Assembly (NCBI RefSeq): GCF_009363855.1
Contig: NZ_CP045423.1
Location: 3,068,001-3,132,000, forward strand
Length of the DNA: 64,000 nucleotides
Direction: 5' to 3'
From: Microvirga thermotolerans
GTDB taxonomy: Bacteria > Pseudomonadota > Alphaproteobacteria > Rhizobiales > Beijerinckiaceae
A model generated the notes under the pieces. That model worked only from the letters and a program-made list of their open reading frames with translations. It ran no database searches and was not told the DNA's origin. Positions 1-64,000 of the stretch are shown piece after piece. Made by a program: the position numbers and the translations under genes. Position 1 is the stretch's first letter. Every line of letters starts with the position of its first letter.

Positions 1-1058
1 TGCCCGAGCTTCACGTTCGGAATGTCCTGGGGCCGCACCCGCACCTCGATCAGCAGATTCTCCTGGAGGGGGACGATCTCCATCACCGTCTTGCCGGCCT
101 CCACGACACCGCCGGGAGTGTGATAGCGCATCTTCACGACGACGCCCTTCACGGGGCTCGTGATCCTGACCCGGTCGAGGACGCGCGTCGCCGCCAGGAC
201 TCGCTCCCTCACGTCCGCAAGCTCGCCCAGCGTTTCGTGCAACTGCTCGACGGACGCCTTGATCGCTGCGTTACGGGCGCCGACGATCTGCTCCTCGGAT
301 CGGGCGATGCGCTCCTTCGCGTCGCCGATCTCGCCCGTCAGGCGCCCCGCTTCGCCCTGGAGGTTCGCCCGGGCACGCTGGAGCGCCAGGACCTCGGATC
401 TCCGGATCAGGCCGGTCTTCAGAAGCTGCTCCTTGACTGCGAGTTCCTCGTCGAAGAAGGCGATCTGCTCCTTCACCGAGGCGAGCTGGGTCGTGCTCCC
501 CTTGATCCGCTCCTGCAGGGCCTCGATGCTGGTTCTGATCGATGCGATCTCGCTCTGGAGGCTCTTCCGGCGGGCCTCGATCGTCGCGCGCTGGGCCTTG
601 ACGATGGTCGCAATGTCCGGATCGCTCTCCGCTCTCGAAAGCAGCTCCGCAGGAAAGGCGGCCTCGCGCCCCTCGGCGACTTCCGCCCTCAGGCGTGCCT
701 CGATGGCGAGGAGGCGGGCCTCCCTCAGCGCCAGCCGGCGCAGCTCGGCGCGGGGTCCCGTCTCGTCGAGCTGGATCAGGGTCTCGCCGGGCTCCACCAC
801 GTCTCCCTCGCGCACCAGGATGTCCTGGATGACGCCGCCTTCCAGGTGCTGGATGATCTTGTTCTGCCCGGTCGCCACGAAGGCGCCGGAGGTCACGACC
901 GCGCCGGCGATGGGCGCGATGCCGCCCCAGTAGCCGAAGCCCATGACCGTGACCGCGAGGATGACGATCCCGATGAGAGTCGGCAGCCGCGTGCTGCGGG
1001 GGACGTCCGCATACCATTCCTGCTGTTTCTGAAGAGTGATGGTGGCGGTGTGAGACAT
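1..1058 (-). CDS. HlyD-family type I secretion periplasmic adaptor (partial)
   Basis: Membrane-fusion adaptor linking an inner-membrane ABC exporter to an outer-membrane TolC-type channel. The frame opens with MSHTATITLQKQQEWY, has one membrane segment at about residues 26-45, then the biotinyl-lipoyl-like half (HLEGGVIQDILVREGD), a long coiled-coil hairpin (about residues 90-270) and the second lipoyl half (ITSPVKGVVVKM). It is still open at the window edge, so about 352 residues are visible and the C-terminal beta-barrel is missing. Its start lies 13 bp after the exporter gene, so the two should be co-transcribed. PrtE/HlyD-type adaptors are usually about 430-450 residues. The family call is firm; the substrate is inferred from the upstream genes. 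Confidence 0.9.
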   Translation of the reverse strand, partial: MSHTATITLQKQQEWYADVPRSTRLPTLIGIVILAVTVMGFGYWGGIAPIAGAVVTSGAFVATGQNKIIQHLEGGVIQDILVREGDVVEPGETLIQLDETGPRAELRRLALREARLLAIEARLRAEVAEGREAAFPAELLSRAESDPDIATIVKAQRATIEARRKSLQSEIASIRTSIEALQERIKGSTTQLASVKEQIAFFDEELAVKEQLLKTGLIRRSEVLALQRARANLQGEAGRLTGEIGDAKERIARSEEQIVGARNAAIKASVEQLHETLGELADVRERVLAATRVLDRVRITSPVKGVVVKMRYHTPGGVVEAGKTVMEIVPLQENLLIEVRVRPQDIPNVKLG

Positions 1059-1071
1059 GGGCGATCCTGCT

Positions 1072-3138
1072 TCATCCTTCGATGGCGGGCGAGCCGTCAG
1101 GAGCCCGCCGACCGCTCATGAGAGGAATGATTTCGTCGCGCGTGCCGAAGGCCTGAACGGAGCCGTCCTTGAGCATCATGATCTTGTCCACGCTCTTGAG
1201 CAGCGCCGGACGCTGGGTGATGGCCACGATGGTGATGCCGCGCTCCTTTGCCCTCATGAGCGCGCGCGCGAGCGCCTGCTCGCCCGGAAAGTCGAGGTTC
1301 GAGTTCGGCTCGTCGAGCACGACGAGGCGCGGGTTTCCGAAAAAGGCGCGGGCGAGACCGATGCGCTGCCGCTGCCCTCCCGAGAGCGGACTTCCGTCCA
1401 TTCCGACGATGGTCTCGTACCCTTGCGCGAACTGCGAGATCATTTCATGGACATCCGCGAGCGCCGCCGCGTCGAAGATCTCGTCGTCGCTCGCATCCTC
1501 CCGCATGCGGGCGATGTTGGCCTTGATCGAGGCGGGGAACAGCTGCACGTCCTGGGGCAGATATCCGACGCTCTCGCCGAATTGGCGGGGATCCCAGTTG
1601 CGCAGGTCCATCATGTCCAGCCTGACGCTCCCCGCCGTGGGCATGATGGAACCGACGAGCATCCGCCCCAGGGTCGACTTTCCGGTGCCGGATGCGCCCA
1701 CGACCGCAAGCGACTCGCCCGGCTCCAGCTGGAAGGAGATTCCGTTCAGGATCACCTTCTTGTTGGGCGGGGGTACATACAGGACGCGCTCGACGCTCAG
1801 CCGCCCCTGCGGTTGCGGCAGCCGCAGGCGCTCCATGTTGAGCGGCGAGTTGAGGAGAAGCGACCTGATCCGCCCATAGGCCGAGCGCGCCTGCACGAAG
1901 TTCCGCCATCCCTCGATCGTGCCCTCCACCGGCGCCAGGGCGCGGCTGGCGACGATTGAGGACGCGATCACCATGCCGCCGGTGAGCTCGCCCGCCATGG
2001 AGAGCGTCGCTCCCCAACCGAGAAGGGAGACCTGGGTGGTGAGGCGGATGAACTTGGACAGGCCCGTCATTATGATGTTGCGATCCTGCGCGATGACCTG
2101 AGCCTTGAGCGATTCGCCCGTCTCCCGCCCCCACATCAGAACCCCTTCGGGGATCATGCCCATGGCGTTGATCACCTGCGCGTTCCGCGCCATGGCGTCC
2201 GCCTGGAGGTTGGCCCGCGAGGCATAGGCGTTCGCCTTCGCGAAGGGAACGGCGGTCAGCTTCTGGTTGACGAGCGCGACGCTGAGAAGAAGGATGCCGG
2301 TGACCGAGACGATGTATCCGAGCTGCGGGTGGATCAGATAGACGGCGAGGAGATAGACCGGCGCGACCGGCGCATCCAGCATCATCAGGAGGACCGGGCC
2401 GGTGAGAAAGCTCCGGACATGCTGCAGGTCCGAGAGAACCTGGAACTCCTTGATCGACCCGTTCTGGGAAGCCTTGGCGGCGGCGCTCAGCACGGGCGCG
2501 CCGAGCTTGCTCTCGGCCTCGACCGCGATCCGCATCAGGATGAAGCGCCGCATCATGTCCATGAGGACGTGAGCGAGGACCGCGCCCAGCACGACCAGGG
2601 AGAGCATCGCGAGCGTGTCGACGCTGCGGCTGGTGAGAACACGGTCCGAGATGTTGAAGAGATAGACCGGGATCGCCAGAACGAGCACGTTCACGAAAAA
2701 TGAGAAGATCGCGACCGTGATCAGATTGCGGCGGCACGCCGCCAGCCCCTTGCTCAGAACCTCCCTGAAATCGCGGTCGGCGGAGCGCTGCTGCAGTTGC
2801 GGCGGCTTGCGCGGACCGTTCCCTCCCTTGCCGGGTCCGCTGCCGGGAGGCGTCTTCGCGCGATTCTGCGCAGGTCTGCCGTCGTTCCGGGCTGGAACGG
2901 CGGGTCTCGTCTGGGAAGCAGGCGCGGCCCTCGCCTCGCCGCGGGCGACCGGCTGTTGAGGCGGCTGCCGCGGCGGGTGGGCTTCCGGAGGGATCGGCCT
3001 CTGCCGTATCGGATCCGTCTTCTCCGCGACAGGCGGCGCCATGGACCGGGGAGTCGAGGGGCCGGCGGCGTTCCGGCCGGTATCCGGCGCGGATTGCGGA
3101 TCTGTCGAAAGCGATCTCAGGGCATCTTTCAGGAGCAT
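1072..3138 (-). CDS. Type I secretion ABC exporter (permease-ATPase), PrtD-like
   Basis: Fused permease-ATPase that exports unfolded cargo through a type I secretion channel. Membrane helices span about residues 138-400. The ATPase shows Walker A GASGTGKST (481-489), signature LSGGQ (585-589) and Walker B LVVLDE (605-610). There is no N-terminal C39 peptidase domain, so this is a PrtD-type exporter that does not cleave a leader. Unusual is a proline-, alanine- and arginine-rich N-terminal extension of about 115 residues before the first helix, making 688 residues against about 570-600 for typical PrtD. It sits 36 bp downstream of the large repeat protein and 13 bp upstream of the HlyD gene. 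A GGGGA ribosome site precedes the ATG. Confidence 0.93.
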   Translation of the reverse strand: MLLKDALRSLSTDPQSAPDTGRNAAGPSTPRSMAPPVAEKTDPIRQRPIPPEAHPPRQPPQQPVARGEARAAPASQTRPAVPARNDGRPAQNRAKTPPGSGPGKGGNGPRKPPQLQQRSADRDFREVLSKGLAACRRNLITVAIFSFFVNVLVLAIPVYLFNISDRVLTSRSVDTLAMLSLVVLGAVLAHVLMDMMRRFILMRIAVEAESKLGAPVLSAAAKASQNGSIKEFQVLSDLQHVRSFLTGPVLLMMLDAPVAPVYLLAVYLIHPQLGYIVSVTGILLLSVALVNQKLTAVPFAKANAYASRANLQADAMARNAQVINAMGMIPEGVLMWGRETGESLKAQVIAQDRNIIMTGLSKFIRLTTQVSLLGWGATLSMAGELTGGMVIASSIVASRALAPVEGTIEGWRNFVQARSAYGRIRSLLLNSPLNMERLRLPQPQGRLSVERVLYVPPPNKKVILNGISFQLEPGESLAVVGASGTGKSTLGRMLVGSIMPTAGSVRLDMMDLRNWDPRQFGESVGYLPQDVQLFPASIKANIARMREDASDDEIFDAAALADVHEMISQFAQGYETIVGMDGSPLSGGQRQRIGLARAFFGNPRLVVLDEPNSNLDFPGEQALARALMRAKERGITIVAITQRPALLKSVDKIMMLKDGSVQAFGTRDEIIPLMSGRRAPDGSPAIEG

Positions 3139-3174
3139 CAGTTTCCCCAGCGGCGCAGAAGCGACCGGATCGGA

Positions 3175-5178
3175 TCAGGTCAGGACGTGACCGAAAGTGT
3201 CGTGATGGGAGACGAAGACATCCTTCGTCCAGGCGTTGGCGTCGACAGTCTCTCCCTGCGCATGGTCGATGAAGGCGACGAGTTCGGTCACAAGGGCCGT
3301 CGGATCGGCTTGCACGGCCTGGGTTCCGTCGGACACCAGATTGGCCTGCAGCAGGATGGAATCCTCGTATGTGCCGCCGCCGATCACATGGCTCGACAGA
3401 GCGCTCGCATCGACGATGACGGCGGAGTTCGATGCAGCGTTTCCCCCCGTCGAGGACCACTGCAGCGACGACCCCTCATCCCGCCATTGCACCGCGACGT
3501 CGGGATCGGAAATCAGGTTGACCTGGTTGATGATGTTCAGATCGTAGTAGTCGCCCGTCACGAACAGGACATCGAGCGTGCCCGACGCGGCGCCCTTGAA
3601 ACCCGACCATGCGCCGCGGTCGACGTCGTCCCGGCTCGCGAGCCCCTCGATCAGTTTCTGCAGCTCGTCCGTCCATGTCCCGAAGCTGGCCGATCCGATG
3701 GTCTGGATCGTGGCCTCGTTGCGAAGCGCGTTCTGTCCGAGGAATGCCTGCGGGGCCCCTCCCTCCCCCTCCGCGCTGCCCAGCCCCACGACGTCATTGT
3801 CCAGCACGACGTTCAGCTGGGAGATGATGTTGGCGGAGTGGTAGTCGCCGAGAACGACGACGATGTCGTACCCCTTGCCCCAGTCGAGGAACTTGGTGAC
3901 GTTGTACTGCTCGTTTCCGCCCGTGCGGACTTCCGAATAGGCCTCCGTCGTCGTCTGCACGGAGACGTCGCCGTCCTGGAGAACGCTTCTCTGCGTCAGC
4001 GCCTTGATGTCGAACAGGTCGCCGGTCACGTAGTCGACGTTGACCGTCAGGTTTCCCTTGTAGGCCTGGGAGCCGGTACCTTCCAGGAGGGTCGTGACCT
4101 TGAAGACGGCGGTGTTGTCGGTGATGTTGCTCCCGCCCTCGAGGATCGGCGGCTGGGATCCCGCATCCAGGACGTGATCCTGGTTCTGCAGAATGTTGGC
4201 CTGGAGGATCGCGTTGGTCGAGAAGTAGTCGCCCCTCACGAGCAGGTTCGCCGGAGCCTCGTTGAAATCGAGGATCAGTGCGGCATTCCCGGCCTTGTTC
4301 GCACCCGTCTCGGCAACATGGCCCGGCTCGGTGTCGGGCTCGCTCCGCTCCGGCAGCGCCGGGACGACGTGGTCCGGCGGCTCGCTCGACGGCGCATCGG
4401 CCTGCTGCAGTTCGCCGTTCACATAACGGCCCGGCGCGACCTCCCCAGGCGAGGCGCTCCCCTCCGCGAGGGAACGGTCGTGAGCGAGAACGTCGTCGAC
4501 CGAGGCATCGCCCAGCCACCCCAGCGGAATCGCCGCCTGAGGGATCAACTCCGTCCCCATGTCGACGAGACGGGAAACAGTCGCGTCCGCGTCGATGGCC
4601 TGAAGGGCGTCGTAGCCTGTGCCTCCGTCGGACACCCGATCATGATCCGACATGGCGTTGACCTGGGTGAGTTTTCCGACGACCCCCGACGGAGGTTCGT
4701 CGTATGAGAGGCTGTAGCTCGGCTCGCGATGTCCTCCATGCCCGCTCCGATCGGGCGCTCCATGCTCGACGGGCCGATGCCCGACATGGACATGCATATA
4801 GCGGATGTGGAGGGATCCGCCGCCGGTCGCAGGACCGTGGAATTGGTCGCCTTCGTCGAGCATCAGGTCCCCATGCCTGCCGGACATGGGGGCGTGGCCT
4901 TCGATCCTGGGGAACCCATGCGAGTGCGCCTTGAGGATGGCAATGTCGATGCCGGATCCAGTCGAAGAAGGGGACAGATTTGCCCGCACGGCTTGACCGG
5001 TCATGTCCGGGATGTCGGCGAAGGGACCGACTGCGTCCGCGGCCTCGACCCGGTACTCGATGTTCTGGGCTTTGTAGAAGGCCTCGTCGTACTTGAGGCG
5101 GGCAGCGGCGTATTCCTGGGCGATGTGCCAATACCCGGCGAAATGCCAGATCATTTCGAGAGCGCCACCAGGGGCCAT
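3175..5178 (-). CDS. Large repeat protein, probable type I secretion cargo
   Basis: A 667-residue protein of unknown function. It has no Sec signal peptide. Residues 1-300 are His-, Gly- and Asp-rich and low in complexity. Residues 295-620 carry five degenerate copies of a composite unit: an Asn-rich half (N-x3-N-x-A/V, for example near 294, 351, 422, 483 and 580) followed by a GDY-x3-N-x2-x-Q-x-N-x4-D-x-D-V half (near 314, 382, 440, 538 and 597). Classic RTX nonapeptides (GGxGxDxxx) are absent. The very C-terminus is hydroxyl-, His- and hydrophobic-rich, as expected for an uncleaved type I signal, although I cannot prove this. Its place directly upstream of the exporter makes secretion likely; a surface or adhesion role is only a guess. 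Confidence 0.75.
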   Translation of the reverse strand: MAPGGALEMIWHFAGYWHIAQEYAAARLKYDEAFYKAQNIEYRVEAADAVGPFADIPDMTGQAVRANLSPSSTGSGIDIAILKAHSHGFPRIEGHAPMSGRHGDLMLDEGDQFHGPATGGGSLHIRYMHVHVGHRPVEHGAPDRSGHGGHREPSYSLSYDEPPSGVVGKLTQVNAMSDHDRVSDGGTGYDALQAIDADATVSRLVDMGTELIPQAAIPLGWLGDASVDDVLAHDRSLAEGSASPGEVAPGRYVNGELQQADAPSSEPPDHVVPALPERSEPDTEPGHVAETGANKAGNAALILDFNEAPANLLVRGDYFSTNAILQANILQNQDHVLDAGSQPPILEGGSNITDNTAVFKVTTLLEGTGSQAYKGNLTVNVDYVTGDLFDIKALTQRSVLQDGDVSVQTTTEAYSEVRTGGNEQYNVTKFLDWGKGYDIVVVLGDYHSANIISQLNVVLDNDVVGLGSAEGEGGAPQAFLGQNALRNEATIQTIGSASFGTWTDELQKLIEGLASRDDVDRGAWSGFKGAASGTLDVLFVTGDYYDLNIINQVNLISDPDVAVQWRDEGSSLQWSSTGGNAASNSAVIVDASALSSHVIGGGTYEDSILLQANLVSDGTQAVQADPTALVTELVAFIDHAQGETVDANAWTKDVFVSHHDTFGHVLT

Positions 5179-5218
5179 CGGCTCCTCCTGCCGTCAAGGT
5201 CGTCCCTCAGGGCGATGA

Positions 5219-5251
5219 AGCAGCCCGCGCAAGGCTGTCGCGCGGGCTGCT
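5219..5251 (-). terminator. 12-bp stem-loop between the two repeat-protein genes
   Basis: Arms AGCAGCCCGCGC (5219-5230) and its exact complement (5240-5251) enclose a 9-nt loop, just after the stop of the Asn-rich repeat gene and before the large repeat gene. No U-run follows in the minus direction, so it may be a partial terminator or a mRNA-stabilising hairpin rather than a full stop. Confidence 0.55.
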
Positions 5252-5262
5252 CCGTCAAGCGA

Positions 5263-6324
5263 TCAGCTGTGGTGATCGTCGGTCAGGTCGCCGCCGACCA
5301 CGGTCATGCCGTGGTACTGGATGTTGGCACCCATCGAGATGTTCTGGTTGAACGCCTCGAGGTGAGAGGTCGCGGCAGCGGTCACGCTGGTGTCGACCGC
5401 ACCGTCCTCGCCTGCGCCGGACGCGAAGTCGCCGGACGCGCCGTTGATGCCGCTGGCATCGCCGCCGGTCCATGTGCCGTCCTGGCTCCAGCCCGCATTG
5501 CTGTTCAGGTTCGCGGTGAGCGTATCGTCGTCGGTCATCTCGCTGATCTGGGTGAGGCTGAACGCTTGACCCGCGCCGTCCCCGATCGCCGACAGAACGC
5601 CGTCGAACGTTCCTCCATCGAGATTGATCCAGTTTGTCTCCGAGAAGTTGAAGGAATCCCGGACATCGACGCTCAGGTCGAAGCTGGCCGTGTTGTAGCT
5701 GTCGGTGGGATTATAGCTGTCGTTGATGCTGTGGTCGCTATTGTCGGAATTGTCCGAGTTGTCGTTGTAGCTGTCCGTCGCGTTGTAGCTGTCGTTGACG
5801 CTGTTGTCTGAATTGTCCGAATTGTCCGAATTGTCGTTGTAGCTGTCGTTTGTGCTCTTGTTGTTGAGGACGTCGTTCAACGCCACGTCGACCGTCGTGG
5901 TGTCGCTGTTGTCGTTGTAGCTGTCCGTCGTGCTGTGATCGCTGTTGTCGGAGTTGTCGGAATTGTCGGAATTGTCCGAATTGTCGTTGTAGCTTCCGTT
6001 GGTGCTCTTGTTGTTGAGAGCGTCGTTCAACGCCACGTCGACCGTCGTGGTGTCGCTGTTGTCGTTGTAGCTGTCCGCCGTGCTATTGTCGCTGTTGTCC
6101 GAGTTGTCGGAATTGTCGTTATAGCTGTCGGTTACGCGATTATCGCTGTTGTCGGAGTTATCGCTGTTATCCGAATTGTCGGAGTTGTCGTTGTAGCTGT
6201 CAGTGGTGCTGTTGTCGTTCCGGCTGTCGGTGTTGCTCTCGTCCTCGTAATTCCCGTTCTCCTGGGATGCAAAAGCGAAGCCGGCAATGGCCGCAGCGAT
6301 GTTGCCGTTCTGGTCGGTAGCCAT
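5263..6324 (-). CDS. Asn/Asp/Ser-rich tandem-repeat protein of the type I secretion locus
   Basis: A 353-residue acidic protein of unknown function. After a short non-repetitive N-terminus (MATDQNGNIAAAIAGFAF) come runs of DNS triplets punctuated by DSYN, repeated over about residues 30-210. A nearly identical 50-residue block containing TTTVDVALNDALNN occurs twice. The C-terminal 145 residues are non-repetitive, with Gly, Asp and Thr. There is no Sec signal and there are no membrane segments. The start at 6324 is preferred because GAGGA lies 8 nt upstream; longer in-frame extensions look unlike coding sequence. The gene leads the operon with the large repeat protein, exporter and adaptor, so it is probably a second exported product or a partner. 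Metal-binding or beta-solenoid structure is speculation. Confidence 0.72.
   Translation of the reverse strand: MATDQNGNIAAAIAGFAFASQENGNYEDESNTDSRNDNSTTDSYNDNSDNSDNSDNSDNSDNRVTDSYNDNSDNSDNSDNSTADSYNDNSDTTTVDVALNDALNNKSTNGSYNDNSDNSDNSDNSDNSDHSTTDSYNDNSDTTTVDVALNDVLNNKSTNDSYNDNSDNSDNSDNSVNDSYNATDSYNDNSDNSDNSDHSINDSYNPTDSYNTASFDLSVDVRDSFNFSETNWINLDGGTFDGVLSAIGDGAGQAFSLTQISEMTDDDTLTANLNSNAGWSQDGTWTGGDASGINGASGDFASGAGEDGAVDTSVTAAATSHLEAFNQNISMGANIQYHGMTVVGGDLTDDHHS
5700..6230 (-). repeat. In-gene tandem repeats (9-bp DNS units; 150-bp block duplicated)
   Basis: On the minus strand, 9-bp units reading Asp-Asn-Ser alternate with DSYND blocks. An 83-bp segment at 5852-5934 recurs at 6002-6084 with very few differences. 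The offset is exactly 150 bp (50 codons), so the expansion keeps the frame. Confidence 0.85.
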
Positions 6325-6902
6325 GATCGATGTCCTCGTTCGATTGGCGGCGGCGGACGCTTCGGCCTTTCCATCCATTACGTGTTCGGCCGGGGCGACG
6401 CGACGCCAGATTGGGATTGGAGTTCTTCCAGCAGGCACGACCGGCAACCTGCCAAGCGCAGGCAAACCAAGCCGGGCCGGATGGCCTCGTGGCAATCATT
6501 TCGCGAAAGAGCCTGGCGCCTCCTGTCACATTGGCCGCATCGTTCCGGCCGACATTTTTCGAAGCATGCGTGGACGGGCCCGGAAACCGGCTCCATCGAG
6601 CCGACCCGGCAAGAAAGCCCGCCGCACGTTCATGCGGTCGCCCCAATGTCATCGTTTGTATTGGAGAAGCCTTTTCGCACCGTCTCGATCCGAAACGATC
6701 TCAGCCTCTCGAACTTGCGTTCCACCCTTGGCCGCCGATGCTCGTGATGCTTCTGTTCTTCATCGGCCGCGGACTCAAATCACCCTGTGGGACAATCCAC
6801 CAGGAAGTCCACAGGATCGAGGAAATTAGACTTCGATTCACCCCGGTCGTCCAGTTGCGCAATGGGAGTAGCCCTGCGCCATAAGGCGGGACGCACGCCA
6901 CT
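6325..6902. other. 578-bp region without a recognisable gene
   Basis: Upstream region of the type I secretion operon. Several open frames cross it on both strands, but none has a credible ribosome site, amino-acid composition or domain. The operon promoter must lie here; I could not identify a clear -35/-10 pair. The composition is slightly less GC-rich than the neighbouring genes. Confidence 0.5.
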
Positions 6903-7376
6903 TCACAGGAGCGCGGCGACTCTCTCCTCGAATACGTCGCGCCAAAGCTGGAGAAGATCGTCCTGGAGATGGCACCCACATGATTCCCACGTGTCGCCGG
7001 GTACGGCCGTACTGCCGAGACGACTCCTTTGACGCGCGACATGAAAGATCGCAGCCTGACTGCAGCCCTCGAGGAATCTCCGATCGCCCTCCGTGCTCAG
7101 GTTCATGATCTCTTCGCCGTGGATTCCCGGCGCCTCGCCGCTCAGATCGGCGATGGTTTCGCATTGAATGAGGCCGAGCGCCAACGAGCCGATGGACCCG
7201 CCCAGTGCGGCCCTTGCTTCGAGGCTCGCCAGCATTGAAAGAAAGCCGACGATATAAGCATCGTGCCATGCCGCCGATGGTATGCGGCCTAACCGCGCCT
7301 CCGTTCCCTCCACCAGAGGTCGGAGGATCGCGAGCGCGATCCTTCTGCCGCGGCGCGCCTTCCACAGCTGAAACAT
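6903..7376 (-). CDS. Hypothetical protein, 157 aa
   Basis: Not recognised. The frame from MFQLWKARRGRR to the stop has normal protein composition, with a helical, moderately hydrophobic middle (AYIVGFLSMLASLEARAALG) and a C-terminal half with several Cys, Trp and Glu residues. The open frame extends further upstream to 7607, but that part is Arg/Pro-rich and overlaps the start of the divergent gene, so the ATG at 7376 is preferred. The ribosome site is weak (GAAGA). It is divergent from the HEPN-like gene at 7517. There is no signal peptide or clear membrane helix. It could be a lineage-specific gene. Confidence 0.5.
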   Translation of the reverse strand: MFQLWKARRGRRIALAILRPLVEGTEARLGRIPSAAWHDAYIVGFLSMLASLEARAALGGSIGSLALGLIQCETIADLSGEAPGIHGEEIMNLSTEGDRRFLEGCSQAAIFHVARQRSRLGSTAVPGDTWESCGCHLQDDLLQLWRDVFEERVAALL

Positions 7377-7516
7377 TTTCGTCTTCGCCCGTCTTTCGCG
7401 ACAGGATGCGGCGGGGGCGAACCCGCCGCAATCGCCCTTCCGCATAAACCGGGCTATAGTGGCCGGAGCCGGAACAGGCGGAGCGTCCCGCCTGCGCGGA
7501 TCGAGGAGGCGCCGCC

Positions 7517-8104
7517 ATGCCGACACGGCTTCCGCAGAAGCCCGATTTTGAGGCCATCGAGGCTGCGGCCATCGATTCCGCCGATCATCGCACCGTGGTC
7601 CTGGCATTGATCGGGAACCTGGTCTTCAGCTGGTCGAATAACGAAAGCATGTTCATCTATGTGCTCATGCTCCTTCTGGAGACCGACGAGGTCTCGGCGG
7701 CCATCGTCTTCGCCACCTTGAACACCACGCGCGCGCGGCTGGATCTCGTGCAGCGCCTCGCGAAGGCGAAGATTGCCGACAAAAGCGCGGCCGAGACCCT
7801 CGACCGGCTCATCGCGCGCTTCAATGCCTGCACGCGCGTCCGCAACGAGTTCAATCACTGCATGTACACGGTGAGCGACCGGGGCGAGATCACCCACACG
7901 CATGCGATGAAGATCAGGGAAAGCGCCGGCCGCCTGGTTCTCGGCGAGGTCCGGCCCGTCGACGAGGGGCGCATCCGCGAGCTCGTCAAGACGGTCGAGG
8001 ACCTCAAGATCCTCAACCGCGAGCTCTGGGACTTCCTCCCGCGCCTCCAGGCTTCCGTCCGCCCGTCCGCGACCCAGGCCGGGGAGGCCATGCCGTCTGC
8101 CTGA
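7517..8104 (+). CDS. Uncharacterised helical protein with HEPN-like R-x4-H motif
   Basis: A 195-residue protein with no assigned function. It is predicted to be all-helical and soluble. Residues 109-114 read R-N-E-F-N-H, matching the R-x4-6-H signature (with Asn after Arg) of HEPN-superfamily domains, many of which are ribonucleases in toxin-antitoxin or defence systems. The hydrophobic stretch around residues 45-55 (MFIYVLMLLLE) looks like a buried helix, not a membrane anchor. A strong GAGGAGG lies just upstream of the ATG. No antitoxin-like partner is adjacent, so the HEPN link rests on the motif alone. The gene converges with the TerC gene. Confidence 0.7.
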   Translation: MPTRLPQKPDFEAIEAAAIDSADHRTVVLALIGNLVFSWSNNESMFIYVLMLLLETDEVSAAIVFATLNTTRARLDLVQRLAKAKIADKSAAETLDRLIARFNACTRVRNEFNHCMYTVSDRGEITHTHAMKIRESAGRLVLGEVRPVDEGRIRELVKTVEDLKILNRELWDFLPRLQASVRPSATQAGEAMPSA

Positions 8105-8140
8105 GGAGCCTTGCGACGCTCGCGGCGCCGCAGGGCGCCG

Positions 8141-8875
8141 TCAGCGCTTGCGGCGGGCGCGCCGCGCCAGCATGTTGAGCCCCTCGACGAGAGCGGAGAA
8201 GGCCATGGCGGTGTAGATGTAGCCTTTCGGCACATGCGCCCCGAAACCTTCGGCGATGAGCGTCATGCCGATCATCAGCAGGAATCCCAGTGCCAGCATG
8301 ACCACCGTCGGGTTGGCCTGGATGAATCGCGCGAGCGGATTTGCGGCCACCAGCATCACAGCGACGGCGACGATGACGGCGACGACCATCACCGGGACAT
8401 GATCGGTCATGCCGACCGCCGTGATGATGCTGTCGATGGAGAACACGAGGTCGAGGACCAGAATCTGGCCGATGGCGGCAGCAAAGCCCAGGCCTGCCTT
8501 GCTGCCCTCGAACATGTCGGGGCCGGGGTCCGGATCCACGTTGTGATGGATCTCCTTGGTGGCCTTCCAGACCAGGAAGAGACCGCCCGCGATGAGGATC
8601 AGGTCCCTCCATGAGAAGCCGCGGCCGAAGAGCGCGAAGATCGGCTCCGTGAGCTGAACGATGATCGCGACCGTTCCCAGGAGGCCGAGCCGCAGGATCA
8701 GGGCGAGGCCGATCCCGATGCGTCGTGCCCGCCCCTGCTGGTCGGCGGGCAGCTTGTTGGTCAGGATGGAGATGAAGATGAGGTTGTCGATGCCGAGCAC
8801 CACCTCCATCACCACGAGGGTTGCGAGGGCGGCCCAGACCGTGGGGTCCGTCAACAGGGCAAGGATTTCCGTCAT
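8141..8875 (-). CDS. TerC-family integral membrane protein
   Basis: A 244-residue TerC/YkoY-type membrane protein with about seven helices and the conserved acidic motifs of the family ([10 protein letters not shown] near residue 28 and [10 protein letters not shown] near residue 135). Members have been linked to tellurite resistance and to metal (Mn) export during secretion of metalloproteins; the substrate here cannot be read from sequence. The ATG at 8875 (MTEILALL) is chosen over longer in-frame extensions, which overlap the promoter of the divergent regulator and are not protein-like. It is a single-gene unit. Confidence 0.9.
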
Positions 8876-9114
8876 CGTCACATCCGCTTTTCTTCTCCCC
8901 CCGTTATCTCGGCCCTCTTTCCTGCACTGCAAGGGGCGCGTGCCGTCCCGGGCACTCGAACGCCCGCTTCTCCACGGCTTTTCCTGGCTTTTTGAGGAGC
9001 GGATCCGCGTACCATTTCGAACCCTTGCGAAACCAATTGCGCAATGGTTCGGACTTGCGATAGCTTCTTTCGTTGTGGGCCGATTCAGCGCAAGAAACGT
9101 CCCACTTTGATTGA

Positions 9115-9132
9115 ACCAAAGTAACAATTGGT
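9115..9132. promoter_or_regulatory. Inverted repeat upstream of the GntR gene (candidate operator)
   Basis: ACCAA (9115-9119) and TTGGT (9128-9132) form an inverted repeat with an 8-bp centre, ending 15 bp before the regulator start. The position fits autoregulation by the FadR-type repressor, but the half-site does not match a known FadR-family consensus. Confidence 0.4.
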
Positions 9133-9147
9133 CCCAGAGAGGAAGCG

Positions 9148-9915
9148 ATGGCTGTCGAGCCCCTGTCGGACAGCTCGGATTTTGCCCTCCGGCAACTGCG
9201 CCTCCTGCTCGAGTCCCTCGACGGCAGCGGGGACGCGCAGCTTCCGCCCGAGCGCTCCCTGTCCCAGCAGATGGGGGTCGGCCGCCGGGCGCTGAGGCGC
9301 GCCCTGGAGGTTCTGGAGGCGGAGGGACGGATCTGGCGGCGCCAGGGCAAGGGGACTTTCGTCGGCCCCCGCCCTCCGCGCACGGAGATGGACCTGGAGG
9401 CCCTCTCCAGCGGCACCAACCCCCTGGAGATCATGGAGGCCCGCCTGGAAATCGAACCGGCCCTGGCGCGCCTCGCCGCCCTGCGGGCCACGAACGGCGA
9501 CATCGAGCGCCTGAAGCACCTGGCCCACAAGACGGCGACGAGCGCCGACGGCGACATGGACAGCCGCGAGTTGTGGGACGGCGCCTTCCACCGGGCCATC
9601 GCGGAGGCGGCGGGCAACAGCCTTCTCTTCGTGTTCTTCGACATCATGAACCGCATCCGCCAGGATCCCACCTGGCGGCGGCTCCGCGAGCAGGCGCGCT
9701 CGAAGCCGGGGCAGCGCCACTACGTGAACCAGCACGGCCGGGTCGTGGCGGCCATCGCGACCCGCGACGGCGGGGCCGCGGAACAGGCCATGCGCGAGCA
9801 CCTCGAGACCGTCCGCGCAAGCCTTCTCAGGATCATGACCCGCCCCTCTATGGCGAGCCACGACGAATCCCTCAACGCCCCCTCGGCAGACGAGCAAGGA
9901 CGACCCGCAGCATGA
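9148..9915 (+). CDS. FadR/GntR-family transcriptional regulator
   Basis: A 255-residue GntR regulator. It has an N-terminal winged helix (about residues 28-72; [22 protein letters not shown], then the wing GKGTFVG) and a C-terminal all-helical FCD effector domain (about 88-230) with the expected Asp/His metal-ligand region. Such proteins usually repress a catabolic or transport operon until a small carboxylate-type effector binds. Its stop overlaps the ATG of the following ABC ATPase (ATGA), so it is the first gene of the peptide-import operon and probably controls it. RBS is GAGAGGAAG. Confidence 0.9.
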
Positions 9916-10967
9916 TGAACGATGCGGCGCTTCATACGACGAGGACTGGGGCCGAGTCCCGCGGGGCCCCGGAACAGGAACCGTTGCTTCGCGTGGACGG
10001 GCTGTCGATCCGCTTCGACGGCGCCCCGCCCGGCGTCAATGTGGTCGACGAGGTTTCCTTCTCCGTCGCCAAGGGCAAGACCCTCTGCCTCGTGGGCGAG
10101 TCCGGGTGCGGGAAGAGCGTCACCGCCCTCTCCCTCATGGGCCTCCTGCCGACGCCGCCGGCGCGGATCGTGGGCGGCGCGGCCTATTTCCGCGGCAGGG
10201 ACCTGCTCGGCCTGTCGGAGCGGGAGCAGGCCGACATGCGCGGCAACCGGACCGCGATGATCTTCCAGGAGCCGATGACCTCCCTGAACCCGGCATTCAC
10301 GGTCGGCGACCAGATCATGGAAGGCATCCTGCGCCACCGGAAAGTCTCGCGGGCCGAGGCGAAGGAGCGTGCCCTCGAGATGCTTCGGCGGGTCAGGATC
10401 CCGGCGCCCGAGAAGCGCCTGCGGGCCTATCCTCACGAGATGTCCGGCGGCATGCGTCAGCGGGTCATGATCGCCATGGCCCTCGCCAACGAGCCGGAAC
10501 TCCTCATCGCCGACGAGCCGACGACCGCGCTCGACGTCACGATCCAGGCCCAGATCATCTCCCTGATCCGCCGGCTCCAGGAGGAGAGCGGCATGGCGAT
10601 GATCCTGATCACGCACGATCTCGGCGTGGTCGCCGAGGTCGCCGACGACGTCGCCGTGATGTATGCAGGCAAGATCGTCGAAGCGGGTCCCGTCGAGGCG
10701 ATCTTCGACGACCCGCAGCACCCCTACACCATCGGCCTCATGGGCTCCGTGCCCTCGCTCGGGCGCCGGCAGGGCCGCCTCGCGACCATCCGCGGCACGG
10801 TTCCGCCCGCCGAGCTCATGCCGAAAGGCTGCCGCTTCACGCCCCGCTGCCCCTTTGCGGACGCGCGCTGCGCCTTGGAGCCGCCCCCGCTCACGGAGCT
10901 GTCGCCCGGGCACCGGGCGCGCTGCTGGTATGCCCCGCTCGAGATCCATCGTGGAGACACGGCATGA
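9912..10967 (+). CDS. Peptide ABC transporter ATP-binding protein (DppD/OppD-like)
   Basis: First of two ATPases of a dipeptide/oligopeptide-type importer. Walker A GESGCGKS is at about residues 62-69. Further motifs are signature MSGGMRQRV, Walker B LLIADEP, and the C-terminal oligopeptide-ATPase extension with [14 protein letters not shown], whose cysteines in this family can hold a [4Fe-4S] cluster. The length of 351 residues is normal. ATG 9912 overlaps the regulator stop, and its own stop overlaps the next ATG, which suggests translational coupling. It acts at the inner face of the cytoplasmic membrane. Confidence 0.94.
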
Positions 10968-12058
10968 GCCTCGCCGACGACGTCATCCTCCAGGGCGTGG
11001 ACCTGGTCAAACATTTCGGCGGAGGCGGCCTCCTCGCCGCGAAGACGGTCGTTCATGCGGTGGACGGGGTCTCCCTGGCGGTCCGGCGCGGAGAGACCCT
11101 CGCCATCGTCGGCGAGTCCGGATGCGGAAAGTCGACCCTCGGCCGCCTTCTCCTGCGCCTCATCGAGCCGACGGCGGGCGACGTGCGCTACGAGGGACGC
11201 TCCATCCTGTCCCTCGACGAGGGAGAGATGCGCCGCCTTCGCCGCGAACTGCAGATCATCTTCCAGGACCCCTTCGCGTCCCTCAATCCGCGCATGACGG
11301 TCGGCGACATCGTGGGAGAGCCGATCTGGCTGCATGGCCTTGCCAAGGGGCCGCAGCGGCGCGAGCGCATCGCGGAACTGCTGCGCACGGTGGGCCTGCT
11401 GCCCGCCCATGCCAACCGCTACCCGCACGAGTTCTCGGGCGGACAGCGCCAGCGCATCGGCATCGCCCGCGCCCTGGCGGGGGAGCCGAAGCTGATCGTC
11501 GGGGACGAGCCGGTCTCGGCCCTGGACGTGTCGATCCAGGCGCAGATCATCAACCTGCTGGAGGACCTGAAGGAGCGCTTCGGTCTGACGCTCGTGATCG
11601 TCGCGCACGACCTCGCCGTCATCCGCCACATGAGCGACCGGGTCGCCGTCATGTATCTCGGCGAGATCGTCGAGTTCAGTTCGACCGACGGCCTCTTCGA
11701 CAACCCGCTGCATCCCTACACGCAGGCGCTGCTCACGGCGATCCCGGTCCCGAGCCCCGTGGGCAGAAGCCCCAAGCCCCTTCTGCAGGGCGACGTTCCG
11801 AGTCCGACGGCGCCTCCGCCGGGATGCCGGTTCCATACCCGCTGCCCTCATGCGCGCCCGCTCTGCCGGGAGCAGCATCCGAAGCTGGAGGCCGCAGGCG
11901 ACGGCAGGAGCGTCGCCTGCCACTTCTGGCGCGAGATCCAGAATGCGGGGGCCGGCGCCGTCACGGCTCCGCCACCGAGTCCCACCCTCGCCAGGCGCAT
12001 GGCGCTCTACAAAACCTGGCGGGAGCGGCAGGACCAGACCGCGAACCCAAGCCGTTAA
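10964..12058 (+). CDS. Peptide ABC transporter ATP-binding protein (DppF/OppF-like)
   Basis: Second ATPase of the importer, pairing with the preceding one. It shows Walker [10 protein letters not shown], signature [15 protein letters not shown], Walker B LIVGDEP and the oligopeptide-type C-terminal cysteine region ([14 protein letters not shown]). The Walker B has GDEP rather than the common CDEP/ADEP, which is tolerated in this family. The 364-residue protein ends in a basic tail. Start and stop overlap or nearly abut its neighbours; the substrate-binding protein follows after 18 bp. Confidence 0.94.
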
Positions 12059-12076
12059 GAACCAGAGGAGAGAGAG

Positions 12077-13576
12077 TTGAAGAAAGCCGCATTCACGCTC
12101 GCCATGACCGTCGCGCTCGCGATGGGCGGCGCAGCATCCGCGCAGACCCTGAGGATCGGCCTCAACGAGGACCCGGACGTGCTCGACCCGCATCGCGCCC
12201 GGACATTCGTCGGGCGCATCGTCTTTACCTCGCTCTGCGACAAGCTCGTCGACATCACGCCGGATCTGAAGATCGTTCCGCAGCTCGCCACCGAGTGGAC
12301 CTGGACCGCCCCCAAGACGCTCACGCTCAAGATTCGCCCGGGCGTCAAGTTCCACGACGGCGAGCCCCTGAACGCCGCCGCCGTGAAGGCGAACATCGAC
12401 CGCGCGCGCACCCTGCCCGACAGCCTGCGCAAGAGCGAGATCGGCTCCGTCGAGAGCGTCGAGGTCATTGACGACATGACCGTGGCCCTCAAGCTGTCGC
12501 GTCCCGACGCGACGCTGCTGTCGCAGCTCTCCGACCGCGCCGGGATGATGATGTCGCCCAAGGCTCTCGCCTCGGCCGATTTCGGTCAGAAGCCCGTCTG
12601 CTCCGGTCCCTACCAGTTCGTCGAGCGCGTTCAGAACGACCGCATCGTCCTTGAGCGCTTCAAGGATTACTGGGACGCGAAGGACTACCACTTCGACAAG
12701 GTGGTGTTCCAGCCGATCCCCGACACGACCGTGCGTCTCGCCAATCTCAAGGCCGGCAACCTCGACATGCTCGAGCGCCTCGCCCCGAGCGACGTGGCGG
12801 CCGTGAAGAAGGACTCCTCCCTGATCTTCGCTCCGGTAAGCGGCATCGGCTACCAGGGCCTGACGATCAACACCAACAACGGCGAGCGTTCCAAGTCGCC
12901 GCTCGGCCGCGACAAGCGGGTCCGCCAGGCTCTCGAATACGCCATCGACCGCGACGTCATCAACGAGGTCGTGGGCCAGGGCATCTTCCCGCCGGCCGGG
13001 CAGCCCTTCCCGGAGGCGAGCCCCTACAACGACAAGAAGTTCGCGGCGAAGAAGCGCGATGTCGAGAAGGCGAAGAAGCTCCTGAAGGAGGCAGGTGTCG
13101 ACCGGGTGAAGTTCGACCTCACCTTCGGCACCAGCACGACGACGCAGCAGATCGCCGAGATCATCCAGGCGATGGCCGCCGAGGCCGGCTTCGACATCTC
13201 CCTGCGCCCGACCGAGTTCGCCGCCATGCAGAAGGAGGCGCAGGCCGGAAACTTCGACGTCAACGTGATCGGGTGGTCCGGCCGCGTCGACCCCGACGGC
13301 AACATTCACCCCTTCGTGACCTGCAAGGGCGGCCTGAACGACGGACGCTACTGCAACCCGGAAGTGGATCGTCTGCTCAACGAGGCCCGCACCGTCACGG
13401 ACGAGGCCAAGCGCAAGGAGCTGTACGACGCCGCGCAGACCATCCTCCAGGACGAGCTGCCCATCATCTACACCTACTACCAGCCCTGGCCCTTCGTGCT
13501 GGCCAAGAAGGTGCAGGGCTTCCGCCCCTATCCGGACGGCATGATCCGGCTCAAGGGCGTGAAGTTCGCATCCTGA
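12077..13576 (+). CDS. Peptide/solute ABC transporter substrate-binding protein (SBP family 5)
   Basis: Periplasmic binding protein of the DppA/OppA family, 499 residues. An N-terminal Sec signal (MKKAAFTLAMTVALAMGGAA, cleaved near AQ) precedes a family-5 bilobed domain (TLRIGLNEDPDVLDPH; LKIRPGVKFHDGEPL; LEYAIDRDVINEVV). The start is TTG at 12077, behind GAGGAGAGAGAG. Together with the downstream gamma-glutamyltransferase-like gene, the likely substrate is a small peptide or gamma-glutamyl compound, perhaps glutathione-like; this is inferred from context. A strong hairpin follows the gene. Confidence 0.93.
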   Translation: MKKAAFTLAMTVALAMGGAASAQTLRIGLNEDPDVLDPHRARTFVGRIVFTSLCDKLVDITPDLKIVPQLATEWTWTAPKTLTLKIRPGVKFHDGEPLNAAAVKANIDRARTLPDSLRKSEIGSVESVEVIDDMTVALKLSRPDATLLSQLSDRAGMMMSPKALASADFGQKPVCSGPYQFVERVQNDRIVLERFKDYWDAKDYHFDKVVFQPIPDTTVRLANLKAGNLDMLERLAPSDVAAVKKDSSLIFAPVSGIGYQGLTINTNNGERSKSPLGRDKRVRQALEYAIDRDVINEVVGQGIFPPAGQPFPEASPYNDKKFAAKKRDVEKAKKLLKEAGVDRVKFDLTFGTSTTTQQIAEIIQAMAAEAGFDISLRPTEFAAMQKEAQAGNFDVNVIGWSGRVDPDGNIHPFVTCKGGLNDGRYCNPEVDRLLNEARTVTDEAKRKELYDAAQTILQDELPIIYTYYQPWPFVLAKKVQGFRPYPDGMIRLKGVKFAS

Positions 13577-13589
13577 CCGGCGAAAACCC

Positions 13590-13618
13590 GGCATGCCCGG
13601 CGCGAAGCCGGGCATGCC
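13590..13618 (+). promoter_or_regulatory. Perfect 12-bp stem-loop after the binding-protein gene
   Basis: GGCATGCCCGGC (13590-13601) pairs perfectly with 13607-13618 around a 5-nt loop. It has no T-run and lies inside an operon between the binding protein and the permeases. The usual role of such hairpins is to stabilise upstream mRNA or dampen read-through, so that the binding protein is made in excess over the membrane subunits. Confidence 0.6.
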
Positions 13619-13649
13619 CCCTCCGTCAGCGCAGAAAAGCCAGAGCCCC

Positions 13650-14597
13650 ATGCTCCGCTACATCGCCAAACGCTTTCTCATCGCCATACCGACGATCCTG
13701 ATCGTGTCGGTCCTGGTCTTCACCCTGCAGCAGCTGCTGCCGGGCGATCCCGTCCTGACCCTGGCCGGCGAGGAGCGGGACCCGCAGGTGCTGGCATTCC
13801 TGCGCGAGAAATATCGCCTCGACGATCCGATCCCGGTCCAGTACTTCGCCTGGTTCGGTCAGGTCCTCCAGGGGAACCTGGGCATCTCGCTGCGCACCGA
13901 CATTCCCGTCCTGACCCTGATCCTGAGCAAGCTCCCCGTGACCATCGAGCTTGCGATCTTCGCCATGATCGTGGCCCTCGCCATCGGGATTCCGGCCGGA
14001 ATCGTTTCGGCGGTCCGGAAGGGCACGTCGGTGGACTACGCCGCCAACGTGGTGGCGCTGTCCGGCCTTTCGATTCCGAACTTCTGGCTGGGCATCCTGC
14101 TCATCATGCTCGTCTCGGTGCGCTGGAAGCTTCTTCCGGCCTCGGGCTTCGTCCCGCCGGGCGAAGATCTGTGGCTCAACGTCAAGACCATGATCATGCC
14201 CGCCTTCGTGCTGGGCACCGGCCTCGCCGCAAGCCTGATGCGCCACACCCGCAGCGCCATGCTCGGCGTGCTGCGCTCGGACTACATCCGGACCGCGCGC
14301 GCGAAAGGCCTCCTCGGCCGGGTCGTGATCATGAAGCATGCCCTGCGCAACGCGCTCGTTCCCATCATCACCCTGTCCACGCTCCTGTTCGGCGAGCTGC
14401 TCGCGGGCGCGGTGCTGACGGAGCAGATCTTCACGATTCCCGGGTTCGGGAAGCTCATCGTCGACGCGGTCTTCAACCGCGACTATGCCGTGGTGCAGGG
14501 CGTCGTCCTGTGCACGGCCGTAGGGTTCATCCTCATGAACCTCCTCGCCGACATTCTTTATGTCCTCGCCAATCCCCGCCTGAGGCACGCCCGATGA
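13650..14597 (+). CDS. Peptide ABC transporter permease (DppB-like)
   Basis: Inner-membrane permease of the importer, 315 residues, about six helices. It has the family N-terminus MLRYIAKRFLIAIPTILIVS, the QQLLPGDPV segment and the EAA-type cytoplasmic loop (YIRTARAKGLLGRVVIMKHA) that contacts the ATPase. The ATG at 13650 is preferred to an upstream in-frame ATG because it matches the family start. The stop overlaps the next gene (ATGA). Confidence 0.93.
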   Translation: MLRYIAKRFLIAIPTILIVSVLVFTLQQLLPGDPVLTLAGEERDPQVLAFLREKYRLDDPIPVQYFAWFGQVLQGNLGISLRTDIPVLTLILSKLPVTIELAIFAMIVALAIGIPAGIVSAVRKGTSVDYAANVVALSGLSIPNFWLGILLIMLVSVRWKLLPASGFVPPGEDLWLNVKTMIMPAFVLGTGLAASLMRHTRSAMLGVLRSDYIRTARAKGLLGRVVIMKHALRNALVPIITLSTLLFGELLAGAVLTEQIFTIPGFGKLIVDAVFNRDYAVVQGVVLCTAVGFILMNLLADILYVLANPRLRHAR

Positions 14598-15463
14598 CGC
14601 TCGCCATCACGGATGACCTGGCGCTTCCCAAGAAGCGCAGCCGCGTTCTCGCGAAATTCCTGAAGAACCGCAGCGCGCTCTTCGGTGCAGCGATCGTCCT
14701 GTTCTTCGTCGCCGTCGCCATCGTGGCCCCGCTCGTCGCGCCGTACGATCCCGTGAAGCCGAGCTTCATGACCATCCGCAAGCCGCCTTCCGCCCTGTTC
14801 TGGTTCGGCACCGACGAACTCGGGCGCGACGTGTTCTCGCGCATGCTCTGGGGAGCGCGGGCTTCCCTCTCCGCCGGGGTCATATCGGTCGCCATCGCCG
14901 TCGCCCTCGGCGTTCCGTTCGGCCTTGTCTCCGGTTACTTCGGCGGCTGGATCGACGCGGCGATCTCGCGCTCGACGGATGCGATGCTCGCGATTCCGTT
15001 CCTGATCTTCGCGATCGCGCTCGCGGCGTTCCTCGGCCCGAGCCTCTCCAACGCGATGATCGCCATCGGCCTTTCGGCCATGCCGATCTTCATCCGGCTC
15101 ACCCGGGGCCAGGTCCTGTCGATCAAGGCGGAGGATTACGTGGAGGGAGCGCGCGCCATCGGGCTCCCGGACTTCTGGATCATCCTGCGCTACATTCTCC
15201 CCAACGTCATTCCGCCGATTCTCGTCCAGGCGACGCTCACCATCGCGAGCGCCATCATCGCCGAGGCGAGCCTGTCCTTCCTCGGCCTCGGACAGCAGCC
15301 GCCGAACCCCTCCTGGGGATCCATGCTCAACACGGCCAAGAACTTCATGGAACAGGCGCCCTGGATGTCCTTCTTCCCCGGCTCCGCCATCTTTCTCATC
15401 GTGCTCGGTTTCAACCTCCTGGGAGACGGCCTGCGCGATGCCCTCGACCCCCGCGAACACTAA
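14594..15463 (+). CDS. Peptide ABC transporter permease (DppC-like)
   Basis: Second permease, 289 residues. It has the DppC-type soluble N-terminus with one helix (ALFGAAIVLFFVAVAIVAPL), the periplasmic segment FGTDELGRDVFSRMLWGAR typical of the family, five further helices and the EAA loop (YVEGARAIGLPDFWIILRY). It ends with GDGLRDALDPRE, the canonical C-terminus. It heterodimerises with the preceding permease. The gamma-glutamyltransferase-like gene follows after 21 bp. Confidence 0.94.
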   Translation: MTLAITDDLALPKKRSRVLAKFLKNRSALFGAAIVLFFVAVAIVAPLVAPYDPVKPSFMTIRKPPSALFWFGTDELGRDVFSRMLWGARASLSAGVISVAIAVALGVPFGLVSGYFGGWIDAAISRSTDAMLAIPFLIFAIALAAFLGPSLSNAMIAIGLSAMPIFIRLTRGQVLSIKAEDYVEGARAIGLPDFWIILRYILPNVIPPILVQATLTIASAIIAEASLSFLGLGQQPPNPSWGSMLNTAKNFMEQAPWMSFFPGSAIFLIVLGFNLLGDGLRDALDPREH

Positions 15464-15484
15464 CCTCTCATTCGGATCAGCCCC

Positions 15485-17278
15485 ATGTTCACCACACGGC
15501 CAGAAATCCTCGGCACCTTCGGCGTCGTGACGTCGACGCACTGGCTCGCCTCCGCGGCGGGGATGTCGATGCTGGAAAGAAACGGCAACGCGTTCGACGC
15601 CTGCGTCGCGTCCGGTTTCGTCCTCCAGGTCGTCGAGCCCCACCTCGTCGGGCCTGCCGGCGAGGTGCCGGCCGTCTTCTACTCGGCCAGGACCAAGAAG
15701 GTGGAGGTGCTGTGCGGCCAGGGCACCGCGCCGAAGGGCGCGACCATCGAGCATTACCGGCGCGAGGGTCTTTCCCTCATCCCGGGGAACGGCCTCCTCG
15801 CGACTGTCATTCCCGGCGCCTTCGATGCGTGGATGATCCTTCTGCGCGACCATGGCAGCCTCCGTCTGCGCGACGTCCTGGAGCCTGCGATCTACTATGC
15901 CGAGAAGGGGCACCCGCTCCTGCCGCGTGTGTCCGACACGATCAAGGGCCTCAAGAGCTTCTTCGAAACCGAATGGCCGACCTCGGCCGCCGTCTTCCTT
16001 CCCGGCGGGAATGTTCCGGAAGCGCGCAAGCTGTTCCGGAATCCACAGCTGGCCGAGACCTGGAAGCGCATCCTCCGCGAGGCCGAAGCGAAGGGCCGCG
16101 ACCGCGAAGGCGAGATCGAGGCTGCCCGCGAGGCCTTCTACAAAGGCTTTGTCGCGGAAGCGATCGACCGCTTCGCGCGCAGCCACGAGGTGATGGACCA
16201 GTCGGGCTCCCGCCACAGGGGCGTCATCACGGCGGACGACATGGCCTCGTGGTCAGCGAGCTACGACACCCCGCTCACCTACGAGTACCACAATTTCCGC
16301 GTCAACAAGATCCGCCCCTGGGGCCAGGGCCCTGTCTTCCTCCAGACCCTCGCGCTCCTGAAGGGCTTCGACCTCGAGGCGATGGGTCCCACGAGCGCGC
16401 CCTTCATCCACACGGTCGTGGAAGCCATGAAGCTCGCCTTCGCGGACCGCGAGGCCTACTACGGCGATCCGAACTTCGTGAAGGTGCCCGTGGAGACCCT
16501 TCTCTCGGATGCCTACTCGGACGAGCGGCGCAAGCTGATCGGCGAGCGCGCATCTCTCGAACTGCGCCCCGGACATGTGGAGGGGTACGAACTCCAGGTG
16601 GAGCGCACCTTGAAGGCTCTGCGCGAGCTCTCGACCACCGACCGCAAGGTGACCGGGGGGGAGCCGACCCTCGCCTCCATGCGCTCCGCGCGCCGCGGAG
16701 ACACGGTGCACATCGACGTGGTCGACCGGCACGGGAACATGATCGCCGCCATGCCTTCGGGCGGCTGGCTGCAGTCGTCGCCCGTCATCCCGGAGCTGGG
16801 TTTCATGCTCAACTCGCGCGCCCAGATGTTCTGGCTGGAGCCGGGCCTTCCGGCGAGCCTGGAGCCGGGCAAGCGGCCGCGCACCACCCTCACCCCCACC
16901 CTCGCGGAGAAGGACGGCGAACCCTACATGGTGTTCGGCTCCCCGGGCGGCGACCAGCAGGAGCAGTGGCAGTTGCTGCTCTTCCTGCGCCATGCCCATC
17001 ACGGCCTGAACCTGCAGGAAGCCATCGACCTGCCCATGGCCCACACGGCGCATTTCCCGTCCTCGTTCTACCCGCGGGAGCAGAAGCCGGGGCATCTGGC
17101 GGCCGAGGAAACGTTCGGCGCGGAGGTCCTGAACGATCTGCGGGCCCGCGGGCACGAGATCGAGACCATGCCGGCCTGGACGGTGGGACGCCTCGTGGCG
17201 GCAAGCCGCGACAAGGACGGCCTCCTTCACGGCGCGGCCACGCCGCGCCTCATGCAGGCCTACGCCATCGGGCGGTAA
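15485..17278 (+). CDS. Gamma-glutamyltransferase family protein
   Basis: An N-terminal-nucleophile hydrolase, 597 residues. The conserved autoprocessing/catalytic threonine is at about residue 407 (GDTVHIDVVDRHGNMI), followed by the Gly-rich oxyanion region (FGSPGGDQQEQ). Family members cleave gamma-glutamyl bonds (glutathione, gamma-glutamyl peptides) or related acylated substrates. There is no obvious Sec signal, so it may be cytoplasmic, unlike E. coli Ggt. As the last gene of the peptide-importer operon it probably processes the imported compound. A terminator follows. Confidence 0.88.
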   Translation: MFTTRPEILGTFGVVTSTHWLASAAGMSMLERNGNAFDACVASGFVLQVVEPHLVGPAGEVPAVFYSARTKKVEVLCGQGTAPKGATIEHYRREGLSLIPGNGLLATVIPGAFDAWMILLRDHGSLRLRDVLEPAIYYAEKGHPLLPRVSDTIKGLKSFFETEWPTSAAVFLPGGNVPEARKLFRNPQLAETWKRILREAEAKGRDREGEIEAAREAFYKGFVAEAIDRFARSHEVMDQSGSRHRGVITADDMASWSASYDTPLTYEYHNFRVNKIRPWGQGPVFLQTLALLKGFDLEAMGPTSAPFIHTVVEAMKLAFADREAYYGDPNFVKVPVETLLSDAYSDERRKLIGERASLELRPGHVEGYELQVERTLKALRELSTTDRKVTGGEPTLASMRSARRGDTVHIDVVDRHGNMIAAMPSGGWLQSSPVIPELGFMLNSRAQMFWLEPGLPASLEPGKRPRTTLTPTLAEKDGEPYMVFGSPGGDQQEQWQLLLFLRHAHHGLNLQEAIDLPMAHTAHFPSSFYPREQKPGHLAAEETFGAEVLNDLRARGHEIETMPAWTVGRLVAASRDKDGLLHGAATPRLMQAYAIGR

Positions 17279-17289
17279 GCGCCGCAGGG

Positions 17290-17316
17290 AAGCGGGCCCT
17301 CGGTGGGAGCCCGCTT
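17290..17316 (+). terminator. Terminator-like hairpin of the peptide-import operon
   Basis: AAGCGGGC (17290-17297) and GCCCGCTT (17309-17316) form an 8-bp stem 11 bp after the gamma-glutamyltransferase stop. The downstream sequence is only weakly T-rich. Confidence 0.6.
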
Positions 17317-17322
17317 CGTGCC

Positions 17323-17489
17323 TAGAGCGGTTTGCGCTTCGATGGAATCGCACTCCGCTCAGAAGCTCTTGGTTGGCCGCATTTTCGGACGGACCCGGAG
17401 GGCCGCGTCGGCGACCCGGAGGGCCGCGCCAGCGACCCGGAGGGCCGCGCCAGCGAAAACCGGTTTCCACTTCTCCTGAAAATGCTCTA
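17323..17489. repeat. Interspersed TAGAGC...GCTCTA element interrupted by tandem repeats
   Basis: The termini TAGAGC (17323) and GCTCTA (ending 17489) are inverted. Internal stretches (GATGGAATCGCACTCCGCTC, CATTTTCGGACG, AAAACCGGTTTCCACTT, TCCTGAAAATGC) match, from memory, a short palindromic repeat common between genes in Hyphomicrobiales genomes. Here it is split by three 21-bp tandem copies, so it is longer than usual. Confidence 0.65.
17392..17454. repeat. Three 21-bp tandem copies
   Basis: The unit GACCCGGAGGGCCGCG plus CCAGC repeats at 17392-17412 (last bases TCGGC), 17413-17433 and 17434-17454. Copies 2 and 3 are identical. The array sits exactly between TTTTCGGACG and GAAAACCGG of the surrounding interspersed element. 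Confidence 0.9.
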
Positions 17490-17495
17490 TAGCGC

Positions 17496-18722
17496 TCAAC
17501 CGTAACTGCGCTCGTCCGCGATGACCTTTCCGTCGTTCGGCAGGGACCCGGGAGGGACGATCACCACGCGCCCCTTCATCTTGGTGAGGTCCTGGAGCGT
17601 CGCCGCGAGCGCTGCGGCCAGCTCGGGAGAACGGGCCTCGGCGTTCAGGGTCATGACGTCCGCCTCGCCTTCGCGCGTCACCACGAGTCGCAGGCGGCCG
17701 GCCTCGGGATGCCGGCGGCCGATCTCGGCGATCTGCTCGGGCCGCACGAACATGCCCTTCACCTTGGTCGCCTGATCGGCCCGCCCCATCCATCCCTTGA
17801 TGCGCATGTTGGTGCGGCCGCAGGGGCTCGCGCCCGGCATGACCGCGCTCAAGTCGCCCAGGGCGAGGCGGATCCAGGGGCGGTGCCCGTCGAGGGTCGT
17901 CACGACCACCTCGCCCACGTCGCCCTCCGGGACCGGATCGCCGGTCCCGGGCCGCACGATCTCCACGATGATGTCCTCGTTGACCACGAGCCCTTCCCGG
18001 GCGGGTGTCTCGTAGGCGACGAAGCCGAGATCCGCCGTCGCATAGGCCTGGAAGGCCTCGACCCCGCGCCGCGCGAACTCCTCCTGGAGGGAGCGCGGAA
18101 AGGCGGCGCCCGATACCAGCGCCCGCCGGATGCAGGAAAGATCCCGTCCGGCCGACTCCGCACCGTCCAGCAGGATCTTCAGGAAATCCGGCGTTCCCAC
18201 ATAGGCGACCGGCCGGTAGGCCTCGATGAGCTCATATTGCTGCTCCACGTTGCCGGAGCCGGCGGGAATGACCGCGCAGCCCAGGCTCCGCGCCCCTGAA
18301 TCCATGATGAAGCCGCCCGGAGTCATGTGGTAGCTCAGGGTGTTGAGCACGATGTCGCCCTTCCGGAAACCCGCGGCGTGAAGGCCGCGCGCCGCACGCC
18401 ATGGGTCCGGCCCCGTGGATTCCGGCTCGAAGATCGGCCCCGGCGATGTGAAGAGGCGACCGAAGGTCCCGGCCGGCTCCGGGACAAGGCCCCCGAACGG
18501 CATCCGCCCCTTCTGCCGTGCGGGGAGATCGGACTTGCGCAAAACCGGCAGGCGCGAGAGGGCCTCGCGGCTCGTCACTCCGTCCGGGTCGATGCCCGCC
18601 AGATGCTCGGCATATCCGGGCGCCTGCAGGGCCCGCTTCAGGATGCCGGGCAGGCGCGCGAAGAGATCCGCCTCGCGTTCGGTATGGCTGCGCGTTTCGA
18701 GCGCGTCGAAGAACTCGGTCAC
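17496..18722 (-). CDS. Phenylacetate-CoA ligase family AMP-binding protein
   Basis: Adenylate-forming acyl-CoA ligase of the PaaK type, 408 residues. It would activate an aryl or other organic acid with ATP and CoA in the cytoplasm. Visible features are the phosphate-loop position (LFTSPGPIFEPESTGPDPW), the AMP-site region (YATADLGFVAYE), the hinge (GRADQATKVKGMFVRPEQI) and the C-terminal PaaK-type domain ending KVIADERSYG. The phosphate loop lacks the usual Ser/Thr/Gly/Lys-rich sequence, as seen in several PaaK-like paralogues. It lies 25 bp after livF as the last gene of the liv-type operon, so it probably acts on the imported acid. Confidence 0.85.
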   Translation of the reverse strand: MTEFFDALETRSHTEREADLFARLPGILKRALQAPGYAEHLAGIDPDGVTSREALSRLPVLRKSDLPARQKGRMPFGGLVPEPAGTFGRLFTSPGPIFEPESTGPDPWRAARGLHAAGFRKGDIVLNTLSYHMTPGGFIMDSGARSLGCAVIPAGSGNVEQQYELIEAYRPVAYVGTPDFLKILLDGAESAGRDLSCIRRALVSGAAFPRSLQEEFARRGVEAFQAYATADLGFVAYETPAREGLVVNEDIIVEIVRPGTGDPVPEGDVGEVVVTTLDGHRPWIRLALGDLSAVMPGASPCGRTNMRIKGWMGRADQATKVKGMFVRPEQIAEIGRRHPEAGRLRLVVTREGEADVMTLNAEARSPELAAALAATLQDLTKMKGRVVIVPPGSLPNDGKVIADERSYG

Positions 18723-18747
18723 GGTTCGGCTCTCGTTGGCAGGAGGA

Positions 18748-19593
18748 TCAGGCGAGCCAGCGCTTGCGGCGCTTGTAGCTCTTCACTTCGCGGAACGACT
18801 TGCGGTCTCCCTCGGAGACGCCGAGGTAGAACTCCTTCACGTCTTCGTTCTCGCGCAGCATGGAGGCGGGGCCGTCCATCACGACGCGGCCCGTCTCGAG
18901 AATGTAGCCGTAGGTCGCGTATTTCAGCGCCATGTTCGTGTTCTGCTCCGCAAGGAGGAACGACACCCCTTCCGTCTCGTTGAGCCTGCGGACGATCTCG
19001 AAGATCTCCTCCACGATCTGCGGCGCGAGGCCCATGGAGGGTTCGTCCAGGAGGATCATCTTGGGGCGCGACATCATCGCCCGGCCGATGGCGCACATCT
19101 GCTGCTCGCCCCCGGAGGTGTAGCCCGCCATCGAGGTCCGGCGCTGTTTCAGGCGCGGGAAATAGTCGTAGATCGCCTCGAGATCGCGCCGGATGGCGGC
19201 GTTGCCGTCGCGACGGGTGAAGGCGCCGGTGAGAAGGTTCTCCTCGATGGTCAGGTGACCGAAGCAATGCCGACCTTCCAGGACCTGGATGCAGCCGCGC
19301 CGGACGAGCTTGTTCGGCGAAAGGCGGTCCACCCGCTCGCCGTCGAACTCGATGCTGCCTTTGGTGACCTCCCCGCGCTCGGCGCGGAGCAGGTTGGAGA
19401 TGGCCTTCAGCGTCGTCGTCTTTCCGGCACCGTTGGCGCCGAGGAGCGCGACGATGCCCCCGCGCGACACGTTGAGCGACACGCCCTTGAGCACGAGAAT
19501 CACGTGGTCGTAGATGACCTCGATATTGTTGACGCAGAGAACGAGGTCCTCGGCCTTCATGCGGTCCGCCTCCGAGATGCGCGCCGCTTCCAT
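18748..19593 (-). CDS. livF: Branched-chain-type ABC transporter ATP-binding protein (LivF-like)
   Basis: ATPase of a hydrophobic-amino-acid-transport family importer, 281 residues. Walker A is GANGAGKTT, the signature region is YTSGGEQQMCAIGRAMM (SGGE instead of SGGQ) and Walker B is MILLDEP followed by SMGLAPQ, diagnostic for LivF. The ATG at 19593 has a perfect AAAGGAGG 6 nt upstream. The extended C-terminal tail (EVKSYKRRKRWLA) is typical of homologues next to aromatic-acid or acyl-CoA ligase genes. It pairs with LivG in the same operon. Confidence 0.9.
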   Translation of the reverse strand: MEAARISEADRMKAEDLVLCVNNIEVIYDHVILVLKGVSLNVSRGGIVALLGANGAGKTTTLKAISNLLRAERGEVTKGSIEFDGERVDRLSPNKLVRRGCIQVLEGRHCFGHLTIEENLLTGAFTRRDGNAAIRRDLEAIYDYFPRLKQRRTSMAGYTSGGEQQMCAIGRAMMSRPKMILLDEPSMGLAPQIVEEIFEIVRRLNETEGVSFLLAEQNTNMALKYATYGYILETGRVVMDGPASMLRENEDVKEFYLGVSEGDRKSFREVKSYKRRKRWLA

Positions 19594-19672
19594 GGGAGCC
19601 TCCTTTTGGTCCGCCGACCCTGCGGGCGGGCAGCGCCGCGCCCGCAGAGCCTCTTTCACGCTTCGCCCGGGA

Positions 19673-20995
19673 TCAGCTCGCCTTGTCGCAGGGCTCGGTC
19701 CGCTTCGGCCAGCCTGCGTTCTTTTCGGCGTAGTCCTTCGCCGCGGCGTCGAGCTGAGCCCTGACGCGGTCGCCCATCGGCTCGATGGGATCGGAGATCT
19801 TCACCCATTTCGTGCCGTCCCATTCCTGCATGAAAGCGGGGCGATGGCCGTTGTGGTCGCTGCAGGACAGGGCGATCGGATCCGTGAAGCCTTCCAGCCC
19901 CAGGGCCTTGAGCCGCGCCTGATCGAGCTTGATGGTCTCCAGGCCGCGCCGCACGTCCTCCCCGGTCACCACCTTCTTGCCGGTGAGCTTCTGGGCGTTG
20001 GCAATGGCTTCGGCGATCAGCAGCGAGTTGTAGACGCCGCGGTTGTAGAGAAGCTCGCCGACCTTGTCCTTAGAGGCCTTGGAGAGGCCCTTGTCGACCA
20101 CGTTCTTCACGATGTCCTGCAGGGCCGGATAGCTCGTTCCGACGCCGTGCCAGTTCAGCATCTTGAAGCCCTTCGCGCCGGCGCCGCCGCTCTTCGCATC
20201 GTCCTCGCCCGGCCACCAGACGGACAGGAACTTGTCCATGGGATAGCCGGAACGCACCGCCTCCTTGATCGCTCCGCCGTTCATCGAGCCCCAGCCCCAC
20301 ATGATCATGTAGTCGGGACGGTCGCGGCGGACGCTCAGCCACTGGGACGACTGGTTCTGCATGTCCTGCGCGGCGACCGGGTAGAGCTTGACCTCGAAGC
20401 CGAGCTCCTTCGACAGCTCCTCGAGAAGCGGGATCGGCTCCTTGCCGAAGCTCGCGTCGAGATGCAGGAAGCCGATCTTCTTGCCCTTCAGCTTGTCGAG
20501 GCCACCCTCCTTCTGGCCGATGTACTTGATGATCATCGACATGCCGTCCCAATAGGTGCTGGGCGGGTTGAAGACCCAGGGGAAGATGTCGCCGCGGGCG
20601 GAAGCCGAGAGCCCATAGGCCATCGACAGGATCGGGATCTTGTCGACGGCCGCGCGCGGAATGAGCGGCAGGGTGATGCCCGTCGACCAGGGATTGACGA
20701 TGACCGGGTTCTTGCCTTTCACGGCCTCGTAGCACTCGACGCCCTTCTTGGTGTCGTACCCTGTCTCGCATTCCTCGATCACCAGCTTGACGCCGCCGAT
20801 GCCGCCGTCCCTCTGGTTGAGCATCTCAAGATAGTCGTGCATGCCGTCGGCGATATGCATGCCCGAGCCCGCGAACGGCCCCGTGCGATAGGTGAACAGG
20901 GGAATGTAGATGGAATCCTGCGCGGCCGCCGGGAGGGGACTCCCCCCGATCATCGCCGCGATGGCTAGTCCTAGGCTCACTCTGCGAAACGACAT
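19673..20995 (-). CDS. Branched-chain-type ABC transporter substrate-binding protein
   Basis: Periplasmic binding protein of the LivJ/LivK (Peripla_BP_6) family, 440 residues. The signal peptide MSFRRVSLGLAIAAMIGG... is cleaved near AAAQ. The mature part begins SIYIPLFTYRTGPFAGSG with a typical two-lobe fold. The start at 20995 is chosen because GGAGG lies upstream of it and would be inside a longer reading. The binding pocket is not readable, but together with the two CoA ligases the ligand is more likely a carboxylate (aromatic or aliphatic acid) than leucine. Confidence 0.9.
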   Translation of the reverse strand: MSFRRVSLGLAIAAMIGGSPLPAAAQDSIYIPLFTYRTGPFAGSGMHIADGMHDYLEMLNQRDGGIGGVKLVIEECETGYDTKKGVECYEAVKGKNPVIVNPWSTGITLPLIPRAAVDKIPILSMAYGLSASARGDIFPWVFNPPSTYWDGMSMIIKYIGQKEGGLDKLKGKKIGFLHLDASFGKEPIPLLEELSKELGFEVKLYPVAAQDMQNQSSQWLSVRRDRPDYMIMWGWGSMNGGAIKEAVRSGYPMDKFLSVWWPGEDDAKSGGAGAKGFKMLNWHGVGTSYPALQDIVKNVVDKGLSKASKDKVGELLYNRGVYNSLLIAEAIANAQKLTGKKVVTGEDVRRGLETIKLDQARLKALGLEGFTDPIALSCSDHNGHRPAFMQEWDGTKWVKISDPIEPMGDRVRAQLDAAAKDYAEKNAGWPKRTEPCDKAS

Positions 20996-21081
20996 CTGCG
21001 TTCCTCCCATGTTGTCCGGCTGTGCCGGTTTTCTGTTGAGCGACGTCTCCTTGGCGCAGCCTTCATGGCCTCATCCCGTCG

Positions 21082-22167
21082 TCAGTAGGGGAAGGGCCAG
21101 ACCAGGAGCTTCTGCTTGCCGATCTGCCAAAGCCGCGCGAGCCCGTGCGGTTCGACGATCAGGAAAAGGATGATGAGCGCTCCCACGATCATGAACCGCA
21201 GGTGCTCGATGGTCTCGGCGCCCACGGACAGCCCGAAGGGCGACAGGACGACCGGCAGCACGACGCCGAGGGCGATCGGCATGATGAAGATCAGCGCTGC
21301 GCCGAAGAAGGATCCGACGAGGCTGCCGAGGCCTCCGATGATCACCATGAAGAGGATGAAGAAGGACTGGTTGATATTGAAGACGTCGTATTCCGCGCCG
21401 CCGTACCAGAGGAACACCATCAGCGCGCCCGCGACGCCGCAGTAATAGGAGGAGACCGCGAAGGCCAGGAGCTTCGTCTGGAGCAGGCGGATCCCCATGA
21501 GCTCGGCGGCGAGGTCCATGTCCCGCACGGCGATCCACATGCGCCCGATGCGGCCGCGGACGAGGTTCGAGGCGAGCCATGTGAGAGCGATGACGAGGGT
21601 GAGGACCACGAGGTAGCGGGTCTGCGGCGTCGCCGTCGCTCCCACGACGGGAATGCCGAACAGGGTCCTCAAGGGGGCGTCGAGGGCACCCGAGACGTTG
21701 TAGTTCACGAGCCACGGAACCCGGATGAAGCACCATTGCAGGAAGAACTGGGCCGCCAGGGTGGCGACGGCGAGATAGAAGCCCTTGATGCGCAGGGAAG
21801 GAAGCCCGAACAGCGCCCCGACGGCCGCCGAGAAGAACCCCGACACCAGGACCCAGACGATGACGTTCACCTCCGGAAAGGCCGTCATGAGCTTGTAGCA
21901 GGCATAGGCCCCGACTCCCATGAAGGCCCCCGTCCCGAGGGAGAGCTGCCCCGCATAGCCGGTGAGGATGTTGAGGCCGATGGCGGCGAGGGAGAAGACG
22001 AGGAAGGGGATCAGCACCGCCTGGAGGAGGAAATCGCTGCCGAGAAAGGCGGCCGCATAGGCAGCGGCAATGATCACGGCCAGGCCGATCCGGTCCTCCC
22101 GCAGGCGGAAGACGGCCATGTCGGAGGCGTAGGTGGTCTTGAACTGTCCGGCTTCGCGATAAAGCAC
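21082..22167 (-). CDS. livM: Branched-chain-type ABC transporter permease (LivM-like)
   Basis: Inner-membrane permease, 361 residues, about nine helices. The N-terminal cytoplasmic stretch (YREAGQFKTTYASDMAVF) is typical of the subgroup associated with CoA ligases. The LivM motif GYAGQLSLGTGAFMGVGAYA is near residue 70, and the cytoplasmic EAA-like loop (AVRDMDLAAELMGIRLLQTK) contacts the ATPase. The start is GTG at 22167 behind GAGGGGGA. It follows livH by 12 bp. Confidence 0.92.
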   Translation of the reverse strand: MLYREAGQFKTTYASDMAVFRLREDRIGLAVIIAAAYAAAFLGSDFLLQAVLIPFLVFSLAAIGLNILTGYAGQLSLGTGAFMGVGAYACYKLMTAFPEVNVIVWVLVSGFFSAAVGALFGLPSLRIKGFYLAVATLAAQFFLQWCFIRVPWLVNYNVSGALDAPLRTLFGIPVVGATATPQTRYLVVLTLVIALTWLASNLVRGRIGRMWIAVRDMDLAAELMGIRLLQTKLLAFAVSSYYCGVAGALMVFLWYGGAEYDVFNINQSFFILFMVIIGGLGSLVGSFFGAALIFIMPIALGVVLPVVLSPFGLSVGAETIEHLRFMIVGALIILFLIVEPHGLARLWQIGKQKLLVWPFPY

Positions 22168-22179
22168 GCAGGATCCCCC

Positions 22180-23136
22180 TCAGATGCGTTCGATGATGCG
22201 CTCCCCGAACAGGCCCTGCGGCCTGTAGAGGAGGAACAGCAGCGCGATGACGTAGGCGAGCCAGGTGTCGATCCCGCCGCCGACCAGGGGCCCCCAGTAG
22301 AACTCGCCGATCTTCTCCCCCATGCCCACGATGAGCCCGCCGACGATGGCGCCGGGGATCGACGTGAAGCCGCCGAGGATCAGCACCGGCAGTGCCTTCA
22401 GGGCGATGATCTGGAGCGAGAACGAGACCCCCGAGCGGGCCCCCCACATGATGCCCGCGACCAGTGCCACGAGGCCAGCGGCGAACCAGACGATGACCCA
22501 GATCTGGTTCAGCGAGATTCCGACCGACAGCGCCGCCTTGTGGCTGTCGGCGACGGCGCGCAGGGCGCGTCCGATCCGCGTCTTGGAGAAGAAGACCGCG
22601 AGAACGGCGATCATCGCGGAAGCGATGACGGCGGCGGCGATGTCCAGGTGCTGCAGGCGGACCGGGCCGCCCAGGACCGTGACCTCGGTCGTCCCCTGGG
22701 GGAGATAGAGCGCGCCCGTGATCATCTCCTTGGGCGAGCCCCCGAAGATGAGTTCGCCCAGGCCGATCAGGAGATAGGTCAACCCGAAGGTGGCCATGAA
22801 GAGGATGATGTCCGGCTGGTTCACGAGCGGGCGCAGCACCAGGCGCTCCACCGCCATCGCCAGGACGAGCATGACGCCCGCGGTCAGGAGCAGGGCGAGA
22901 AAGGCGGGTATGCCCTTCTCGTAGAGGCCGATCAGGGTCAGTGCCGCGAACACGACCATGATGCCCTGGGCGAAGTTGAAGACGCCGGAAGCCTTGAAGA
23001 TGAGGACGAAGCCCAGTGCGATCAGGGCGTAGAGCACGCCGGACACCAGCCCCTCCCAGAGGGTCTGGACCAGAAGGTCCGGAGCCTCGCCCATGAACAC
23101 GAAGGGTTCGATCAGGACCTTGTAGAGGATGTCCAT
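22180..23136 (-). CDS. livH: Branched-chain-type ABC transporter permease (LivH-like)
   Basis: Inner-membrane permease, 318 residues. It carries the LivH signature (SGVLYALIALGFVLIFKASGVFNFAQG, about residues 32-58), about eight helices and the EAA-like loop (ALRAVADSHKAALSVGISLNQI). It heterodimerises with LivM. It is preceded by livG with a 9-bp gap, so both belong to one transcript. Confidence 0.92.
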   Translation of the reverse strand: MDILYKVLIEPFVFMGEAPDLLVQTLWEGLVSGVLYALIALGFVLIFKASGVFNFAQGIMVVFAALTLIGLYEKGIPAFLALLLTAGVMLVLAMAVERLVLRPLVNQPDIILFMATFGLTYLLIGLGELIFGGSPKEMITGALYLPQGTTEVTVLGGPVRLQHLDIAAAVIASAMIAVLAVFFSKTRIGRALRAVADSHKAALSVGISLNQIWVIVWFAAGLVALVAGIMWGARSGVSFSLQIIALKALPVLILGGFTSIPGAIVGGLIVGMGEKIGEFYWGPLVGGGIDTWLAYVIALLFLLYRPQGLFGERIIERI

Positions 23137-23145
23137 TCTTCCTCC

Positions 23146-23946
23146 TCAGTGAGCGACGCCGAGATAGGCATCGATGACGCGAGGATCGCCCTTCACCTGG
23201 TCCGGCGTGCCGTCGGCGATCTTGCGGCCGTATTCCAGCACGACCACCCGGTCCGAGAGATCCATCACCACGCCCATGTCGTGCTCGATGAGGGCGATGG
23301 TGGTCCCGAACTGCTGGTTCACCTCGATGATGAAGCGGGACATGTCCTCCTTCTCCTCGAGGTTCATCCCGGCCATGGGCTCGTCGAGAAGGAGCAGGTC
23401 AGGCTCCATGGCCAGGGCACGGCCGAGTTCCACCCGCTTCTGGAGGCCGTAGGGCAGCCGTCCCACCGGCGTGCGGCGAATATGGGGGATCTGGAGGAAA
23501 TCGATGATGTCCTCGACCACCTTGCGATGGGCGACCTCCTCGCGCATGGCGGGTCCGTGGCGGAACAGCTGCCAGAAGAAACCCGTATTCATCTTGAGCG
23601 AGCGCCCGGCCATGATGTTGTCGAGCGTGGACATGCTCTTGAAGAGGGCCACGTTCTGGAACGTGCGGGCGATGCCGCCGCGGGCCGCCTCGTGCGGGCG
23701 CATCTTGCGCCGCGTCTCGCCCTTGAAGGTGATGCGCCCTTCGCTCGGATGGTAGAACCCGTTGATGCAGTTGAGCATCGACGTCTTGCCCGCGCCGTTC
23801 GGCCCGATGATGGCGCGGATCTCGCCCTTGCGGATGTCGAACGACACCTCGGTCAGCGCTTTCACGCCCCCGAAGCGCAGGGACACGTTCTCGACCGCGA
23901 GGAGCACCTCGCCCGCACCTGCCCCCTTCTGCGCGGAAGGACTCAT
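23146..23946 (-). CDS. livG: Branched-chain-type ABC transporter ATP-binding protein (LivG-like)
   Basis: ATPase, 266 residues. Walker A is GPNGAGKTS, the signature region is LPYGLQKRVELGRAL (degenerate, as in LivG proteins with YG(L/V)QKR) and Walker B is LLLLDEP followed by MAGMN. The C-terminus ends with the LivG-type DAYLGVAH. Its ATG overlaps the stop of the upstream acyl-CoA synthetase by 4 bp, so the transporter and the ligase are translationally coupled. Confidence 0.92.
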   Translation of the reverse strand: MSPSAQKGAGAGEVLLAVENVSLRFGGVKALTEVSFDIRKGEIRAIIGPNGAGKTSMLNCINGFYHPSEGRITFKGETRRKMRPHEAARGGIARTFQNVALFKSMSTLDNIMAGRSLKMNTGFFWQLFRHGPAMREEVAHRKVVEDIIDFLQIPHIRRTPVGRLPYGLQKRVELGRALAMEPDLLLLDEPMAGMNLEEKEDMSRFIIEVNQQFGTTIALIEHDMGVVMDLSDRVVVLEYGRKIADGTPDQVKGDPRVIDAYLGVAH

Positions 23947-25925
23947 TCCGCCGCCTCCGGGAGCGCAGCGCTTTCCTTATAGGGATGGAGTGTCATGTCG
24001 CGCAGCTTGACCCTCGCTGAAATCGTGCCTTTCCGTCCGTCCTCGAACGTCACCTCGGTGGTGACGTCCTTTTCCTGCGATCCGTCGTAGAGAGCCTGGA
24101 TCAGAGGAGCGTATCGCTCCGCGATGAACCCGCGGCGCACCTTCTGCGTGCGGGTCAGTTCGCCGTCGTCGGCGTCCAGCTCCTTGTGCAGGATCAGGAA
24201 GCGCCTGATCTGCGCGCCGCCCATGCGCGGCTCGCCGGCCAGGGAGCGGTTGACCTCGTCCACGTGCCTCTCGATCATGTCGTAGACGAGCGGATGGCCG
24301 GCGAGCTCCTGATAGGAGGCATAGGTCACGCCGTTCCGCTCCGCCCAGTTGCTGACGGCGACGAGGTCGATGTTGATGAAGCACCCGACGAAGTCCCGAC
24401 CGTCGCCGAAGCAGACGGCCTCCTTGATGTTCGGATAGAACTTCAGCTTGTTCTCGATGTACTTGGGCGGGAAGAGCGATCCGTCGCGCAGGCGCCCCAC
24501 ATCCTTGGCGCGGTCGATGATCTTGAGATGGCCCGAAGCATCGAAGAAGCCGGCGTCGCCGGAGCGCACGAAGCCGTCCGGCGTCTTGGTCTCGGCCGTC
24601 TTCTCCTCGTCCTTGTAGTAGCCGAGGAACACGCCCGGCGAGCGGTAGAGAACCTCGCCGTTCTCGTCGATCCGGATCTCGACCCGCGGCGCCGGCCGTC
24701 CGACGGTGTCGGCATGGATCTCGCCGTCCGGCTGCATGGTGATGTAGACGGAAGCCTCCGTCTGTCCGTAGAGCTGCTTGAGATTGACGCCGATGGACCG
24801 GTAGAAGCGGAAAATCTCGGGCCCGATGGCCTCACCCGCCGTGTATCCGACCTTCACGCGCGTCATGCCGTAGCGGTTGCGCAGGGGTGCATAGACGAGA
24901 ACATTCCCCACGTGCCAGACGAGACGGTCCCACAGGCCGACGCTCGCGTCGCGATTGAGGATGCGCTCGCCGACCTTCGCTGCATGGTCGATGAAGAACT
25001 TGAACATGCGCCGCTTCAAGGGCCCCGCATCCTCCATGCGCACCATGGTGAGGGTCAGCATGCTCTCGAAGACGCGCGGCGGCGCGAAGATGTAGGTGGC
25101 GCCGATCTCGCGCCTGTCGTCCGCGACAGTTTCGGGGCTTTCCGGACAGTTGACGCAAAGCCCCGACAGGATCGCCTGCGCGTAGGAGAAGATATGGTCG
25201 CCCACCCAGGCGATGGGAAGATAGGCGATGATCTCGTCGCTCTCGTCGAGCTTGTCGAAGTTGCAGCCGATCTCCGCCGCCGCGATCACGCTCTCGAACG
25301 TCAGCATGACGCCCTTCGGCCGCCCCGTCGTGCCGGAGGTATAGAGAATGATGGCGAGATCGGAGCCCCTGCCCGTTTCCAGCTCTCGCTGAAGCCGGGC
25401 CGCCCATTCGGGATCCTTCAGCTTCTCGCGCCCCTGCTCCACCACCGCCTGGATCGCATGAAGGCGGGCATGATCGTAGTCGTGAAGCCCCCGGTCCTCG
25501 TCGTAGAGGATGCGCTCGAGCCGCGGCAACTGGGCCGAAACGGAGATCAGCTTGTCGACCTGCTCCTGGTCCTGCACGGCCGCATGGGTCACCTCCGCAT
25601 GGGCGAGGACATAGGCCATCTCCTCGGCCACCGAATCCGCATAGACAGGAACCGGGGTCGCTCCGATCCACTGCGCGGCCATGATCGTCCAGTAGAGATA
25701 GGGACGGTTGTGCCCGACCACGGCGATCTTGCCGCCGCGCCTGAGCCCCAGTTCGAGGAGCCCCGCCGCATAGGCCCTGACGATGTCGTGGACCTCGCCC
25801 CAGGTCCAGGATTGCCAGATTCCCAGGTCCTTGTGGCGGAACGCGGTCCTGTGCGGGCGGACGCGTGCGTTGCTGACGATCAGCTTCGGGAACGTGTCCT
25901 CGCGCGAGTCAGCGCTCGTCGTCAC
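23943..25925 (-). CDS. AMP-dependent long-chain acyl-CoA synthetase family protein
   Basis: Adenylate-forming acyl-CoA synthetase, 660 residues, soluble or membrane-associated. The phosphate loop is ILYTSGTTGRPKGVML (near residue 210). Later motifs are YGQTEASVYIT, RSGDAGFFDASGHLKIIDRAKD and the C-terminal lid. The start is GTG at 25925 behind a perfect GAGGAGG; longer readings are not protein-like. This is the large synthetase form (about 600-660 residues) usually found beside liv-type importers in alphaproteobacteria. As first gene of the operon it probably activates the imported acid to its CoA ester. Confidence 0.9.
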   Translation of the reverse strand: MTTSADSREDTFPKLIVSNARVRPHRTAFRHKDLGIWQSWTWGEVHDIVRAYAAGLLELGLRRGGKIAVVGHNRPYLYWTIMAAQWIGATPVPVYADSVAEEMAYVLAHAEVTHAAVQDQEQVDKLISVSAQLPRLERILYDEDRGLHDYDHARLHAIQAVVEQGREKLKDPEWAARLQRELETGRGSDLAIILYTSGTTGRPKGVMLTFESVIAAAEIGCNFDKLDESDEIIAYLPIAWVGDHIFSYAQAILSGLCVNCPESPETVADDRREIGATYIFAPPRVFESMLTLTMVRMEDAGPLKRRMFKFFIDHAAKVGERILNRDASVGLWDRLVWHVGNVLVYAPLRNRYGMTRVKVGYTAGEAIGPEIFRFYRSIGVNLKQLYGQTEASVYITMQPDGEIHADTVGRPAPRVEIRIDENGEVLYRSPGVFLGYYKDEEKTAETKTPDGFVRSGDAGFFDASGHLKIIDRAKDVGRLRDGSLFPPKYIENKLKFYPNIKEAVCFGDGRDFVGCFINIDLVAVSNWAERNGVTYASYQELAGHPLVYDMIERHVDEVNRSLAGEPRMGGAQIRRFLILHKELDADDGELTRTQKVRRGFIAERYAPLIQALYDGSQEKDVTTEVTFEDGRKGTISARVKLRDMTLHPYKESAALPEAAE

Positions 25926-26246
25926 CGACGCCTCCTCTCCGGGCACGGCGCGAGAGCGGGCGCCGTGTGGCTTCGTTTCCTCTGCGGCGTAGTTTTTCCT
26001 ACGCACTTGCCGGTTTCATCCGGCTTAGCCCTCAAGGGCCTTCCTTCATGGGGGCATTCTGTATCGCCCCCTCTCTTTCGACAAGGCCCAGCCCGCAGGA
26101 CGCGACCACTACGATGGGCTAATGCGGCGTTCCGGCCCCGGTCCCTCGCGCCGGGCGGGAGAAATTTTTTGCGCCGCGCGGAATAAAACGCCGGCCGGAG
26201 CGTCCATAGGGGCGGTTCATATCGGACCTAAGGGAGAACTGCCGTG
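25926..26246. other. 321-bp divergent intergenic region
   Basis: Contains the promoters of the acyl-CoA synthetase/liv operon (leftward) and of the COG4315-sigma operon (rightward). The rightward half holds a GGAATAAA candidate -35 box, described separately. No gene was seen. Confidence 0.5.
26180..26204 (+). promoter_or_regulatory. Candidate ECF-type promoter of the COG4315/sigma operon
   Basis: GGAATAAA (26180-26187) followed 13 bp later by CGTC (26201-26204) resembles the GGAAT...CGTC architecture of promoters read by ECF sigma factors. It ends about 43 bp before the COG4315 start, as expected for autoregulation by the ECF factor encoded two genes down. No experimental consensus supports it here. 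Confidence 0.35.
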
Positions 26247-26633
26247 ATGAAATCAAGAATCCAGACAGCGCTTGTGCTCGGCGTCCTTCTCGGCGCGGGC
26301 GTCGCGATGGCTCAGGGAGCGGCGCCGGCGAAGGTCGCGGATACCGCGAAGGGCAAGGCGCTCGTCGACGCGAAGGGCATGACGCTCTACACCTTCGACC
26401 GGGACAGCGCCGGGAAGTCCAACTGCAACGGCACCTGCGCGCAGAACTGGCCGCCCCTTCTGGCCGGTGCGAACGCGAAGGCCTCCGGCGACTGGAGTCT
26501 GGTGAAGCGCGACGACGGCTCGATGCAGTGGGCCTACAAGGGCAAGCCGCTCTATACCTGGGTCAAGGACACGAAGCCGGGCGACGTCACGGGCGACGGG
26601 GTCAACAATATCTGGCACATTGCCGCTCCGTAG
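26247..26633 (+). CDS. COG4315-family secreted protein (predicted lipoprotein-like repeats)
   Basis: Small secreted protein, about 128 residues. The Sec signal (MKSRIQTALVLGVLLGAGVAMA) precedes two copies of the family repeat: KGMTLYTFDRDSAGKSNC...CAQNWPP and KGKPLYTWVKDTKPGDVTGD. A Cys pair (SNCNGTCAQNW) could form a disulfide. Function is unknown; homologues commonly accompany ECF sigma/anti-sigma pairs. A GTG at 26244 immediately before the ATG is an alternative start; GGGAG lies upstream. The sigma gene follows after 35 bp. Confidence 0.88.
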   Translation: MKSRIQTALVLGVLLGAGVAMAQGAAPAKVADTAKGKALVDAKGMTLYTFDRDSAGKSNCNGTCAQNWPPLLAGANAKASGDWSLVKRDDGSMQWAYKGKPLYTWVKDTKPGDVTGDGVNNIWHIAAP

Positions 26634-26668
26634 GCTCCGAAGCCCGCAAGAGCGCAGAGGCCCCTGTC

Positions 26669-27178
26669 TTGGATGAGATCGCCGCCCTTCTGGAGCCCCT
26701 GATCCCGGGCCTCAGGCGTCACGCCTGGGCGCTCCTGCGGGACGACGAGGCGGCGGACGACCTCGTCCAGGACACCCTGGAACGCGCCATCGGCCGCTGG
26801 CATTCCCGGCGGCGGGACGGCGGCCTCAAGGCATGGCTCTACGCCATCCAGCACAACCTGTTCCTCGACCGCCTGCGCCGCCAGAGGCGCCAGGGCGCAC
26901 AGATCGGCGCGGAGGCGCTCATGGACGTCCCGTCGCCGGACGCCTCGCCGGACGAGCATGCCCGCATGCGCGACATCCTCGCCGCCCTCGACGCCCTGCC
27001 GGAGGAGCAGCGCTCGGTCATGCTGCTCGTCAGCGTGGAGGATCTGTCCTACGAAGAGGCCGCGCAGGCCCTCGCCATACCGGTCGGAACGGTCATGTCC
27101 CGATTGAGCCGGGCGCGGGAGAAGATGAGGCAGTACCTGGAAACCGGGCGCCCGGCGGCGCTCAGGAGAGTGAAATGA
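26669..27178 (+). CDS. ECF RNA polymerase sigma factor
   Basis: Extracytoplasmic-function sigma factor, 169 residues. It has sigma region 2 (DEAADDLVQDTLERAI...GGLKAWLYAIQHN), which recognises -10 DNA, a short linker, and region 4 (LPEEQRSVMLLVSVEDLSYEEAAQAL...GTVMSRLSRAREKM) for the -35 box. No extra C-terminal domain is present. The best start is TTG at 26669 with AGAGG 8 nt upstream. Its stop overlaps the ATG of the anti-sigma gene, the usual arrangement for stoichiometric control. Confidence 0.93.
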   Translation: MDEIAALLEPLIPGLRRHAWALLRDDEAADDLVQDTLERAIGRWHSRRRDGGLKAWLYAIQHNLFLDRLRRQRRQGAQIGAEALMDVPSPDASPDEHARMRDILAALDALPEEQRSVMLLVSVEDLSYEEAAQALAIPVGTVMSRLSRAREKMRQYLETGRPAALRRVK

Positions 27179-27957
27179 CGGTCGAGCGCCCGATCGGCGA
27201 GGACGATCTCCAGGCCTATGTGGACGGTTCCCTGTCGTCGGAACGCAGGGCGGCCGTGGAGAGCTATCTCGCCGGGCACGGGGAGGCGCAGGCCCGCATC
27301 GCCGACTACATCAGGCAGCGCGACGCGCTGCGCCGGCGGCTGAGCGCCAAGGCGAGCGAGCCGATTCCCTCGCGCCTGAGGGTCGCCCATCTCGCCGCGG
27401 GCCGCCGACGCCCCGCCCGGGCGGGCTTTGCCATGGCCGCCGCGGCGGCCGGACTCCTCGCAGGCTCGGTCCTCGGAGCCGCCGGACATGCCTGGCTGAC
27501 GCGGGGAGGCGGACCGGAAGCCCCCGCCATCCCGGCCGTGGCCCAGGACGCGATCACGGCCTATCGGACCTTCGTGGTCGAGACCGCCCACCCGGTGGAG
27601 GTGGGGGCGAACCAGGAGGCGCATCTGGTCCAGTGGCTCTCCCGGCGGCTCGGCAAGCCGATCCGGGCTCCGGACCTGACGGCGCAGGGCTTCCGCCTCA
27701 TCGGCGGCCGGCTGCTTCCTGCCGAGGCCGCGCCGGCGGCCCTCTTCATGTACGAGGACGCGTCCGGAAAACGCCTGACGCTCTACGCCCGCCCCGGCAG
27801 CGGCGACGGGCCGTCGGCATTCCGGTTCGAGGCGCAGGGCGACGTATCCGCCTTCTTCTGGATCGACCGGGATCTCTCCTACGTGGTGGCGGGACGCACG
27901 GACCGGGAGAAGCTGCTGTCCGTCGCCGAGGCGGTCTACCGGCAGACCGGAGGGTAG
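27175..27957 (+). CDS. Membrane-anchored anti-sigma factor
   Basis: A 260-residue protein with an N-terminal anti-sigma-like helical domain (about 1-60; IGEDDLQAYVDGSLSSERRA) that lacks the H-x3-C-x2-C zinc motif. One membrane helix (about 83-105) follows, then a periplasmic domain (about 125-260; ALFMYEDASGKRLTLYARPG). It should hold the preceding ECF factor at the membrane until a periplasmic signal releases it. The periplasmic domain resembles those of RsiW/ChrR-like anti-sigmas in alphaproteobacteria, but the signal is unknown. It is translationally coupled to the sigma gene. Confidence 0.88.
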   Translation: MTVERPIGEDDLQAYVDGSLSSERRAAVESYLAGHGEAQARIADYIRQRDALRRRLSAKASEPIPSRLRVAHLAAGRRRPARAGFAMAAAAAGLLAGSVLGAAGHAWLTRGGGPEAPAIPAVAQDAITAYRTFVVETAHPVEVGANQEAHLVQWLSRRLGKPIRAPDLTAQGFRLIGGRLLPAEAAPAALFMYEDASGKRLTLYARPGSGDGPSAFRFEAQGDVSAFFWIDRDLSYVVAGRTDREKLLSVAEAVYRQTGG

Positions 27958-27985
27958 AGGAGCGGGCCCGGCTCAGATCGGCCTC

Positions 27986-28225
27986 TCATCGGGCCGCGCT
28001 CTCCACCCGGTCGGCGGCTGCCCGGAGTATGGCCAGCGCCTTCGCCACGAGCGGGTCGAACCCCTCGCCTCCCCTGTCCGCGTGATCGAGGACGTCCTGG
28101 CGCATCCGCGGCGTCCAGAAGGCCAAGAGGTGATCGCGAACGCCCGCGACGGCCTGCTCTTCAGGGTAGGAGCGGAAGAACTCCGCGACCTGGTTCGCCA
28201 TGCGGATCAGCTTTTCGGTGCTCAT
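27986..28225 (-). CDS. fdsD: NAD-dependent formate dehydrogenase delta subunit
   Basis: Small subunit FdsD, 79 residues (MSTEKLIRMANQVAEFFRSYP...). In the Rhodobacter/Ralstonia-type FdsGBACD enzymes it helps assemble or stabilise the molybdenum formate dehydrogenase. The motif FWTPRMRQDVLDH is typical. Its ATG overlaps the fdhD/fdsC stop by 4 bp, and it is the last gene of the operon. Confidence 0.92.
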   Translation of the reverse strand: MSTEKLIRMANQVAEFFRSYPEEQAVAGVRDHLLAFWTPRMRQDVLDHADRGGEGFDPLVAKALAILRAAADRVESAAR

Positions 28226-29064
28226 GCGGGGACGTCCCGTGCGAGAATGCGGTCGATGCCGTGGAAGACGGTCATGGAATCGTGGCGGGCGATGGCGACG
28301 AGGGTGATGTCGTGGATCCGTGCCCGGGCCAGCGCGAGGGAGGTGGGAGCCGAGATCGCGACGATCGTCCTGGCGCCGAAGGCCGCCACCTTCTCCACGA
28401 GTTCGAAGGAGCAGCGGCTCGTCACGACGACGAAGCCGTCCTGGGGCCGGGCATTCTCGCGGCAGAGGGCCCCGATCAGCTTGTCGAGCGCGTTGTGCCG
28501 TCCCACGTCCTCGCGGACGAGGAGCAGGTCGCCCGCGAGGCTCGCCCACGCCGCCGCATGGACGGCGCGCGTCCGCTCGTTGAGCGGCTGCCGGCCTTCG
28601 AGCGCGGCGAGGGCGCGACGCACGGCCGAGACGGGCAGAACCGGGGCGCTCCCGGCCGGCGGGCGGGGCTTCGGCAGCGCGTCGAAATCGTCGATCCCGC
28701 ACAATCCGCAGCCCGTGCGTCCCGCAAGGGCTCTCCTGCGGGCGAGGTGCGCGTGAAGCCGCTGCGCCGACAGGTCGATGAGGAGCCTGAGCCCCCGCTC
28801 CTCCTTCTCCATGCGGATCGAGACGATGTCGCCCGCGCTTTCAATGATGCCCTCGGTGAGGCTGAACCCGACGGCGAAATCCTCCAGGTCCGCGGGGCTC
28901 GCCATCATCACCGCGAAGGGAATGCCCGCATAGACGATGCTGACCGGCTCCTCGACGGCGAGCTCACGGTGCGTGGAAGCGGGCTCTCCGCCGTCGTAGG
29001 GGAAAACCGTGGCGGCCTCGTCCGCAGCGACATCCGGCACCGGAGCGAGATCACTCCGCCGCAT
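28222..29064 (-). CDS. fdhD: Formate dehydrogenase accessory sulfurtransferase FdhD/FdsC
   Basis: FdhD homologue (FdsC of fds operons), 280 residues. It transfers sulfur to the molybdenum cofactor before insertion into FdsA and protects the bis-guanine dinucleotide form. The conserved CGLCG (near residue 119) holds the sulfur-carrier cysteines, and LVREDVGRHNALDKLIG and SRCSFELVEKV are family hallmarks. It overlaps the end of fdsA by 14 bp and the start of fdsD by 4 bp. Confidence 0.94.
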   Translation of the reverse strand: MRRSDLAPVPDVAADEAATVFPYDGGEPASTHRELAVEEPVSIVYAGIPFAVMMASPADLEDFAVGFSLTEGIIESAGDIVSIRMEKEERGLRLLIDLSAQRLHAHLARRRALAGRTGCGLCGIDDFDALPKPRPPAGSAPVLPVSAVRRALAALEGRQPLNERTRAVHAAAWASLAGDLLLVREDVGRHNALDKLIGALCRENARPQDGFVVVTSRCSFELVEKVAAFGARTIVAISAPTSLALARARIHDITLVAIARHDSMTVFHGIDRILARDVPA

Positions 29065-31894
29065 CGAGGCGCGTCTCGATGCGCGTGAGGGTGCGGTTCT
29101 CCTCCTGGAACCGTTCCTGCCAGTCGGACAGGCTGTTCGTGCGCCGCACCTGAACCGCCGTGACCTTGTATTCGGGACAGTTGGTCGCCCAGTCCGAATA
29201 GTCGGTCGTCACGACGTTGGCTCCCGTCTTCGCGTGGTGGAAGGTCGTGTAGACCACGCCGGGCTGCATCCGTTCGCTGATGGCGGCGCGCAGGGTGACG
29301 GCTCCGGAGCGGCTTTCCAGCGATACCAGATCGCCGTCGCGAATGCCGCGGCTCTCCGCATCGAAGGGATGGATCTCGAGCACGTCCTCCTCGTGCCAGC
29401 GATTGTTGTCCGTGCGACGCGTCTGCGCTCCGACGTTGTATTGCGTCAGGATGCGGCCGGTCGTGAGGATCAGCGGGAAGCGTGGCCCCGTGCGCTCCTG
29501 CGTCGGAACGAACTCGGTCAGCATGAACCTGCCTTTGCCGCGCACGAAACGATCTACGTGCATGACCGGCGTGCCGGAGGGAGCGGCCTCGTTGCAGGGC
29601 CACTGGACCGAGCCAAGCCGCTCCAGCTTCTCGTAAGAGACGCCCGCGAATGTCGGCGTCAGACGCGCGATCTCGTCCATGATCTCGCTGGGGTGGGAAT
29701 AGTGCATCGGGTAGCCGAGCGCGTTCGAGAGCGCCATCGTCACCTCCCAGTCCGCCATGCCGGCCAAGGGCGCCATGACCCTCCGGACGCGGTTGATCCG
29801 CCGTTCCGCATTGGTGAAGGTCCCATCCTTTTCGAGGAAGGAGGAGCCCGGCAGGAAGACATGGGCATACTTCGCCGTCTCGTTCAGGAAGATGTCCTGA
29901 ACGACGACGCATTCCATGGCCCTCAGCCCCGCCGTGACATGCTGCGTGTCGGGATCGGACTGCGCGATGTCCTCGCCCTGGATGTAGATGCCCTTGAAGC
30001 GCCCCTCGACGGCCTCGTCCACCATGTTGGGGATCCTGAGCCCCGGCTCGCTCTGGAGCGGCAGGCCCCAGAGCGCCTCGAACATCTGGCGGGTGGCGTC
30101 GTCGGATACGTGCCGGTAGCCGGAAAACTCGTGCGGGAACGAACCCATGTCGCAGGAGCCCTGCACGTTGTTCTGACCGCGCAAGGGATTCACGCCGACT
30201 CCGACGCGGCCGAGATTGCCGGTCGCCATCGCGATGTTGGCCATGCCCATGACCATGGTGGAGCCCTGGCTGTGCTCCGTTACCCCGAGCCCGTAGTAGA
30301 TCGCCGCGTTTCCGCCCGTCGCGTAGAGGCGCGCGGCGCCGCGCACCTGGTCCGCCGGCACGCCGGTCAGGTGCTCCACCGCCTCCGGGGAGTGCCGGTC
30401 CTCGGCGATGAAGCGGGCCCAGGACTCGAAATCCGCGAGATCGCAGCGCTCGCGGACATAGGCCTCGTTCACGAGGCCCTCCGTCACGATGACGTGACCC
30501 AGCGCGTTGATCAACGCAACGTTCGTGCCCGGAAGGAGCTGAAGGTGATAGTCGGCCGCCACGTGCGGCGACCGGACGAGATCGATCCGGCGCGGGTCGA
30601 TCACGATCAGGCGCGCTCCCTTGCGCAGCCGCCGCTTCATCCTCGAGGCGAATACCGGATGACCGTCCGTCGGATTGGCGCCGATCACCACGATCACGTC
30701 CGCATGGTCGACCGACGCGAAGTCCTGCGTCCCGGCGGAGGTGCCGAGGGTCGTCTTCAGCCCGTAGCCCGTCGGGGAATGGCAGACGCGGGCGCAGGTG
30801 TCCACGTTGTTGTTTCCGAAGGCAGCGCGCACCAGCTTCTGGACGAGGAACGTCTCCTCGTTGGTGCAGCGGGACGAGGTGATGCCGCCGACGGCATCGC
30901 GGCCGTAACGGGCCTGAATGCGCCTGAACTCGCGGGCCGCATGGCCGATCGCCTCCTCCCACGAGACGACGCGCCAGGGATCCGTGATCCTCTCGCGGAT
31001 CATGGGCTTCGTGATGCGGTCCTTGTGGGTCGCGTATCCCCAGGCGAAGCGCCCCTTGACGCAGGAATGGCCTTCGTTGGCCTTGCCGTCCTTGTAGGGC
31101 ACCATGCGAACTACGGTGTCGCCCTTCATCTCCGCCTTGAAGGAGCAGCCGACGCCGCAATAGGCGCAGGTGGTGACGACCGAATGCTCGGGCTTGCCCA
31201 GCGCGATGACGGTGTTCTCGTTCAGGCTCGCCGTGGGACAGGCCTGTACGCAGGCACCGCAGGACACACATTCCGAACCGAAGAAATCCATTCCCCCGGG
31301 CGACACGCGGGAATCGAACCCCCTGCCCTGAATCGTCAGGGCGAAGGTTCCCTGCACCTCCTCGCAGGCCCGCACGCAGCGCGAGCACACGATGCACTTG
31401 GAATCCTCGAACGTGAAATAGGGGTTGGACGTGTCCGACGGAGCATCGAGATGGTTGGCGCCGCCGTAGCCGTAGCGGACCTCCCGCAGCCCCACGTCGC
31501 CCGCCATGTCCTGGAGCTCGCAGTCGCCGTTGGCCGAGCAGGTGAGGCAGTCGAGGGGATGGTCGGAGATGTAGAGCTCCATCACGCCCCGGCGCAGCTC
31601 CGCCAGTCGCGGCGTCTGGGTGCGGACCACCATGCCCTCCGCCACCGGCGTGGTGCACGAGGCGGGCGTCCCGCGGCGGCCCTCGATCTCGACGAGGCAG
31701 AGCCGGCAGGAGCCGAACGCCTCGAGCGTGTCGGTCGCGCAGAGCCGCGGGATCTTCGTGCCCATGGCCATGGCGGCGGCCATGACGGAGGTTCCGGCCG
31801 GCACCGTCACGGCCTGGCCGTCGATGGTGAGGGTCACGGTCGCCTCCGCCTTCGGGAAGGGCGTTCCGTAGTCGGTTTCCTGGATCAGGGCCAT
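29051..31894 (-). CDS. fdsA: NAD-dependent formate dehydrogenase alpha subunit (molybdenum)
   Basis: Catalytic subunit, 947 residues, oxidising formate to CO2 in the cytoplasm. In order: a [2Fe-2S] domain (Cys52, 63, 66, 80); a His-Cys3 [4Fe-4S] site (His112, Cys116, 119, 125); a two-cluster ferredoxin segment (Cys167/170/173/177 and 209/212/215/219); a fourth [4Fe-4S] site next to the cofactor domain (Cys243, 246, 250, 278); then the bis-MGD domain. The molybdenum ligand is Cys371 followed by His372 (codon TGC, so not selenocysteine). RBS is GAGGAGC. The frame is open far upstream, but the true start is shown by family length and the ribosome site. Confidence 0.96.
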   Translation of the reverse strand: MALIQETDYGTPFPKAEATVTLTIDGQAVTVPAGTSVMAAAMAMGTKIPRLCATDTLEAFGSCRLCLVEIEGRRGTPASCTTPVAEGMVVRTQTPRLAELRRGVMELYISDHPLDCLTCSANGDCELQDMAGDVGLREVRYGYGGANHLDAPSDTSNPYFTFEDSKCIVCSRCVRACEEVQGTFALTIQGRGFDSRVSPGGMDFFGSECVSCGACVQACPTASLNENTVIALGKPEHSVVTTCAYCGVGCSFKAEMKGDTVVRMVPYKDGKANEGHSCVKGRFAWGYATHKDRITKPMIRERITDPWRVVSWEEAIGHAAREFRRIQARYGRDAVGGITSSRCTNEETFLVQKLVRAAFGNNNVDTCARVCHSPTGYGLKTTLGTSAGTQDFASVDHADVIVVIGANPTDGHPVFASRMKRRLRKGARLIVIDPRRIDLVRSPHVAADYHLQLLPGTNVALINALGHVIVTEGLVNEAYVRERCDLADFESWARFIAEDRHSPEAVEHLTGVPADQVRGAARLYATGGNAAIYYGLGVTEHSQGSTMVMGMANIAMATGNLGRVGVGVNPLRGQNNVQGSCDMGSFPHEFSGYRHVSDDATRQMFEALWGLPLQSEPGLRIPNMVDEAVEGRFKGIYIQGEDIAQSDPDTQHVTAGLRAMECVVVQDIFLNETAKYAHVFLPGSSFLEKDGTFTNAERRINRVRRVMAPLAGMADWEVTMALSNALGYPMHYSHPSEIMDEIARLTPTFAGVSYEKLERLGSVQWPCNEAAPSGTPVMHVDRFVRGKGRFMLTEFVPTQERTGPRFPLILTTGRILTQYNVGAQTRRTDNNRWHEEDVLEIHPFDAESRGIRDGDLVSLESRSGAVTLRAAISERMQPGVVYTTFHHAKTGANVVTTDYSDWATNCPEYKVTAVQVRRTNSLSDWQERFQEENRTLTRIETRLDAAE

Positions 31895-31905
31895 CGAACC
31901 GCTCC

Positions 31906-33462
31906 TCATTCGGCTGCCGCGGGAAGCGGCGGAGCCTTGTCGAAATCGTCGGGGAAATGGGTCAGGGCGCTTTGCACGGGCACGGGCGTGAGGCCGCCCA
32001 TGGCGCAGAGCGAGGCGTCCGTCATGAGCCGGCACAGGTCGTCGAGAAGGGCGAAGTTCCTCTCGCGCTCCGTCCCGGCGATGATCCTGTCCATGATCTC
32101 GACGCCCCGGACGGCGCCGATCCGGCACGGCGTGCATTTTCCGCAGCTTTCCGCCGCGCAGAACGCGAAGGCGAACCGCGCCTGCTGCGCCAGATCGACC
32201 GTGTCGTCGAAGACGACGATGCCGCCATGCCCGAGCATGCCTTTCGCTTCCGCGAGAGCCTCGTAGTCGTAGGGCAGGTCCAGCATGGATTCCGGAAAAT
32301 AGGCCCCCAGGGGCCCGCCCACCTGCACCGCCTTCACCGGCCGGCCGGTCGCCGTGCCGCCCCCGAAGCCGTGGACCAGTTCGCGCAGGGTCGTCCCGAA
32401 GCCGATCTCGACGAGTCCGGCGTGCCGGATGTTGCCGGCGAGCTGCACCGGCATGGTGCCGCGGGACTGCCCCATGCCGAAACCGGCATAGGCCTGCGCC
32501 CCGTGCGCCAGGATCCACGGCACGGCGGCGAAGGAGAGCACGTTGTTGACGACCGTGGGCTTTCCGAAGAGCCCCTTGAGAGCCGGCAGGGGCGGCTTGG
32601 CGCGCACGACCCCGCGCCGGCCCTCCAGGCTTTCCAGCAGAGCGGTTTCCTCGCCGCAGATATAGGCGCCGGCGCCGAGCCGCGTCTCCAGGGTGAAGGC
32701 CCGTCCCGAGCCGCGGACGGACGGGCCGAGATATCCGGCCTGCGCCGCAAGCGCGATGGCGCGGTTCACGGTGCGATGGGCGTGAGGATACTCGGAGCGG
32801 ATATAGATGAAGCCCTTCGTCGCGCCCACCGCGAGACCGGCGATGATCATGCCCTCGATGAGACAGAAGGGATCGCCCTCCATCAGCATCCGGTCGGCAT
32901 AGGTGCCGCTGTCCCCCTCGTCGGCGTTGCAGACGACATACTTCTGGTCCGCTTCGAGGTGGAGAACCGTGTCCCACTTGATCCCGGCCGGGAAGCCGGC
33001 ACCGCCGCGCCCGCGCAGACCGGACTCCCTCACCTCGGCGACGATGCCCGAGGGCCCGAGCGCGAGCGCCCTGTCTAGACCCTGGAAGCCTCCATGGGTC
33101 AGGTAGTCGTCCAGCGACAGGGGATCGACGAGGCCGCACCGGGCGAAGGTCAGGCGGGACTGGCGGGCGAGGAAGGGATGGTCCTCCAGGCGGCCGAGCC
33201 TGCGGGGATGGGGCGCCCCCTGGAGGAAGCCCGCCTCGAAGAGGCCCGGGATGTCGGCGGCCTCGAGCGGTCCGTAGGCGATCCGGCCCTCGGCCGTTTC
33301 CACCTCGACGAGCGGCTCGAGCCAGAACATCCCTCGCGAGCCGGTCCTGACCGTGTCGAGGGCCAGCCCGCGCCGCGCTGCCTCCTCGGCGAGAAGGCGG
33401 CCGATCCGCTCGGCGCCGACCGCCAGGGAGGCCGCATCCCTGGAAAGGAAGATCCGGGTCAT
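31906..33462 (-). CDS. fdsB: NAD-dependent formate dehydrogenase beta subunit (FMN/NAD)
   Basis: Diaphorase subunit, 518 residues, related to NuoF of complex I. It passes electrons from the FdsA clusters via FMN to NAD+. A thioredoxin-like N-terminal part (about 1-90) precedes the FMN/NAD domain (GRGGAGFPAGIKW; CNADEGDSGTYADR) and the C-terminal [4Fe-4S] site (ESCGKCTPCRIG plus the Cys in SLCAMGGLTP). It overlaps the fdsG stop by 4 bp and lies 11 bp before fdsA. Confidence 0.95.
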   Translation of the reverse strand: MTRIFLSRDAASLAVGAERIGRLLAEEAARRGLALDTVRTGSRGMFWLEPLVEVETAEGRIAYGPLEAADIPGLFEAGFLQGAPHPRRLGRLEDHPFLARQSRLTFARCGLVDPLSLDDYLTHGGFQGLDRALALGPSGIVAEVRESGLRGRGGAGFPAGIKWDTVLHLEADQKYVVCNADEGDSGTYADRMLMEGDPFCLIEGMIIAGLAVGATKGFIYIRSEYPHAHRTVNRAIALAAQAGYLGPSVRGSGRAFTLETRLGAGAYICGEETALLESLEGRRGVVRAKPPLPALKGLFGKPTVVNNVLSFAAVPWILAHGAQAYAGFGMGQSRGTMPVQLAGNIRHAGLVEIGFGTTLRELVHGFGGGTATGRPVKAVQVGGPLGAYFPESMLDLPYDYEALAEAKGMLGHGGIVVFDDTVDLAQQARFAFAFCAAESCGKCTPCRIGAVRGVEIMDRIIAGTERERNFALLDDLCRLMTDASLCAMGGLTPVPVQSALTHFPDDFDKAPPLPAAAE

Positions 33463-33959
33463 GGTCCCCGCGCCTCCCCCAGCGCGTCCTGCCGCGCGTC
33501 CCGGGCAAGGGCGTCCAACCTGGCCGCGTCGAGCCGCCCGACCGGCTCTCCGTCATAGAGGGCGGACGGGGAGCAGGCGCACAGCCCGAGGCAGTAGACG
33601 CCCTCGACCGTCAGGCTGCCGTCCCGCGTCGTGCCGCCCCAGGAGACGCCTTGCCGGCGCAGGAAGTCGCTCGCCAGCGCCGCCCCGCCCATGGACTGGC
33701 AGGCCTCCGCCCGGCAGATCTTGAGGACGTGGCGCCCGGGCGGCGTGCGCCGGAAGTCGTGATAGAACGTCACGATCCCGTGAACCTCCGCCCTCGACAG
33801 GTTGAGAGCGGATGCGACGAGGGGGATCGCCTCCTCGGGAACGCACCCGAACGCCTCCTGGAGCGCATGAAGGACAGGCAGAGCAGCGCCGTCGAGCGCA
33901 GCATGGGCTGCCACGATCTCGCCGGCGCGGGCCTCGTCCCACGGAACGGGTACGGACAT
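33459..33959 (-). CDS. fdsG: NAD-dependent formate dehydrogenase gamma subunit
   Basis: NuoE-like subunit, 166 residues, with a helical N-terminus and a thioredoxin-fold [2Fe-2S] domain. Cluster ligands are visible as CRAEAC and, about 37 residues later, CLGLC. VPEEAIPLVASALNLSRAEVHGIVTFY is the family motif region. The ATG at 33959 (MSVPVPWDEARAGEIV) begins the operon. No LysR-type fdsR lies next to it; a hybrid sensor kinase is divergent instead. Confidence 0.93.
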   Translation of the reverse strand: MSVPVPWDEARAGEIVAAHAALDGAALPVLHALQEAFGCVPEEAIPLVASALNLSRAEVHGIVTFYHDFRRTPPGRHVLKICRAEACQSMGGAALASDFLRRQGVSWGGTTRDGSLTVEGVYCLGLCACSPSALYDGEPVGRLDAARLDALARDARQDALGEARGP

Positions 33960-34207
33960 GGTCTTCCCTGGAAATGTTCCACTCCTCGAAGAGTGATCCA
34001 CTTCCGTCGATCCCGCAAGAAATCCATCGCCCGGATCTGCCAGGCATGGCCGAAAAGACCGCTCCGGCCAAGTTTCCGTCGCGTCGGAGGCGGCTCCAAA
34101 GCTGCTCCGGAGCTCTTGCCAATGCCGGAGCCGACCCATAGTTATCTCCCGCCTTGTCCCTCGTTCCAGACGCCAGTGCATCGATCTTGACAATCCCCAC
34201 ATCCGAC

Positions 34208-37174
34208 ATGGCGGACGCAACCGACCTCGCCTTTCTGGACGACAGCGAGATGGGCCGGCTCACCCGGAACTATGACTGGTCCCGGACTTCGCTCGGGCCG
34301 ATCTCGAGGTGGCCGCAGAGCCTGAAGACCGCGGTCGGCATTCTCCTGCGTTCGCCGGTTCCCATCGTCCTGCTGTGGGGGCCGGACGGCGTGATGATCT
34401 ACAATGACGCCTATTCGGGCTTCGCAGGCGGTCGGCACCCGGCCCTGTTCGGCTCGAAGGTGCGCGAGGGCTGGCCCGAGGTCGCCGACTTCAACGACAA
34501 CGTCATGAAGGTCGGCCTGAGCGGCGGCACCCTGTCCTATCGCGACCAGGAACTCACGCTCTACCGCAGGGGCGTTCCCGAGCAGGTCTGGATGAACCTG
34601 GACTACAGCCCCGTCCTCGACGAGAGCGGCCGGCCGGCGGGCGTGCTCGCCATCGTGGTGGAGACCACGGAGCGCGTGCTGGCCCAGCAGGCGCTCGCGA
34701 AGACGAAGGAGCGCCTGTCCTATGCCCTCAATGCCGCGGGCATGGTCGGCACCTTCGACTGGCACGTCCAGACCGACACCTTCTACTCGGATGCCCGCTT
34801 CGCGGCGCTGTTCTCGGTCGATCCGGAAAAGGGCGAGACCGGCGCGCCGATCGCCGCTTACTTCGCGGGAATCCACCCCGGCGACCGGGAGAGGATCGGC
34901 GAAGCCGTCAATCGCACCCTGGAGACGGGAGAAAAGTACGCGCAGGAGTATCGCCTCCTGCAACGGGACGGCACCGTGCGCTGGATCGATGCACGCGGCG
35001 AGTGCCTCTTCGACGACGACGGCAAGCCGCTGCGCTTCCTCGGCACCGTGGTCGACATCACCGAGCGCAAGCGAATCGAGGAGCAGCTTGCCGAGACCAC
35101 GCGCCGGCTCGACGCGATCCTGAACAACACGACGATGGCGGTATTCATGATGGATGACCGCCAGCAATGCGTCTACATGAACAAGGCGGCCGAATCCTTG
35201 ACCGGCTACACCCTCGCCGAGACGCAGGGCCGCCCCCTCCACGACGTGGTCCATCACACGCGGCCGGACGGCACGCCCTATCCGCTGTGCGAATGCCCGA
35301 TCGACCGCGCTCTTCCCGAGAACAACCAGGAGCAGGGCGAGGAGATCTTCGTCCACAAGGACGGCAGCTTCTATCCCGTGGCCTTCACCGCGAGCCCGAT
35401 CCGCGACGGAACGGGGCGGCCCATCGGCACCGTCATCGAAGCGCGCAACATCGAGCAGGAGCTTCGGGCCCGGGCGGCGCTCGAAGCCTTCAACGCCACC
35501 CTGGAGCAGCGGGTGGCGGAGGCGATCGCCGAACGGGACAAGGTCGAGGCCCTGCTCCGCCAGTCGCAGAAGATGGAGGCGCTGGGCCAACTGACCGGCG
35601 GCGTGGCGCACGACTTCAACAACCTGCTCCAAGTGATCAGCGGCAACCTGCAGCTTCTGGCCAGGGACGTCGCCGGCAACGAGCGCGCCGAGACGCGGGT
35701 GCAGAACGCGCTGGCCGGCGTGTCGCGCGGGTCGAAGCTGGCCTCCCAGCTCCTCGCTTTCGGCCGCCGCCAGCCGCTCGAGCCGAAGGTCGTGAACATC
35801 GGGCGCTTCATCAAGGGCATGGGCGACATGCTGCGCCGGGCGCTGGGCGAGGAGATCGAGATCGAGACGGTCATCTCCGGCGGGCTCTGGAACACCCAGG
35901 TCGATCCGGGCCAGATCGAGAACGCCATCCTGAACCTGGCGATCAACGCGCGCGATGCCATGGACGGGCGGGGCCGCCTGACCATCGAAGCCGGCAACGC
36001 CCTCCTCGACGACCGGTACGCCCTCCAGCACGACGTGGCGGCGGGCCAGTACGTGATGCTGGCCGTCACCGATACCGGCTGCGGGATGCCGCCCGAGATC
36101 CTGGAGCGGGTGTTCGACCCCTTCTTCAGCACCAAGCCGGAAGGCAAGGGCACGGGCCTGGGCCTTTCGATGGTCTACGGCTTCGTCAGGCAGTCCGGCG
36201 GACACATCAAGATCTACAGCGAGGTCGGCCAGGGCACGACGGTGAAGATCTACCTGCCCAGGGTGCACGACTGCGAGGACGTGCTGACCGATCTTCGCAC
36301 CACGCCCGTGCGGGGCGGAACCGAGACCATCCTGGTCGTGGAGGACGACGAGGACGTGCGCGAGACGGCGGTCGCCCTGCTGTCGGACTTGGGATATCGG
36401 GTGCTCAAGGCCCGCGATGCCACGAGCGCGCTCACCATCATCGAGAGCGGGATCGACATCGACCTGCTGTTCACCGACGTGGTCATGCCCGGCCCCATGC
36501 GCAGCCCGGAGCTGGCGCGCAAGGCGCGCGCCCGTCTGCCGCACATCGCCGTGCTGTTCACCTCGGGATACACCGAGAACGCGATCGTGCACGGCGGCCG
36601 GCTCGATCCCGGAGTGGAGCTCCTGCCCAAGCCGTATTCCCGCGAAGACCTGGCACGGAAGATCCGGCATGTGCTGGCCAACCAGCAGCAGCGCAACCGG
36701 GCCGCGTCGTTGCCGTCGCGGGCGGAAGCCCCGTCGCATGCCCAAACGCCCGCGGCCGAGGTCGTCAACGTCACGAGCTGGACCGTTCTGCTCGTCGAGG
36801 ACGACGAGCTGATCCGAAGCAGCACGGCCGAGATGCTGGCCGAACTCGGCCATACGGTGCTTCAGGCCGCGGGCGCGACGTCAGCGTTGAAGGCTCTGGA
36901 AAGCAATCCGGTCGACATCCTGGTGACGGATATCGGCCTTCCCGATCTCCCGGGCGGCGAGCTGGCCCGGCGCGCCCTGGCAGCCCGGCCCGGCCTGGGA
37001 ATCGTCTTCGCGACCGGGGACGAGGCGGTCTCGGCCGGGCAGGACCTGGAGAAGGCCGTCCTGCTGGTGAAGCCCTACGCCATCCAGGACCTCGCCCAGG
37101 CTCTGGCCTCGGCGGCCTCCGCCCCCCCTTCGGACAAGGCGGAGCCGTCCTCCGCCCGGAGCGCAAGCCAATAG
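34208..37174 (+). CDS. PAS-domain hybrid sensor histidine kinase with two receiver domains
   Basis: Soluble hybrid kinase, 988 residues, no membrane helix. There are three PAS-like sensor domains (about 30-145, 165-280, 290-415), a coiled coil, a HisKA region with phosphoacceptor His468 ([12 protein letters not shown]) and a HATPase domain ([31 protein letters not shown]). Two receivers follow, with likely phospho-Asp757 (LFTDVVMPG) and Asp908 (LVTDIGLPD). The first PAS ([13 protein letters not shown]...[12 protein letters not shown]) is the type common in Methylobacterium-like genomes. A TTG at 34154 would add 18 residues. It is divergent from fdsG, but no functional link is shown. Confidence 0.9.
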
Positions 37175-37365
37175 CTTTCCGGCACCGTTGCGAACGCGCG
37201 CCGAACCCCCATTGGCGGCTTGAGAACGCCCTCCAGCCGGAGAGTGCCGTTTTTTTCACGTAGAGGACGGGGCTCTCGCGCTTCCCAATGTCGGCATCGT
37301 GCCACAAACGGACGCCCGCGGCCGAGAGGCTGCGCTTTCGAAGAATTCGATTGTCTTGCTGGGTT

Positions 37366-37442
37366 TGGTAGCGGAGGAGGGATTTGAACCCCCGACACAA
37401 GGATTATGATTCCTCTGCTCTGACCAACTGAGCTACTCCGCC
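37366..37442 (-). tRNA. tRNA-Met (CAT)
   Basis: 77 nt including an encoded CCA. The acceptor stem pairs GGCGGAG with CTCCGCT. The anticodon stem GAGGA/TCCTT encloses loop ATCATAA with anticodon CAT, and the T arm has GGTTCAAATCC. It lacks the initiator features (C1 mismatch, GGG/CCC anticodon-stem pairs), so it is elongator Met. A tRNA-Ile2 with modified CAT is less likely by overall similarity. Confidence 0.92.
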
Positions 37443-37709
37443 CCAGGAACGGGGATGACCCCGCGTCAGACAGGCGCGATATAGGGAAGGTTGGAGGCGC
37501 CTGTCAAGGAAGAGTGTGAGCCGGCGGGCATATTCCTTGCGAGGTTCCGGGCCGCAGTCCCGCATCGGACGCCGAGGGGCGTCGGCGACGGGGTTCCGAC
37601 GGGGCCCTTGCCCGTCCGCCCTGCGGCGAGGGCGGCCCCCGTCCCACGGGCCCGAAGCCGGGATCCGTTGCGGATGCCATGCGGCGCGGTCGTAGGCGCC
37701 TCGCCGGAA

Positions 37710-37928
37710 TCAGCCCTTCGGCTTCACGCGCCAGAGCTGGAACCCTTCGGCGGAGATCGCCTGCTCGATGGTCCGGCGGGAGAAGTTGTGCGGCGGCGAC
37801 TGACGGGCCAGCAGGGTCCCGGTCAGGCCCCAGGGGCCGAACTTGGCCGGCAGCTTGCTGCCGCTCTCGTCGCCCGCGAAGGCGTGCAGGTCGCCCCGGC
37901 TCTGGGAGGCGAACATGAAGATGCGCAT
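37710..37928 (-). CDS. Small conserved hypothetical protein, 72 aa
   Basis: Function unknown. It begins MRIFMFASQSRGDLHAFAGD and ends EGFQLWRVKPKG. Composition is balanced, with a central KFGPWGLTGTLLARQSPPHNF segment. From memory, closely similar small proteins occur in many Hyphomicrobiales, which supports it being real. No signal or membrane helix. It follows a small gene of similar size on the same strand, about 50 bp away. Confidence 0.78.
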   Translation of the reverse strand: MRIFMFASQSRGDLHAFAGDESGSKLPAKFGPWGLTGTLLARQSPPHNFSRRTIEQAISAEGFQLWRVKPKG

Positions 37929-37978
37929 GGGATCGGCCTTCTCTTCTGAAAGGATCGAGGTGCCCTGTAAACTAGGGC

Positions 37979-38197
37979 TCAGATCTCGGAAGTCAGCTCA
38001 ATCGCCTGCGCGGGAAGCCCGAAACGATAGGCGAGATGCCATTGCAGCTCGCGCGACGATTGATAGGGATAGTAACGGTCGAGCAGGTGGCTGACCTCCC
38101 GCTCGCTTCCTGCCTCCCTGGCCCAGATCCGGGACAGGGTGAAGCCGGCCGTCCAATGGTTCTGGCCGACGGGCGTAGGGATGAAGTGGAATTGCAT
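37979..38197 (-). CDS. Small hypothetical protein, 72 aa
   Basis: Not recognised. MQFHFIPTPVGQNHWTAGFT opens a small soluble protein rich in aromatic residues (RYYPYQSS, WHLAYRF). The ATG at 38197 is preferred over an upstream in-frame ATG whose extension is Arg/Pro-rich. It lies 89 bp after cspA and 50 bp before the other small gene on the same strand, so co-expression with the cold-shock gene is possible. Confidence 0.6.
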   Translation of the reverse strand: MQFHFIPTPVGQNHWTAGFTLSRIWAREAGSEREVSHLLDRYYPYQSSRELQWHLAYRFGLPAQAIELTSEI

Positions 38198-38286
38198 GTA
38201 AGTCCGTTTTCTTGATGTTCGTTGAGGCGCGGCAGGCCTTGCGGGCCTCCCGCACCGGAGGTGGGGCTCTCGTCCCGTCGCGGATC

Positions 38287-38496
38287 TCACGCGGACTGGA
38301 GGTTCCCGGCCGATTGCTTGCCGGTCCGGCGGTCGGTCTCGATCTCGAAGCTGACCTTCTGGCCCTCGACGAGGCCGCGCATGCCGGCGCGCTCGAGCGC
38401 CGTGGCATGGACGAAGACGTCCTTGCCGCCGTTGTTCGGCTGGATGAAGCCGTAGCCCTTGTGTTCGTTATAGAATTTGACAGTTCCCTGAAGCAT
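38287..38496 (-). CDS. cspA: Cold-shock domain protein
   Basis: A single cold-shock domain of 69 residues, an OB-fold RNA/DNA chaperone. RNP1 (KGYGFIQP) and RNP2 (DVFVHATAL) are both present. The lysine-poor C-terminus [13 protein letters not shown] is typical of alphaproteobacterial Csp. Upstream lies a long AT-rich leader and promoter region (to about 38650) with TTATATAA and an inverted GGAC-AACG-GTCC at 38645-38656. That would suit the post-transcriptional control usual for csp genes. Confidence 0.94.
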
Positions 38497-38731
38497 TTCA
38501 GTTCTCGCGTGAAAGAGGAGTATGCAGGCAGCGCCAGAGCGCAACCCGTCGGTATTTCGATTTTTGGGGAGAAGACTGAACGCGCGTCTCGAAAACGCGA
38601 CGAGGCCCAGAGATCCGGCCAAACAACGAAGGACTTTATATAAGGGACAACGGTCCAAATGGCAAGCGAAGCCCCTGGAGGGGCCCCAGGGAGCGGCACT
38701 TGCCTGGCTCCGGCGGCGGCGCGGGCCGGCT

Positions 38732-39373
38732 TCAGGCCCGCTTGCGGATGCGCATGAGCTTGAAGAACCCTGCCGGGAAGAGCGGCTTCAGCTCCACGAC
38801 ATCCATGGAGCCGGTGGAGCGCGCCCAGGCCTCCACGCGGGCCGCCTTGAAGGCCGAGCTCCAGCCGATGGCCTTGGCGAGGGGCGACGCCAGCTCCTCC
38901 AGGACAGCGATGGGTCCGGAGGGCTGGCCGAAGTGGTTGGCGAGGACGATTTCCCCGCCGGGCCGGAGCACCCGGGCGAACTCGGAGAGGGCGACCTCCG
39001 GCTCCGGCACCAGGGTGATGATGAACTGTGCCGTGACCGCGTCGAACGTCTCGTTCGGGAAGCCGAGCCGGGTCACGTCCATGACCTGGAGGCTCTTCAC
39101 ATGGGCGAGGCCCCGCTTCTCCACCTTCTCCTGCGCACGACGCAGCATGTCCTCCGACAGGTCGACCCCGTAGACCTCCGCATGGGCCGGGTAGTAGCCC
39201 AGGGACAGCCCCGTCCCGACCCCCGCCTCGAGAACGCGCGGGCCGCAGGCCACGGCCGCATTCACGGCGGCCCGGGCGGCGGGCTCGGTCAGCTTGTCGT
39301 AGACGAGGTCGTAGATCGGGGCCCAACGCGCATAAGCCTTGCGCATCAGGGCCGTGGTGGGTCCATCCGTCAT
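38732..39373 (-). CDS. pmtA: Phosphatidylethanolamine N-methyltransferase, PmtA type
   Basis: SAM-dependent methyltransferase, 213 residues, of the rhizobial PmtA class, which methylates phosphatidylethanolamine to phosphatidylcholine at the inner membrane. The SAM site is [16 protein letters not shown] (near residue 46) and the acidic ribose-binding loop is [10 protein letters not shown]. Later motifs [17 protein letters not shown] and [13 protein letters not shown] are family features. It lies just downstream of mnmA (23 bp) on the same strand. A generic ubiE-like methyltransferase is the alternative. Confidence 0.85.
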
Positions 39374-39396
39374 GGAGCGTCCTTCAGTGGAAGCCT

Positions 39397-40551
39397 TCAG
39401 GCCGCAGCGGGAGCGACCTCGGCTGTCGTGCGAGCGATGGTGCCCCCGCCCAGCACGCGTGCCCGGGGAGCATCGCTCTCATAGATGACACAAGCTTGAC
39501 CGGGAGACACCCCATCTTCCGCCGATAACAGCTCCACAACGGCCCCGGTTCCATCAGCCCGCAGGACCGCGGGCCGGGGCTCGCGGGTGGAGCGCACCCG
39601 CACCGCCACGTCCATCCCCTCCTCGCCCAGGCTTTCGAGCGGCACGTCGCCGAGCCAGTTCACGTCCGCGATGCGGATCAGCCGGGTCGCCAGGGCCTCC
39701 CGAGGGCCGACCACCACCCGCGCCGCGTCGGCCTCGAGGCGCACCACGTAGAGGGGCTCCCCGGTGGAGATGCCGAGGCCCTTTCGCTGGCCCACCGTGT
39801 AGTGGATGATCCCCTCGTGACGGCCGAGAACCCGGCCGTCCACATGGACGATCTCGCCGCCCCGCACGGCGCCGGGCTTGAGGCGCTCGATCACGTCGCT
39901 GTAGCGCCCCTGGGTGACGAAGCAGATGTCCTGGCTGTCCGCCTTCGCCGCGACCGCGAGGCCGAACTCACGGGCGAGGGCCCGCGTCTGCTCCTTCGGC
40001 ATTTCGCCCAGGGGAAACCGCAGCATGCTCAGCTGCTCGGGCGTCGTCGCATAGAGGAAGTAGCTCTGGTCCCGCTCGGGATCGGCCGCCCGATGGAGGG
40101 CGCGGCGCCCGTCGGGAAGGGCCCGGCTCGCCACATAGTGGCCCGTGGCGAGGATGTCCGCGCCAAGCTCCTTGGCCGTTTCCAGAAGGTCGCGGAACTT
40201 GATGGAGCGGTTGCATTCCACACAGGGAATCGGCGTCTCACCCGCGAGATAGCTCTGCGTGAAGCGGTCGATCACCGCCTCGCGGAAGCGGGCCTCGTAG
40301 TCGAGCACGTAGTGCGGAATGCCGATAGTCTCCGCGACCCGGCGCGCGTCGTAGATGTCCTGGCCCGCGCAGCACGCGCCCTTGCGGTGGGCGGCGGCCC
40401 CGTGATCGTAGAGCTGGAGCGTGATGCCCAGCACGTCGTAGCCCTCCCGCTTGAGGAGGGCGGCGACGACGGAGGAGTCCACGCCTCCGGACATGGCGAC
40501 CACGACGCGCGTCTTCGACGGCTCGCGGGGAAGATCGAGAGAATTGAGCAT
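39397..40551 (-). CDS. mnmA: tRNA-specific 2-thiouridylase
   Basis: Adds sulfur to U34 of Lys, Glu and Gln tRNAs using ATP. The PP-loop SGGVDSS is at residues 21-27. The catalytic cysteines are in [11 protein letters not shown] (Cys113, nucleophile) and DSQDICFV (Cys210, persulfide). The central tRNA-binding domain and C-terminal beta-barrel are complete at 384 residues. It is divergent from sciP with a 236-bp intergenic region. Confidence 0.97.
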
Positions 40552-40787
40552 CGTTCCATCCCGAGGCGCCGTTCAAGGCGGCGCACGGAGGGGCCAAAGC
40601 TCCTCTATAGCGTTTGGGCGGCCGATCTTCCAGACCGCCGGAAGGCCCGAAACGTCACGCCCCGTTAACCCTTGAGGCCGAAATGGGGCGCCGCGGGCCC
40701 GGCCCCGGCCCGCTTAGGAAAACATTAAGCGGCTTCGCCTAACGTCGGTCGCGACAAGGTCGTTGAATATTTTTGTGTGAGCGTATC

Positions 40788-41063
40788 ATGACCGAACCCC
40801 ACCGCCCGAGGGTCAAGTATGTCATCGGGCCCGACGGCAGCCCCCTGACGATTGCCGATCTTCCGCCTTCGAGCACCCGCCGCTGGGTCATCCGCCGCAA
40901 GGCGGAGGTCGTCGCGGCGGTCCGCGGCGGCCTTCTCAGCCTGGAGGAGGCCTGCCAGCGCTACACGCTGACGACGGAGGAGTTCCTGAGCTGGCAGCTC
41001 TCCATCGACCAGCACGGGCTCGCGGGCCTGCGCACCACGCGCATCCAGCACTACCGGCAGTAA
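40788..41063 (+). CDS. sciP: SciP-type CtrA inhibitor (DUF1153)
   Basis: Small helix-turn-helix protein, 91 residues. In Caulobacter SciP binds DNA-bound CtrA and blocks transcription of CtrA-activated genes. The hallmark segment RWVIRRKAEVVAAVRGGLL (about 31-50) is followed by LEEACQRYTLTTEEFLSW. The ATG at 40788 (MTEPHRPRVKYVIGPDG) matches the family start; an in-frame ATG five codons upstream is less likely. A strong terminator follows. ctrA itself lies 4.1 kb downstream. Confidence 0.92.
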   Translation: MTEPHRPRVKYVIGPDGSPLTIADLPPSSTRRWVIRRKAEVVAAVRGGLLSLEEACQRYTLTTEEFLSWQLSIDQHGLAGLRTTRIQHYRQ

Positions 41064-41085
41064 GCCCGGGCGCGCTTTTGCGGAG

Positions 41086-41114
41086 GGCGCGGCTCCGCCG
41101 GGGCCGCGCCTTTT
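41086..41114 (+). terminator. Intrinsic terminator after sciP
   Basis: GGCGCGGC (41086-41093) pairs with GCCGCGCC (41103-41110), followed by TTTTCC. A clear rho-independent terminator 22 bp after the sciP stop. Confidence 0.85.
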
Positions 41115-41131
41115 CCATGTGCGCTTTATCG

Positions 41132-41147
41132 TTAAGGCTTTGCTAAC
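41132..41147 (+). promoter_or_regulatory. CtrA-box-like site upstream of the orphan Fis gene
   Basis: TTAA (41132-41135), 7 bp (GGCTTTG), then CTAAC (41143-41147) differs from the full CtrA box TTAA-N7-TTAAC by one base. It lies about 50-65 bp before the gene, a good position for direct CtrA control. The match is by eye only. Confidence 0.5.
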
Positions 41148-41197
41148 CATCGCCGGACAATTGTCCTCCAGGCCCCTTGCATGGACAGGTCCGTTTC

Positions 41198-41494
41198 GTG
41201 ACGCAAAGCTTCGCCTTCACCTCCTCCCCCGCTCCCCTGCCGCCGGCCGCCGACCCGGCGCCGGACGAGAGGAGCCCAGGGGCCGGGCGGGTCATCCGGA
41301 TCGGCCAGACCGTGGCGGACGTGGAGCGGCACCTCATCCTCGATACCCTGGACTACTGCCGGGGCAACCGGACCCATGCCGCGCGGATCCTCGGCATCTC
41401 CATCCGCACCCTGCGCAACAAGCTGAACGAATATGCGGAAGCGGGTTTCGCGGTGCCCGAGCCGGGCCAGGCCAGAGGTGGCGGCGCCTGCTGA
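41198..41494 (+). CDS. Orphan Fis-type helix-turn-helix protein
   Basis: About 98 residues: a disordered N-terminus (Pro/Ala-rich), then a Fis-type domain like the C-terminus of NtrC-family activators (VADVERHLILDTLDYCRGN...HAARILGISIRTLRNKLNEYAE). It has no receiver and no AAA+ domain, so it cannot activate sigma-54 itself. The domain most resembles the DNA-binding end of FlbD-like regulators. GTG at 41198 with AGG upstream gives a family-like start (VTQSFAF); an ATG at 41177 is an alternative. Position between sciP and ctrA and a CtrA-like box suggest a cell-cycle or motility role, but this is inference. Confidence 0.75.
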   Translation: MTQSFAFTSSPAPLPPAADPAPDERSPGAGRVIRIGQTVADVERHLILDTLDYCRGNRTHAARILGISIRTLRNKLNEYAEAGFAVPEPGQARGGGAC

Positions 41495-41506
41495 GGCCCC
41501 TCGGGA

Positions 41507-42334
41507 TCAGCGCTTGCGCAGCCAGAGGCTCGTCTCCAGGGCCCCGCGCTTCAGGGGCAGGTCCGAAAGGAGCCCGGCCCCGCGCTCTCCCAGCATCGCC
41601 TTGGCCACGAAATGGCTCGAGAACACGAGATCGTAGGCGCCGCCCTGGAGAAGGCCCCCCACCAGAAGCTGCTCGTTGTAGCCCCGCCATTGCCATTCCC
41701 GGGGGTAGGCATCCGGCAGCACAATGTCGTGCACATGGACCAGAACGCCGCCGGCAAGGCGCGGCAGCACGTCCAGGAACAGCCGGTCCACGTCGGTCCC
41801 GGGCATGGCGATGTGGCTGGAATCGATGAACAGGATGTCGCCGGCCTCCAAGGTCTCGAAGGGCCGCGGACCCGCATCGCGCAGCAGCATGGCCAGGTGC
41901 GTCACGTCGAGCTTCGCAAGGGAGGCGCGGGGGGCGGGATCGATGCACGTGATCCGGGTCGAAAGCCACCCGTCCCGGACGGCCTGGGCCATGAACCGGG
42001 TCGAGTGGCCCGAACCGATCTCGACGATCCGCCGCGGTCGGGCGCCCCGCACGATCGCATAGGCCGCCGCGGCGTCCAGGCGGGGGAACCAGTCCTGGTC
42101 GAACCGCGCCGGCCCCCTCCCCCCGGCGATGAGGCGCAGCTCCTCGGCGTGGGACTCGATGGCCTCGAGGACCTCCGCGAAGCGCGGCCGGGCCGCCTCG
42201 AAGAGCGGGCGGAGCGCCGGGTATCCGGCTGCCGAGACGCTCCCGGCATAGCGGTAGGGGATGAAGAAGCCCCGCGGCTTCCCGCCGAGAAGGGTCGAAA
42301 GGCCGTAGCCGAGGCGTCGCCAGAAAGCCCGCAT
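41507..42334 (-). CDS. Class I SAM-dependent methyltransferase (Methyltransf_24)
   Basis: A 275-residue protein with a predicted Rossmann methyltransferase core: SAM motif IVEIGSGHSTRFMAQAV (about 103-119), acidic loop ITCIDPAPR and GDILFIDSSHIAMPG. Related enzymes modify polysaccharides or secondary metabolites; the substrate here is unknown. The basic N-terminus (MRAFWRRLGYGLSTLLGGKPRG) might associate with membrane. It lies 16 bp after the UPF0104 membrane-protein gene, so the two are probably one operon. Confidence 0.82.
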   Translation of the reverse strand: MRAFWRRLGYGLSTLLGGKPRGFFIPYRYAGSVSAAGYPALRPLFEAARPRFAEVLEAIESHAEELRLIAGGRGPARFDQDWFPRLDAAAAYAIVRGARPRRIVEIGSGHSTRFMAQAVRDGWLSTRITCIDPAPRASLAKLDVTHLAMLLRDAGPRPFETLEAGDILFIDSSHIAMPGTDVDRLFLDVLPRLAGGVLVHVHDIVLPDAYPREWQWRGYNEQLLVGGLLQGGAYDLVFSSHFVAKAMLGERGAGLLSDLPLKRGALETSLWLRKR

Positions 42335-42350
42335 GGAAACCCGCAGGCGA

Positions 42351-43355
42351 TCAGACCAGGGGCGACGGAGGCAGCGGCGGGCCGTCCCCGGGCTGCCCGC
42401 GCCCGCGCCAGGCCTGCGCCAGGCGCGCCCGCTCGAACAGGAGGACGACGATCAGCGAGAGGGCGAAGGGGATCAGCAGGTAGAACACGCGGAACACGAT
42501 CAGCGCCGCCAGAACGTCGGGCTTCGGAATGTCCGGCATGGCGGTGAGGAAGACGAGCTCGAACACTCCGAGCCCCCCGGGCGCGTGGCTGACCAGGGCT
42601 GCCGAGAAGGAGGCGAGGAACACCGCCAGCACGACCACGAAGCTCGGTTCGAGATGGGAGGGGAGGACGAAGAAGATGATGCCCGCCGCGCCCAGGAGCT
42701 CGAGAGGCGCCGCCAGCAGCTGACGCCACAGGATCGCCGGGCGGGGATATTCCAGCTTGGCCTTGCGGACGACCAGCGGCGGCAGGTGCAGGATCGAGCC
42801 GGCCACATAGAGGACGACGAAGGCGAGGAGGACGAAGCCGACGATCCGCGCCGTGGCGGGGTTGGTCAGGACGCTGGGCAGAAGGTCCTCGAGACGGTGC
42901 AGGAGCGTCGGATCGAGGGTGAGCACGACGCCGCCGAGGAGGATGGTGCCCAGGCCGAACGTGAAGGAGCAGAGGGCGACCAGCACGGCGATCTGGGCGG
43001 CGCTCAGGCCCTTCGAGGAATAGGCCCGGTAACGGACCACCGCGCCCGAGAAGACCGAGGCGCCGATGTTGTGGGACAGGGCATAGGTCGTGAACGACGT
43101 GACCGAGACGAAGAACCACGAGATGTGCCGCACGCCCAGGTGGAGCAGCGCGATGCGGTCGTACCAGGCCAGGGCGCCGTAGGCGACGAGGGTCGAGAGG
43201 GCGGCCAGGAGATAGCGGTGCGGCGGCACCGCCTTGAGGCTCTCCCAGACGTCGTCGAGGGAAAGCCCGCGGAGCTCACGGTAGAGGAGCCAACCCGACA
43301 CGCCAACCGCCAGCAGCCCGATCACGGGCCAGACGAACTCACGCACATTTTTCAT
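42351..43355 (-). CDS. UPF0104/YbhN-type (LPG synthase flippase-like) membrane protein
   Basis: Integral membrane protein, 334 residues, about eight helices, homologous to the flippase half of lysylphosphatidylglycerol synthase (COG2898/COG0392 group). Conserved features include YALSHNIGASVFSGAVVRYRAYSSKGLSA (about 89-118) and SHAPGGLGVFE near residue 260. No C-terminal aminoacyl-transferase domain is present, so it is not a complete MprF. Start ATG 43355 (MKNVREFVWPVIG) is followed by the first helix. A lipid- or precursor-translocating role is inferred. Confidence 0.82.
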   Translation of the reverse strand: MKNVREFVWPVIGLLAVGVSGWLLYRELRGLSLDDVWESLKAVPPHRYLLAALSTLVAYGALAWYDRIALLHLGVRHISWFFVSVTSFTTYALSHNIGASVFSGAVVRYRAYSSKGLSAAQIAVLVALCSFTFGLGTILLGGVVLTLDPTLLHRLEDLLPSVLTNPATARIVGFVLLAFVVLYVAGSILHLPPLVVRKAKLEYPRPAILWRQLLAAPLELLGAAGIIFFVLPSHLEPSFVVVLAVFLASFSAALVSHAPGGLGVFELVFLTAMPDIPKPDVLAALIVFRVFYLLIPFALSLIVVLLFERARLAQAWRGRGQPGDGPPLPPSPLV

Positions 43356-43597
43356 CGAGGCGGACGGCTCCTTCGCACTTACCCCTGTGTGCCCTACAAG
43401 CCCTTGCCCCGCAAGGGGGAAGTCGGCGGCGGCAGGCGGAGATTCACGCAAAGGCAGCCGCCTGTCGGCGGAAGCGGTCGCCGGCCGGTACCCGGCATCG
43501 AGAGAACGCCGGAAGATCCCCTCCCCATTGCCCTTGCGCGGCCGGCGTGACACAGGAGGCGGGAAGGACCTCGCCTCAGGAGACGGAGACCGGCCCG

Positions 43598-44218
43598 ATG
43601 GAAAATCCTTCCTCGGTTGCGCTGAACCTGAACGGCTATACCGATCTGCCGGATGGGAAGATCGCGTCCGTCGTGACCTATCTGCACATGCGCCGCCCTC
43701 CCGACCTGCCGCGCCCCGAGGCACCGCCCGGCCTCACCCTGGAGCGGATCCGCAGCGATGCGGCGCGCTACCGCGCGCTCTTCCGGCGCATCGGGGAACC
43801 GTGGCTCTGGTTCAGCCGGGCGGCAATGCCGGAGGAGGAACTGGAGGCGATCCTCGCCGACCCGCGGGTCGAGGTCGACGTCCTGAGGGACGGCGATGCC
43901 GATATCGGACTTCTCGAACTCGATTTCCGCCACGACAGCGAAGCGGAACTCGCCTTCCTCGGCCTTGTCCCGGAGACCATCGGCAGGGGCGCCGGACGCT
44001 TCCTGATCCAGGAGGCGGTTCGCCGGGCCTTCGGGAAGCCCGTCGAAAGGCTCTTCGTCCACACCTGCTCCCTCGACCACCCGGACGCCCTCGCCTTCTA
44101 CCGGCGCGCCGGCTTCGTTCCCTACAAGAGAGCGATCGAGGTGGCGGACGATCCGCGCCTGACCGGGCGCCTTCCCCCGCAGGCGGGAGCGCATGTGCCG
44201 GTCCTGGGAAAGCTCTGA
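43598..44218 (+). CDS. GNAT-family N-acetyltransferase
   Basis: A 206-residue protein with a GNAT acetyltransferase domain in its C-terminal two thirds: acetyl-CoA loop region LGLVPETIGRGAGRFLIQEAV (about 123-143) and the late motif HPDALAFYRRAGFVPYKR. The N-terminal 40 residues contain NGYTDLPDGKIASVVTYLHM, seen in a GNAT subgroup of unknown substrate. Start at 43598 is chosen because GGAGACCGG lies just upstream. It is divergent from the UPF0104 gene. Confidence 0.87.
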   Translation: MENPSSVALNLNGYTDLPDGKIASVVTYLHMRRPPDLPRPEAPPGLTLERIRSDAARYRALFRRIGEPWLWFSRAAMPEEELEAILADPRVEVDVLRDGDADIGLLELDFRHDSEAELAFLGLVPETIGRGAGRFLIQEAVRRAFGKPVERLFVHTCSLDHPDALAFYRRAGFVPYKRAIEVADDPRLTGRLPPQAGAHVPVLGKL

Positions 44219-44232
44219 CCGGAAACGCGAAA

Positions 44233-44256
44233 GGCGCGCCCTTCTCGAGGCGCGCC
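44233..44256. terminator. Bidirectional hairpin between GNAT and fliJ-like genes
   Basis: Two GGCGCGCC blocks (44233-44240 and 44249-44256), each self-complementary, form an 8-bp stem with an 8-nt loop between two converging genes. Flanking A/T tracts are short. Confidence 0.6.
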
Positions 44257-44281
44257 CTCAGAAACGTTAAGACAGCTCTTG

Positions 44282-44680
44282 CTATGCCGAGGCGCGCATG
44301 GCACGCGGCTGCGCGGCCTGGACGGCGACGGCCTCCCGCGCCGGATCGCCGCGCTCGCGGTCCTCGAGGCTTTCGGCGCGCTTCAGATTCTCGAAGGCTT
44401 CGCCGAGCTCCGCCTTCGCGTCGTCGAGCTGGGCATGAAGATTCTGAACCGACTGGCGAAGATTGTCGCGCCGCTGCGCCGCCGCGCGGGCATAGGTCGG
44501 ATAGGCGAAGTGGTTCGGATCGGAGATCCCGGCCTTCTGCTCCTCCGCGGCGATCTCGCGATCGAGTTCCGCCGCCATGCGGTCGAACTCGGCGATCATC
44601 ATCTCGATCTGCGCAACCTTCCGACGCTTCTCGTCGACCTGAAAGCGCTTGAGGCGGATGAGCGTATCCCGCGACTTCAT
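44282..44680 (-). CDS. fliJ: FliJ-like coiled-coil protein
   Basis: A 132-residue, strongly charged coiled-coil protein (MKSRDTLIRLKRFQVDEKRRKVAQ... with heptads to about residue 115). It matches the alphaproteobacterial FliJ-like protein encoded next to ctrA. FliJ is a chaperone/escort of the flagellar export ATPase FliI. No fliI lies beside it here, so the flagellar role rests on similarity and synteny with ctrA. The C-terminus (QAAQPRAMRASA) is disordered. Confidence 0.8.
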   Translation of the reverse strand: MKSRDTLIRLKRFQVDEKRRKVAQIEMMIAEFDRMAAELDREIAAEEQKAGISDPNHFAYPTYARAAAQRRDNLRQSVQNLHAQLDDAKAELGEAFENLKRAESLEDRERGDPAREAVAVQAAQPRAMRASA

Positions 44681-45197
44681 CTTGATTCAACTCCACACGT
44701 CGCTGTTTCCCATGCCCGTGCAGATCGCTCAGTTATCCGCCGGGTGCGATTTACCATCCGACACGGAAGTTGAACTTTCCTTACCGCGCCCGTGGAAATC
44801 CCCGCGAAAGGTTGCCGTGCGATGAGTCACGCTGGCACCGATCTATCCACAGGCGAGGACCGTCAACCTTTCGTTTACCGAACGCGTTAACACTGGATCC
44901 GTCTTGGCGGCATCCTTGGTGGGGTGCCGCCGACCGGGACGCAAATTCCCGGAAAGCAAAGGGTTTCGATCTTGCGGCACGGGTTCGGATGGTTGTGCGA
45001 AATCCACAGGGCAGAGGCCTGCGACGGCAGGGCGGGAGGCTCAAGTCGTTAAGCGCTTGCCTGTCTGAATCAGGGTTTGTTAACCATTCTGAACTAGCGT
45101 TGCGAATCGGTTCAAGAGGGCATCCGCCACAGGCCCTGTGGCGGATGGGCAGCCACCGGCTGGTCAGTGGCCCAAGGGCAAGGGCTGGGGAATAAAC
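44681..45197. other. Intergenic region controlling fliJ-like gene and ctrA
   Basis: 517 bp between two divergent genes, with no credible ORF. It holds two GAATC sites (45067-45071 and 45114-45118) matching the CcrM methylation sequence GANTC, and TTAA(C) half-sites at 45049-45052 and 45080-45084. A perfect 27-bp palindrome lies at 45121-45147. No full TTAA-N7-TTAA box was found, so direct CtrA autoregulation is possible but not shown. Confidence 0.6.
45121..45147. promoter_or_regulatory. Perfect 27-bp palindrome in the ctrA leader
   Basis: CATCCGCCACAGG (45121-45133), a central C, then the exact reverse complement (45135-45147). It ends 50 bp before the ctrA ATG. It could be a dyad operator or, if transcribed, a very stable leader hairpin. 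Confidence 0.6.
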
Positions 45198-45899
45198 ATG
45201 CGCGTACTTCTCATCGAAGACGACAGCGCAACTGCGCAAAGCATCGAGCTGATGCTGAAGTCCGAGAACTTCAACGTCTATGCGACGGATCTCGGCGAAG
45301 AGGGCGTCGACCTCGGCAAGCTCTACGACTACGACATCATCCTTCTCGACCTGAATCTCCCCGACATGTCGGGCTACGAAGTGCTGCGCACCCTGCGCGT
45401 GGCGAAGGTCAAGACGCCGATCCTGATCCTCTCCGGGATGGCCGGCACCGACGACAAGGTGAAGGGCCTCGGCTTCGGCGCCGACGACTACCTGACGAAG
45501 CCGTTCCACAAGGACGAACTCGTCGCCCGCATCCACGCGATCGTGCGCCGCTCCAAGGGACATGCGCAGTCGGTCATCACCACCGGCGACCTGGTGGTCA
45601 ACCTCGACACGAAGACCGTCGAGGTGGGCGGCGCCCGCGTGCACCTGACGGGCAAGGAATACCAGATGCTGGAACTCCTCTCCCTGCGGAAGGGCACCAC
45701 CCTGACGAAGGAGATGTTCCTCAACCATCTCTACGGCGGAATGGACGAGCCGGAGCTGAAGATCATCGACGTCTTCATCTGCAAGCTGCGCAAGAAGCTC
45801 GCCAACGCCTCTCAAGGCAAGAACTACATCGAGACGGTCTGGGGGCGCGGCTACGTGCTGCGCGAGCCGAGCGAATCGGACGAGCGGATCGCCGTCTGA
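45198..45899 (+). CDS. ctrA: Cell-cycle response regulator CtrA
   Basis: OmpR-type master regulator of the alphaproteobacterial cell cycle, 233 residues. The receiver domain has the acidic pocket (Glu7-Asp8-Asp9), phosphoacceptor Asp51 ([14 protein letters not shown]) and the Lys loop ([13 protein letters not shown]). The C-terminal winged helix (about 125-225; [13 protein letters not shown]...LRKKLANAS) recognises TTAA-N7-TTAA. It is activated through CckA-ChpT phosphorelay; chpT lies 1.4 kb downstream. The C-terminus ends ERIAV rather than the Ala-Ala degron of Caulobacter CtrA. Confidence 0.97.
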
Positions 45900-45920
45900 C
45901 GGAGATCCCCCACCCTTGCA

Positions 45921-45946
45921 AAGCCCGGCCGAACGCCGGGCTTTTC
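45921..45946 (+). terminator. Intrinsic terminator of ctrA
   Basis: AAGCCCGGC (45921-45929) pairs with GCCGGGCTT (45935-45943), followed by TTC. It begins 22 bp after the ctrA stop. Confidence 0.88.
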
Positions 45947-46312
45947 TTCTTGAAGCTTCCAGGCGCGGACGCGGAATCGGGCGTCGCACGCAAGGATGCG
46001 GCATCGCGGAACCCGGCGCATCGCCACGGATTCGAACGCGCGTCCGGTGCTTCGGAATGGGAGGGCTGCCTTCGGACGGAGTAGCCCGACGGGATTCCTC
46101 CTCGCATCCTGGCAGTTCTCGGCCGCCCTGTCCGCCGCCTTCATCCGCACCGGAATCGTCCTGCTCGCGCTCGGCGCGATCCGGACCGGGGCGCGGCAGC
46201 GGCAGGGATGGAATGCGATCCCGGCGAGCGCCGCCTGTCGGCGTGGAACGGAACCGGCGTCGCGCCGGTCGCCGCGGGCGCCATTCTGGTCGCGTTCCGG
46301 GGATGGAGCGCC
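45947..46312. other. 366-bp region without a supported gene
   Basis: Between the ctrA terminator and the stop of the DMT transporter. An open frame from 45996 encodes a short hydrophobic stretch (LSAAFIRTGIVLLALGAI) but lacks a ribosome site and runs into the antisense of the transporter, so it is not called. It may hold decayed sequence. Confidence 0.45.
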
Positions 46313-47152
46313 TCACAGGCGCATGAGGACGACGCCGCAGGCGATGGCGACGGCCGCCGCGATGCGCCCCGCGCCCGCGGATTCCTTGAGGAAGAGGACC
46401 GCGAACGCCACCGCGAACAGGACGCTCGTCTCGCGCAGCGCCGCGACGAGGGCGATGGGAGCGCGGGTGAAGGCCCAGACCGCGATCCAGTAGGAAGCCA
46501 GCGACATGGCGCCCGCCGCCAGACCCGCGCGCCAGGCGGGAACGAGCTGCGCGACGATGCCCACGCCGCGCCGGGAAACGGCGTAAAGGCATGTGAGAAG
46601 CCCGTCCACGATGGACAGGGCGACGATGAAGCCGGAGGGCGTCCCGGAGATCCTGGCGCCGATCCCGTCGACGAGGGTGTATCCCGCCGTGCAGGCCGCC
46701 GTCGCGAGCGCGAAGGCGAAGGCCTTCGGCGGCATCCGCCCGACGGCGCCGCCGCGCAGCGACATCAGGCACACGCCGCATCCGATGAGCAGGATCGACA
46801 GGAGCTTCGTGACGGTCGCCGCTTCTCCGAGGAAGATCGCGCTCACGATGGCGACGACGAGCGGGGCCGTGCCGCGCGCCAGCGGATAGACCTGCGAGAG
46901 GTCTCCATGCTCGTAGGCGCGGATGAGCGTGAGCTTGTAGACGGTATGGATCGCCGCCGAGGCGAGGATCCACGGCCACGATGCAATGGCCGGAACCGGA
47001 ACGAACGGCAGCAGCGCGAGGCAGATCAGCGCCGAGAACAGCGCCAGCAGCACGACGGAGGAAAACCGGTCGAGGCCGACCTTCACGACCACGTTCCAGC
47101 CTGCATGCATGGCGGCCGCCAGCAGCACGGCGGCGAAGACCATCGGCTCCAC
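46313..47152 (-). CDS. EamA/DMT-superfamily transporter
   Basis: Inner-membrane protein, 279 residues, ten predicted helices arranged as two five-helix EamA repeats (about 5-130 and 145-279). The first repeat ends YKLTLIRAYEHGDLSQVYPLARGTAPL, typical of a drug/metabolite exporter subgroup; the second contains ALRETSVLFAVAFAVLFLKE. The substrate is unknown. It lies between ctrA and chpT and interrupts an otherwise cell-cycle cluster. Confidence 0.9.
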   Translation of the reverse strand: MEPMVFAAVLLAAAMHAGWNVVVKVGLDRFSSVVLLALFSALICLALLPFVPVPAIASWPWILASAAIHTVYKLTLIRAYEHGDLSQVYPLARGTAPLVVAIVSAIFLGEAATVTKLLSILLIGCGVCLMSLRGGAVGRMPPKAFAFALATAACTAGYTLVDGIGARISGTPSGFIVALSIVDGLLTCLYAVSRRGVGIVAQLVPAWRAGLAAGAMSLASYWIAVWAFTRAPIALVAALRETSVLFAVAFAVLFLKESAGAGRIAAAVAIACGVVLMRL

Positions 47153-47279
47153 GTCGTCCCTCCCCAGGACTTCACGCGACCTGGCGGCGGCCTGGCTCCG
47201 CCGCAGGTATCCGAAGGCGGAGGCCCTCTGCGTGCGGCTTGCGGAAGAGGCCGGAAAACGTCGCTTCCGCCTTCGGCGC

Positions 47280-47921
47280 CTATGCCGACGTCGCCCGCAG
47301 CGTGACCTCGTCCCCGTCGATGGCGAAGGCGACGTTCATGCCGCAGGCACGGGCGACCAGGCCCGCGTAGTAGATCTGGATTCCGTGGGCATCCACGGTG
47401 CCGGTCTCCGACTCGCCCGCGAGCAGCGCCTCGGCATGGGCGGGGATGCGCGCGTTCAGCCCCTTCGAGCGGATGATGAACTCGCATTTCTCCGCGTCGC
47501 CCGAGACGCTCGCCGCGATCGACCCGCCGCGCGGGATGGCGTTGATGGCGATCATGATCAAGTTCAGCAGCAGCTTGACGCGGTTCTTCGGGAACAGCAG
47601 CCGCGGCGCGGACCATGCGAAGGAGATCTTGTCGTCCTGGAACAGCCCGCGCGCGACCTGCTCGGCGTCGCCGAGGTCGATGGACGCCCCGGCGGAGCCC
47701 GCGGCCCCGAAGGCGAGACGGGCGAACTGGAGGCGGGCCGAGGCCTGCTTGGCGCTCTTCTCGATGAGTTCCAGGGCGAATTCGCGCATGGAGGGATCGT
47801 TGTCGTCCTCGAGCACCTCGAGACCGTTCACGATGGCCCCGACGGGGGAGATGACGTCGTGGCACACCCGCGAACACAGGAGGGCGGCGAGATCGAGGGA
47901 ATCGAGAGAAATCGTGGCCAT
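47280..47921 (-). CDS. chpT: Histidine phosphotransferase ChpT
   Basis: A 213-residue dimeric phosphotransfer protein that carries phosphate from the hybrid kinase CckA to CtrA and CpdR. The N-terminal helical hairpin has phosphoacceptor His21 (CSRVCHDVISPVGAIVNGLEVL). The C-terminal part resembles a degenerate HATPase fold without the ATP-binding boxes. Start at 47921 (MATISLDSLDLAALL) matches homologues; the upstream in-frame extension is not conserved-looking. Opposite strand to ctrA. Confidence 0.94.
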   Translation of the reverse strand: MATISLDSLDLAALLCSRVCHDVISPVGAIVNGLEVLEDDNDPSMREFALELIEKSAKQASARLQFARLAFGAAGSAGASIDLGDAEQVARGLFQDDKISFAWSAPRLLFPKNRVKLLLNLIMIAINAIPRGGSIAASVSGDAEKCEFIIRSKGLNARIPAHAEALLAGESETGTVDAHGIQIYYAGLVARACGMNVAFAIDGDEVTLRATSA

Positions 47922-48088
47922 GAGGGCTCCGGAATGACCGTCGGCTCGGTCCAAGGCTTGCACAATCGGGTTTCGATCTGCGAAACTTAGACGACAAGAG
48001 GAAAGAGAACGTGAACCGGGATACCCGCCTCCGAGTTCTTTGAAAAGCAGGCGTAAGGATCCCTCATGCCCGGCCGAGCGGCGCAATC

Positions 48089-48913
48089 ATGACAGGCCTC
48101 GACGACAGCGACATGGACGTTCTGGCGCGGCGGCTCGCCGCCATCGCCATCGAGGCCGGGCATGTCCTGCGCCGGATGGAGCATGCCCTCGTCGACAGGT
48201 ACGTCAAGGACGACGGCACGCCCTGCACCCTTGCGGATCTCGCCTCCGAGGAGATCATTCTCAGGCAGCTGAACCTCGCCTGGCCCGGCATTCCGGTCAT
48301 CGCCGAGGAGACGGCGAGCCGCGCGGATACCGACACCTACTTCTTCCTGGTCGACCCCCTCGACGGAACGGGGGACTTCATTCACGGGACGGGCGAGTAC
48401 AGCGTCAACATCGCCCTGGTGCACAGGGATCGCCCGGTCTGCGCCGTGGTGGCCGCGCCCGCGCTCGGGAAGGTCTGGATCGCGGGAACGAGGGCCGAGG
48501 CGGGAGCCGTCCCGGACACCGCTGAGGCTTCCATCGCATGGCAGCCGGTCCGGGCGCGGGCCGCGCCGGAGAACGGCCTCGTCGCCCTGGTCAGCCGGCG
48601 GCACGGCGACCGCGCGACGGAAGCCTGCCTCGCCACCCTCTCCATCGGCACCCGGCGCATGACCTCGTCCGCCCTGAAATTCTGTCTGATCGCCTCGGGA
48701 GAGGCGGACGTCTACGTCCGCTGCGGCCCCACCATGGAATGGGACACGGCGGCGGGCGACCACATCCTCTCCTGCGCCGGCGGGCGGGTCGTCGGGCCCG
48801 GCGGCGCAAGGCTGACCTACGGGCACAGGGATCGCGACTACCGCAACGGCCCCTTCGCCGCCCTGGGCGACGTCGCCCTCGCTCCCCGCCTCGCTCTCCC
48901 CGTCTCCTGTTGA
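48089..48913 (+). CDS. Inositol-monophosphatase family phosphatase, CysQ-like
   Basis: Mg-dependent lithium-sensitive phosphatase fold, 274 residues. Metal sites are visible as EE (IAEETAS, near residue 75), DPLDGTGDFIHG (about 93-104) and EWDTAAGDHIL (about 219-229). The closest functional class is 3'(2'),5'-bisphosphate nucleotidase (CysQ), which recycles PAP from sulfate assimilation; histidinol- or inositol-phosphatase activity cannot be excluded. It lies between chpT and eipA. Confidence 0.85.
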   Translation: MTGLDDSDMDVLARRLAAIAIEAGHVLRRMEHALVDRYVKDDGTPCTLADLASEEIILRQLNLAWPGIPVIAEETASRADTDTYFFLVDPLDGTGDFIHGTGEYSVNIALVHRDRPVCAVVAAPALGKVWIAGTRAEAGAVPDTAEASIAWQPVRARAAPENGLVALVSRRHGDRATEACLATLSIGTRRMTSSALKFCLIASGEADVYVRCGPTMEWDTAAGDHILSCAGGRVVGPGGARLTYGHRDRDYRNGPFAALGDVALAPRLALPVSC

Positions 48914-49083
48914 CCCTTCGGCAGATTCCGGGCTGCCGTACAGAGATTGTTAGGGTTGACGGCCTTAAAACGGTCCGTCGACGGTGCTCAGGACCGTTCC
49001 GGCCAGGGCGCAAGGCCCGCAGGTCGATCCGGCACTTTCCTGCCGGCGCTCCGCCGCCGGCGTCTCATGCGAGGAGATTGCTC

Positions 49084-49683
49084 ATGGGCTCGCGAACCAT
49101 CTTCCTGACGGCGGCCTTCGCCGCGGCCCTTCTCGGGGCTTCCGCCACGCAGGCGCCGGCGCAGGTGTCCCGCTCCAGCTACCCCGCCCCTACAGCGCCG
49201 AACTCATACAACTCGAACGATCTCGTCGAATCGGGGCACAAGTTCTTCGGCTCCGCATCGCGGGGCCTCGCCATGGCGGTCGAGGAGGCGGTCCGGCGCT
49301 GGGGAGAGCCCAACGGCTACATCCTCGGGCAGGAGGCCTCGGGTGCGTTCTTCGGCGGCCTGCGCTACGGCGAGGGCAAGCTCTTCACCCGCAATGCGGG
49401 CGAGCGGCGGGTCTTCTGGCAGGGTCCCTCCCTGGGCTTCGACGTGGGCGGCGAAGGGGCGCGCACGATGATGCTCGTCTACAACCTCTCGGCCGTGAAC
49501 GCCCTCTACAAGCGCTTCGTCGGGATCGACGGCTCCGCCTATTTCGTCGGGGGGTTCGGGATCTCGGCCGCCGCGGCGGACGAAATGGTCGTGGTGCCGA
49601 TCCGGTCGGGCGTGGGCGCCCGCCTCGGGATCAACATGGGATATCTGAAGTTCACCCCCGAACCGACCTGGAATCCCTTCTGA
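49084..49683 (+). CDS. eipA: Cell-envelope integrity protein EipA (DUF1134)
   Basis: Small periplasmic protein, 199 residues. The signal peptide (MGSRTIFLTAAFAAALLGASA) is cleaved near AQV. The mature DUF1134 domain (GHKFFGSASRGLAMAVEEAV to MGYLKFTPEPTWNPF) forms a small beta-barrel in Brucella EipA, which supports envelope-stress resistance and whose gene is directly activated by CtrA. Here a TTAA half-site lies at 48965-48968, but I see no full CtrA box. The location close to ctrA and chpT mirrors Brucella. Confidence 0.92.
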   Translation: MGSRTIFLTAAFAAALLGASATQAPAQVSRSSYPAPTAPNSYNSNDLVESGHKFFGSASRGLAMAVEEAVRRWGEPNGYILGQEASGAFFGGLRYGEGKLFTRNAGERRVFWQGPSLGFDVGGEGARTMMLVYNLSAVNALYKRFVGIDGSAYFVGGFGISAAAADEMVVVPIRSGVGARLGINMGYLKFTPEPTWNPF

Positions 49684-49775
49684 TCTGCGCTAGAAAGGGC
49701 TTTCCGGAGGGCGGCGCGGGCACAAGACTGGGTGCTTGAGCGTTACCGCTCGGCACCTGGAGGTTTGGAGTCCGC

Positions 49776-50888
49776 GTGATCGAGACCGTCATGATCTTCG
49801 CGCTGGGGTTCCTCGCGGCAACCCTGATCGCGCTTCTCGTCATCCCGGCGATCAACGGCCGCGCGGAGCGCCTGGCGCGCCGCCGGGCCGAGGCCCTGTT
49901 CCCCATGTCCATCGAGGAGCTCACCGCGGAGAAGGATCATCTGCGGGCGGAGTTCGCGGTGCTGCAGCGGCGGCTCGAGCGCAAGGCCGAGGAAGCCCAG
50001 GCGGTCAAGCACGAGAGCATGGAGGAGCTCGGCCGCCGCGCCCTCAGGATCCAGGAGCTGACGGACACGCTTGCCGAGCGCGACGGGACCATCGCCGCCC
50101 TGGAGGCCGAGCTGAAGGCGACGAAGGACACCCTCGCCGCGACCGCGGAGGAGCTGGCGCAGACCCGCGCCTCCCTCGCAGGCGCGCGCGAAACCCTGGC
50201 GGCCCTGGAGAACGCGCACCGGGCGACCCTGGACGAGCTCTCCAACACCCGGCGGGAGCTCGACGGCGCGCAGTCGGACCTGACCCGGACGAGGGCTTCC
50301 CTCGAACGCGCGGAGGAAAGGGCGACGGAGCGCGATGCGGCCCACAGGGACGCGGAGGAGCGGCTGAGCGCGGCCCTGGGCGAGCTCGACGTGAAGCGGA
50401 TCACGATTTCCGACCTCGAGACGCGGCTCATGACCCAGACGGCCCGCGGCAACGATTTCGAGCGCGCCCTCAACGAGCGCCACAGCGAGCTTTCCGACGA
50501 GCGCAAGCGGCTGACGGAGCTTGCGAGGAGCCTCTCGGCCGAGCAGGAGCGCGGGCTGATCCTCGAGCAGCGCATCCGCGAGCTGGAAGCGGAGCGGGAT
50601 GAAAAGGCTTCCGCCGTCGCCGCCCTCACGGCGAAGCTCGCCGCAGCGGAGGGCGCGAAGGACGGGCCCTCCGCGCAACCGCCGGCGGACGCCGGGATCG
50701 ACGATCTGCGCCGCCAGATCGTGGAACTGGCCGACCGGATCGTCACGGACGGCAAGGATCGCAGGGCGGGCGGCCGGAACGGCAAGGCCCAGAGCGCCAA
50801 GGATCAAGGCGCCAAGGATCAAGGCGCCAAGGATCAAGGCGCCAAGGACCAGCCGGCCAGGCCCGGCCGACGCCGGCGCGCCGGCTGA
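49776..50888 (+). CDS. Membrane-anchored coiled-coil protein
   Basis: A 370-residue protein of unknown function. One N-terminal membrane helix (MIFALGFLAATLIALLVIPAI, about 6-26) is followed by a continuous coiled coil (about 45-300) rich in Glu, Arg, Ala and Leu. The basic, disordered tail contains four AKDQ(G/P) repeats and ends RPGRRRRAG. Such architecture suggests a structural or septum/envelope-associated role; none is proven. It follows eipA by 92 bp on the same strand and could be co-regulated with it. Confidence 0.8.
   Translation: MIETVMIFALGFLAATLIALLVIPAINGRAERLARRRAEALFPMSIEELTAEKDHLRAEFAVLQRRLERKAEEAQAVKHESMEELGRRALRIQELTDTLAERDGTIAALEAELKATKDTLAATAEELAQTRASLAGARETLAALENAHRATLDELSNTRRELDGAQSDLTRTRASLERAEERATERDAAHRDAEERLSAALGELDVKRITISDLETRLMTQTARGNDFERALNERHSELSDERKRLTELARSLSAEQERGLILEQRIRELEAERDEKASAVAALTAKLAAAEGAKDGPSAQPPADAGIDDLRRQIVELADRIVTDGKDRRAGGRNGKAQSAKDQGAKDQGAKDQGAKDQPARPGRRRRAG
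50796..50852 (+). repeat. 15-bp tandem repeat encoding AKDQG
   Basis: GCCAAGGATCAAGGC is repeated at 50796-50810, 50811-50825 and 50826-50840. A diverged fourth copy (GCCAAGGACCAG) starts at 50841. The copies are in frame with the coiled-coil gene and lie in its basic tail, a likely site of length variation between strains. Confidence 0.9.
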
Positions 50889-50990
50889 GAGCTTTTCCAA
50901 GCGGTCGAGAGCGGGTTTGCACCCTGACGGGCCGACCGGAGAGCCGCGGCGCGGCTCGCCGTTCACGATTGCGAACCGTTGCGCGTTTTC

Positions 50991-51323
50991 CTATTTCGGG
51001 TCGAGGCTCTGGTTGCCCCCGGGGCTTCCCGGCGGGGGGATGACCCGGGTCGTGCCCGGATCGGGCACCGGCGCCGGGACGGTCATGTCCGGCGTCGCGG
51101 TCGGAGGCGGCTTGATTACCCCGTCGCTCTTCTCGAGCTTGTCGCTCAGGGTTCCCGTGGAACCGGTCTGGGAGGGATCGCTGGGTTCGATCTTCTCCGC
51201 CGGCATCTGATGCGGCGCGGGCATGTTCGGCGCCTGGGGCGGCAGGACAGGAGCCTGATTCTGGGCCCAGGCCCCCGCCGGTCCGGCCGCCGTCATGACC
51301 GCGAGAATGATCCATCGCTTCAT
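50991..51323 (-). CDS. Small secreted proline-rich protein
   Basis: A 110-residue protein with a Sec signal (MKRWIILAVMTAAGPAGAWA, cleaved before QNQAP) and a Pro-, Ser- and Thr-rich, probably disordered mature part (LPPQAPNMPAPHQMPAEKIEPSDPSQ...). No domain recognised. A full match to the general-stress promoter pattern GGAAC-N16-CGTT lies 23 bp upstream of the start, so it is probably stress-induced. It may be a periplasmic cushion or linker-like protein; this is speculation. Confidence 0.72.
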   Translation of the reverse strand: MKRWIILAVMTAAGPAGAWAQNQAPVLPPQAPNMPAPHQMPAEKIEPSDPSQTGSTGTLSDKLEKSDGVIKPPPTATPDMTVPAPVPDPGTTRVIPPPGSPGGNQSLDPK

Positions 51324-51345
51324 GGGGTCCGCTCCTTTCAGGGAG

Positions 51346-51370
51346 AACGGACCGCCCGGGGAGAGGTTCC
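51346..51370 (-). promoter_or_regulatory. EcfG-type general-stress promoter
   Basis: On the minus strand GGAAC (51366-51370), 16 bp, CGTT (51346-51349): an exact match to the EcfG/SigF pattern of alphaproteobacterial general stress response. It lies 23 bp before the small secreted protein gene. Confidence 0.7.
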
Positions 51371-51384
51371 GGAAAGGACCGGGA

Positions 51385-52248
51385 TCACTCGGCCGCGACG
51401 GCCGGCTCCCGGGCCATCTGGAGATAGAGCTCGCGCAGCCGCTTGGTGATCGGTCCGGGCTTGCCGTCGCCGATCCTGCGCCCGTCGATGGACACGATGG
51501 GGACCACGAAGTTCGAGGCGCTGGTCAGGAAGGCCTCCGCGGCGTCATAGGCCTCCTCGACCGTGAACCGGCGCTCCTCGAGGACGATTCCGTCCTCCCG
51601 GGACAGCCGCAGCAGCGACTGCCGGGTGATGCCGGGCAGGATGGCGTTGGAGAGCGGCCGCACGACGATGCTGCCCGCCTTCGTGACGATGAAGGCGCTC
51701 GACGAGCCCCCCTCGGTCACGTAGCCGTCCTCGACCATCCAGGCCTCCTGGGCGCCCTTCTCCCTGGCCTCCTGCTTGGCGAGCACCTGGGCCAGGAGGG
51801 AGATCGACTTGATGTCGCGGCGCTCCCAGCGCCGGTCGGGCACCGTGACCACGGCGATGCCGTCGCGGGCGGCCGGCGTGTCGGCGATGGCCTTCGCCTG
51901 GGTGAACATCGTCACGGTCGGCGCGACGCCCTGCGGGAAGAAGAAGTCGCGCTCCGCGACGCCCCGGGTGACCTGGAGGTAAAGGAACCCCTCCGTCATG
52001 CCGTTGCGGCGGACGAGTTCCTGCTCGAGGCGCGTCCATTCGCTCCGGGAATAGGGATTGTCGATGCGGATCTCCCGGAGGGAACGCTCCAAACGCTCCA
52101 GGTGGGCCTCGTTGTCGACCAGCCGTCCGTCGATCACGCCCACGCCCTCGTAGACACCGTCCGAGAACAGGAAGCCTCGGTCCATGATTGGGACCTTGGC
52201 CTCTTCGGGAGGCAGAAACGAGCCGTTCAGGAAGACGATGCGGGACAT
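51385..52248 (-). CDS. dat: D-amino-acid transaminase (class IV)
   Basis: PLP enzyme of fold type IV, 287 residues, interconverting D-alanine and D-glutamate to feed peptidoglycan synthesis. The PLP lysine is Lys147 (RRDIKSISLLAQVLAK) and the conserved Glu179 is in MVEDGYVTEGGSSSAF. The N-terminal FLPPEEAKVPIMDRGFLFSDGVYE is the DAAT/BCAT signature. Branched-chain transaminase is the alternative, but length and LLAQVLAKQEA favour D-amino-acid aminotransferase. Confidence 0.88.
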   Translation of the reverse strand: MSRIVFLNGSFLPPEEAKVPIMDRGFLFSDGVYEGVGVIDGRLVDNEAHLERLERSLREIRIDNPYSRSEWTRLEQELVRRNGMTEGFLYLQVTRGVAERDFFFPQGVAPTVTMFTQAKAIADTPAARDGIAVVTVPDRRWERRDIKSISLLAQVLAKQEAREKGAQEAWMVEDGYVTEGGSSSAFIVTKAGSIVVRPLSNAILPGITRQSLLRLSREDGIVLEERRFTVEEAYDAAEAFLTSASNFVVPIVSIDGRRIGDGKPGPITKRLRELYLQMAREPAVAAE

Positions 52249-52361
52249 GGGAAACCTCGACAGGACGGGACGGGCGCCCCTGGCCCCGGCGCCTGCGCCG
52301 CCTAGTTAACCTAGCGGACGGCCTGCGGCCTCGAGCGACCCGTGCGATAGGTACTCAGATA

Positions 52362-52973
52362 ATGCGGCGGACGCCATATCTCATTTCGTCATTGCTCCCC
52401 TTCCTCCTCGCCATGGCGACGGCAGCGGCGGCGCAGGAGCCGCGCTCCTGGTTCGTGGAGCAGGGTTACGTCCCCCCTGCCGGAGGACGGATCGTCGCCT
52501 GTCACGGATACGGCTGCATGCGGCGCACGGTGCTCCCCCTGGAGGAGGCGCTGCTCCGGCAGGCCGGCGCGATCATGCGGACGGGCCGCTCCTCGCCGGC
52601 CGCCGAGCGCCAGGCGCTCGGCGAGGTGGTGAAGCTCTACACGTCCTATCTCGCGAGGCGGTTCGGGAGCGTTCCGGACGCGCCGCGTTCGCCGCCTTCC
52701 CTGTCGGGCGTGAGCGGGCAGATGGACTGCGTGGACGAGGCGGCGAACACGACGAGCCTGCTCCTGGTGCTCCAGGATCAGGGACTTCTGGTGCATCACG
52801 AGGTGGAGCGCCCGCAGTCGCGGGGCGTATTCATCGACGGGCGTTACCCGCATACGACCGCCATCATCGCCGAGAAGCGGAGTCACGCGGAATGGGCGGT
52901 CGATCCCTGGGCGAAGGCGCCGGGGGAGAGGCCGGATATCCTGCCGCTCGAACGGTGGCGGCAGGATTCCTGA
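52362..52973 (+). CDS. Secreted hypothetical protein, 203 aa
   Basis: Function unknown. A signal peptide (MRRTPYLISSLLPFLLAMATAAAAQ) precedes a compact domain with Cys residues in VACHGYGCMRR and MDCVDEAANTTSLLLVLQDQGLL. The C-terminal GRYPHTTAIIAEKRSHAEWAVDPW looks like a conserved core with Asp/His residues, reminiscent of transglutaminase-like Cys-His-Asp folds (Cys in DCVDEA, His in PHTTAI, Asp in VDPW). That reading is tentative. Conserved in related genomes as far as I recall. Confidence 0.75.
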   Translation: MRRTPYLISSLLPFLLAMATAAAAQEPRSWFVEQGYVPPAGGRIVACHGYGCMRRTVLPLEEALLRQAGAIMRTGRSSPAAERQALGEVVKLYTSYLARRFGSVPDAPRSPPSLSGVSGQMDCVDEAANTTSLLLVLQDQGLLVHHEVERPQSRGVFIDGRYPHTTAIIAEKRSHAEWAVDPWAKAPGERPDILPLERWRQDS

Positions 52974-52988
52974 CATGACATCGCCGGC

Positions 52989-53300
52989 CTATTTCAGGTG
53001 CTGGGCGATGTGCTTGTTCATTTCGAACATGGTGACCTTCTTCTTGCCGAAGATCGGCTGAAGCTTGTCGTCGGCCAGAATCTCGCGCTTGTTCTCCGGA
53101 TTCTGCAGGTTGTTCTTCTTGATGTAGTCCCACATCTTGCTCACGACCTCGCCGCGGGGCAGCGGGTTGGAGCCGACGACCGCCGCCAGTTCCTTGGACG
53201 GCTGCAGGGGCTGTTGAAGAGCGTTGGGCTTCGACCCGGCCGCTTTCTTGGCCGCAGGCTTCTTCGCACCGGCTTTTCCGTCTGTCGTCTTGGTCGGCAT
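52989..53300 (-). CDS. SWIB/MDM2 domain protein
   Basis: A 103-residue protein: a Lys/Ala-rich, histone-H1-like N-terminus (GKAGAKKPAAKKAAGSK), then a complete SWIB domain (about 26-103; LAAVVGSNPLPRGEVVSKMWDYI...MFEMNKHIAQHL). SWIB domains occur in eukaryotic chromatin remodellers and in some bacteria (chlamydiae, some Hyphomicrobiales). A DNA- or nucleoid-associated role is plausible given the basic tail, but untested. RBS is GGAGGAATCC before ATG 53300. Confidence 0.9.
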   Translation of the reverse strand: MPTKTTDGKAGAKKPAAKKAAGSKPNALQQPLQPSKELAAVVGSNPLPRGEVVSKMWDYIKKNNLQNPENKREILADDKLQPIFGKKKVTMFEMNKHIAQHLK

Positions 53301-53458
53301 GGATTCCTCCGAGGATGGATGAGAATAAACCCTTCGCAGCCGCGGAAGGGTCTGTGAAGGTCCATCGGCCTGGCCTGAAGCCGGTTGCCGGTCAGATGGC
53401 CAATGGGGGCAGAGCTTATGTTTGCGCCGTGCGGTCAGCAAGACCGTTTTGTAAACGA

Positions 53459-53914
53459 TTAAGCGGTTTTCGGGAACGGGACCACATTGCCGGCCAAGTC
53501 CTTGGAAGAAGTGGCCTTATTGCCAGCTTTGCGAAGCCGCTTCGTGCGCTCCGCCGCGGAAATGACGTGGGAGACGATCGCTTCGTTCGGGCACGGCTTG
53601 GCAAGGAAGGCGGCTCCGGGCGGAAGATCGCCGCAGGAGGGCCACTGCCGCCCCGACATGATCAGGATTTCCGTCCGGCTCCACCGGGCGTGCACCTGCT
53701 GGGCGAGTTCGAATCCGCTGCACCCATAGGGCATGTCCACATCGGTCAGCAGTACGTCGACCGTCAGCCCGGCCTCCAGGATCGTCAGCGCCTCCGCGGA
53801 ATTCGCAGCCTCGACGACCTTGAAGCCTGCATCCTCGAGCAGGTCCGAAATGAAAAGACGGATGAGGGGTTCGTCCTCGACGAGAAGAACTGTGGACTGA
53901 TCCTCGACCATCAT
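53459..53914 (-). CDS. Stand-alone response regulator receiver
   Basis: A single REC domain, 151 residues, with acidic pocket (LLVEDEP), phosphoacceptor Asp58 (VLLTDVDMP) and Lys loop (FLAKPCPNEAI). A short basic tail (RTKRLRKAGNKATSSKD) replaces an output domain. Such FixJ/CpdR-like single receivers act by protein contact. A perfect GGAAC-N16-CGTT lies 28 bp upstream, so it probably belongs to the general-stress regulon and might act as a phosphate sink or in feedback. MM at the start leaves the exact ATG uncertain by one codon. Confidence 0.85.
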   Translation of the reverse strand: MMVEDQSTVLLVEDEPLIRLFISDLLEDAGFKVVEAANSAEALTILEAGLTVDVLLTDVDMPYGCSGFELAQQVHARWSRTEILIMSGRQWPSCGDLPPGAAFLAKPCPNEAIVSHVISAAERTKRLRKAGNKATSSKDLAGNVVPFPKTA

Positions 53915-53941
53915 ACGGGAACTCGCGACTCGACGCTTCTC

Positions 53942-53966
53942 AACGCCCCACGCCTGAGCTTGTTCC
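53942..53966 (-). promoter_or_regulatory. EcfG-type general-stress promoter
   Basis: On the minus strand GGAAC (53962-53966), 16 bp, CGTT (53942-53945). It lies 28 bp upstream of the receiver-protein start at 53914. Confidence 0.7.
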
Positions 53967-54029
53967 GCTTCGGGGCGCATTTTTGCCTCCGCGGAGGTTC
54001 GCGCCTATGTGGCGCGGCGGAGCGCGGCC

Positions 54030-54383
54030 TCAATGCAGAGGCAGGGCCGAAGCGGCGATCCGCAGCGAAGACAGGATCGCCTCGTCCTCGAATGGTTTGG
54101 CGATGAAGGAGGCCTGCTCCAGCCCGGCAGGGACCTCCTGCGGGGCGGACGCGGAGACGAAGGAGAAGGGAATCCCCCTCTCCTGAAGCTCCGACGCCAC
54201 GTCGAAGCTCTTGCCGTCGGTCAGGTCGATGTCGAGCAGGGCATAGTCGAAGCCGTCATCGAGATGCGGCCAGACCTCCCGGATCGAACTGTAGACGCCG
54301 ACGACCTCATGAGCCCTTTCCTCCAGGAGGGCCTGGAGGTCCATCGCAATGAAGGGATCGTCCTCCAAGATCAGAACGCGCAC
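54030..54383 (-). CDS. Stand-alone response regulator receiver
   Basis: A single REC domain, 117 residues: LILEDDP acidic pocket, phosphoacceptor Asp51 (ALLDIDLTDG), Thr/Ser region FVSASAPQE and Lys loop IAKPFEDEAI. It has no output domain. GTG at 54383 is chosen because GAGGGAG lies just upstream and the residues before it do not belong to the fold. It lies 115 bp before the other receiver gene on the same strand and has its own general-stress promoter. Confidence 0.83.
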   Translation of the reverse strand: MRVLILEDDPFIAMDLQALLEERAHEVVGVYSSIREVWPHLDDGFDYALLDIDLTDGKSFDVASELQERGIPFSFVSASAPQEVPAGLEQASFIAKPFEDEAILSSLRIAASALPLH

Positions 54384-54470
54384 CCGCCGGCTCCCTCGAA
54401 CAGTTGGACTTCGGCCTTGGAAATCGGGCGCCGGCGAACCGACGCAACTTTGTTCTGCGAACACAGAGAG

Positions 54471-54495
54471 AACGACTTCAGAGCCGCGGAGTTCC
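54471..54495 (-). promoter_or_regulatory. EcfG-type general-stress promoter
   Basis: On the minus strand GGAAC (54491-54495), 16 bp, CGTT (54471-54474). It lies 88 bp upstream of the GTG start of the receiver gene. Confidence 0.65.
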
Positions 54496-54774
54496 GCTCC
54501 TGGGAACCGGGGCCGGACATTCAGAAGAGTTATGGTAAAGGGATTAGCCGGACATGGCGGAACCTGACCGGGAAAGTATTTGCGCCCCAGCTTCTTGAAA
54601 GCGTCGCGGGCGGTCCCTATCTCTCCCTCAACCCGGCGAGACGATCGACGCCGGATACGGTCACGATGCCGAAGCCATGACGCCGGATGTACGCGCATGA
54701 CTTCGCCGTGGCCGTTGTTTTTTGGCCTTTTCCTCCGGAACGGCTCTTCTTCTGGAATTCGCAGCGGATAAACG

Positions 54775-54798
54775 AAAAGCACCGGCCGGGGCCGGTGC
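54775..54798 (-). terminator. Intrinsic terminator of the YqjD-like/DUF3618 operon
   Basis: Reading leftwards, GCACCGGC (54798-54791) pairs with GCCGGTGC (54786-54779) and is followed by TTTT (54778-54775). It is 36 bp after the stop of the last operon gene. Confidence 0.8.
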
Positions 54799-54833
54799 CA
54801 TCTCTCGTCGGCCGGACGTTGCGCCGGAGCCGG

Positions 54834-55577
54834 TCAGTGCGGATTGGAACGGGTCCGGTCGGGTTCGAACTCGCTCTCGTGGCGGCTGAAGCGCTCCTCG
54901 TCGCCGGAGAAGGTCTCCTCCACGTATTCCCTTCCCCGCTCGGTCGCGGCGCGGGCATAGCGCAGGCCCTGGTTGCGGACCTCGTCGGCCCACTCCCCGA
55001 ACATCGCGTCCTCGCGGCGCGTGCGCGGCAGGAGCGCCCCGAGCAAGAGGCCTGCGGCAAGGCCGACGATGCCGACCACCATGGGATTCTCGGCGATGTA
55101 GTTCTGGACGCCGTTCCGCGCACGGCCGAACTGCCTCATCGAGCGGTCGCGCATGTGGCCCAGCCGCTCCTGCTGGTGACGGTAACGGTCGGACGCCCAG
55201 TCGGAAGCCCGCTCGTAGGTGTCCTGCGCCCATTCGGAAGCGCTCTCATAGGCCTCGGTAGCCTTATGCCGGGCCTGCTCGGCGGCCTCACGGACCTTCT
55301 CGCCCGTCTGCTCGACGGCCTGCTGCGCCTTCTCCGTGACTCCGCCGGACTGACCCTGGGAGCGGCTGCCGCCCGAGTCCTGCCCGCCCAGAGGGTGCGA
55401 CGTGTGAGACGCGCGGACTGTGCTCTGAGCGGACTTCCCGTTGTCCTGCGCATGCGGCATGAGAGACTCGCCGACATGGCCGACGGACGTTCCCGCCGAG
55501 ATCTTGCCGCCGGAACCGCTGTCGGACCCGCTCTTCTGAGACGCCTGCTTGCCTGTTTCGTTCTTCGGATCGGCCAT
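54834..55577 (-). CDS. YqjD/ElaB-like (DUF883-type) envelope protein
   Basis: A 247-residue protein: disordered Gly/Ser-rich N-terminus, an amphipathic helical region (about 80-150; TEKAQQAVEQTGEKVREAAEQARHK), then a membrane segment (PMVVGIVGLAAGLLLGALLP, about 165-185) and an acidic tail. This is the YqjD/ElaB-like pattern of tail-region membrane proteins induced by stress. It is the last gene of a four-gene operon with DUF3618 and DUF1469 proteins, 18 bp after DUF3618. Confidence 0.78.
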   Translation of the reverse strand: MADPKNETGKQASQKSGSDSGSGGKISAGTSVGHVGESLMPHAQDNGKSAQSTVRASHTSHPLGGQDSGGSRSQGQSGGVTEKAQQAVEQTGEKVREAAEQARHKATEAYESASEWAQDTYERASDWASDRYRHQQERLGHMRDRSMRQFGRARNGVQNYIAENPMVVGIVGLAAGLLLGALLPRTRREDAMFGEWADEVRNQGLRYARAATERGREYVEETFSGDEERFSRHESEFEPDRTRSNPH

Positions 55578-55595
55578 GAAAATCTCCTGTTGAAT

Positions 55596-55994
55596 TCAAA
55601 TCCGCATGTTCACGCCGCGCCGCCGCTCCAGGACGTCCTGCGGGGATTGCAAGGCCGAGGCGCCGGTTTCGTGGAGGCGCGGCTCCTCCGGATAGGCCGG
55701 GATGTCCTCGTCGGCCGTCACGCGGACATGGGTCCGCACCCGCGGCTTGCGTCCGAGCCGGTACAGCAGAAGCCCCATTCCGGCCGCAATGAGCATGACG
55801 GGCACCGGGTTGCGCCGGATCGTCGCCAGCATGTGGTCGAAGGTCGGGCCGTAGCGCCCGTTGCGAACCGTCCCGAGCATGTCGTCCATGACGCCCGAGA
55901 CGGTCAGCTTGCTCTGCAGCTGGTCGATGGTCAGATCGAGCTTGGCCCGGCTGCGCTCGATGTCCCGTTCGAGTTCCTCGATGTTCTGCGTCAT
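55596..55994 (-). CDS. DUF3618 domain membrane protein
   Basis: A 132-residue protein. The N-terminal DUF3618 motif MTQNIEELERDIERSRAKLDLTIDQLQSKL is followed by one membrane helix (PVPVMLIAAGMGLLLYRL, about 63-80) and a cytoplasmic or periplasmic tail. Function unknown; members cluster with DUF1469 (YqjE-like) and YqjD-like genes, as here. The ATG overlaps the stop of the DUF1469 gene by 4 bp. Confidence 0.86.
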   Translation of the reverse strand: MTQNIEELERDIERSRAKLDLTIDQLQSKLTVSGVMDDMLGTVRNGRYGPTFDHMLATIRRNPVPVMLIAAGMGLLLYRLGRKPRVRTHVRVTADEDIPAYPEEPRLHETGASALQSPQDVLERRRGVNMRI

Positions 55995-56386
55995 CCGGCA
56001 ACCCTTTCGGACAGAACCTCGGCGTCGCGCTTGATCGAGCGCACGGTCCGCTGCGGCGTGAGAGCCGTCAGGGACATGGCATGCCGGCCGTAGAGGCCGA
56101 GCCCGATAGCGACGATCGCCAGGACGCCGCCGACGATCAGCGCCGCGAGCGCCTCCGAATCCACGACGGTGGCGAGCCACTTCACCAGCGACTCGGTGAA
56201 CAGCATGAGCGCGGCGATGGCGAAGATCGCGGCGACCACCACCATGGCGAGGCCGACGAAGAGGGTGCGGATATTGCCCGCAAGCTCGGTCCGGAACAGG
56301 GCGAATTCCTTCTGGGCGAGATCGCTGCTCTCGCGTATCGCCTCGACGACGAGCCCTTGGATGGTCTGATGGTCACGGTCCGGCAT
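55991..56386 (-). CDS. DUF1469/YqjE-like (phage-holin-fold superfamily) membrane protein
   Basis: A 131-residue protein with two membrane helices (about 40-66 and 78-100) after an N-terminal amphipathic helix (LVVEAIRESSDLAQKEFALFRTEL). The label phage holin family attached to such proteins reflects fold similarity; there is no lysis cassette here. It lies in an envelope-stress operon with YqjD-like and DUF3618 genes, equivalent to yqjDEK-type clusters of enterobacteria. Confidence 0.85.
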   Translation of the reverse strand: MPDRDHQTIQGLVVEAIRESSDLAQKEFALFRTELAGNIRTLFVGLAMVVVAAIFAIAALMLFTESLVKWLATVVDSEALAALIVGGVLAIVAIGLGLYGRHAMSLTALTPQRTVRSIKRDAEVLSERVAG

Positions 56387-56395
56387 GATCGGCTC

Positions 56396-56944
56396 CTAGC
56401 TGGCGGCGCCGGTCGCCCGCGCACGGGCCTGGGGCGCCCGGCCGCGGCGGGTGCCGCCGGTCCTGCCCTGTGAGGAGGACGATGCGTAAGCCTCCTCGCG
56501 CAGGTCCTCCGCCGTGCTCTTGATGAAGCGCGCCGCCAGGAAGCCGATGGCCATCGACACGGCGGCCACCGTGGCGGGGCGCCGACGGGCGACATTCTCC
56601 ATGTCGTTGAAGATATCGGCGAAGGTGCGCTCGCGGATGGTGTCCGCCAGGTGCTCGAGCCCTTCGGCTGCGCTGTCGACGACGGCCTGGATATTCGGCC
56701 GGTCCTCGAAGGAACGCGTCGACTCCCTGAGAGAATTGGCGAAGTCGGCAACCGACTGGGCCACGTCGTCCTTCCGGCGGGCCGCATAGTCCGTCGCCTG
56801 CTCGCGGGCGGCGTCGATGAAATGCCAGCCCTGCTCCATGGCGGCGTCGGCGATCTCGCCGACATCGCTCTTCAGCGCGTCCCAGTTCTCGTCCTCGCCT
56901 TGGTTCCGGCGTTTGGTATCGCTGCCTTGCTGTCCCACGCTCAT
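56396..56944 (-). CDS. YqjD-like, nutrient-deprivation-type envelope protein
   Basis: A 182-residue protein: charged helical N-terminus (about 20-110, YAARRKDDVAQSVADFANSLRE), a membrane segment (ATVAAVSMAIGFLAARFI, about 123-140) and a basic disordered tail (GRTGGTRRGRAPQARARATG). It resembles proteins described as nutrient-deprivation-induced in rhizobia. It is the first gene of the operon, with a near-consensus general-stress promoter 28 bp upstream. Confidence 0.78.
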   Translation of the reverse strand: MSVGQQGSDTKRRNQGEDENWDALKSDVGEIADAAMEQGWHFIDAAREQATDYAARRKDDVAQSVADFANSLRESTRSFEDRPNIQAVVDSAAEGLEHLADTIRERTFADIFNDMENVARRRPATVAAVSMAIGFLAARFIKSTAEDLREEAYASSSSQGRTGGTRRGRAPQARARATGAAS

Positions 56945-56971
56945 GACATCCTCTTCCGATCGCGCAGGAGT

Positions 56972-56996
56972 AACCCATTGAAGCGCAGCAGGTTCC
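56972..56996 (-). promoter_or_regulatory. EcfG-like promoter of the envelope-stress operon
   Basis: On the minus strand GGAAC (56992-56996), 16 bp, GGTT (56972-56975); one mismatch in the -10 (CGTT expected). It lies 28 bp before the first gene of the four-gene operon. Confidence 0.5.
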
Positions 56997-57081
56997 GCCG
57001 TCGCGTCCCGTGGGGAGGACCCGCAACATTTGTCCGGGGCCCGCGTTCATCCCAACGGACAAGTTTGCGGCAGAGGACGGC

Positions 57082-58074
57082 ATGAGCGAGGCGGTTTCCG
57101 ACCGGGCGAACCATCTCAGGGCCCGGGAGCGCGGCCGCGGCAGGGAGGCCGAGAGGCCCCATCACATTCCCTGGCTCGGATGGAAGGACATTCTCCTGCG
57201 CCTGTGGGGCGAGATCCTGGAGGACAGGCTCGGCACGGTGGCGGCGGCCACGGCCTTCTTCATTCTTCTCTCCCTGTTCCCGGCCCTCGCGGCTCTCGTC
57301 TCGCTCTACGGCCTCGTCGCCGATCCCATCGCCATCGGCGAGCATCTCGCGGACATGGAGGGCTACGTTCCGGCCGCCGTGATCGACCTCGTCGGCGCAG
57401 AGCTCCAGAGGCTGATCGGCAACCGCACCAGCACCCTCGGCCTCGGCTTCGCCGGCGGCGTTCTCCTCGCCCTGTGGAGCGCCAACAGCGGCATGCGGGC
57501 GCTGCTCGGCGCCCTCAACGTCGCCTACGACGAGACCGAGAAGAGGAGTTTCCTCCGGCTTCTCCTCGTCTCCCTGTGCTTCACCCTCGGAGCCATCGTC
57601 TTCATCATCGTGCTCATCAATCTCGTCGTCGGCGTGCCCCTGCTCGTGCGCTTCCTGCATCTCGGGTTCGCGGGCGAGGCGCTGATCGCCGTCCTGCCGG
57701 CGCTCCTCATGTTCGGCGTGGCGCTCTTCGGCCTGGCCATGCTCTACCGCTACGGCCCGAGCCGGAGGGTCGCCCGGTGGCGATGGATCACGCCGGGCTC
57801 CGTCGTCGCGGCGGCCCTGTGGCTGGTCTTCTCGATCCTGTTCTCGTGGTACCTGTCGAACTGGGCCGACTACTCCGCCACCTACGGCTCGCTGGGCACC
57901 ATCATCGGCGTCATGATGTGGCTCTATCTGTCCCTGTGGGTCGTCCTGGTCGGGGCGGAGATCAACGCCGAGATCGAGCACCAGACCGCGCAGGACACGA
58001 CCGCCGGGCCGGAAAGGCCGCTCGGCGAACGCGGAGCGAGCATGGCGGACGACGTCGGCGAGGCGCGGGCCTGA
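57082..58074 (+). CDS. YihY/virulence factor BrkB family membrane protein
   Basis: A 330-residue inner-membrane protein with about six helices and the YihY signature (TAFFILLSLFPALAALVSLYGL near residue 60; SWYLSNWADYSATYGSLGTIIGVMMWLY near residue 265). Once mis-annotated as RNase BN, it is a membrane protein of unclear function. ATG 57082 has GAGGACGG upstream. It is divergent from the envelope-stress operon, in keeping with an envelope role. Confidence 0.92.
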   Translation: MSEAVSDRANHLRARERGRGREAERPHHIPWLGWKDILLRLWGEILEDRLGTVAAATAFFILLSLFPALAALVSLYGLVADPIAIGEHLADMEGYVPAAVIDLVGAELQRLIGNRTSTLGLGFAGGVLLALWSANSGMRALLGALNVAYDETEKRSFLRLLLVSLCFTLGAIVFIIVLINLVVGVPLLVRFLHLGFAGEALIAVLPALLMFGVALFGLAMLYRYGPSRRVARWRWITPGSVVAAALWLVFSILFSWYLSNWADYSATYGSLGTIIGVMMWLYLSLWVVLVGAEINAEIEHQTAQDTTAGPERPLGERGASMADDVGEARA

Positions 58075-58083
58075 CCGCCCGGA

Positions 58084-58470
58084 TCAACGGCCGGAGGCCA
58101 GCCAGTCCACGAGATCGGCGACCCTTCTGCGGGCCTCCCCGTCCGGGAGACGCATGAACCCCCGCACCAGGCGCTCGCTCTCGGGGATCAGCAGGAACGC
58201 GTTCACGATCCGCTCCCCCGATCCGGCCGGGGCCTCCAGGTCCGGGAGCCCGTCGAAGAAGAACTCGATTCCGACGCCGAGGACCTGGGCGGCGGCGAGG
58301 AGCCGGCTCGCCCCGATGCGGTTGGCCCCCTTCTCGTACTTCTGGATCTGCTGGAAGGTCAGGCCGAGCGCCTCGCCCAGCTTTTCCTGGCTCATCCCGA
58401 GGGAGATGCGGCGAAGGCGCAGGCGCTCGCCGATGTGCCTGTCGATCGGACCCGGGGACTTCTTCTGCAC
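58084..58470 (-). CDS. XRE-family repressor, PraR/PhrR-like
   Basis: A 128-residue regulator with an N-terminal helix-turn-helix of the Cro/C1 type (PIDRHIGERLRLRRISLGMSQ; FQQIQKYEKGANRIGASRL) and a C-terminal helical dimer domain (RRRVADLVDWLASG). The HTH is very close to rhizobial PhrR/PraR proteins. In Rhizobium leguminosarum PraR represses quorum-sensing genes and is antagonised by the small protein CinS. GTG 58470 is chosen because AAGGAGG lies 5 nt upstream. It is divergent from luxR. Confidence 0.88.
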   Translation of the reverse strand: MQKKSPGPIDRHIGERLRLRRISLGMSQEKLGEALGLTFQQIQKYEKGANRIGASRLLAAAQVLGVGIEFFFDGLPDLEAPAGSGERIVNAFLLIPESERLVRGFMRLPDGEARRRVADLVDWLASGR

Positions 58471-58549
58471 GGGGACCTCCTTGAATGGCGCCACCATAGC
58501 CGCAAAGCTTCCGATCTCAAACCGAAAGTTGAAAAGATATCATATTCCC

Positions 58550-58560
58550 GCAATAATTGC
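58550..58560. promoter_or_regulatory. Inverted repeat in the praR-luxR intergenic region
   Basis: GCAAT-A-ATTGC, arms perfect, within the 112-bp AT-richer gap between the divergent repressor and luxR, 22 bp before the luxR GTG. Candidate operator for the XRE repressor or LuxR. Confidence 0.4.
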
Positions 58561-58582
58561 ATCGTTCAGGGGGGGTTGCTTC

Positions 58583-59314
58583 GTGACCGGCCGCAGCATC
58601 GACTACGCGAAAGAGGCCTTCGCCTTCATCGAAGGGCTCGACCTGCTGACGGCGCCGGAGAGCGTGGTGGATGCCATGGAGGCCTCGTTCTCCCGCTTCG
58701 GCTTCGAGAACTTCATCGTCACCGGCCTGCCCCATCCCGACCAGCGGATCGAGAGACTCGTCCTGTTGAAGAAATGGCCCGTCGAGTGGTACCGGCTCTA
58801 CACGGCCCGGTCCTACGACCGCCACGATCCGGTCATCCGCCTCTGCCGCCAGACGGTCCAGCCCTTCGAGTGGTCGGAAGCCGCTTACGATCCGGTCTCC
58901 GAGCCCCTGGCGGCGCAGGTGATGAACCAGGCGCGGGAATTCGGGATGCAGGAGGGCTACTGCCTGCCGATCCACGGGCTCAACGGATACGAGGCCTGCC
59001 TGTCCATGAGCGGCCGCAGGCTCGACCTCAATCCCCAGACCAAGCCGGCGATCCACCTCATGGCCATGTATGCCTTCGAGCGGGTTCGGCAGATCCTGGC
59101 TCCCCCGCTCCACGCGAATCCGCTCACCGCCCGCGAGCGGGAAACCCTGCGCTGGGCGGCGGCGGGCAAGTCGGCCCTGGACACGGGAACGATCATGGGC
59201 GTGACGGAGCGGACCGTCACCGCCCATATCGCCAGCGCCTGCCAGAAGCTCGGGGCGGTGAACAAGACCCACGCGGTCGCCAGGGCCCTCCAGCACCGCT
59301 TCATCCAGCTCTGA
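58583..59314 (+). CDS. luxR: LuxR-family quorum-sensing regulator (autoinducer-binding)
   Basis: A 243-residue regulator with an N-terminal acyl-homoserine-lactone binding domain and a C-terminal LuxR HTH (LTARERETLRWAAAGKSALDTGTIMGVTERTVTAHIASACQKLGAVNKTHAVARAL). Ligand-site residues of the family are visible: Trp/Tyr in WPVEWYRLY, Asp-Pro in YDRHDPV, Trp in PFEWSE and Gly in EFGMQEG. GTG 58583 follows AGGGGGG. It is paired with the luxI gene 80 bp downstream, so it most likely responds to that signal. Confidence 0.92.
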   Translation: MTGRSIDYAKEAFAFIEGLDLLTAPESVVDAMEASFSRFGFENFIVTGLPHPDQRIERLVLLKKWPVEWYRLYTARSYDRHDPVIRLCRQTVQPFEWSEAAYDPVSEPLAAQVMNQAREFGMQEGYCLPIHGLNGYEACLSMSGRRLDLNPQTKPAIHLMAMYAFERVRQILAPPLHANPLTARERETLRWAAAGKSALDTGTIMGVTERTVTAHIASACQKLGAVNKTHAVARALQHRFIQL

Positions 59315-59325
59315 CGTTGCGACAC

Positions 59326-59339
59326 TGTAATTTCCTACA
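59326..59339. promoter_or_regulatory. lux-box-like dyad upstream of luxI
   Basis: TGTA (59326-59329), ATTTCC, TACA (59336-59339): a 4/4 inverted repeat with flanking CTG...ACAA similarity to lux boxes, about 55 bp before the luxI start. The match is by eye. Confidence 0.45.
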
Positions 59340-59394
59340 ATAGGCATTCCGCGCCCGCCGTGGAGAGTCCTCCTGGTCATCGGAGGTCATCGGC

Positions 59395-60036
59395 ATGACA
59401 TCGGTCCACGTCATCACTGCGGAAAACAGATCGTCCTATCGGAGCGTCCTCGATGCCTATCACCGGGCGCGCCACGACGTGTTTGTCGTGGAACGGGGGT
59501 GGCGCAACCTCGACAGGGGCGACGGTCGCGACATCGACGCCTACGACAACGACGCCGCCATCTATCTGATCGCCCTGGAGGGAGACCGCCCCGTGGGCGG
59601 CCTGCGGCTCTACCCGACCCTGCTGCCGCACATGATCAGCGAAACCTTTCCGCACCTCGTGCGCGGACAGCCTCTGCGGGGCAGAACCGTCTTCGAGTGC
59701 ACGCGCTACTTCGTCGTCCGGGAGCGGCGCATGGGCCGGACCGATTGCCGGCTGCTCGCAGCCTTCCAGCAATTCTGCCTGGACGAGGGGATCACGGAGG
59801 TAACGGCCGTGGTCGAGATGTGGTGGCTGCCGCGCTGGCAGCAGGCCGGCTTCAAGGTGAGGCCGCTCGGCCTTCCGACGCTGATCGAGAACCAGCCCTG
59901 CCTCGCCGTCTCGATCGCCGTCTCGCACCGGAGCCTCGAGCACCTGCGCGGTCTTGCGGGCCTGCGCGGCCCCTGCCTCGTGCGGCGCGACCTGGCGGAC
60001 ACGATCGTCGAACGGGTGCCCCATGCGGCCGCGTGA
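59395..60036 (+). CDS. luxI: Acyl-homoserine-lactone synthase (LuxI family)
   Basis: A 213-residue autoinducer synthase that makes an N-acyl-homoserine lactone from SAM and an acyl carrier. All core residues are present: Arg26, Phe30, Trp36, Asp48, Asp51 (DIDAYDND), Arg71 (GGLRLYPT), Glu101 and Arg104 (FECTRYFVV). The acyl chain made cannot be read from sequence. It forms a pair with the preceding luxR. A small gene starts 37 bp downstream. Confidence 0.95.
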   Translation: MTSVHVITAENRSSYRSVLDAYHRARHDVFVVERGWRNLDRGDGRDIDAYDNDAAIYLIALEGDRPVGGLRLYPTLLPHMISETFPHLVRGQPLRGRTVFECTRYFVVRERRMGRTDCRLLAAFQQFCLDEGITEVTAVVEMWWLPRWQQAGFKVRPLGLPTLIENQPCLAVSIAVSHRSLEHLRGLAGLRGPCLVRRDLADTIVERVPHAAA

Positions 60037-60073
60037 CGACCGGCCCTGCGGCACGATCCTCCGGGAGGAGCTG

Positions 60074-60268
60074 ATGCTTGCCCTCGGCGACGACATCCTC
60101 CGCGCCATCGCCGAACTTCCGCCGATCTCGCGCCTGCGGATCCTGGCGTTCCTGCATCTCCTGGAAAGGCCGGACGCGCTCCGGGCCCGCCTCGACGTCG
60201 ACGCGTCCGGAGAGCTTCGGCTCACCTTGAGCACGGCGCGCCGGGCAGGCTCCGAGTCGAAGCACTGA
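60074..60268 (+). CDS. Small protein downstream of luxI (possible CinS-like anti-repressor)
   Basis: A 64-residue acidic/helical protein, MLALGDDILRAIAELPPISR..., not recognised by sequence. GGAGG 5 nt before ATG 60074 supports translation; an ATG at 60023 inside the luxI end would give 81 residues. Gene order repressor (PraR-like)/luxR-luxI-small gene matches the cin locus of Rhizobium leguminosarum, where CinS (about 67 residues) follows cinI and binds PraR. A similar role is inferred from position and size only. Confidence 0.6.
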   Translation: MLALGDDILRAIAELPPISRLRILAFLHLLERPDALRARLDVDASGELRLTLSTARRAGSESKH

Positions 60269-60298
60269 GGCGCCCGCTCCGGCCGCCATTCGAGCGAA

Positions 60299-60326
60299 AG
60301 CGCCGCGCTGATGAGAGCGCGGCGCT
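60299..60326. terminator. Bidirectional hairpin between the quorum-sensing and DUF892 genes
   Basis: AGCGCCGCGCT (60299-60309) pairs perfectly with 60316-60326 around a 6-nt loop, between two converging genes. No long T-run on either side. Confidence 0.6.
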
Positions 60327-60351
60327 CTTCAAGGTTCCGACGGCGGAGCGG

Positions 60352-60846
60352 CTACGCGGCCTTCATGTTGACCCGCGCCTCCGCAAGCTTCGTCAGGAGC
60401 TGGTCGGTCTTCTTCTCCTCCTCGAGGTTCTGCTCGAGAAGCTTCGCCGCATCGTTCATGCCGAGTTCCTTCGCCCAGGTCCTCAAGGTGCCGTAGCGGG
60501 TGATCTCGTAATGCTCGACGGCCTGCGCGGCGGCGAGGATGCCGGCGTCCAGCGCCTCGCTCTCGGCGAAGTCCTCCATGACCTCCTTGCCTTCCTCGAT
60601 GATCCCGTTGATGGCCTCGCACTGCACGCCGCGGGCCGGCTTGCCGAGAAGCTTGAAGACCTGCTCGAGACGCTCGATCTGCCCTTCGGTCTCGTCGCGG
60701 TGGGTCTCGAAGGCCTGCTTGAGCTCTTCCGATTCGGCATTCTTCGCCATCCGCGGGAGGGCTTTGAGAATCTGCTTCTCGGCATAGTAGACGTCCTTCA
60801 GGGTGTGAAGGAACAGGTCCTGCAGGGTCTTTTCCTTGCTCGGCAT
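60352..60846 (-). CDS. YciE/YciF ferritin-like stress protein (DUF892)
   Basis: A 164-residue four-helix ferritin-like protein. Helix motifs LQDLFLHTLKDVYYAEKQIL (Glu/His-bearing), EELKQAFETHRDETEGQIERL and AAAQAVEHYEITRYGTLRTWA carry the Glu/His residues of a di-iron site. Homologues are induced by stress and starvation. A perfect general-stress promoter lies 41 bp upstream. Soluble, cytoplasmic. Confidence 0.92.
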   Translation of the reverse strand: MPSKEKTLQDLFLHTLKDVYYAEKQILKALPRMAKNAESEELKQAFETHRDETEGQIERLEQVFKLLGKPARGVQCEAINGIIEEGKEVMEDFAESEALDAGILAAAQAVEHYEITRYGTLRTWAKELGMNDAAKLLEQNLEEEKKTDQLLTKLAEARVNMKAA

Positions 60847-60886
60847 GGCGGGGACTCCTTATCGAACGGTTGTTGAGCGTGGACTC

Positions 60887-60911
60887 AACGACAGCCAAGG
60901 TGCCTGGTTCC
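60887..60911 (-). promoter_or_regulatory. EcfG-type general-stress promoter (DUF892 gene)
   Basis: On the minus strand GGAAC (60907-60911), 16 bp, CGTT (60887-60890), 41 bp before the DUF892 gene. It is divergent from another such promoter at 60962. Confidence 0.72.
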
Positions 60912-60961
60912 GCGCCCTGTCCGAACTGCAGCCGCGCGGCTCGCGGGGCTCTTGCGGGACT

Positions 60962-60987
60962 GGAACAACACGGACGAGCGTCGCGTT
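60962..60987 (+). promoter_or_regulatory. EcfG-type general-stress promoter (DUF2892 gene)
   Basis: GGAAC (60962-60966), 17 bp, CGTT (60984-60987), 31 bp before the GTG start at 61018. Confidence 0.7.
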
Positions 60988-61017
60988 GCGGTTGAGGTTT
61001 TTCAAAGGAGAACGAAC

Positions 61018-61248
61018 GTGGCGAACGCGACTTCCGACGAACAGAATCTGACGACCATGGAGCGTGCCGCCTATATCGTGGCAGGTCTCGGATTGGCCGC
61101 GGCAGGCGCGAAGCCCCGTCCCAACCCGCTTTTGAACGTCGCCGCCCTGCTCGGGGGCTCCTACCTCGCCTGGCGGGGCTATGTCGGCAACTGCCCCGTG
61201 AAGGCGGCCCTGTTCGGCCCCGAGGACACGCCTCCCCGCCTTCGCTGA
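61018..61248 (+). CDS. DUF2892/YgaP-type small inner-membrane protein
   Basis: A 76-residue protein with two hydrophobic segments (RAAYIVAGLGLAAAG and NVAALLGGSYLAWRGYVG) and the terminal GNCPVKAALFG motif typical of DUF2892 membrane domains. GTG 61018 is preferred: AAAGGAG lies 6 nt before it and it follows the promoter by the right distance. Function unknown; probable general-stress gene. Confidence 0.8.
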   Translation: MANATSDEQNLTTMERAAYIVAGLGLAAAGAKPRPNPLLNVAALLGGSYLAWRGYVGNCPVKAALFGPEDTPPRLR

Positions 61249-61292
61249 CGGATTGCCCCTCTCGAAGGCCGAGGAAGCATGCAACGCAGAGA

Positions 61293-61318
61293 AGGCTGCA
61301 GAGCTCGCCCTGCAGCCT
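61293..61318. terminator. Bidirectional hairpin between DUF2892 and GlsB/YeaQ genes
   Basis: AGGCTGCAG (61293-61301) pairs with CTGCAGCCT (61310-61318) around an 8-nt loop, between converging genes. Confidence 0.65.
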
Positions 61319-61343
61319 CGTCGTTTCGGCTGAGCCGCCCCGC

Positions 61344-61613
61344 TCAGTAGGACGAGGTCGAGCGGCTGCGTCCGGCGATCAGGCCCCAGATGAACAGGAC
61401 GACGATGGCGCCGACGATGGCGCCGATGAAGCCCGCGCCCTCATCCGCCCTGTACCAGCCGATCGCCTGGCCGAGATAGGTGGCGACGAACGCACCGACG
61501 ATGCCCAGGATGGTCGTGAGGATGAAGCCGGAGGGCTCGTTGCGCCCCGGCATGATCAGCTTGGCGATGACGCCGGCCACGAACCCGATGATGATAGTCC
61601 AGATGATATGCAT
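61344..61613 (-). CDS. GlsB/YeaQ/YmgE family stress membrane protein
   Basis: An 89-residue Gly-rich small membrane protein with three helices: MHIIWTIIIGFVAGVIAKLIMPG, ILTTILGIVGAFVATYLGQAIG and FIGAIVGAIVVLFIWGLIAG. It belongs to the transglycosylase-associated/GlsB family, commonly induced by general stress. Start at 61613 with GGGGAAC upstream. I found no good EcfG pattern in front of it, unlike its neighbours. Confidence 0.93.
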   Translation of the reverse strand: MHIIWTIIIGFVAGVIAKLIMPGRNEPSGFILTTILGIVGAFVATYLGQAIGWYRADEGAGFIGAIVGAIVVLFIWGLIAGRSRSTSSY

Positions 61614-61739
61614 GACATGTTCCCCTGTCCGATAGCTCACAGGAAACGCGCAGACGTGGCTAAGGTTGCGGCCCCGTTCCGGGCGTCTTCGGAATCGTGA
61701 TGAGGGGAAGAGAGGGGGCGGTTCTCCGCCGGGATCGAC

Positions 61740-61816
61740 TGGCGCGGGCGACGGGGCTCGAACCCGCGACCTCCGGCGTGACAGGCCGGCACTCTAACCG
61801 ACTGAGCTACGCCCGC
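61740..61816 (-). tRNA. tRNA-Asp (GTC)
   Basis: 77 nt with CCA. The acceptor GCGGGCG pairs with CGCCCGC; anticodon stem CCGGC with loop CTGTCAC gives anticodon GTC. D and T arms (GGTTCGAGCCC) are normal. Confidence 0.95.
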
Positions 61817-61831
61817 GCATCGATCTGTATT

Positions 61832-61906
61832 TGGAGCGGGCGAAGGGATTCGAACCCTCGACCCCAACCTTGGCAAGGTTGTGCTCTACCCCTGAGCTAC
61901 ACCCGC
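61832..61906 (-). tRNA. tRNA-Gly (GCC)
   Basis: 75 nt with CCA. Acceptor GCGGGTG; anticodon stem CAACC/GGTTG with loop TTGCCAA, anticodon GCC; T arm GGTTCGAATCC. Confidence 0.95.
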
Positions 61907-61926
61907 ACGCCCCATGCCGTCCGGTT

Positions 61927-62002
<76 letters not shown>

Positions 62003-62100
62003 AAGCCGAACTGCAATGTCATGCCCCGGAGCCCGAACCTGACGGCCGGTCGCCGAGGATAGTCCTTCCTCAAAGCAGCGCAACGCTGATCGAAGAGAGA

Positions 62101-62177
62101 TGGCGCGCCCGAAAGGATTCGAACCTCTGACCCCCAGATTCGTAGTCTGGTGCTCTATCCAGCTGAGCTACGGGCGC
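62101..62177 (-). tRNA. tRNA-Arg (ACG)
   Basis: 77 nt with CCA. Acceptor GCGCCCG/CGGGCGC; anticodon stem CCAGA/TCTGG with loop CTACGAA, anticodon ACG (A34 read as inosine); T arm GGTTCGAATCC. It is the upstream-most of four minus-strand tRNAs. Confidence 0.95.
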
Positions 62178-62294
62178 TTGCTCGGCGGCTGCTTCAGGAA
62201 GCAGCGTCGTCCGGAGGACGGCTGAATTAAAGGGTTCGGATCGGGTTGGCAAGCCTCTTTCTGACGAAGCTGCGCAGGGGGAGCAAAATTTTTT

Positions 62295-63722
62295 TCATGC
62301 CGTCCGGCGGTCGGGAATCACCACGCGGAAGCAGGTCCCGGTCTCGCCCTCGGCGAGGGAGATCCTCCCGCCGTGCAGCTGGACGAGTTCCGCCGTGATC
62401 GCGAGGCCGAGGCCCGTCCCGCCCTTCCCGACGGAGCCCTGGAAGGGCGCGAAGAGCCCGGACCGGATGCGCTCGGGAATTCCGGGACCGTTGTCCTTGA
62501 CGTCGATGACGACCTCGCCGCCCTCGCGCCTTGCCGCGACGGTCACCCGCGGCGCCCCCTCGAAGGATCCCGCCCGGCTCAGGGCCTGGACCGCGTTGCG
62601 GACGAGGTTCACCAGGATCCGCGACAGCTGGTCCGGATCCGCGTCGACGGCGAGGCCCTCCGGGACCTCTCGGACGAAGGCGATGCCCTGCCCCGGGGCG
62701 AGTTCGGTCAGGTGGGCGAGGTCGTCCACGAGAGGAGACAGCGGAATCGTCCGCCGCTGGGGCAGGCGCTCCGTCGCCCGTCCATAGGCCAGGGTCGCCT
62801 CGCAGAACGCGATGGCGCGGCCGAGGGTGGAGACCAGGCGCGGGGCGATTCGCTGCACGCGCTCGTCGTTCACGTGGTCCAGCCGGTCGGTCAGAAGCTG
62901 GGCGGTGGTCAGCATGTTGCGCAGTTCATGGTTGATCTTGCTGACCGCAAGCCCGAGCTCGGCGAGGCGGCGCTTCTGGCGCAGCTCCTCCGCAAGGGCG
63001 GTCTCCATGCGCGCCAGCGCCTGCTCGGCGAGGCCGATCTCGTCCGTCCGCTCGCTCGGCCTGATGACCCGGGAGGCATCCTCCGGCTGCTTGGAGAATT
63101 CGGCGATGTTGCCCGTCAGCCGCCGCACGGGGCGCACGATCGCCCATTGCAGGGCGAGATAGAGGAGGCCGGCGGTCAGCCCGGAAATGAACAGGGAGAC
63201 CAGAAGGATGTTGCGCGAGTAGACCAGCATCGCGTTGCGCAGCGGCCTCACGTCGAGCAGCATCTCCACGAACTCGACCCCCATGCCCGATCCGATGACG
63301 CGCACCGGATGCGCGGGAGGATCGAGCATCAGCTCGAACGCGTCGCGGATGCTCCGGGCCCAGGTGACGTTGCGCAGGTCGACGGTCTTGGCTACCTCCG
63401 CGGGCATGTCCCCCGTCGCGAGAAGGCTCCGCCGCCCGCCGCCGCGGATGGCGATGGCCTTGGCGCCGACGCCGGACAGGATTCGCATCTCGAGCTCGCC
63501 CGAGGGGTTCTGATCGGGCGCGGCGTCCAGCACGAGCGCCGCGATCTGCGCCGCGGCCAGGCGGTCGTTGAGCCAGGTCAGGCGGAAGTTCGCGATGGAG
63601 GGCACGTAGATGAGCACCTCCGCCACCATCAGGAAGAGCACGGTCAGGAACAGCAGGCGCGACGACAGGCCGAGGCGCTTCAGGAATCCCCCCGCGAGGA
63701 ATGGCGGCCGCTCAGCTCTCAT
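62295..63722 (-). CDS. Membrane sensor histidine kinase
   Basis: A 475-residue kinase: membrane helix about 22-42, a periplasmic sensor domain (about 43-171), a second helix (172-195), HAMP (about 195-247) and HisKA-like dimer region with phosphoacceptor His265 (SKINHELRNMLTTAQLL). The HATPase carries LVNLVRNAVQAL, DNGPGIPE and GGTGLGLAI. No response-regulator gene is adjacent inside the window. Its ATG 63722 lies 8 bp after the stop of the upstream oxidoreductase gene, so the two are probably co-transcribed, which may hint at a redox cue. Confidence 0.9.
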   Translation of the reverse strand: MRAERPPFLAGGFLKRLGLSSRLLFLTVLFLMVAEVLIYVPSIANFRLTWLNDRLAAAQIAALVLDAAPDQNPSGELEMRILSGVGAKAIAIRGGGRRSLLATGDMPAEVAKTVDLRNVTWARSIRDAFELMLDPPAHPVRVIGSGMGVEFVEMLLDVRPLRNAMLVYSRNILLVSLFISGLTAGLLYLALQWAIVRPVRRLTGNIAEFSKQPEDASRVIRPSERTDEIGLAEQALARMETALAEELRQKRRLAELGLAVSKINHELRNMLTTAQLLTDRLDHVNDERVQRIAPRLVSTLGRAIAFCEATLAYGRATERLPQRRTIPLSPLVDDLAHLTELAPGQGIAFVREVPEGLAVDADPDQLSRILVNLVRNAVQALSRAGSFEGAPRVTVAARREGGEVVIDVKDNGPGIPERIRSGLFAPFQGSVGKGGTGLGLAITAELVQLHGGRISLAEGETGTCFRVVIPDRRTA

Positions 63723-63730
63723 CCGGTCCC

Positions 63731-64000
63731 TTACCCCAGGCGGCCGACGAAGCCGACCAGGCGTCTGATCCAGGGATTCTGCGCCGAAGGCTTCAAAAAT
63801 TCCACCGCGGCGCTCCGCGCGATCTCGGAGAGGGTCGGATGGGGATGGACGACGTTCGCCAGGTCCGTGACCTTCAGGTCCTTCTCCATGGCGAGGAGCC
63901 ACGGGGCGAGCAGCTCCCCGGCCCGGGGTCCGACGATGGTGCAGCCGAGGATGCGGCCGTGACGGGTGACGACCGCCTTGAGGTGGCCCGCCGTCCCGCG
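63731..64000 (-). CDS. FAD-dependent pyridine nucleotide-disulfide oxidoreductase, C-terminal part (partial)
   Basis: The last 89 residues of a protein cut by the window end. They form the dimerisation domain of the lipoamide dehydrogenase/mercuric reductase family: KAVVTRHGRILGCTIVGPRAGELL and the active-site HPHPTLSEIARSA, whose His-Pro-His-Pro-x-x-x-Glu supplies the acid/base residues. The exact substrate cannot be told without the N-terminal redox-Cys region. The C-terminal QNPWIRRLVGFVGRLG extension is typical of the mercuric-reductase-like membrane-associated subgroup. Confidence 0.85.
   Translation of the reverse strand, partial: RGTAGHLKAVVTRHGRILGCTIVGPRAGELLAPWLLAMEKDLKVTDLANVVHPHPTLSEIARSAAVEFLKPSAQNPWIRRLVGFVGRLG

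Follow-up and report, generated by a model that had tools for sequence, protein, structure and literature searches.

A variable 21-bp tandem module in a two-hairpin interspersed element of Microvirga thermotolerans, probably a selfish repeat of BOX-like build

Results

The element and its neighbours

The DNA analysed here (the window) is a stretch of 64,000 nucleotides from the genome of Microvirga thermotolerans. A short palindromic element lies in it between two convergent genes (Table 1), the first of which we take to encode a gamma-glutamyltransferase-like protein and the second, presumably, an AMP-forming CoA-ligase-like enzyme. Its ends are an exact TAGAGC and an exact GCTCTA, with terminal arms 82% complementary over 11 nt. 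In the predicted fold of this copy, GCATTTTC of hairpin 2 is paired with positions 17478-17485. The earlier note had placed three 21-bp units, two of them identical, between TTTTCGGACG and GAAAACCGG, and this reading is exact: the array occupies 17392-17454, TTTTCGGACG ending at 17391 and GAAAACCGG starting at 17455, and Tandem Repeats Finder reports 17392-17456 with a period of 21, 3.1 copies, 95% matches and a score of 116. Forms of the element are written below as x/y, for x units on the 5' arm and y units on the 3' arm of hairpin 2; the window copy is 3/0. Neither positions 16800-18000 of the window nor eight loci gave a match to Rfam at the gathering score.

Table 1. Coordinates of the element, its parts and the flanking genes in the window.
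Feature	Position	Strand	Remarks
Upstream gene, 597 aa	15485..17278	+	Stop 44 bp ahead of the element
Whole element, TAGAGC...GCTCTA	17323..17489	+	167 bp; three-unit form 3/0
Hairpin 1	17325..17360	+	Arms 17325-17340 and 17345-17360; 16 nt; 81% complementary; in the MFE structure
Spacer between hairpins 1 and 2	17361..17378	+	From sequence and fold
Hairpin 2, outer 5' arm GCATTTTC and bases to the junction	17379..17391	+	From sequence and fold
Unit 1	17392..17412	+	Two changes relative to units 2 and 3; unit 1 of copy L009 has an identical sequence
Unit 2	17413..17433	+	Identical to unit 3
Unit 3	17434..17454	+	Innermost, adjoins the core; identical to unit 2
Hairpin 2 core GAAAACCGGTTTCCACTTCTC	17455..17475	+	A variant form of the core found across the order
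Hairpin 2, outer 3' arm (GAAAATGC, 17478-17485) and terminal GCTCTA	17476..17489	+	Unit-free arm
Convergent gene, 408 aa	17496..18722	-	Stop 6 bp past the element

Elsewhere in the window, a minus-strand gene (5263-6324) contains an extended, imperfect array (5692-6237) whose 9-bp units resemble TTGTCGGAA, with higher periods of 72, 78 and 150 bp, and a perfect 15-bp tandem repeat of 3.7 copies (50794-50848) lies within a plus-strand gene (49776-50888).

Copies in the M. thermotolerans genome

The genome was searched with two queries, the three-unit element and an idealised form lacking units, and the resulting copy numbers are lower bounds, since the best 40 of 122 and the best 40 of 75 candidates were scored. 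At least 36 copies are near-complete. When these were read individually and tabulated, as the earlier note had proposed, they turned out not to be all alike: 15 carry no unit, nine carry one, nine carry two and three carry three, always at one shared junction, so that 21 of the 36 bear units. Their lengths cluster near 104, 125, 146 and 167 bp, in steps of about 21 bp. Some units are irregular: the first unit of L008 and the second of L010 are shortened, and one extra base is present in the single unit of L013 and of L026 and in the second unit of L003. Another eight copies (L172-L179) are incomplete or degraded, and sister forms occupy two sites, one with two units (L181) and one with a single unit on each arm, degraded (L183). 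A parser based on the core, which omits some degenerate cores and takes in others beyond the near-complete set, found 43 cores with 0, 1, 2 and 3 units in 20, 9, 11 and 3 cases.

The unit pattern, at up to three mismatches, matched 40 times in the 3.82-Mb genome, as against none for a reversed-pattern control, which indicates that the array is not due to chance. Element copies account for 32 of these matches, the sister forms L181 and L183 for two, and six lie elsewhere, one of them (1200622) in what appears by eye to be coding sequence.

Distribution in Microvirga and the Hyphomicrobiales

The core of hairpin 2, GAAAACCGGTTCCCACTTTTC, was found with at most one mismatch in 37 of the 121 sampled genomes of the order and in 30 of 85 genera (a reversed-pattern control gave one match in the table), so the element had rightly been recognised as a familiar one of the Hyphomicrobiales. 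Nine core loci were read (L306-L314, L312 being that of M. thermotolerans). Three of them (L307, L310 and L311) have the two-hairpin plan without a unit, and in L306, whose genome belongs to another family, a unit-like stretch (CACCGAAGGTCCGCGAAGC) precedes the core at the equivalent position of the arm. A piece of 40 bp from the right-hand side of the window element matched 50 plasmid records, 47 of them from Sinorhizobium (with matches at 90%); the one plasmid locus that was read (L324) is unit-free.

The unit together with the core, at up to three mismatches, was present in two of 397 genomes of the order, namely M. thermotolerans, the sole Microvirga member of this sample, and one genome of another genus, with three mismatches. 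In its usual form, the unit thus looks almost confined to Microvirga. The stretch in L306 would escape the unit-plus-core pattern, which calls for caution before the unit is labelled as strictly genus-bound. In three genomes of other Hyphomicrobiales families (G049, G061 and G064) the core itself is repeated in tandem at a spacing of about 54-60 bp, so that whole hairpins can form arrays too.

In other Microvirga genomes, where copy numbers are again lower bounds (at most the best 18 candidates were scored per genome), units stand on either arm of hairpin 2, 5' or 3', or on both. Among 103 parsed cores, which were picked by pattern and tell which forms exist, not how frequent they are, we read the forms 0/0 (18), 1/0 (20), 0/1 (28), 1/1 (10), 2/0 (12), 0/2 (9), 1/2 (3), 3/0 (1), 0/3 (1) and 3/1 (1). 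The 3'-arm pattern occurs in at most 38 of 48 Microvirga genomes, M. thermotolerans included, an upper figure because at two mismatches the pattern also catches 5'-arm units on the reverse strand; the two-armed pattern occurs in 18 of the same 48. In M. thermotolerans the 5' arm alone is used in all 23 parsed unit-bearing cores, the degraded two-armed site L183 having been seen by eye. One Microvirga genome (G026; L247 and L248) contains four identical units and a truncated fifth next to a sequence gap, as well as 3/0 and 3/1 forms near one another.

Probable target sites and shared stop codons

The neighbours of 45 of 46 M. thermotolerans copies (L029 has no left neighbour) were taken from a home-made gene finder: the flanking genes are convergent at 17 copies, tandem at 22 and divergent at six. 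The proportion of convergent sites (17 of 45) compares with seven of 30 window gaps longer than 60 bp (p 0.22) and with 12 of all 61 window gaps (p 0.048); an excess of convergent sites is therefore not firm, as it depends on the background chosen. Apart from shared stop codons, 43 of the 45 copies are intergenic, and two overlap a start given by this crude gene finder. In 12 of the 45, the TAG stop of a neighbouring gene is the element's own terminal TAG, the gene ends that face an element numbering 56 (17 x 2 + 22). The suggestion that a 21-bp length would keep reading frames if the element landed in a gene finds no support in these positions.

For six of the twelve stop-sharing genes, we sought orthologues in six Microvirga genomes. 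The orthologues end at the same codon in four of four cases for L004, four of five for L011, one of two for L012 and four of five placed for L173, whose G040 row has no placed stop. At L006 the orthologue ends 18 bases earlier in four of four cases, and at L178 it ends 3 to 39 bases later in five of five; these shifts indicate that not all terminal stops are clean replacements. At L003, the orthologue in G023 ends in E-D-TAA and the M. thermotolerans gene in E-D-TAG, with the TAG supplied by the element, and G023 has a differently formed element further along the same gap. Many orthologues stop at the shared codon without any element. In G010 and G011 an element stands where the L173 orthologue stops, and in G025 one stands where the L006 orthologue stops. 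The stop of the L173 gene (presumably recN-like; position 2809085 in M. thermotolerans) bears elements of differing type in three Microvirga genomes (with L280 and L281), a recurrent insertion site.

The base preceding the element is C in 27 of 34 cases, and the ends of the element are TA in 24 of 35 cases on the left and 25 of 33 on the right. The window site is empty in M. puerhi, which has kept the convergent pair, its stops 52 bp apart (DNA identity 82.5% and 74.8%). No direct case of a target duplication was seen, and no aligned empty site displays one. The composition of the ends points to TA as the putative insertion target, and the stop codons TAG and TAA may be TA sites that a GC-rich genome can spare.

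Past the ligase-like gene (from about position 4230 on), 17 of 19 Microvirga loci (L061-L069 and L071-L078) share a conserved stretch, with a AGAGCACC...GGTGCTCT hairpin followed by GGTGTCCGGCCGTAGGGGCAAAA...GACCGG and more conserved blocks; L070 and L094 are without it. This stretch may be a structured RNA; it gave no Rfam match at the gathering score in L061 or L064.

Candidate mobilising elements

Among the families sought (Y1 transposases and the IS630 type), we found no mobiliser of the element. The M. thermotolerans genome gave no match to Y1_Tnp (PF01797), the RAYT type, and an assignment to the REP/RAYT system was rejected for this reason. It contains one IS630-type (DDE_3) gene, in an insertion sequence whose ends are TAATACCA; like ends are present in four of five plasmid relatives read (L319, L321, L322 and L323), and none were found in L320. 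The IS630 copy interrupts a 256-bp stretch in L305 (1418179-1421589 of the genome), of which positions 693-872 and 2030-2106 remain on either side. Its two ends are inverted repeats 36 bases long (alike at 28), starting TAGAGCGGTTTG and TGGAGTGGTTTG, and the two repeats agree with the left end of the element at 21 and 20 of 26 bases, compared with at most 17 of 26 over 127,150 positions in the rest of the window. As the insertion sequence ends at TAATACCA, inside these element-like repeats, we regard it as a passenger and rejected it as the partner of the element. The 256-bp stretch has no known transposase and neither of its parts matches the plasmid collection; it is perhaps a relic of the mobiliser, or another non-autonomous relative.

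Changes in unit number

A tree of the 36 M. thermotolerans copies, built from their non-array parts, implies 13 changes in unit number (the minimum being three), whereas shuffled labels gave a mean of 18.2 and never, in 200 shuffles, a number as low as 13. Unit number therefore appears to be inherited in part and changed in part. Support for the tree, in which the left part of L003 is nine bases short, is weak: two of its 32 inner branches are starred. Three-unit copies occupy three places in it, a scatter equal to the shuffle expectation, and a single origin of the three-unit form is compatible with the starred branches of this weakly supported tree. The four copies nearest to that of the window (L018, L022, L024 and L025), in a ranking that covers copies with both exact ends, are all unit-free and differ from it by three bases per 100 outer bases.

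Four orthologous loci could be compared between species. The two closest, at 90-92% flanking identity, have equal forms (2/0 in L212 and L215; 1/0 in L147 and L148). The two more distant ones, at lower flanking identity, differ: L153, L242 and L144 (the last inverted) are 1/0, 0/1 and 1/1 at one stop codon, and L160, L168 and L225 (the last inverted) are 1/0, 0/0 and 0/1 in one gap, L160 and L168 having the right-hand junction in common. As the outer arms also differ at both of these loci, separate insertions or replacement are as likely as a change in place, and slippage in place was not seen at any of the four.

Ten of the 12 M. thermotolerans arrays were compared unit by unit (L008 and L010, which have deletions, were excluded, and unit 2 of L003 was taken without its extra base). 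The average difference is 0.92 bases between neighbouring units of an array and 1.08 between units taken from separate elements; between elements, innermost units differ by 0.36 bases and outermost units by 1.78. From these averages, the arrays look mostly inherited or exchanged rather than newly duplicated.

Folding of the unit and alternative explanations of the array

The idealised unit-free element is predicted to fold strongly into its two hairpins (z -3.8). An isolated unit would form two mini-hairpins, CCC-NNN-GGG and CGC-GNNA-GCG, with a z-score of about 0, like shuffled sequences. When the window copy is folded as a whole, the prediction pairs the units among themselves and retains hairpin 1 together with hairpin 2's outer stem (z -0.63; -2.35 on the opposite strand).

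An alternative reading gives the unit a function at the RNA or DNA level, as mini-hairpins that bind protein or regulate and are maintained by selection; unit number would then tune the expression of neighbouring genes, as reported for boxB. Among 198 units, positions 14 and 21, predicted to pair in one of the mini-hairpins, are G-C in 161, A-T in 33, and G-T and A-C in two each, so that paired changes far exceed the four single ones; positions 3 and 11, a predicted pair of the other, covary weakly (C-G 184, A-T 5, others 9). In addition, the units vary mainly at the predicted loops (positions 6-8 and 17-18), which are positions that the search pattern left free. However, the paired changes are a hint only, as they may descend from one or a few events, and the M. 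thermotolerans copies span zero to three units. Convergent settings, moreover, hold 13 of 29 unit-bearing and four of 16 unit-free copies (raw counts), and a consensus scan of the window copy gave neither a sigma-70-type promoter nor an intrinsic terminator. On balance, we consider a functional module unlikely.

A different possibility, which we put forward tentatively and think improbable, is that the 21-bp unit is a self-standing module copied into a fixed site between CG and GAAAA. As this site is present as an inverted repeat on both arms of hairpin 2, such copying would account for units on either arm or on both, and it would fit the single orientation of the units towards GAAAA and the steps of 21 bp, about two helical turns. 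If true, this would be a site-specific system of a module within an element, going beyond slippage alone.

Units on both arms might also be matched extensions of one long hairpin, kept by selection or made by template switching. The 1/1 forms do carry inverted copies of the unit on both arms, and at 99 such sites (one of 100 rows, the reverse strand of a listed site, was dropped) the arms are on average identical at 17.28 of 21 positions. Yet arms dealt at random reach 17.43 within genomes and 17.59 over all (the observed value being reached in 4649 and 4954 of 5000 shuffles, respectively), and three of the 99 pairs are perfect. Since the arms match no better than random ones, a long stem kept by selection or arm-to-arm copying is disfavoured; one-armed forms in many genomes and the exclusive use of the 5' arm in the 23 parsed cores of M. 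thermotolerans also speak against this explanation, which seems to us very improbable. Finally, the view of the earlier note that the array had inserted or grown as a minisatellite at this one copy, to which the identity of units 2 and 3 lends some colour, is rejected as next to impossible by the unit at one junction in 21 of 36 copies and in other Microvirga genomes.

Discussion

The element examined here can be set beside several known families of repeats. The BOX elements of Streptococcus pneumoniae have the structure boxA-(boxB)n-boxC with a variable tandem number of boxB, are intergenic and are thought to be mobile and parasitic; boxB is predicted to fold largely independently of the other modules (PMC3049150). 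The Microvirga element is likewise dispersed and intergenic, with outer modules around a variable inner tandem (zero to three units in 36 copies). It differs from BOX in its host, its GC-rich 21-bp unit, the use of either or both arms and its stop-codon ends. The Microvirga element is thus BOX-like in build, likened by design and not by sequence, and we do not file it as BOX.

In being short, with no gene of its own seen, and in having a TAGAGC/GCTCTA terminal inverted repeat, a unit-free form that folds strongly and a TA-like target, the element is reminiscent of MITEs; in contrast to these, it is GC-rich (the units above all) and not AT-rich, its exact terminal repeat is 6 bp only, and no partner insertion sequence was found among the families sought. 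REP, BIME and REPIN sequences are high-copy extragenic palindromes associated with a RAYT transposase. The Microvirga element is also a high-copy extragenic palindrome, but it occurs in a genome without Y1_Tnp and has a larger, two-hairpin unit.

The RIME and related palindromic repeats of rhizobia are intergenic, and their function has been called unknown (PMC2573895). The Microvirga element resembles them as an intergenic palindromic repeat in the same order, a likeness of description and not of sequence. To our knowledge, a variable 21-bp module is not a feature of RIME-type repeats. Among the papers listed by searches of the open-licence PMC literature, none deals in its title or listed abstract with the element or with interspersed repeats of Microvirga, and the two papers that contain a piece of its sequence concern mouse and human disease by their titles.

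Taken together, our observations are best explained by a non-autonomous two-hairpin element of the Hyphomicrobiales that carries a BOX-like modular array and is probably selfish and tolerated downstream of genes, a reading to which we assign a probability of about 0.7. Short, palindromic and intergenic, the element follows a plan of TAGAGC, hairpin 1, spacer, hairpin 2 and GCTCTA, and in Microvirga its hairpin 2 bears a variable count of the 21-bp module at a fixed junction of the arm, CG-(unit)n-GAAAAC. It would spread by insertion at TA, usually after C and often at the TA of a stop codon, presumably mobilised by a transposase that targets TA. The element's own end would then restore the stop codon, making the insertion cheap for the host. 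Unit number would change occasionally, most likely by slipped-strand mispairing or by recombination between copies, and would be inherited between changes. The array is probably without function for the cell, and it may be tolerated because the units can fold on themselves and leave both hairpin 1 and hairpin 2's outer stem undisturbed.

The published BOX-like modular repeats considered here are streptococcal, and a similar design is now found in an alphaproteobacterial genus. Two points set it apart from BOX: the module can stand on either arm of one hairpin, and the ends of the element double as stop codons. The natural series of forms, which runs from zero to three units and places them on one arm (5' or 3') or on both, is well suited to tests of module gain and loss, and also to asking whether the number of modules affects mRNA ends. 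Unit number could, moreover, act as a typing marker in Microvirga.
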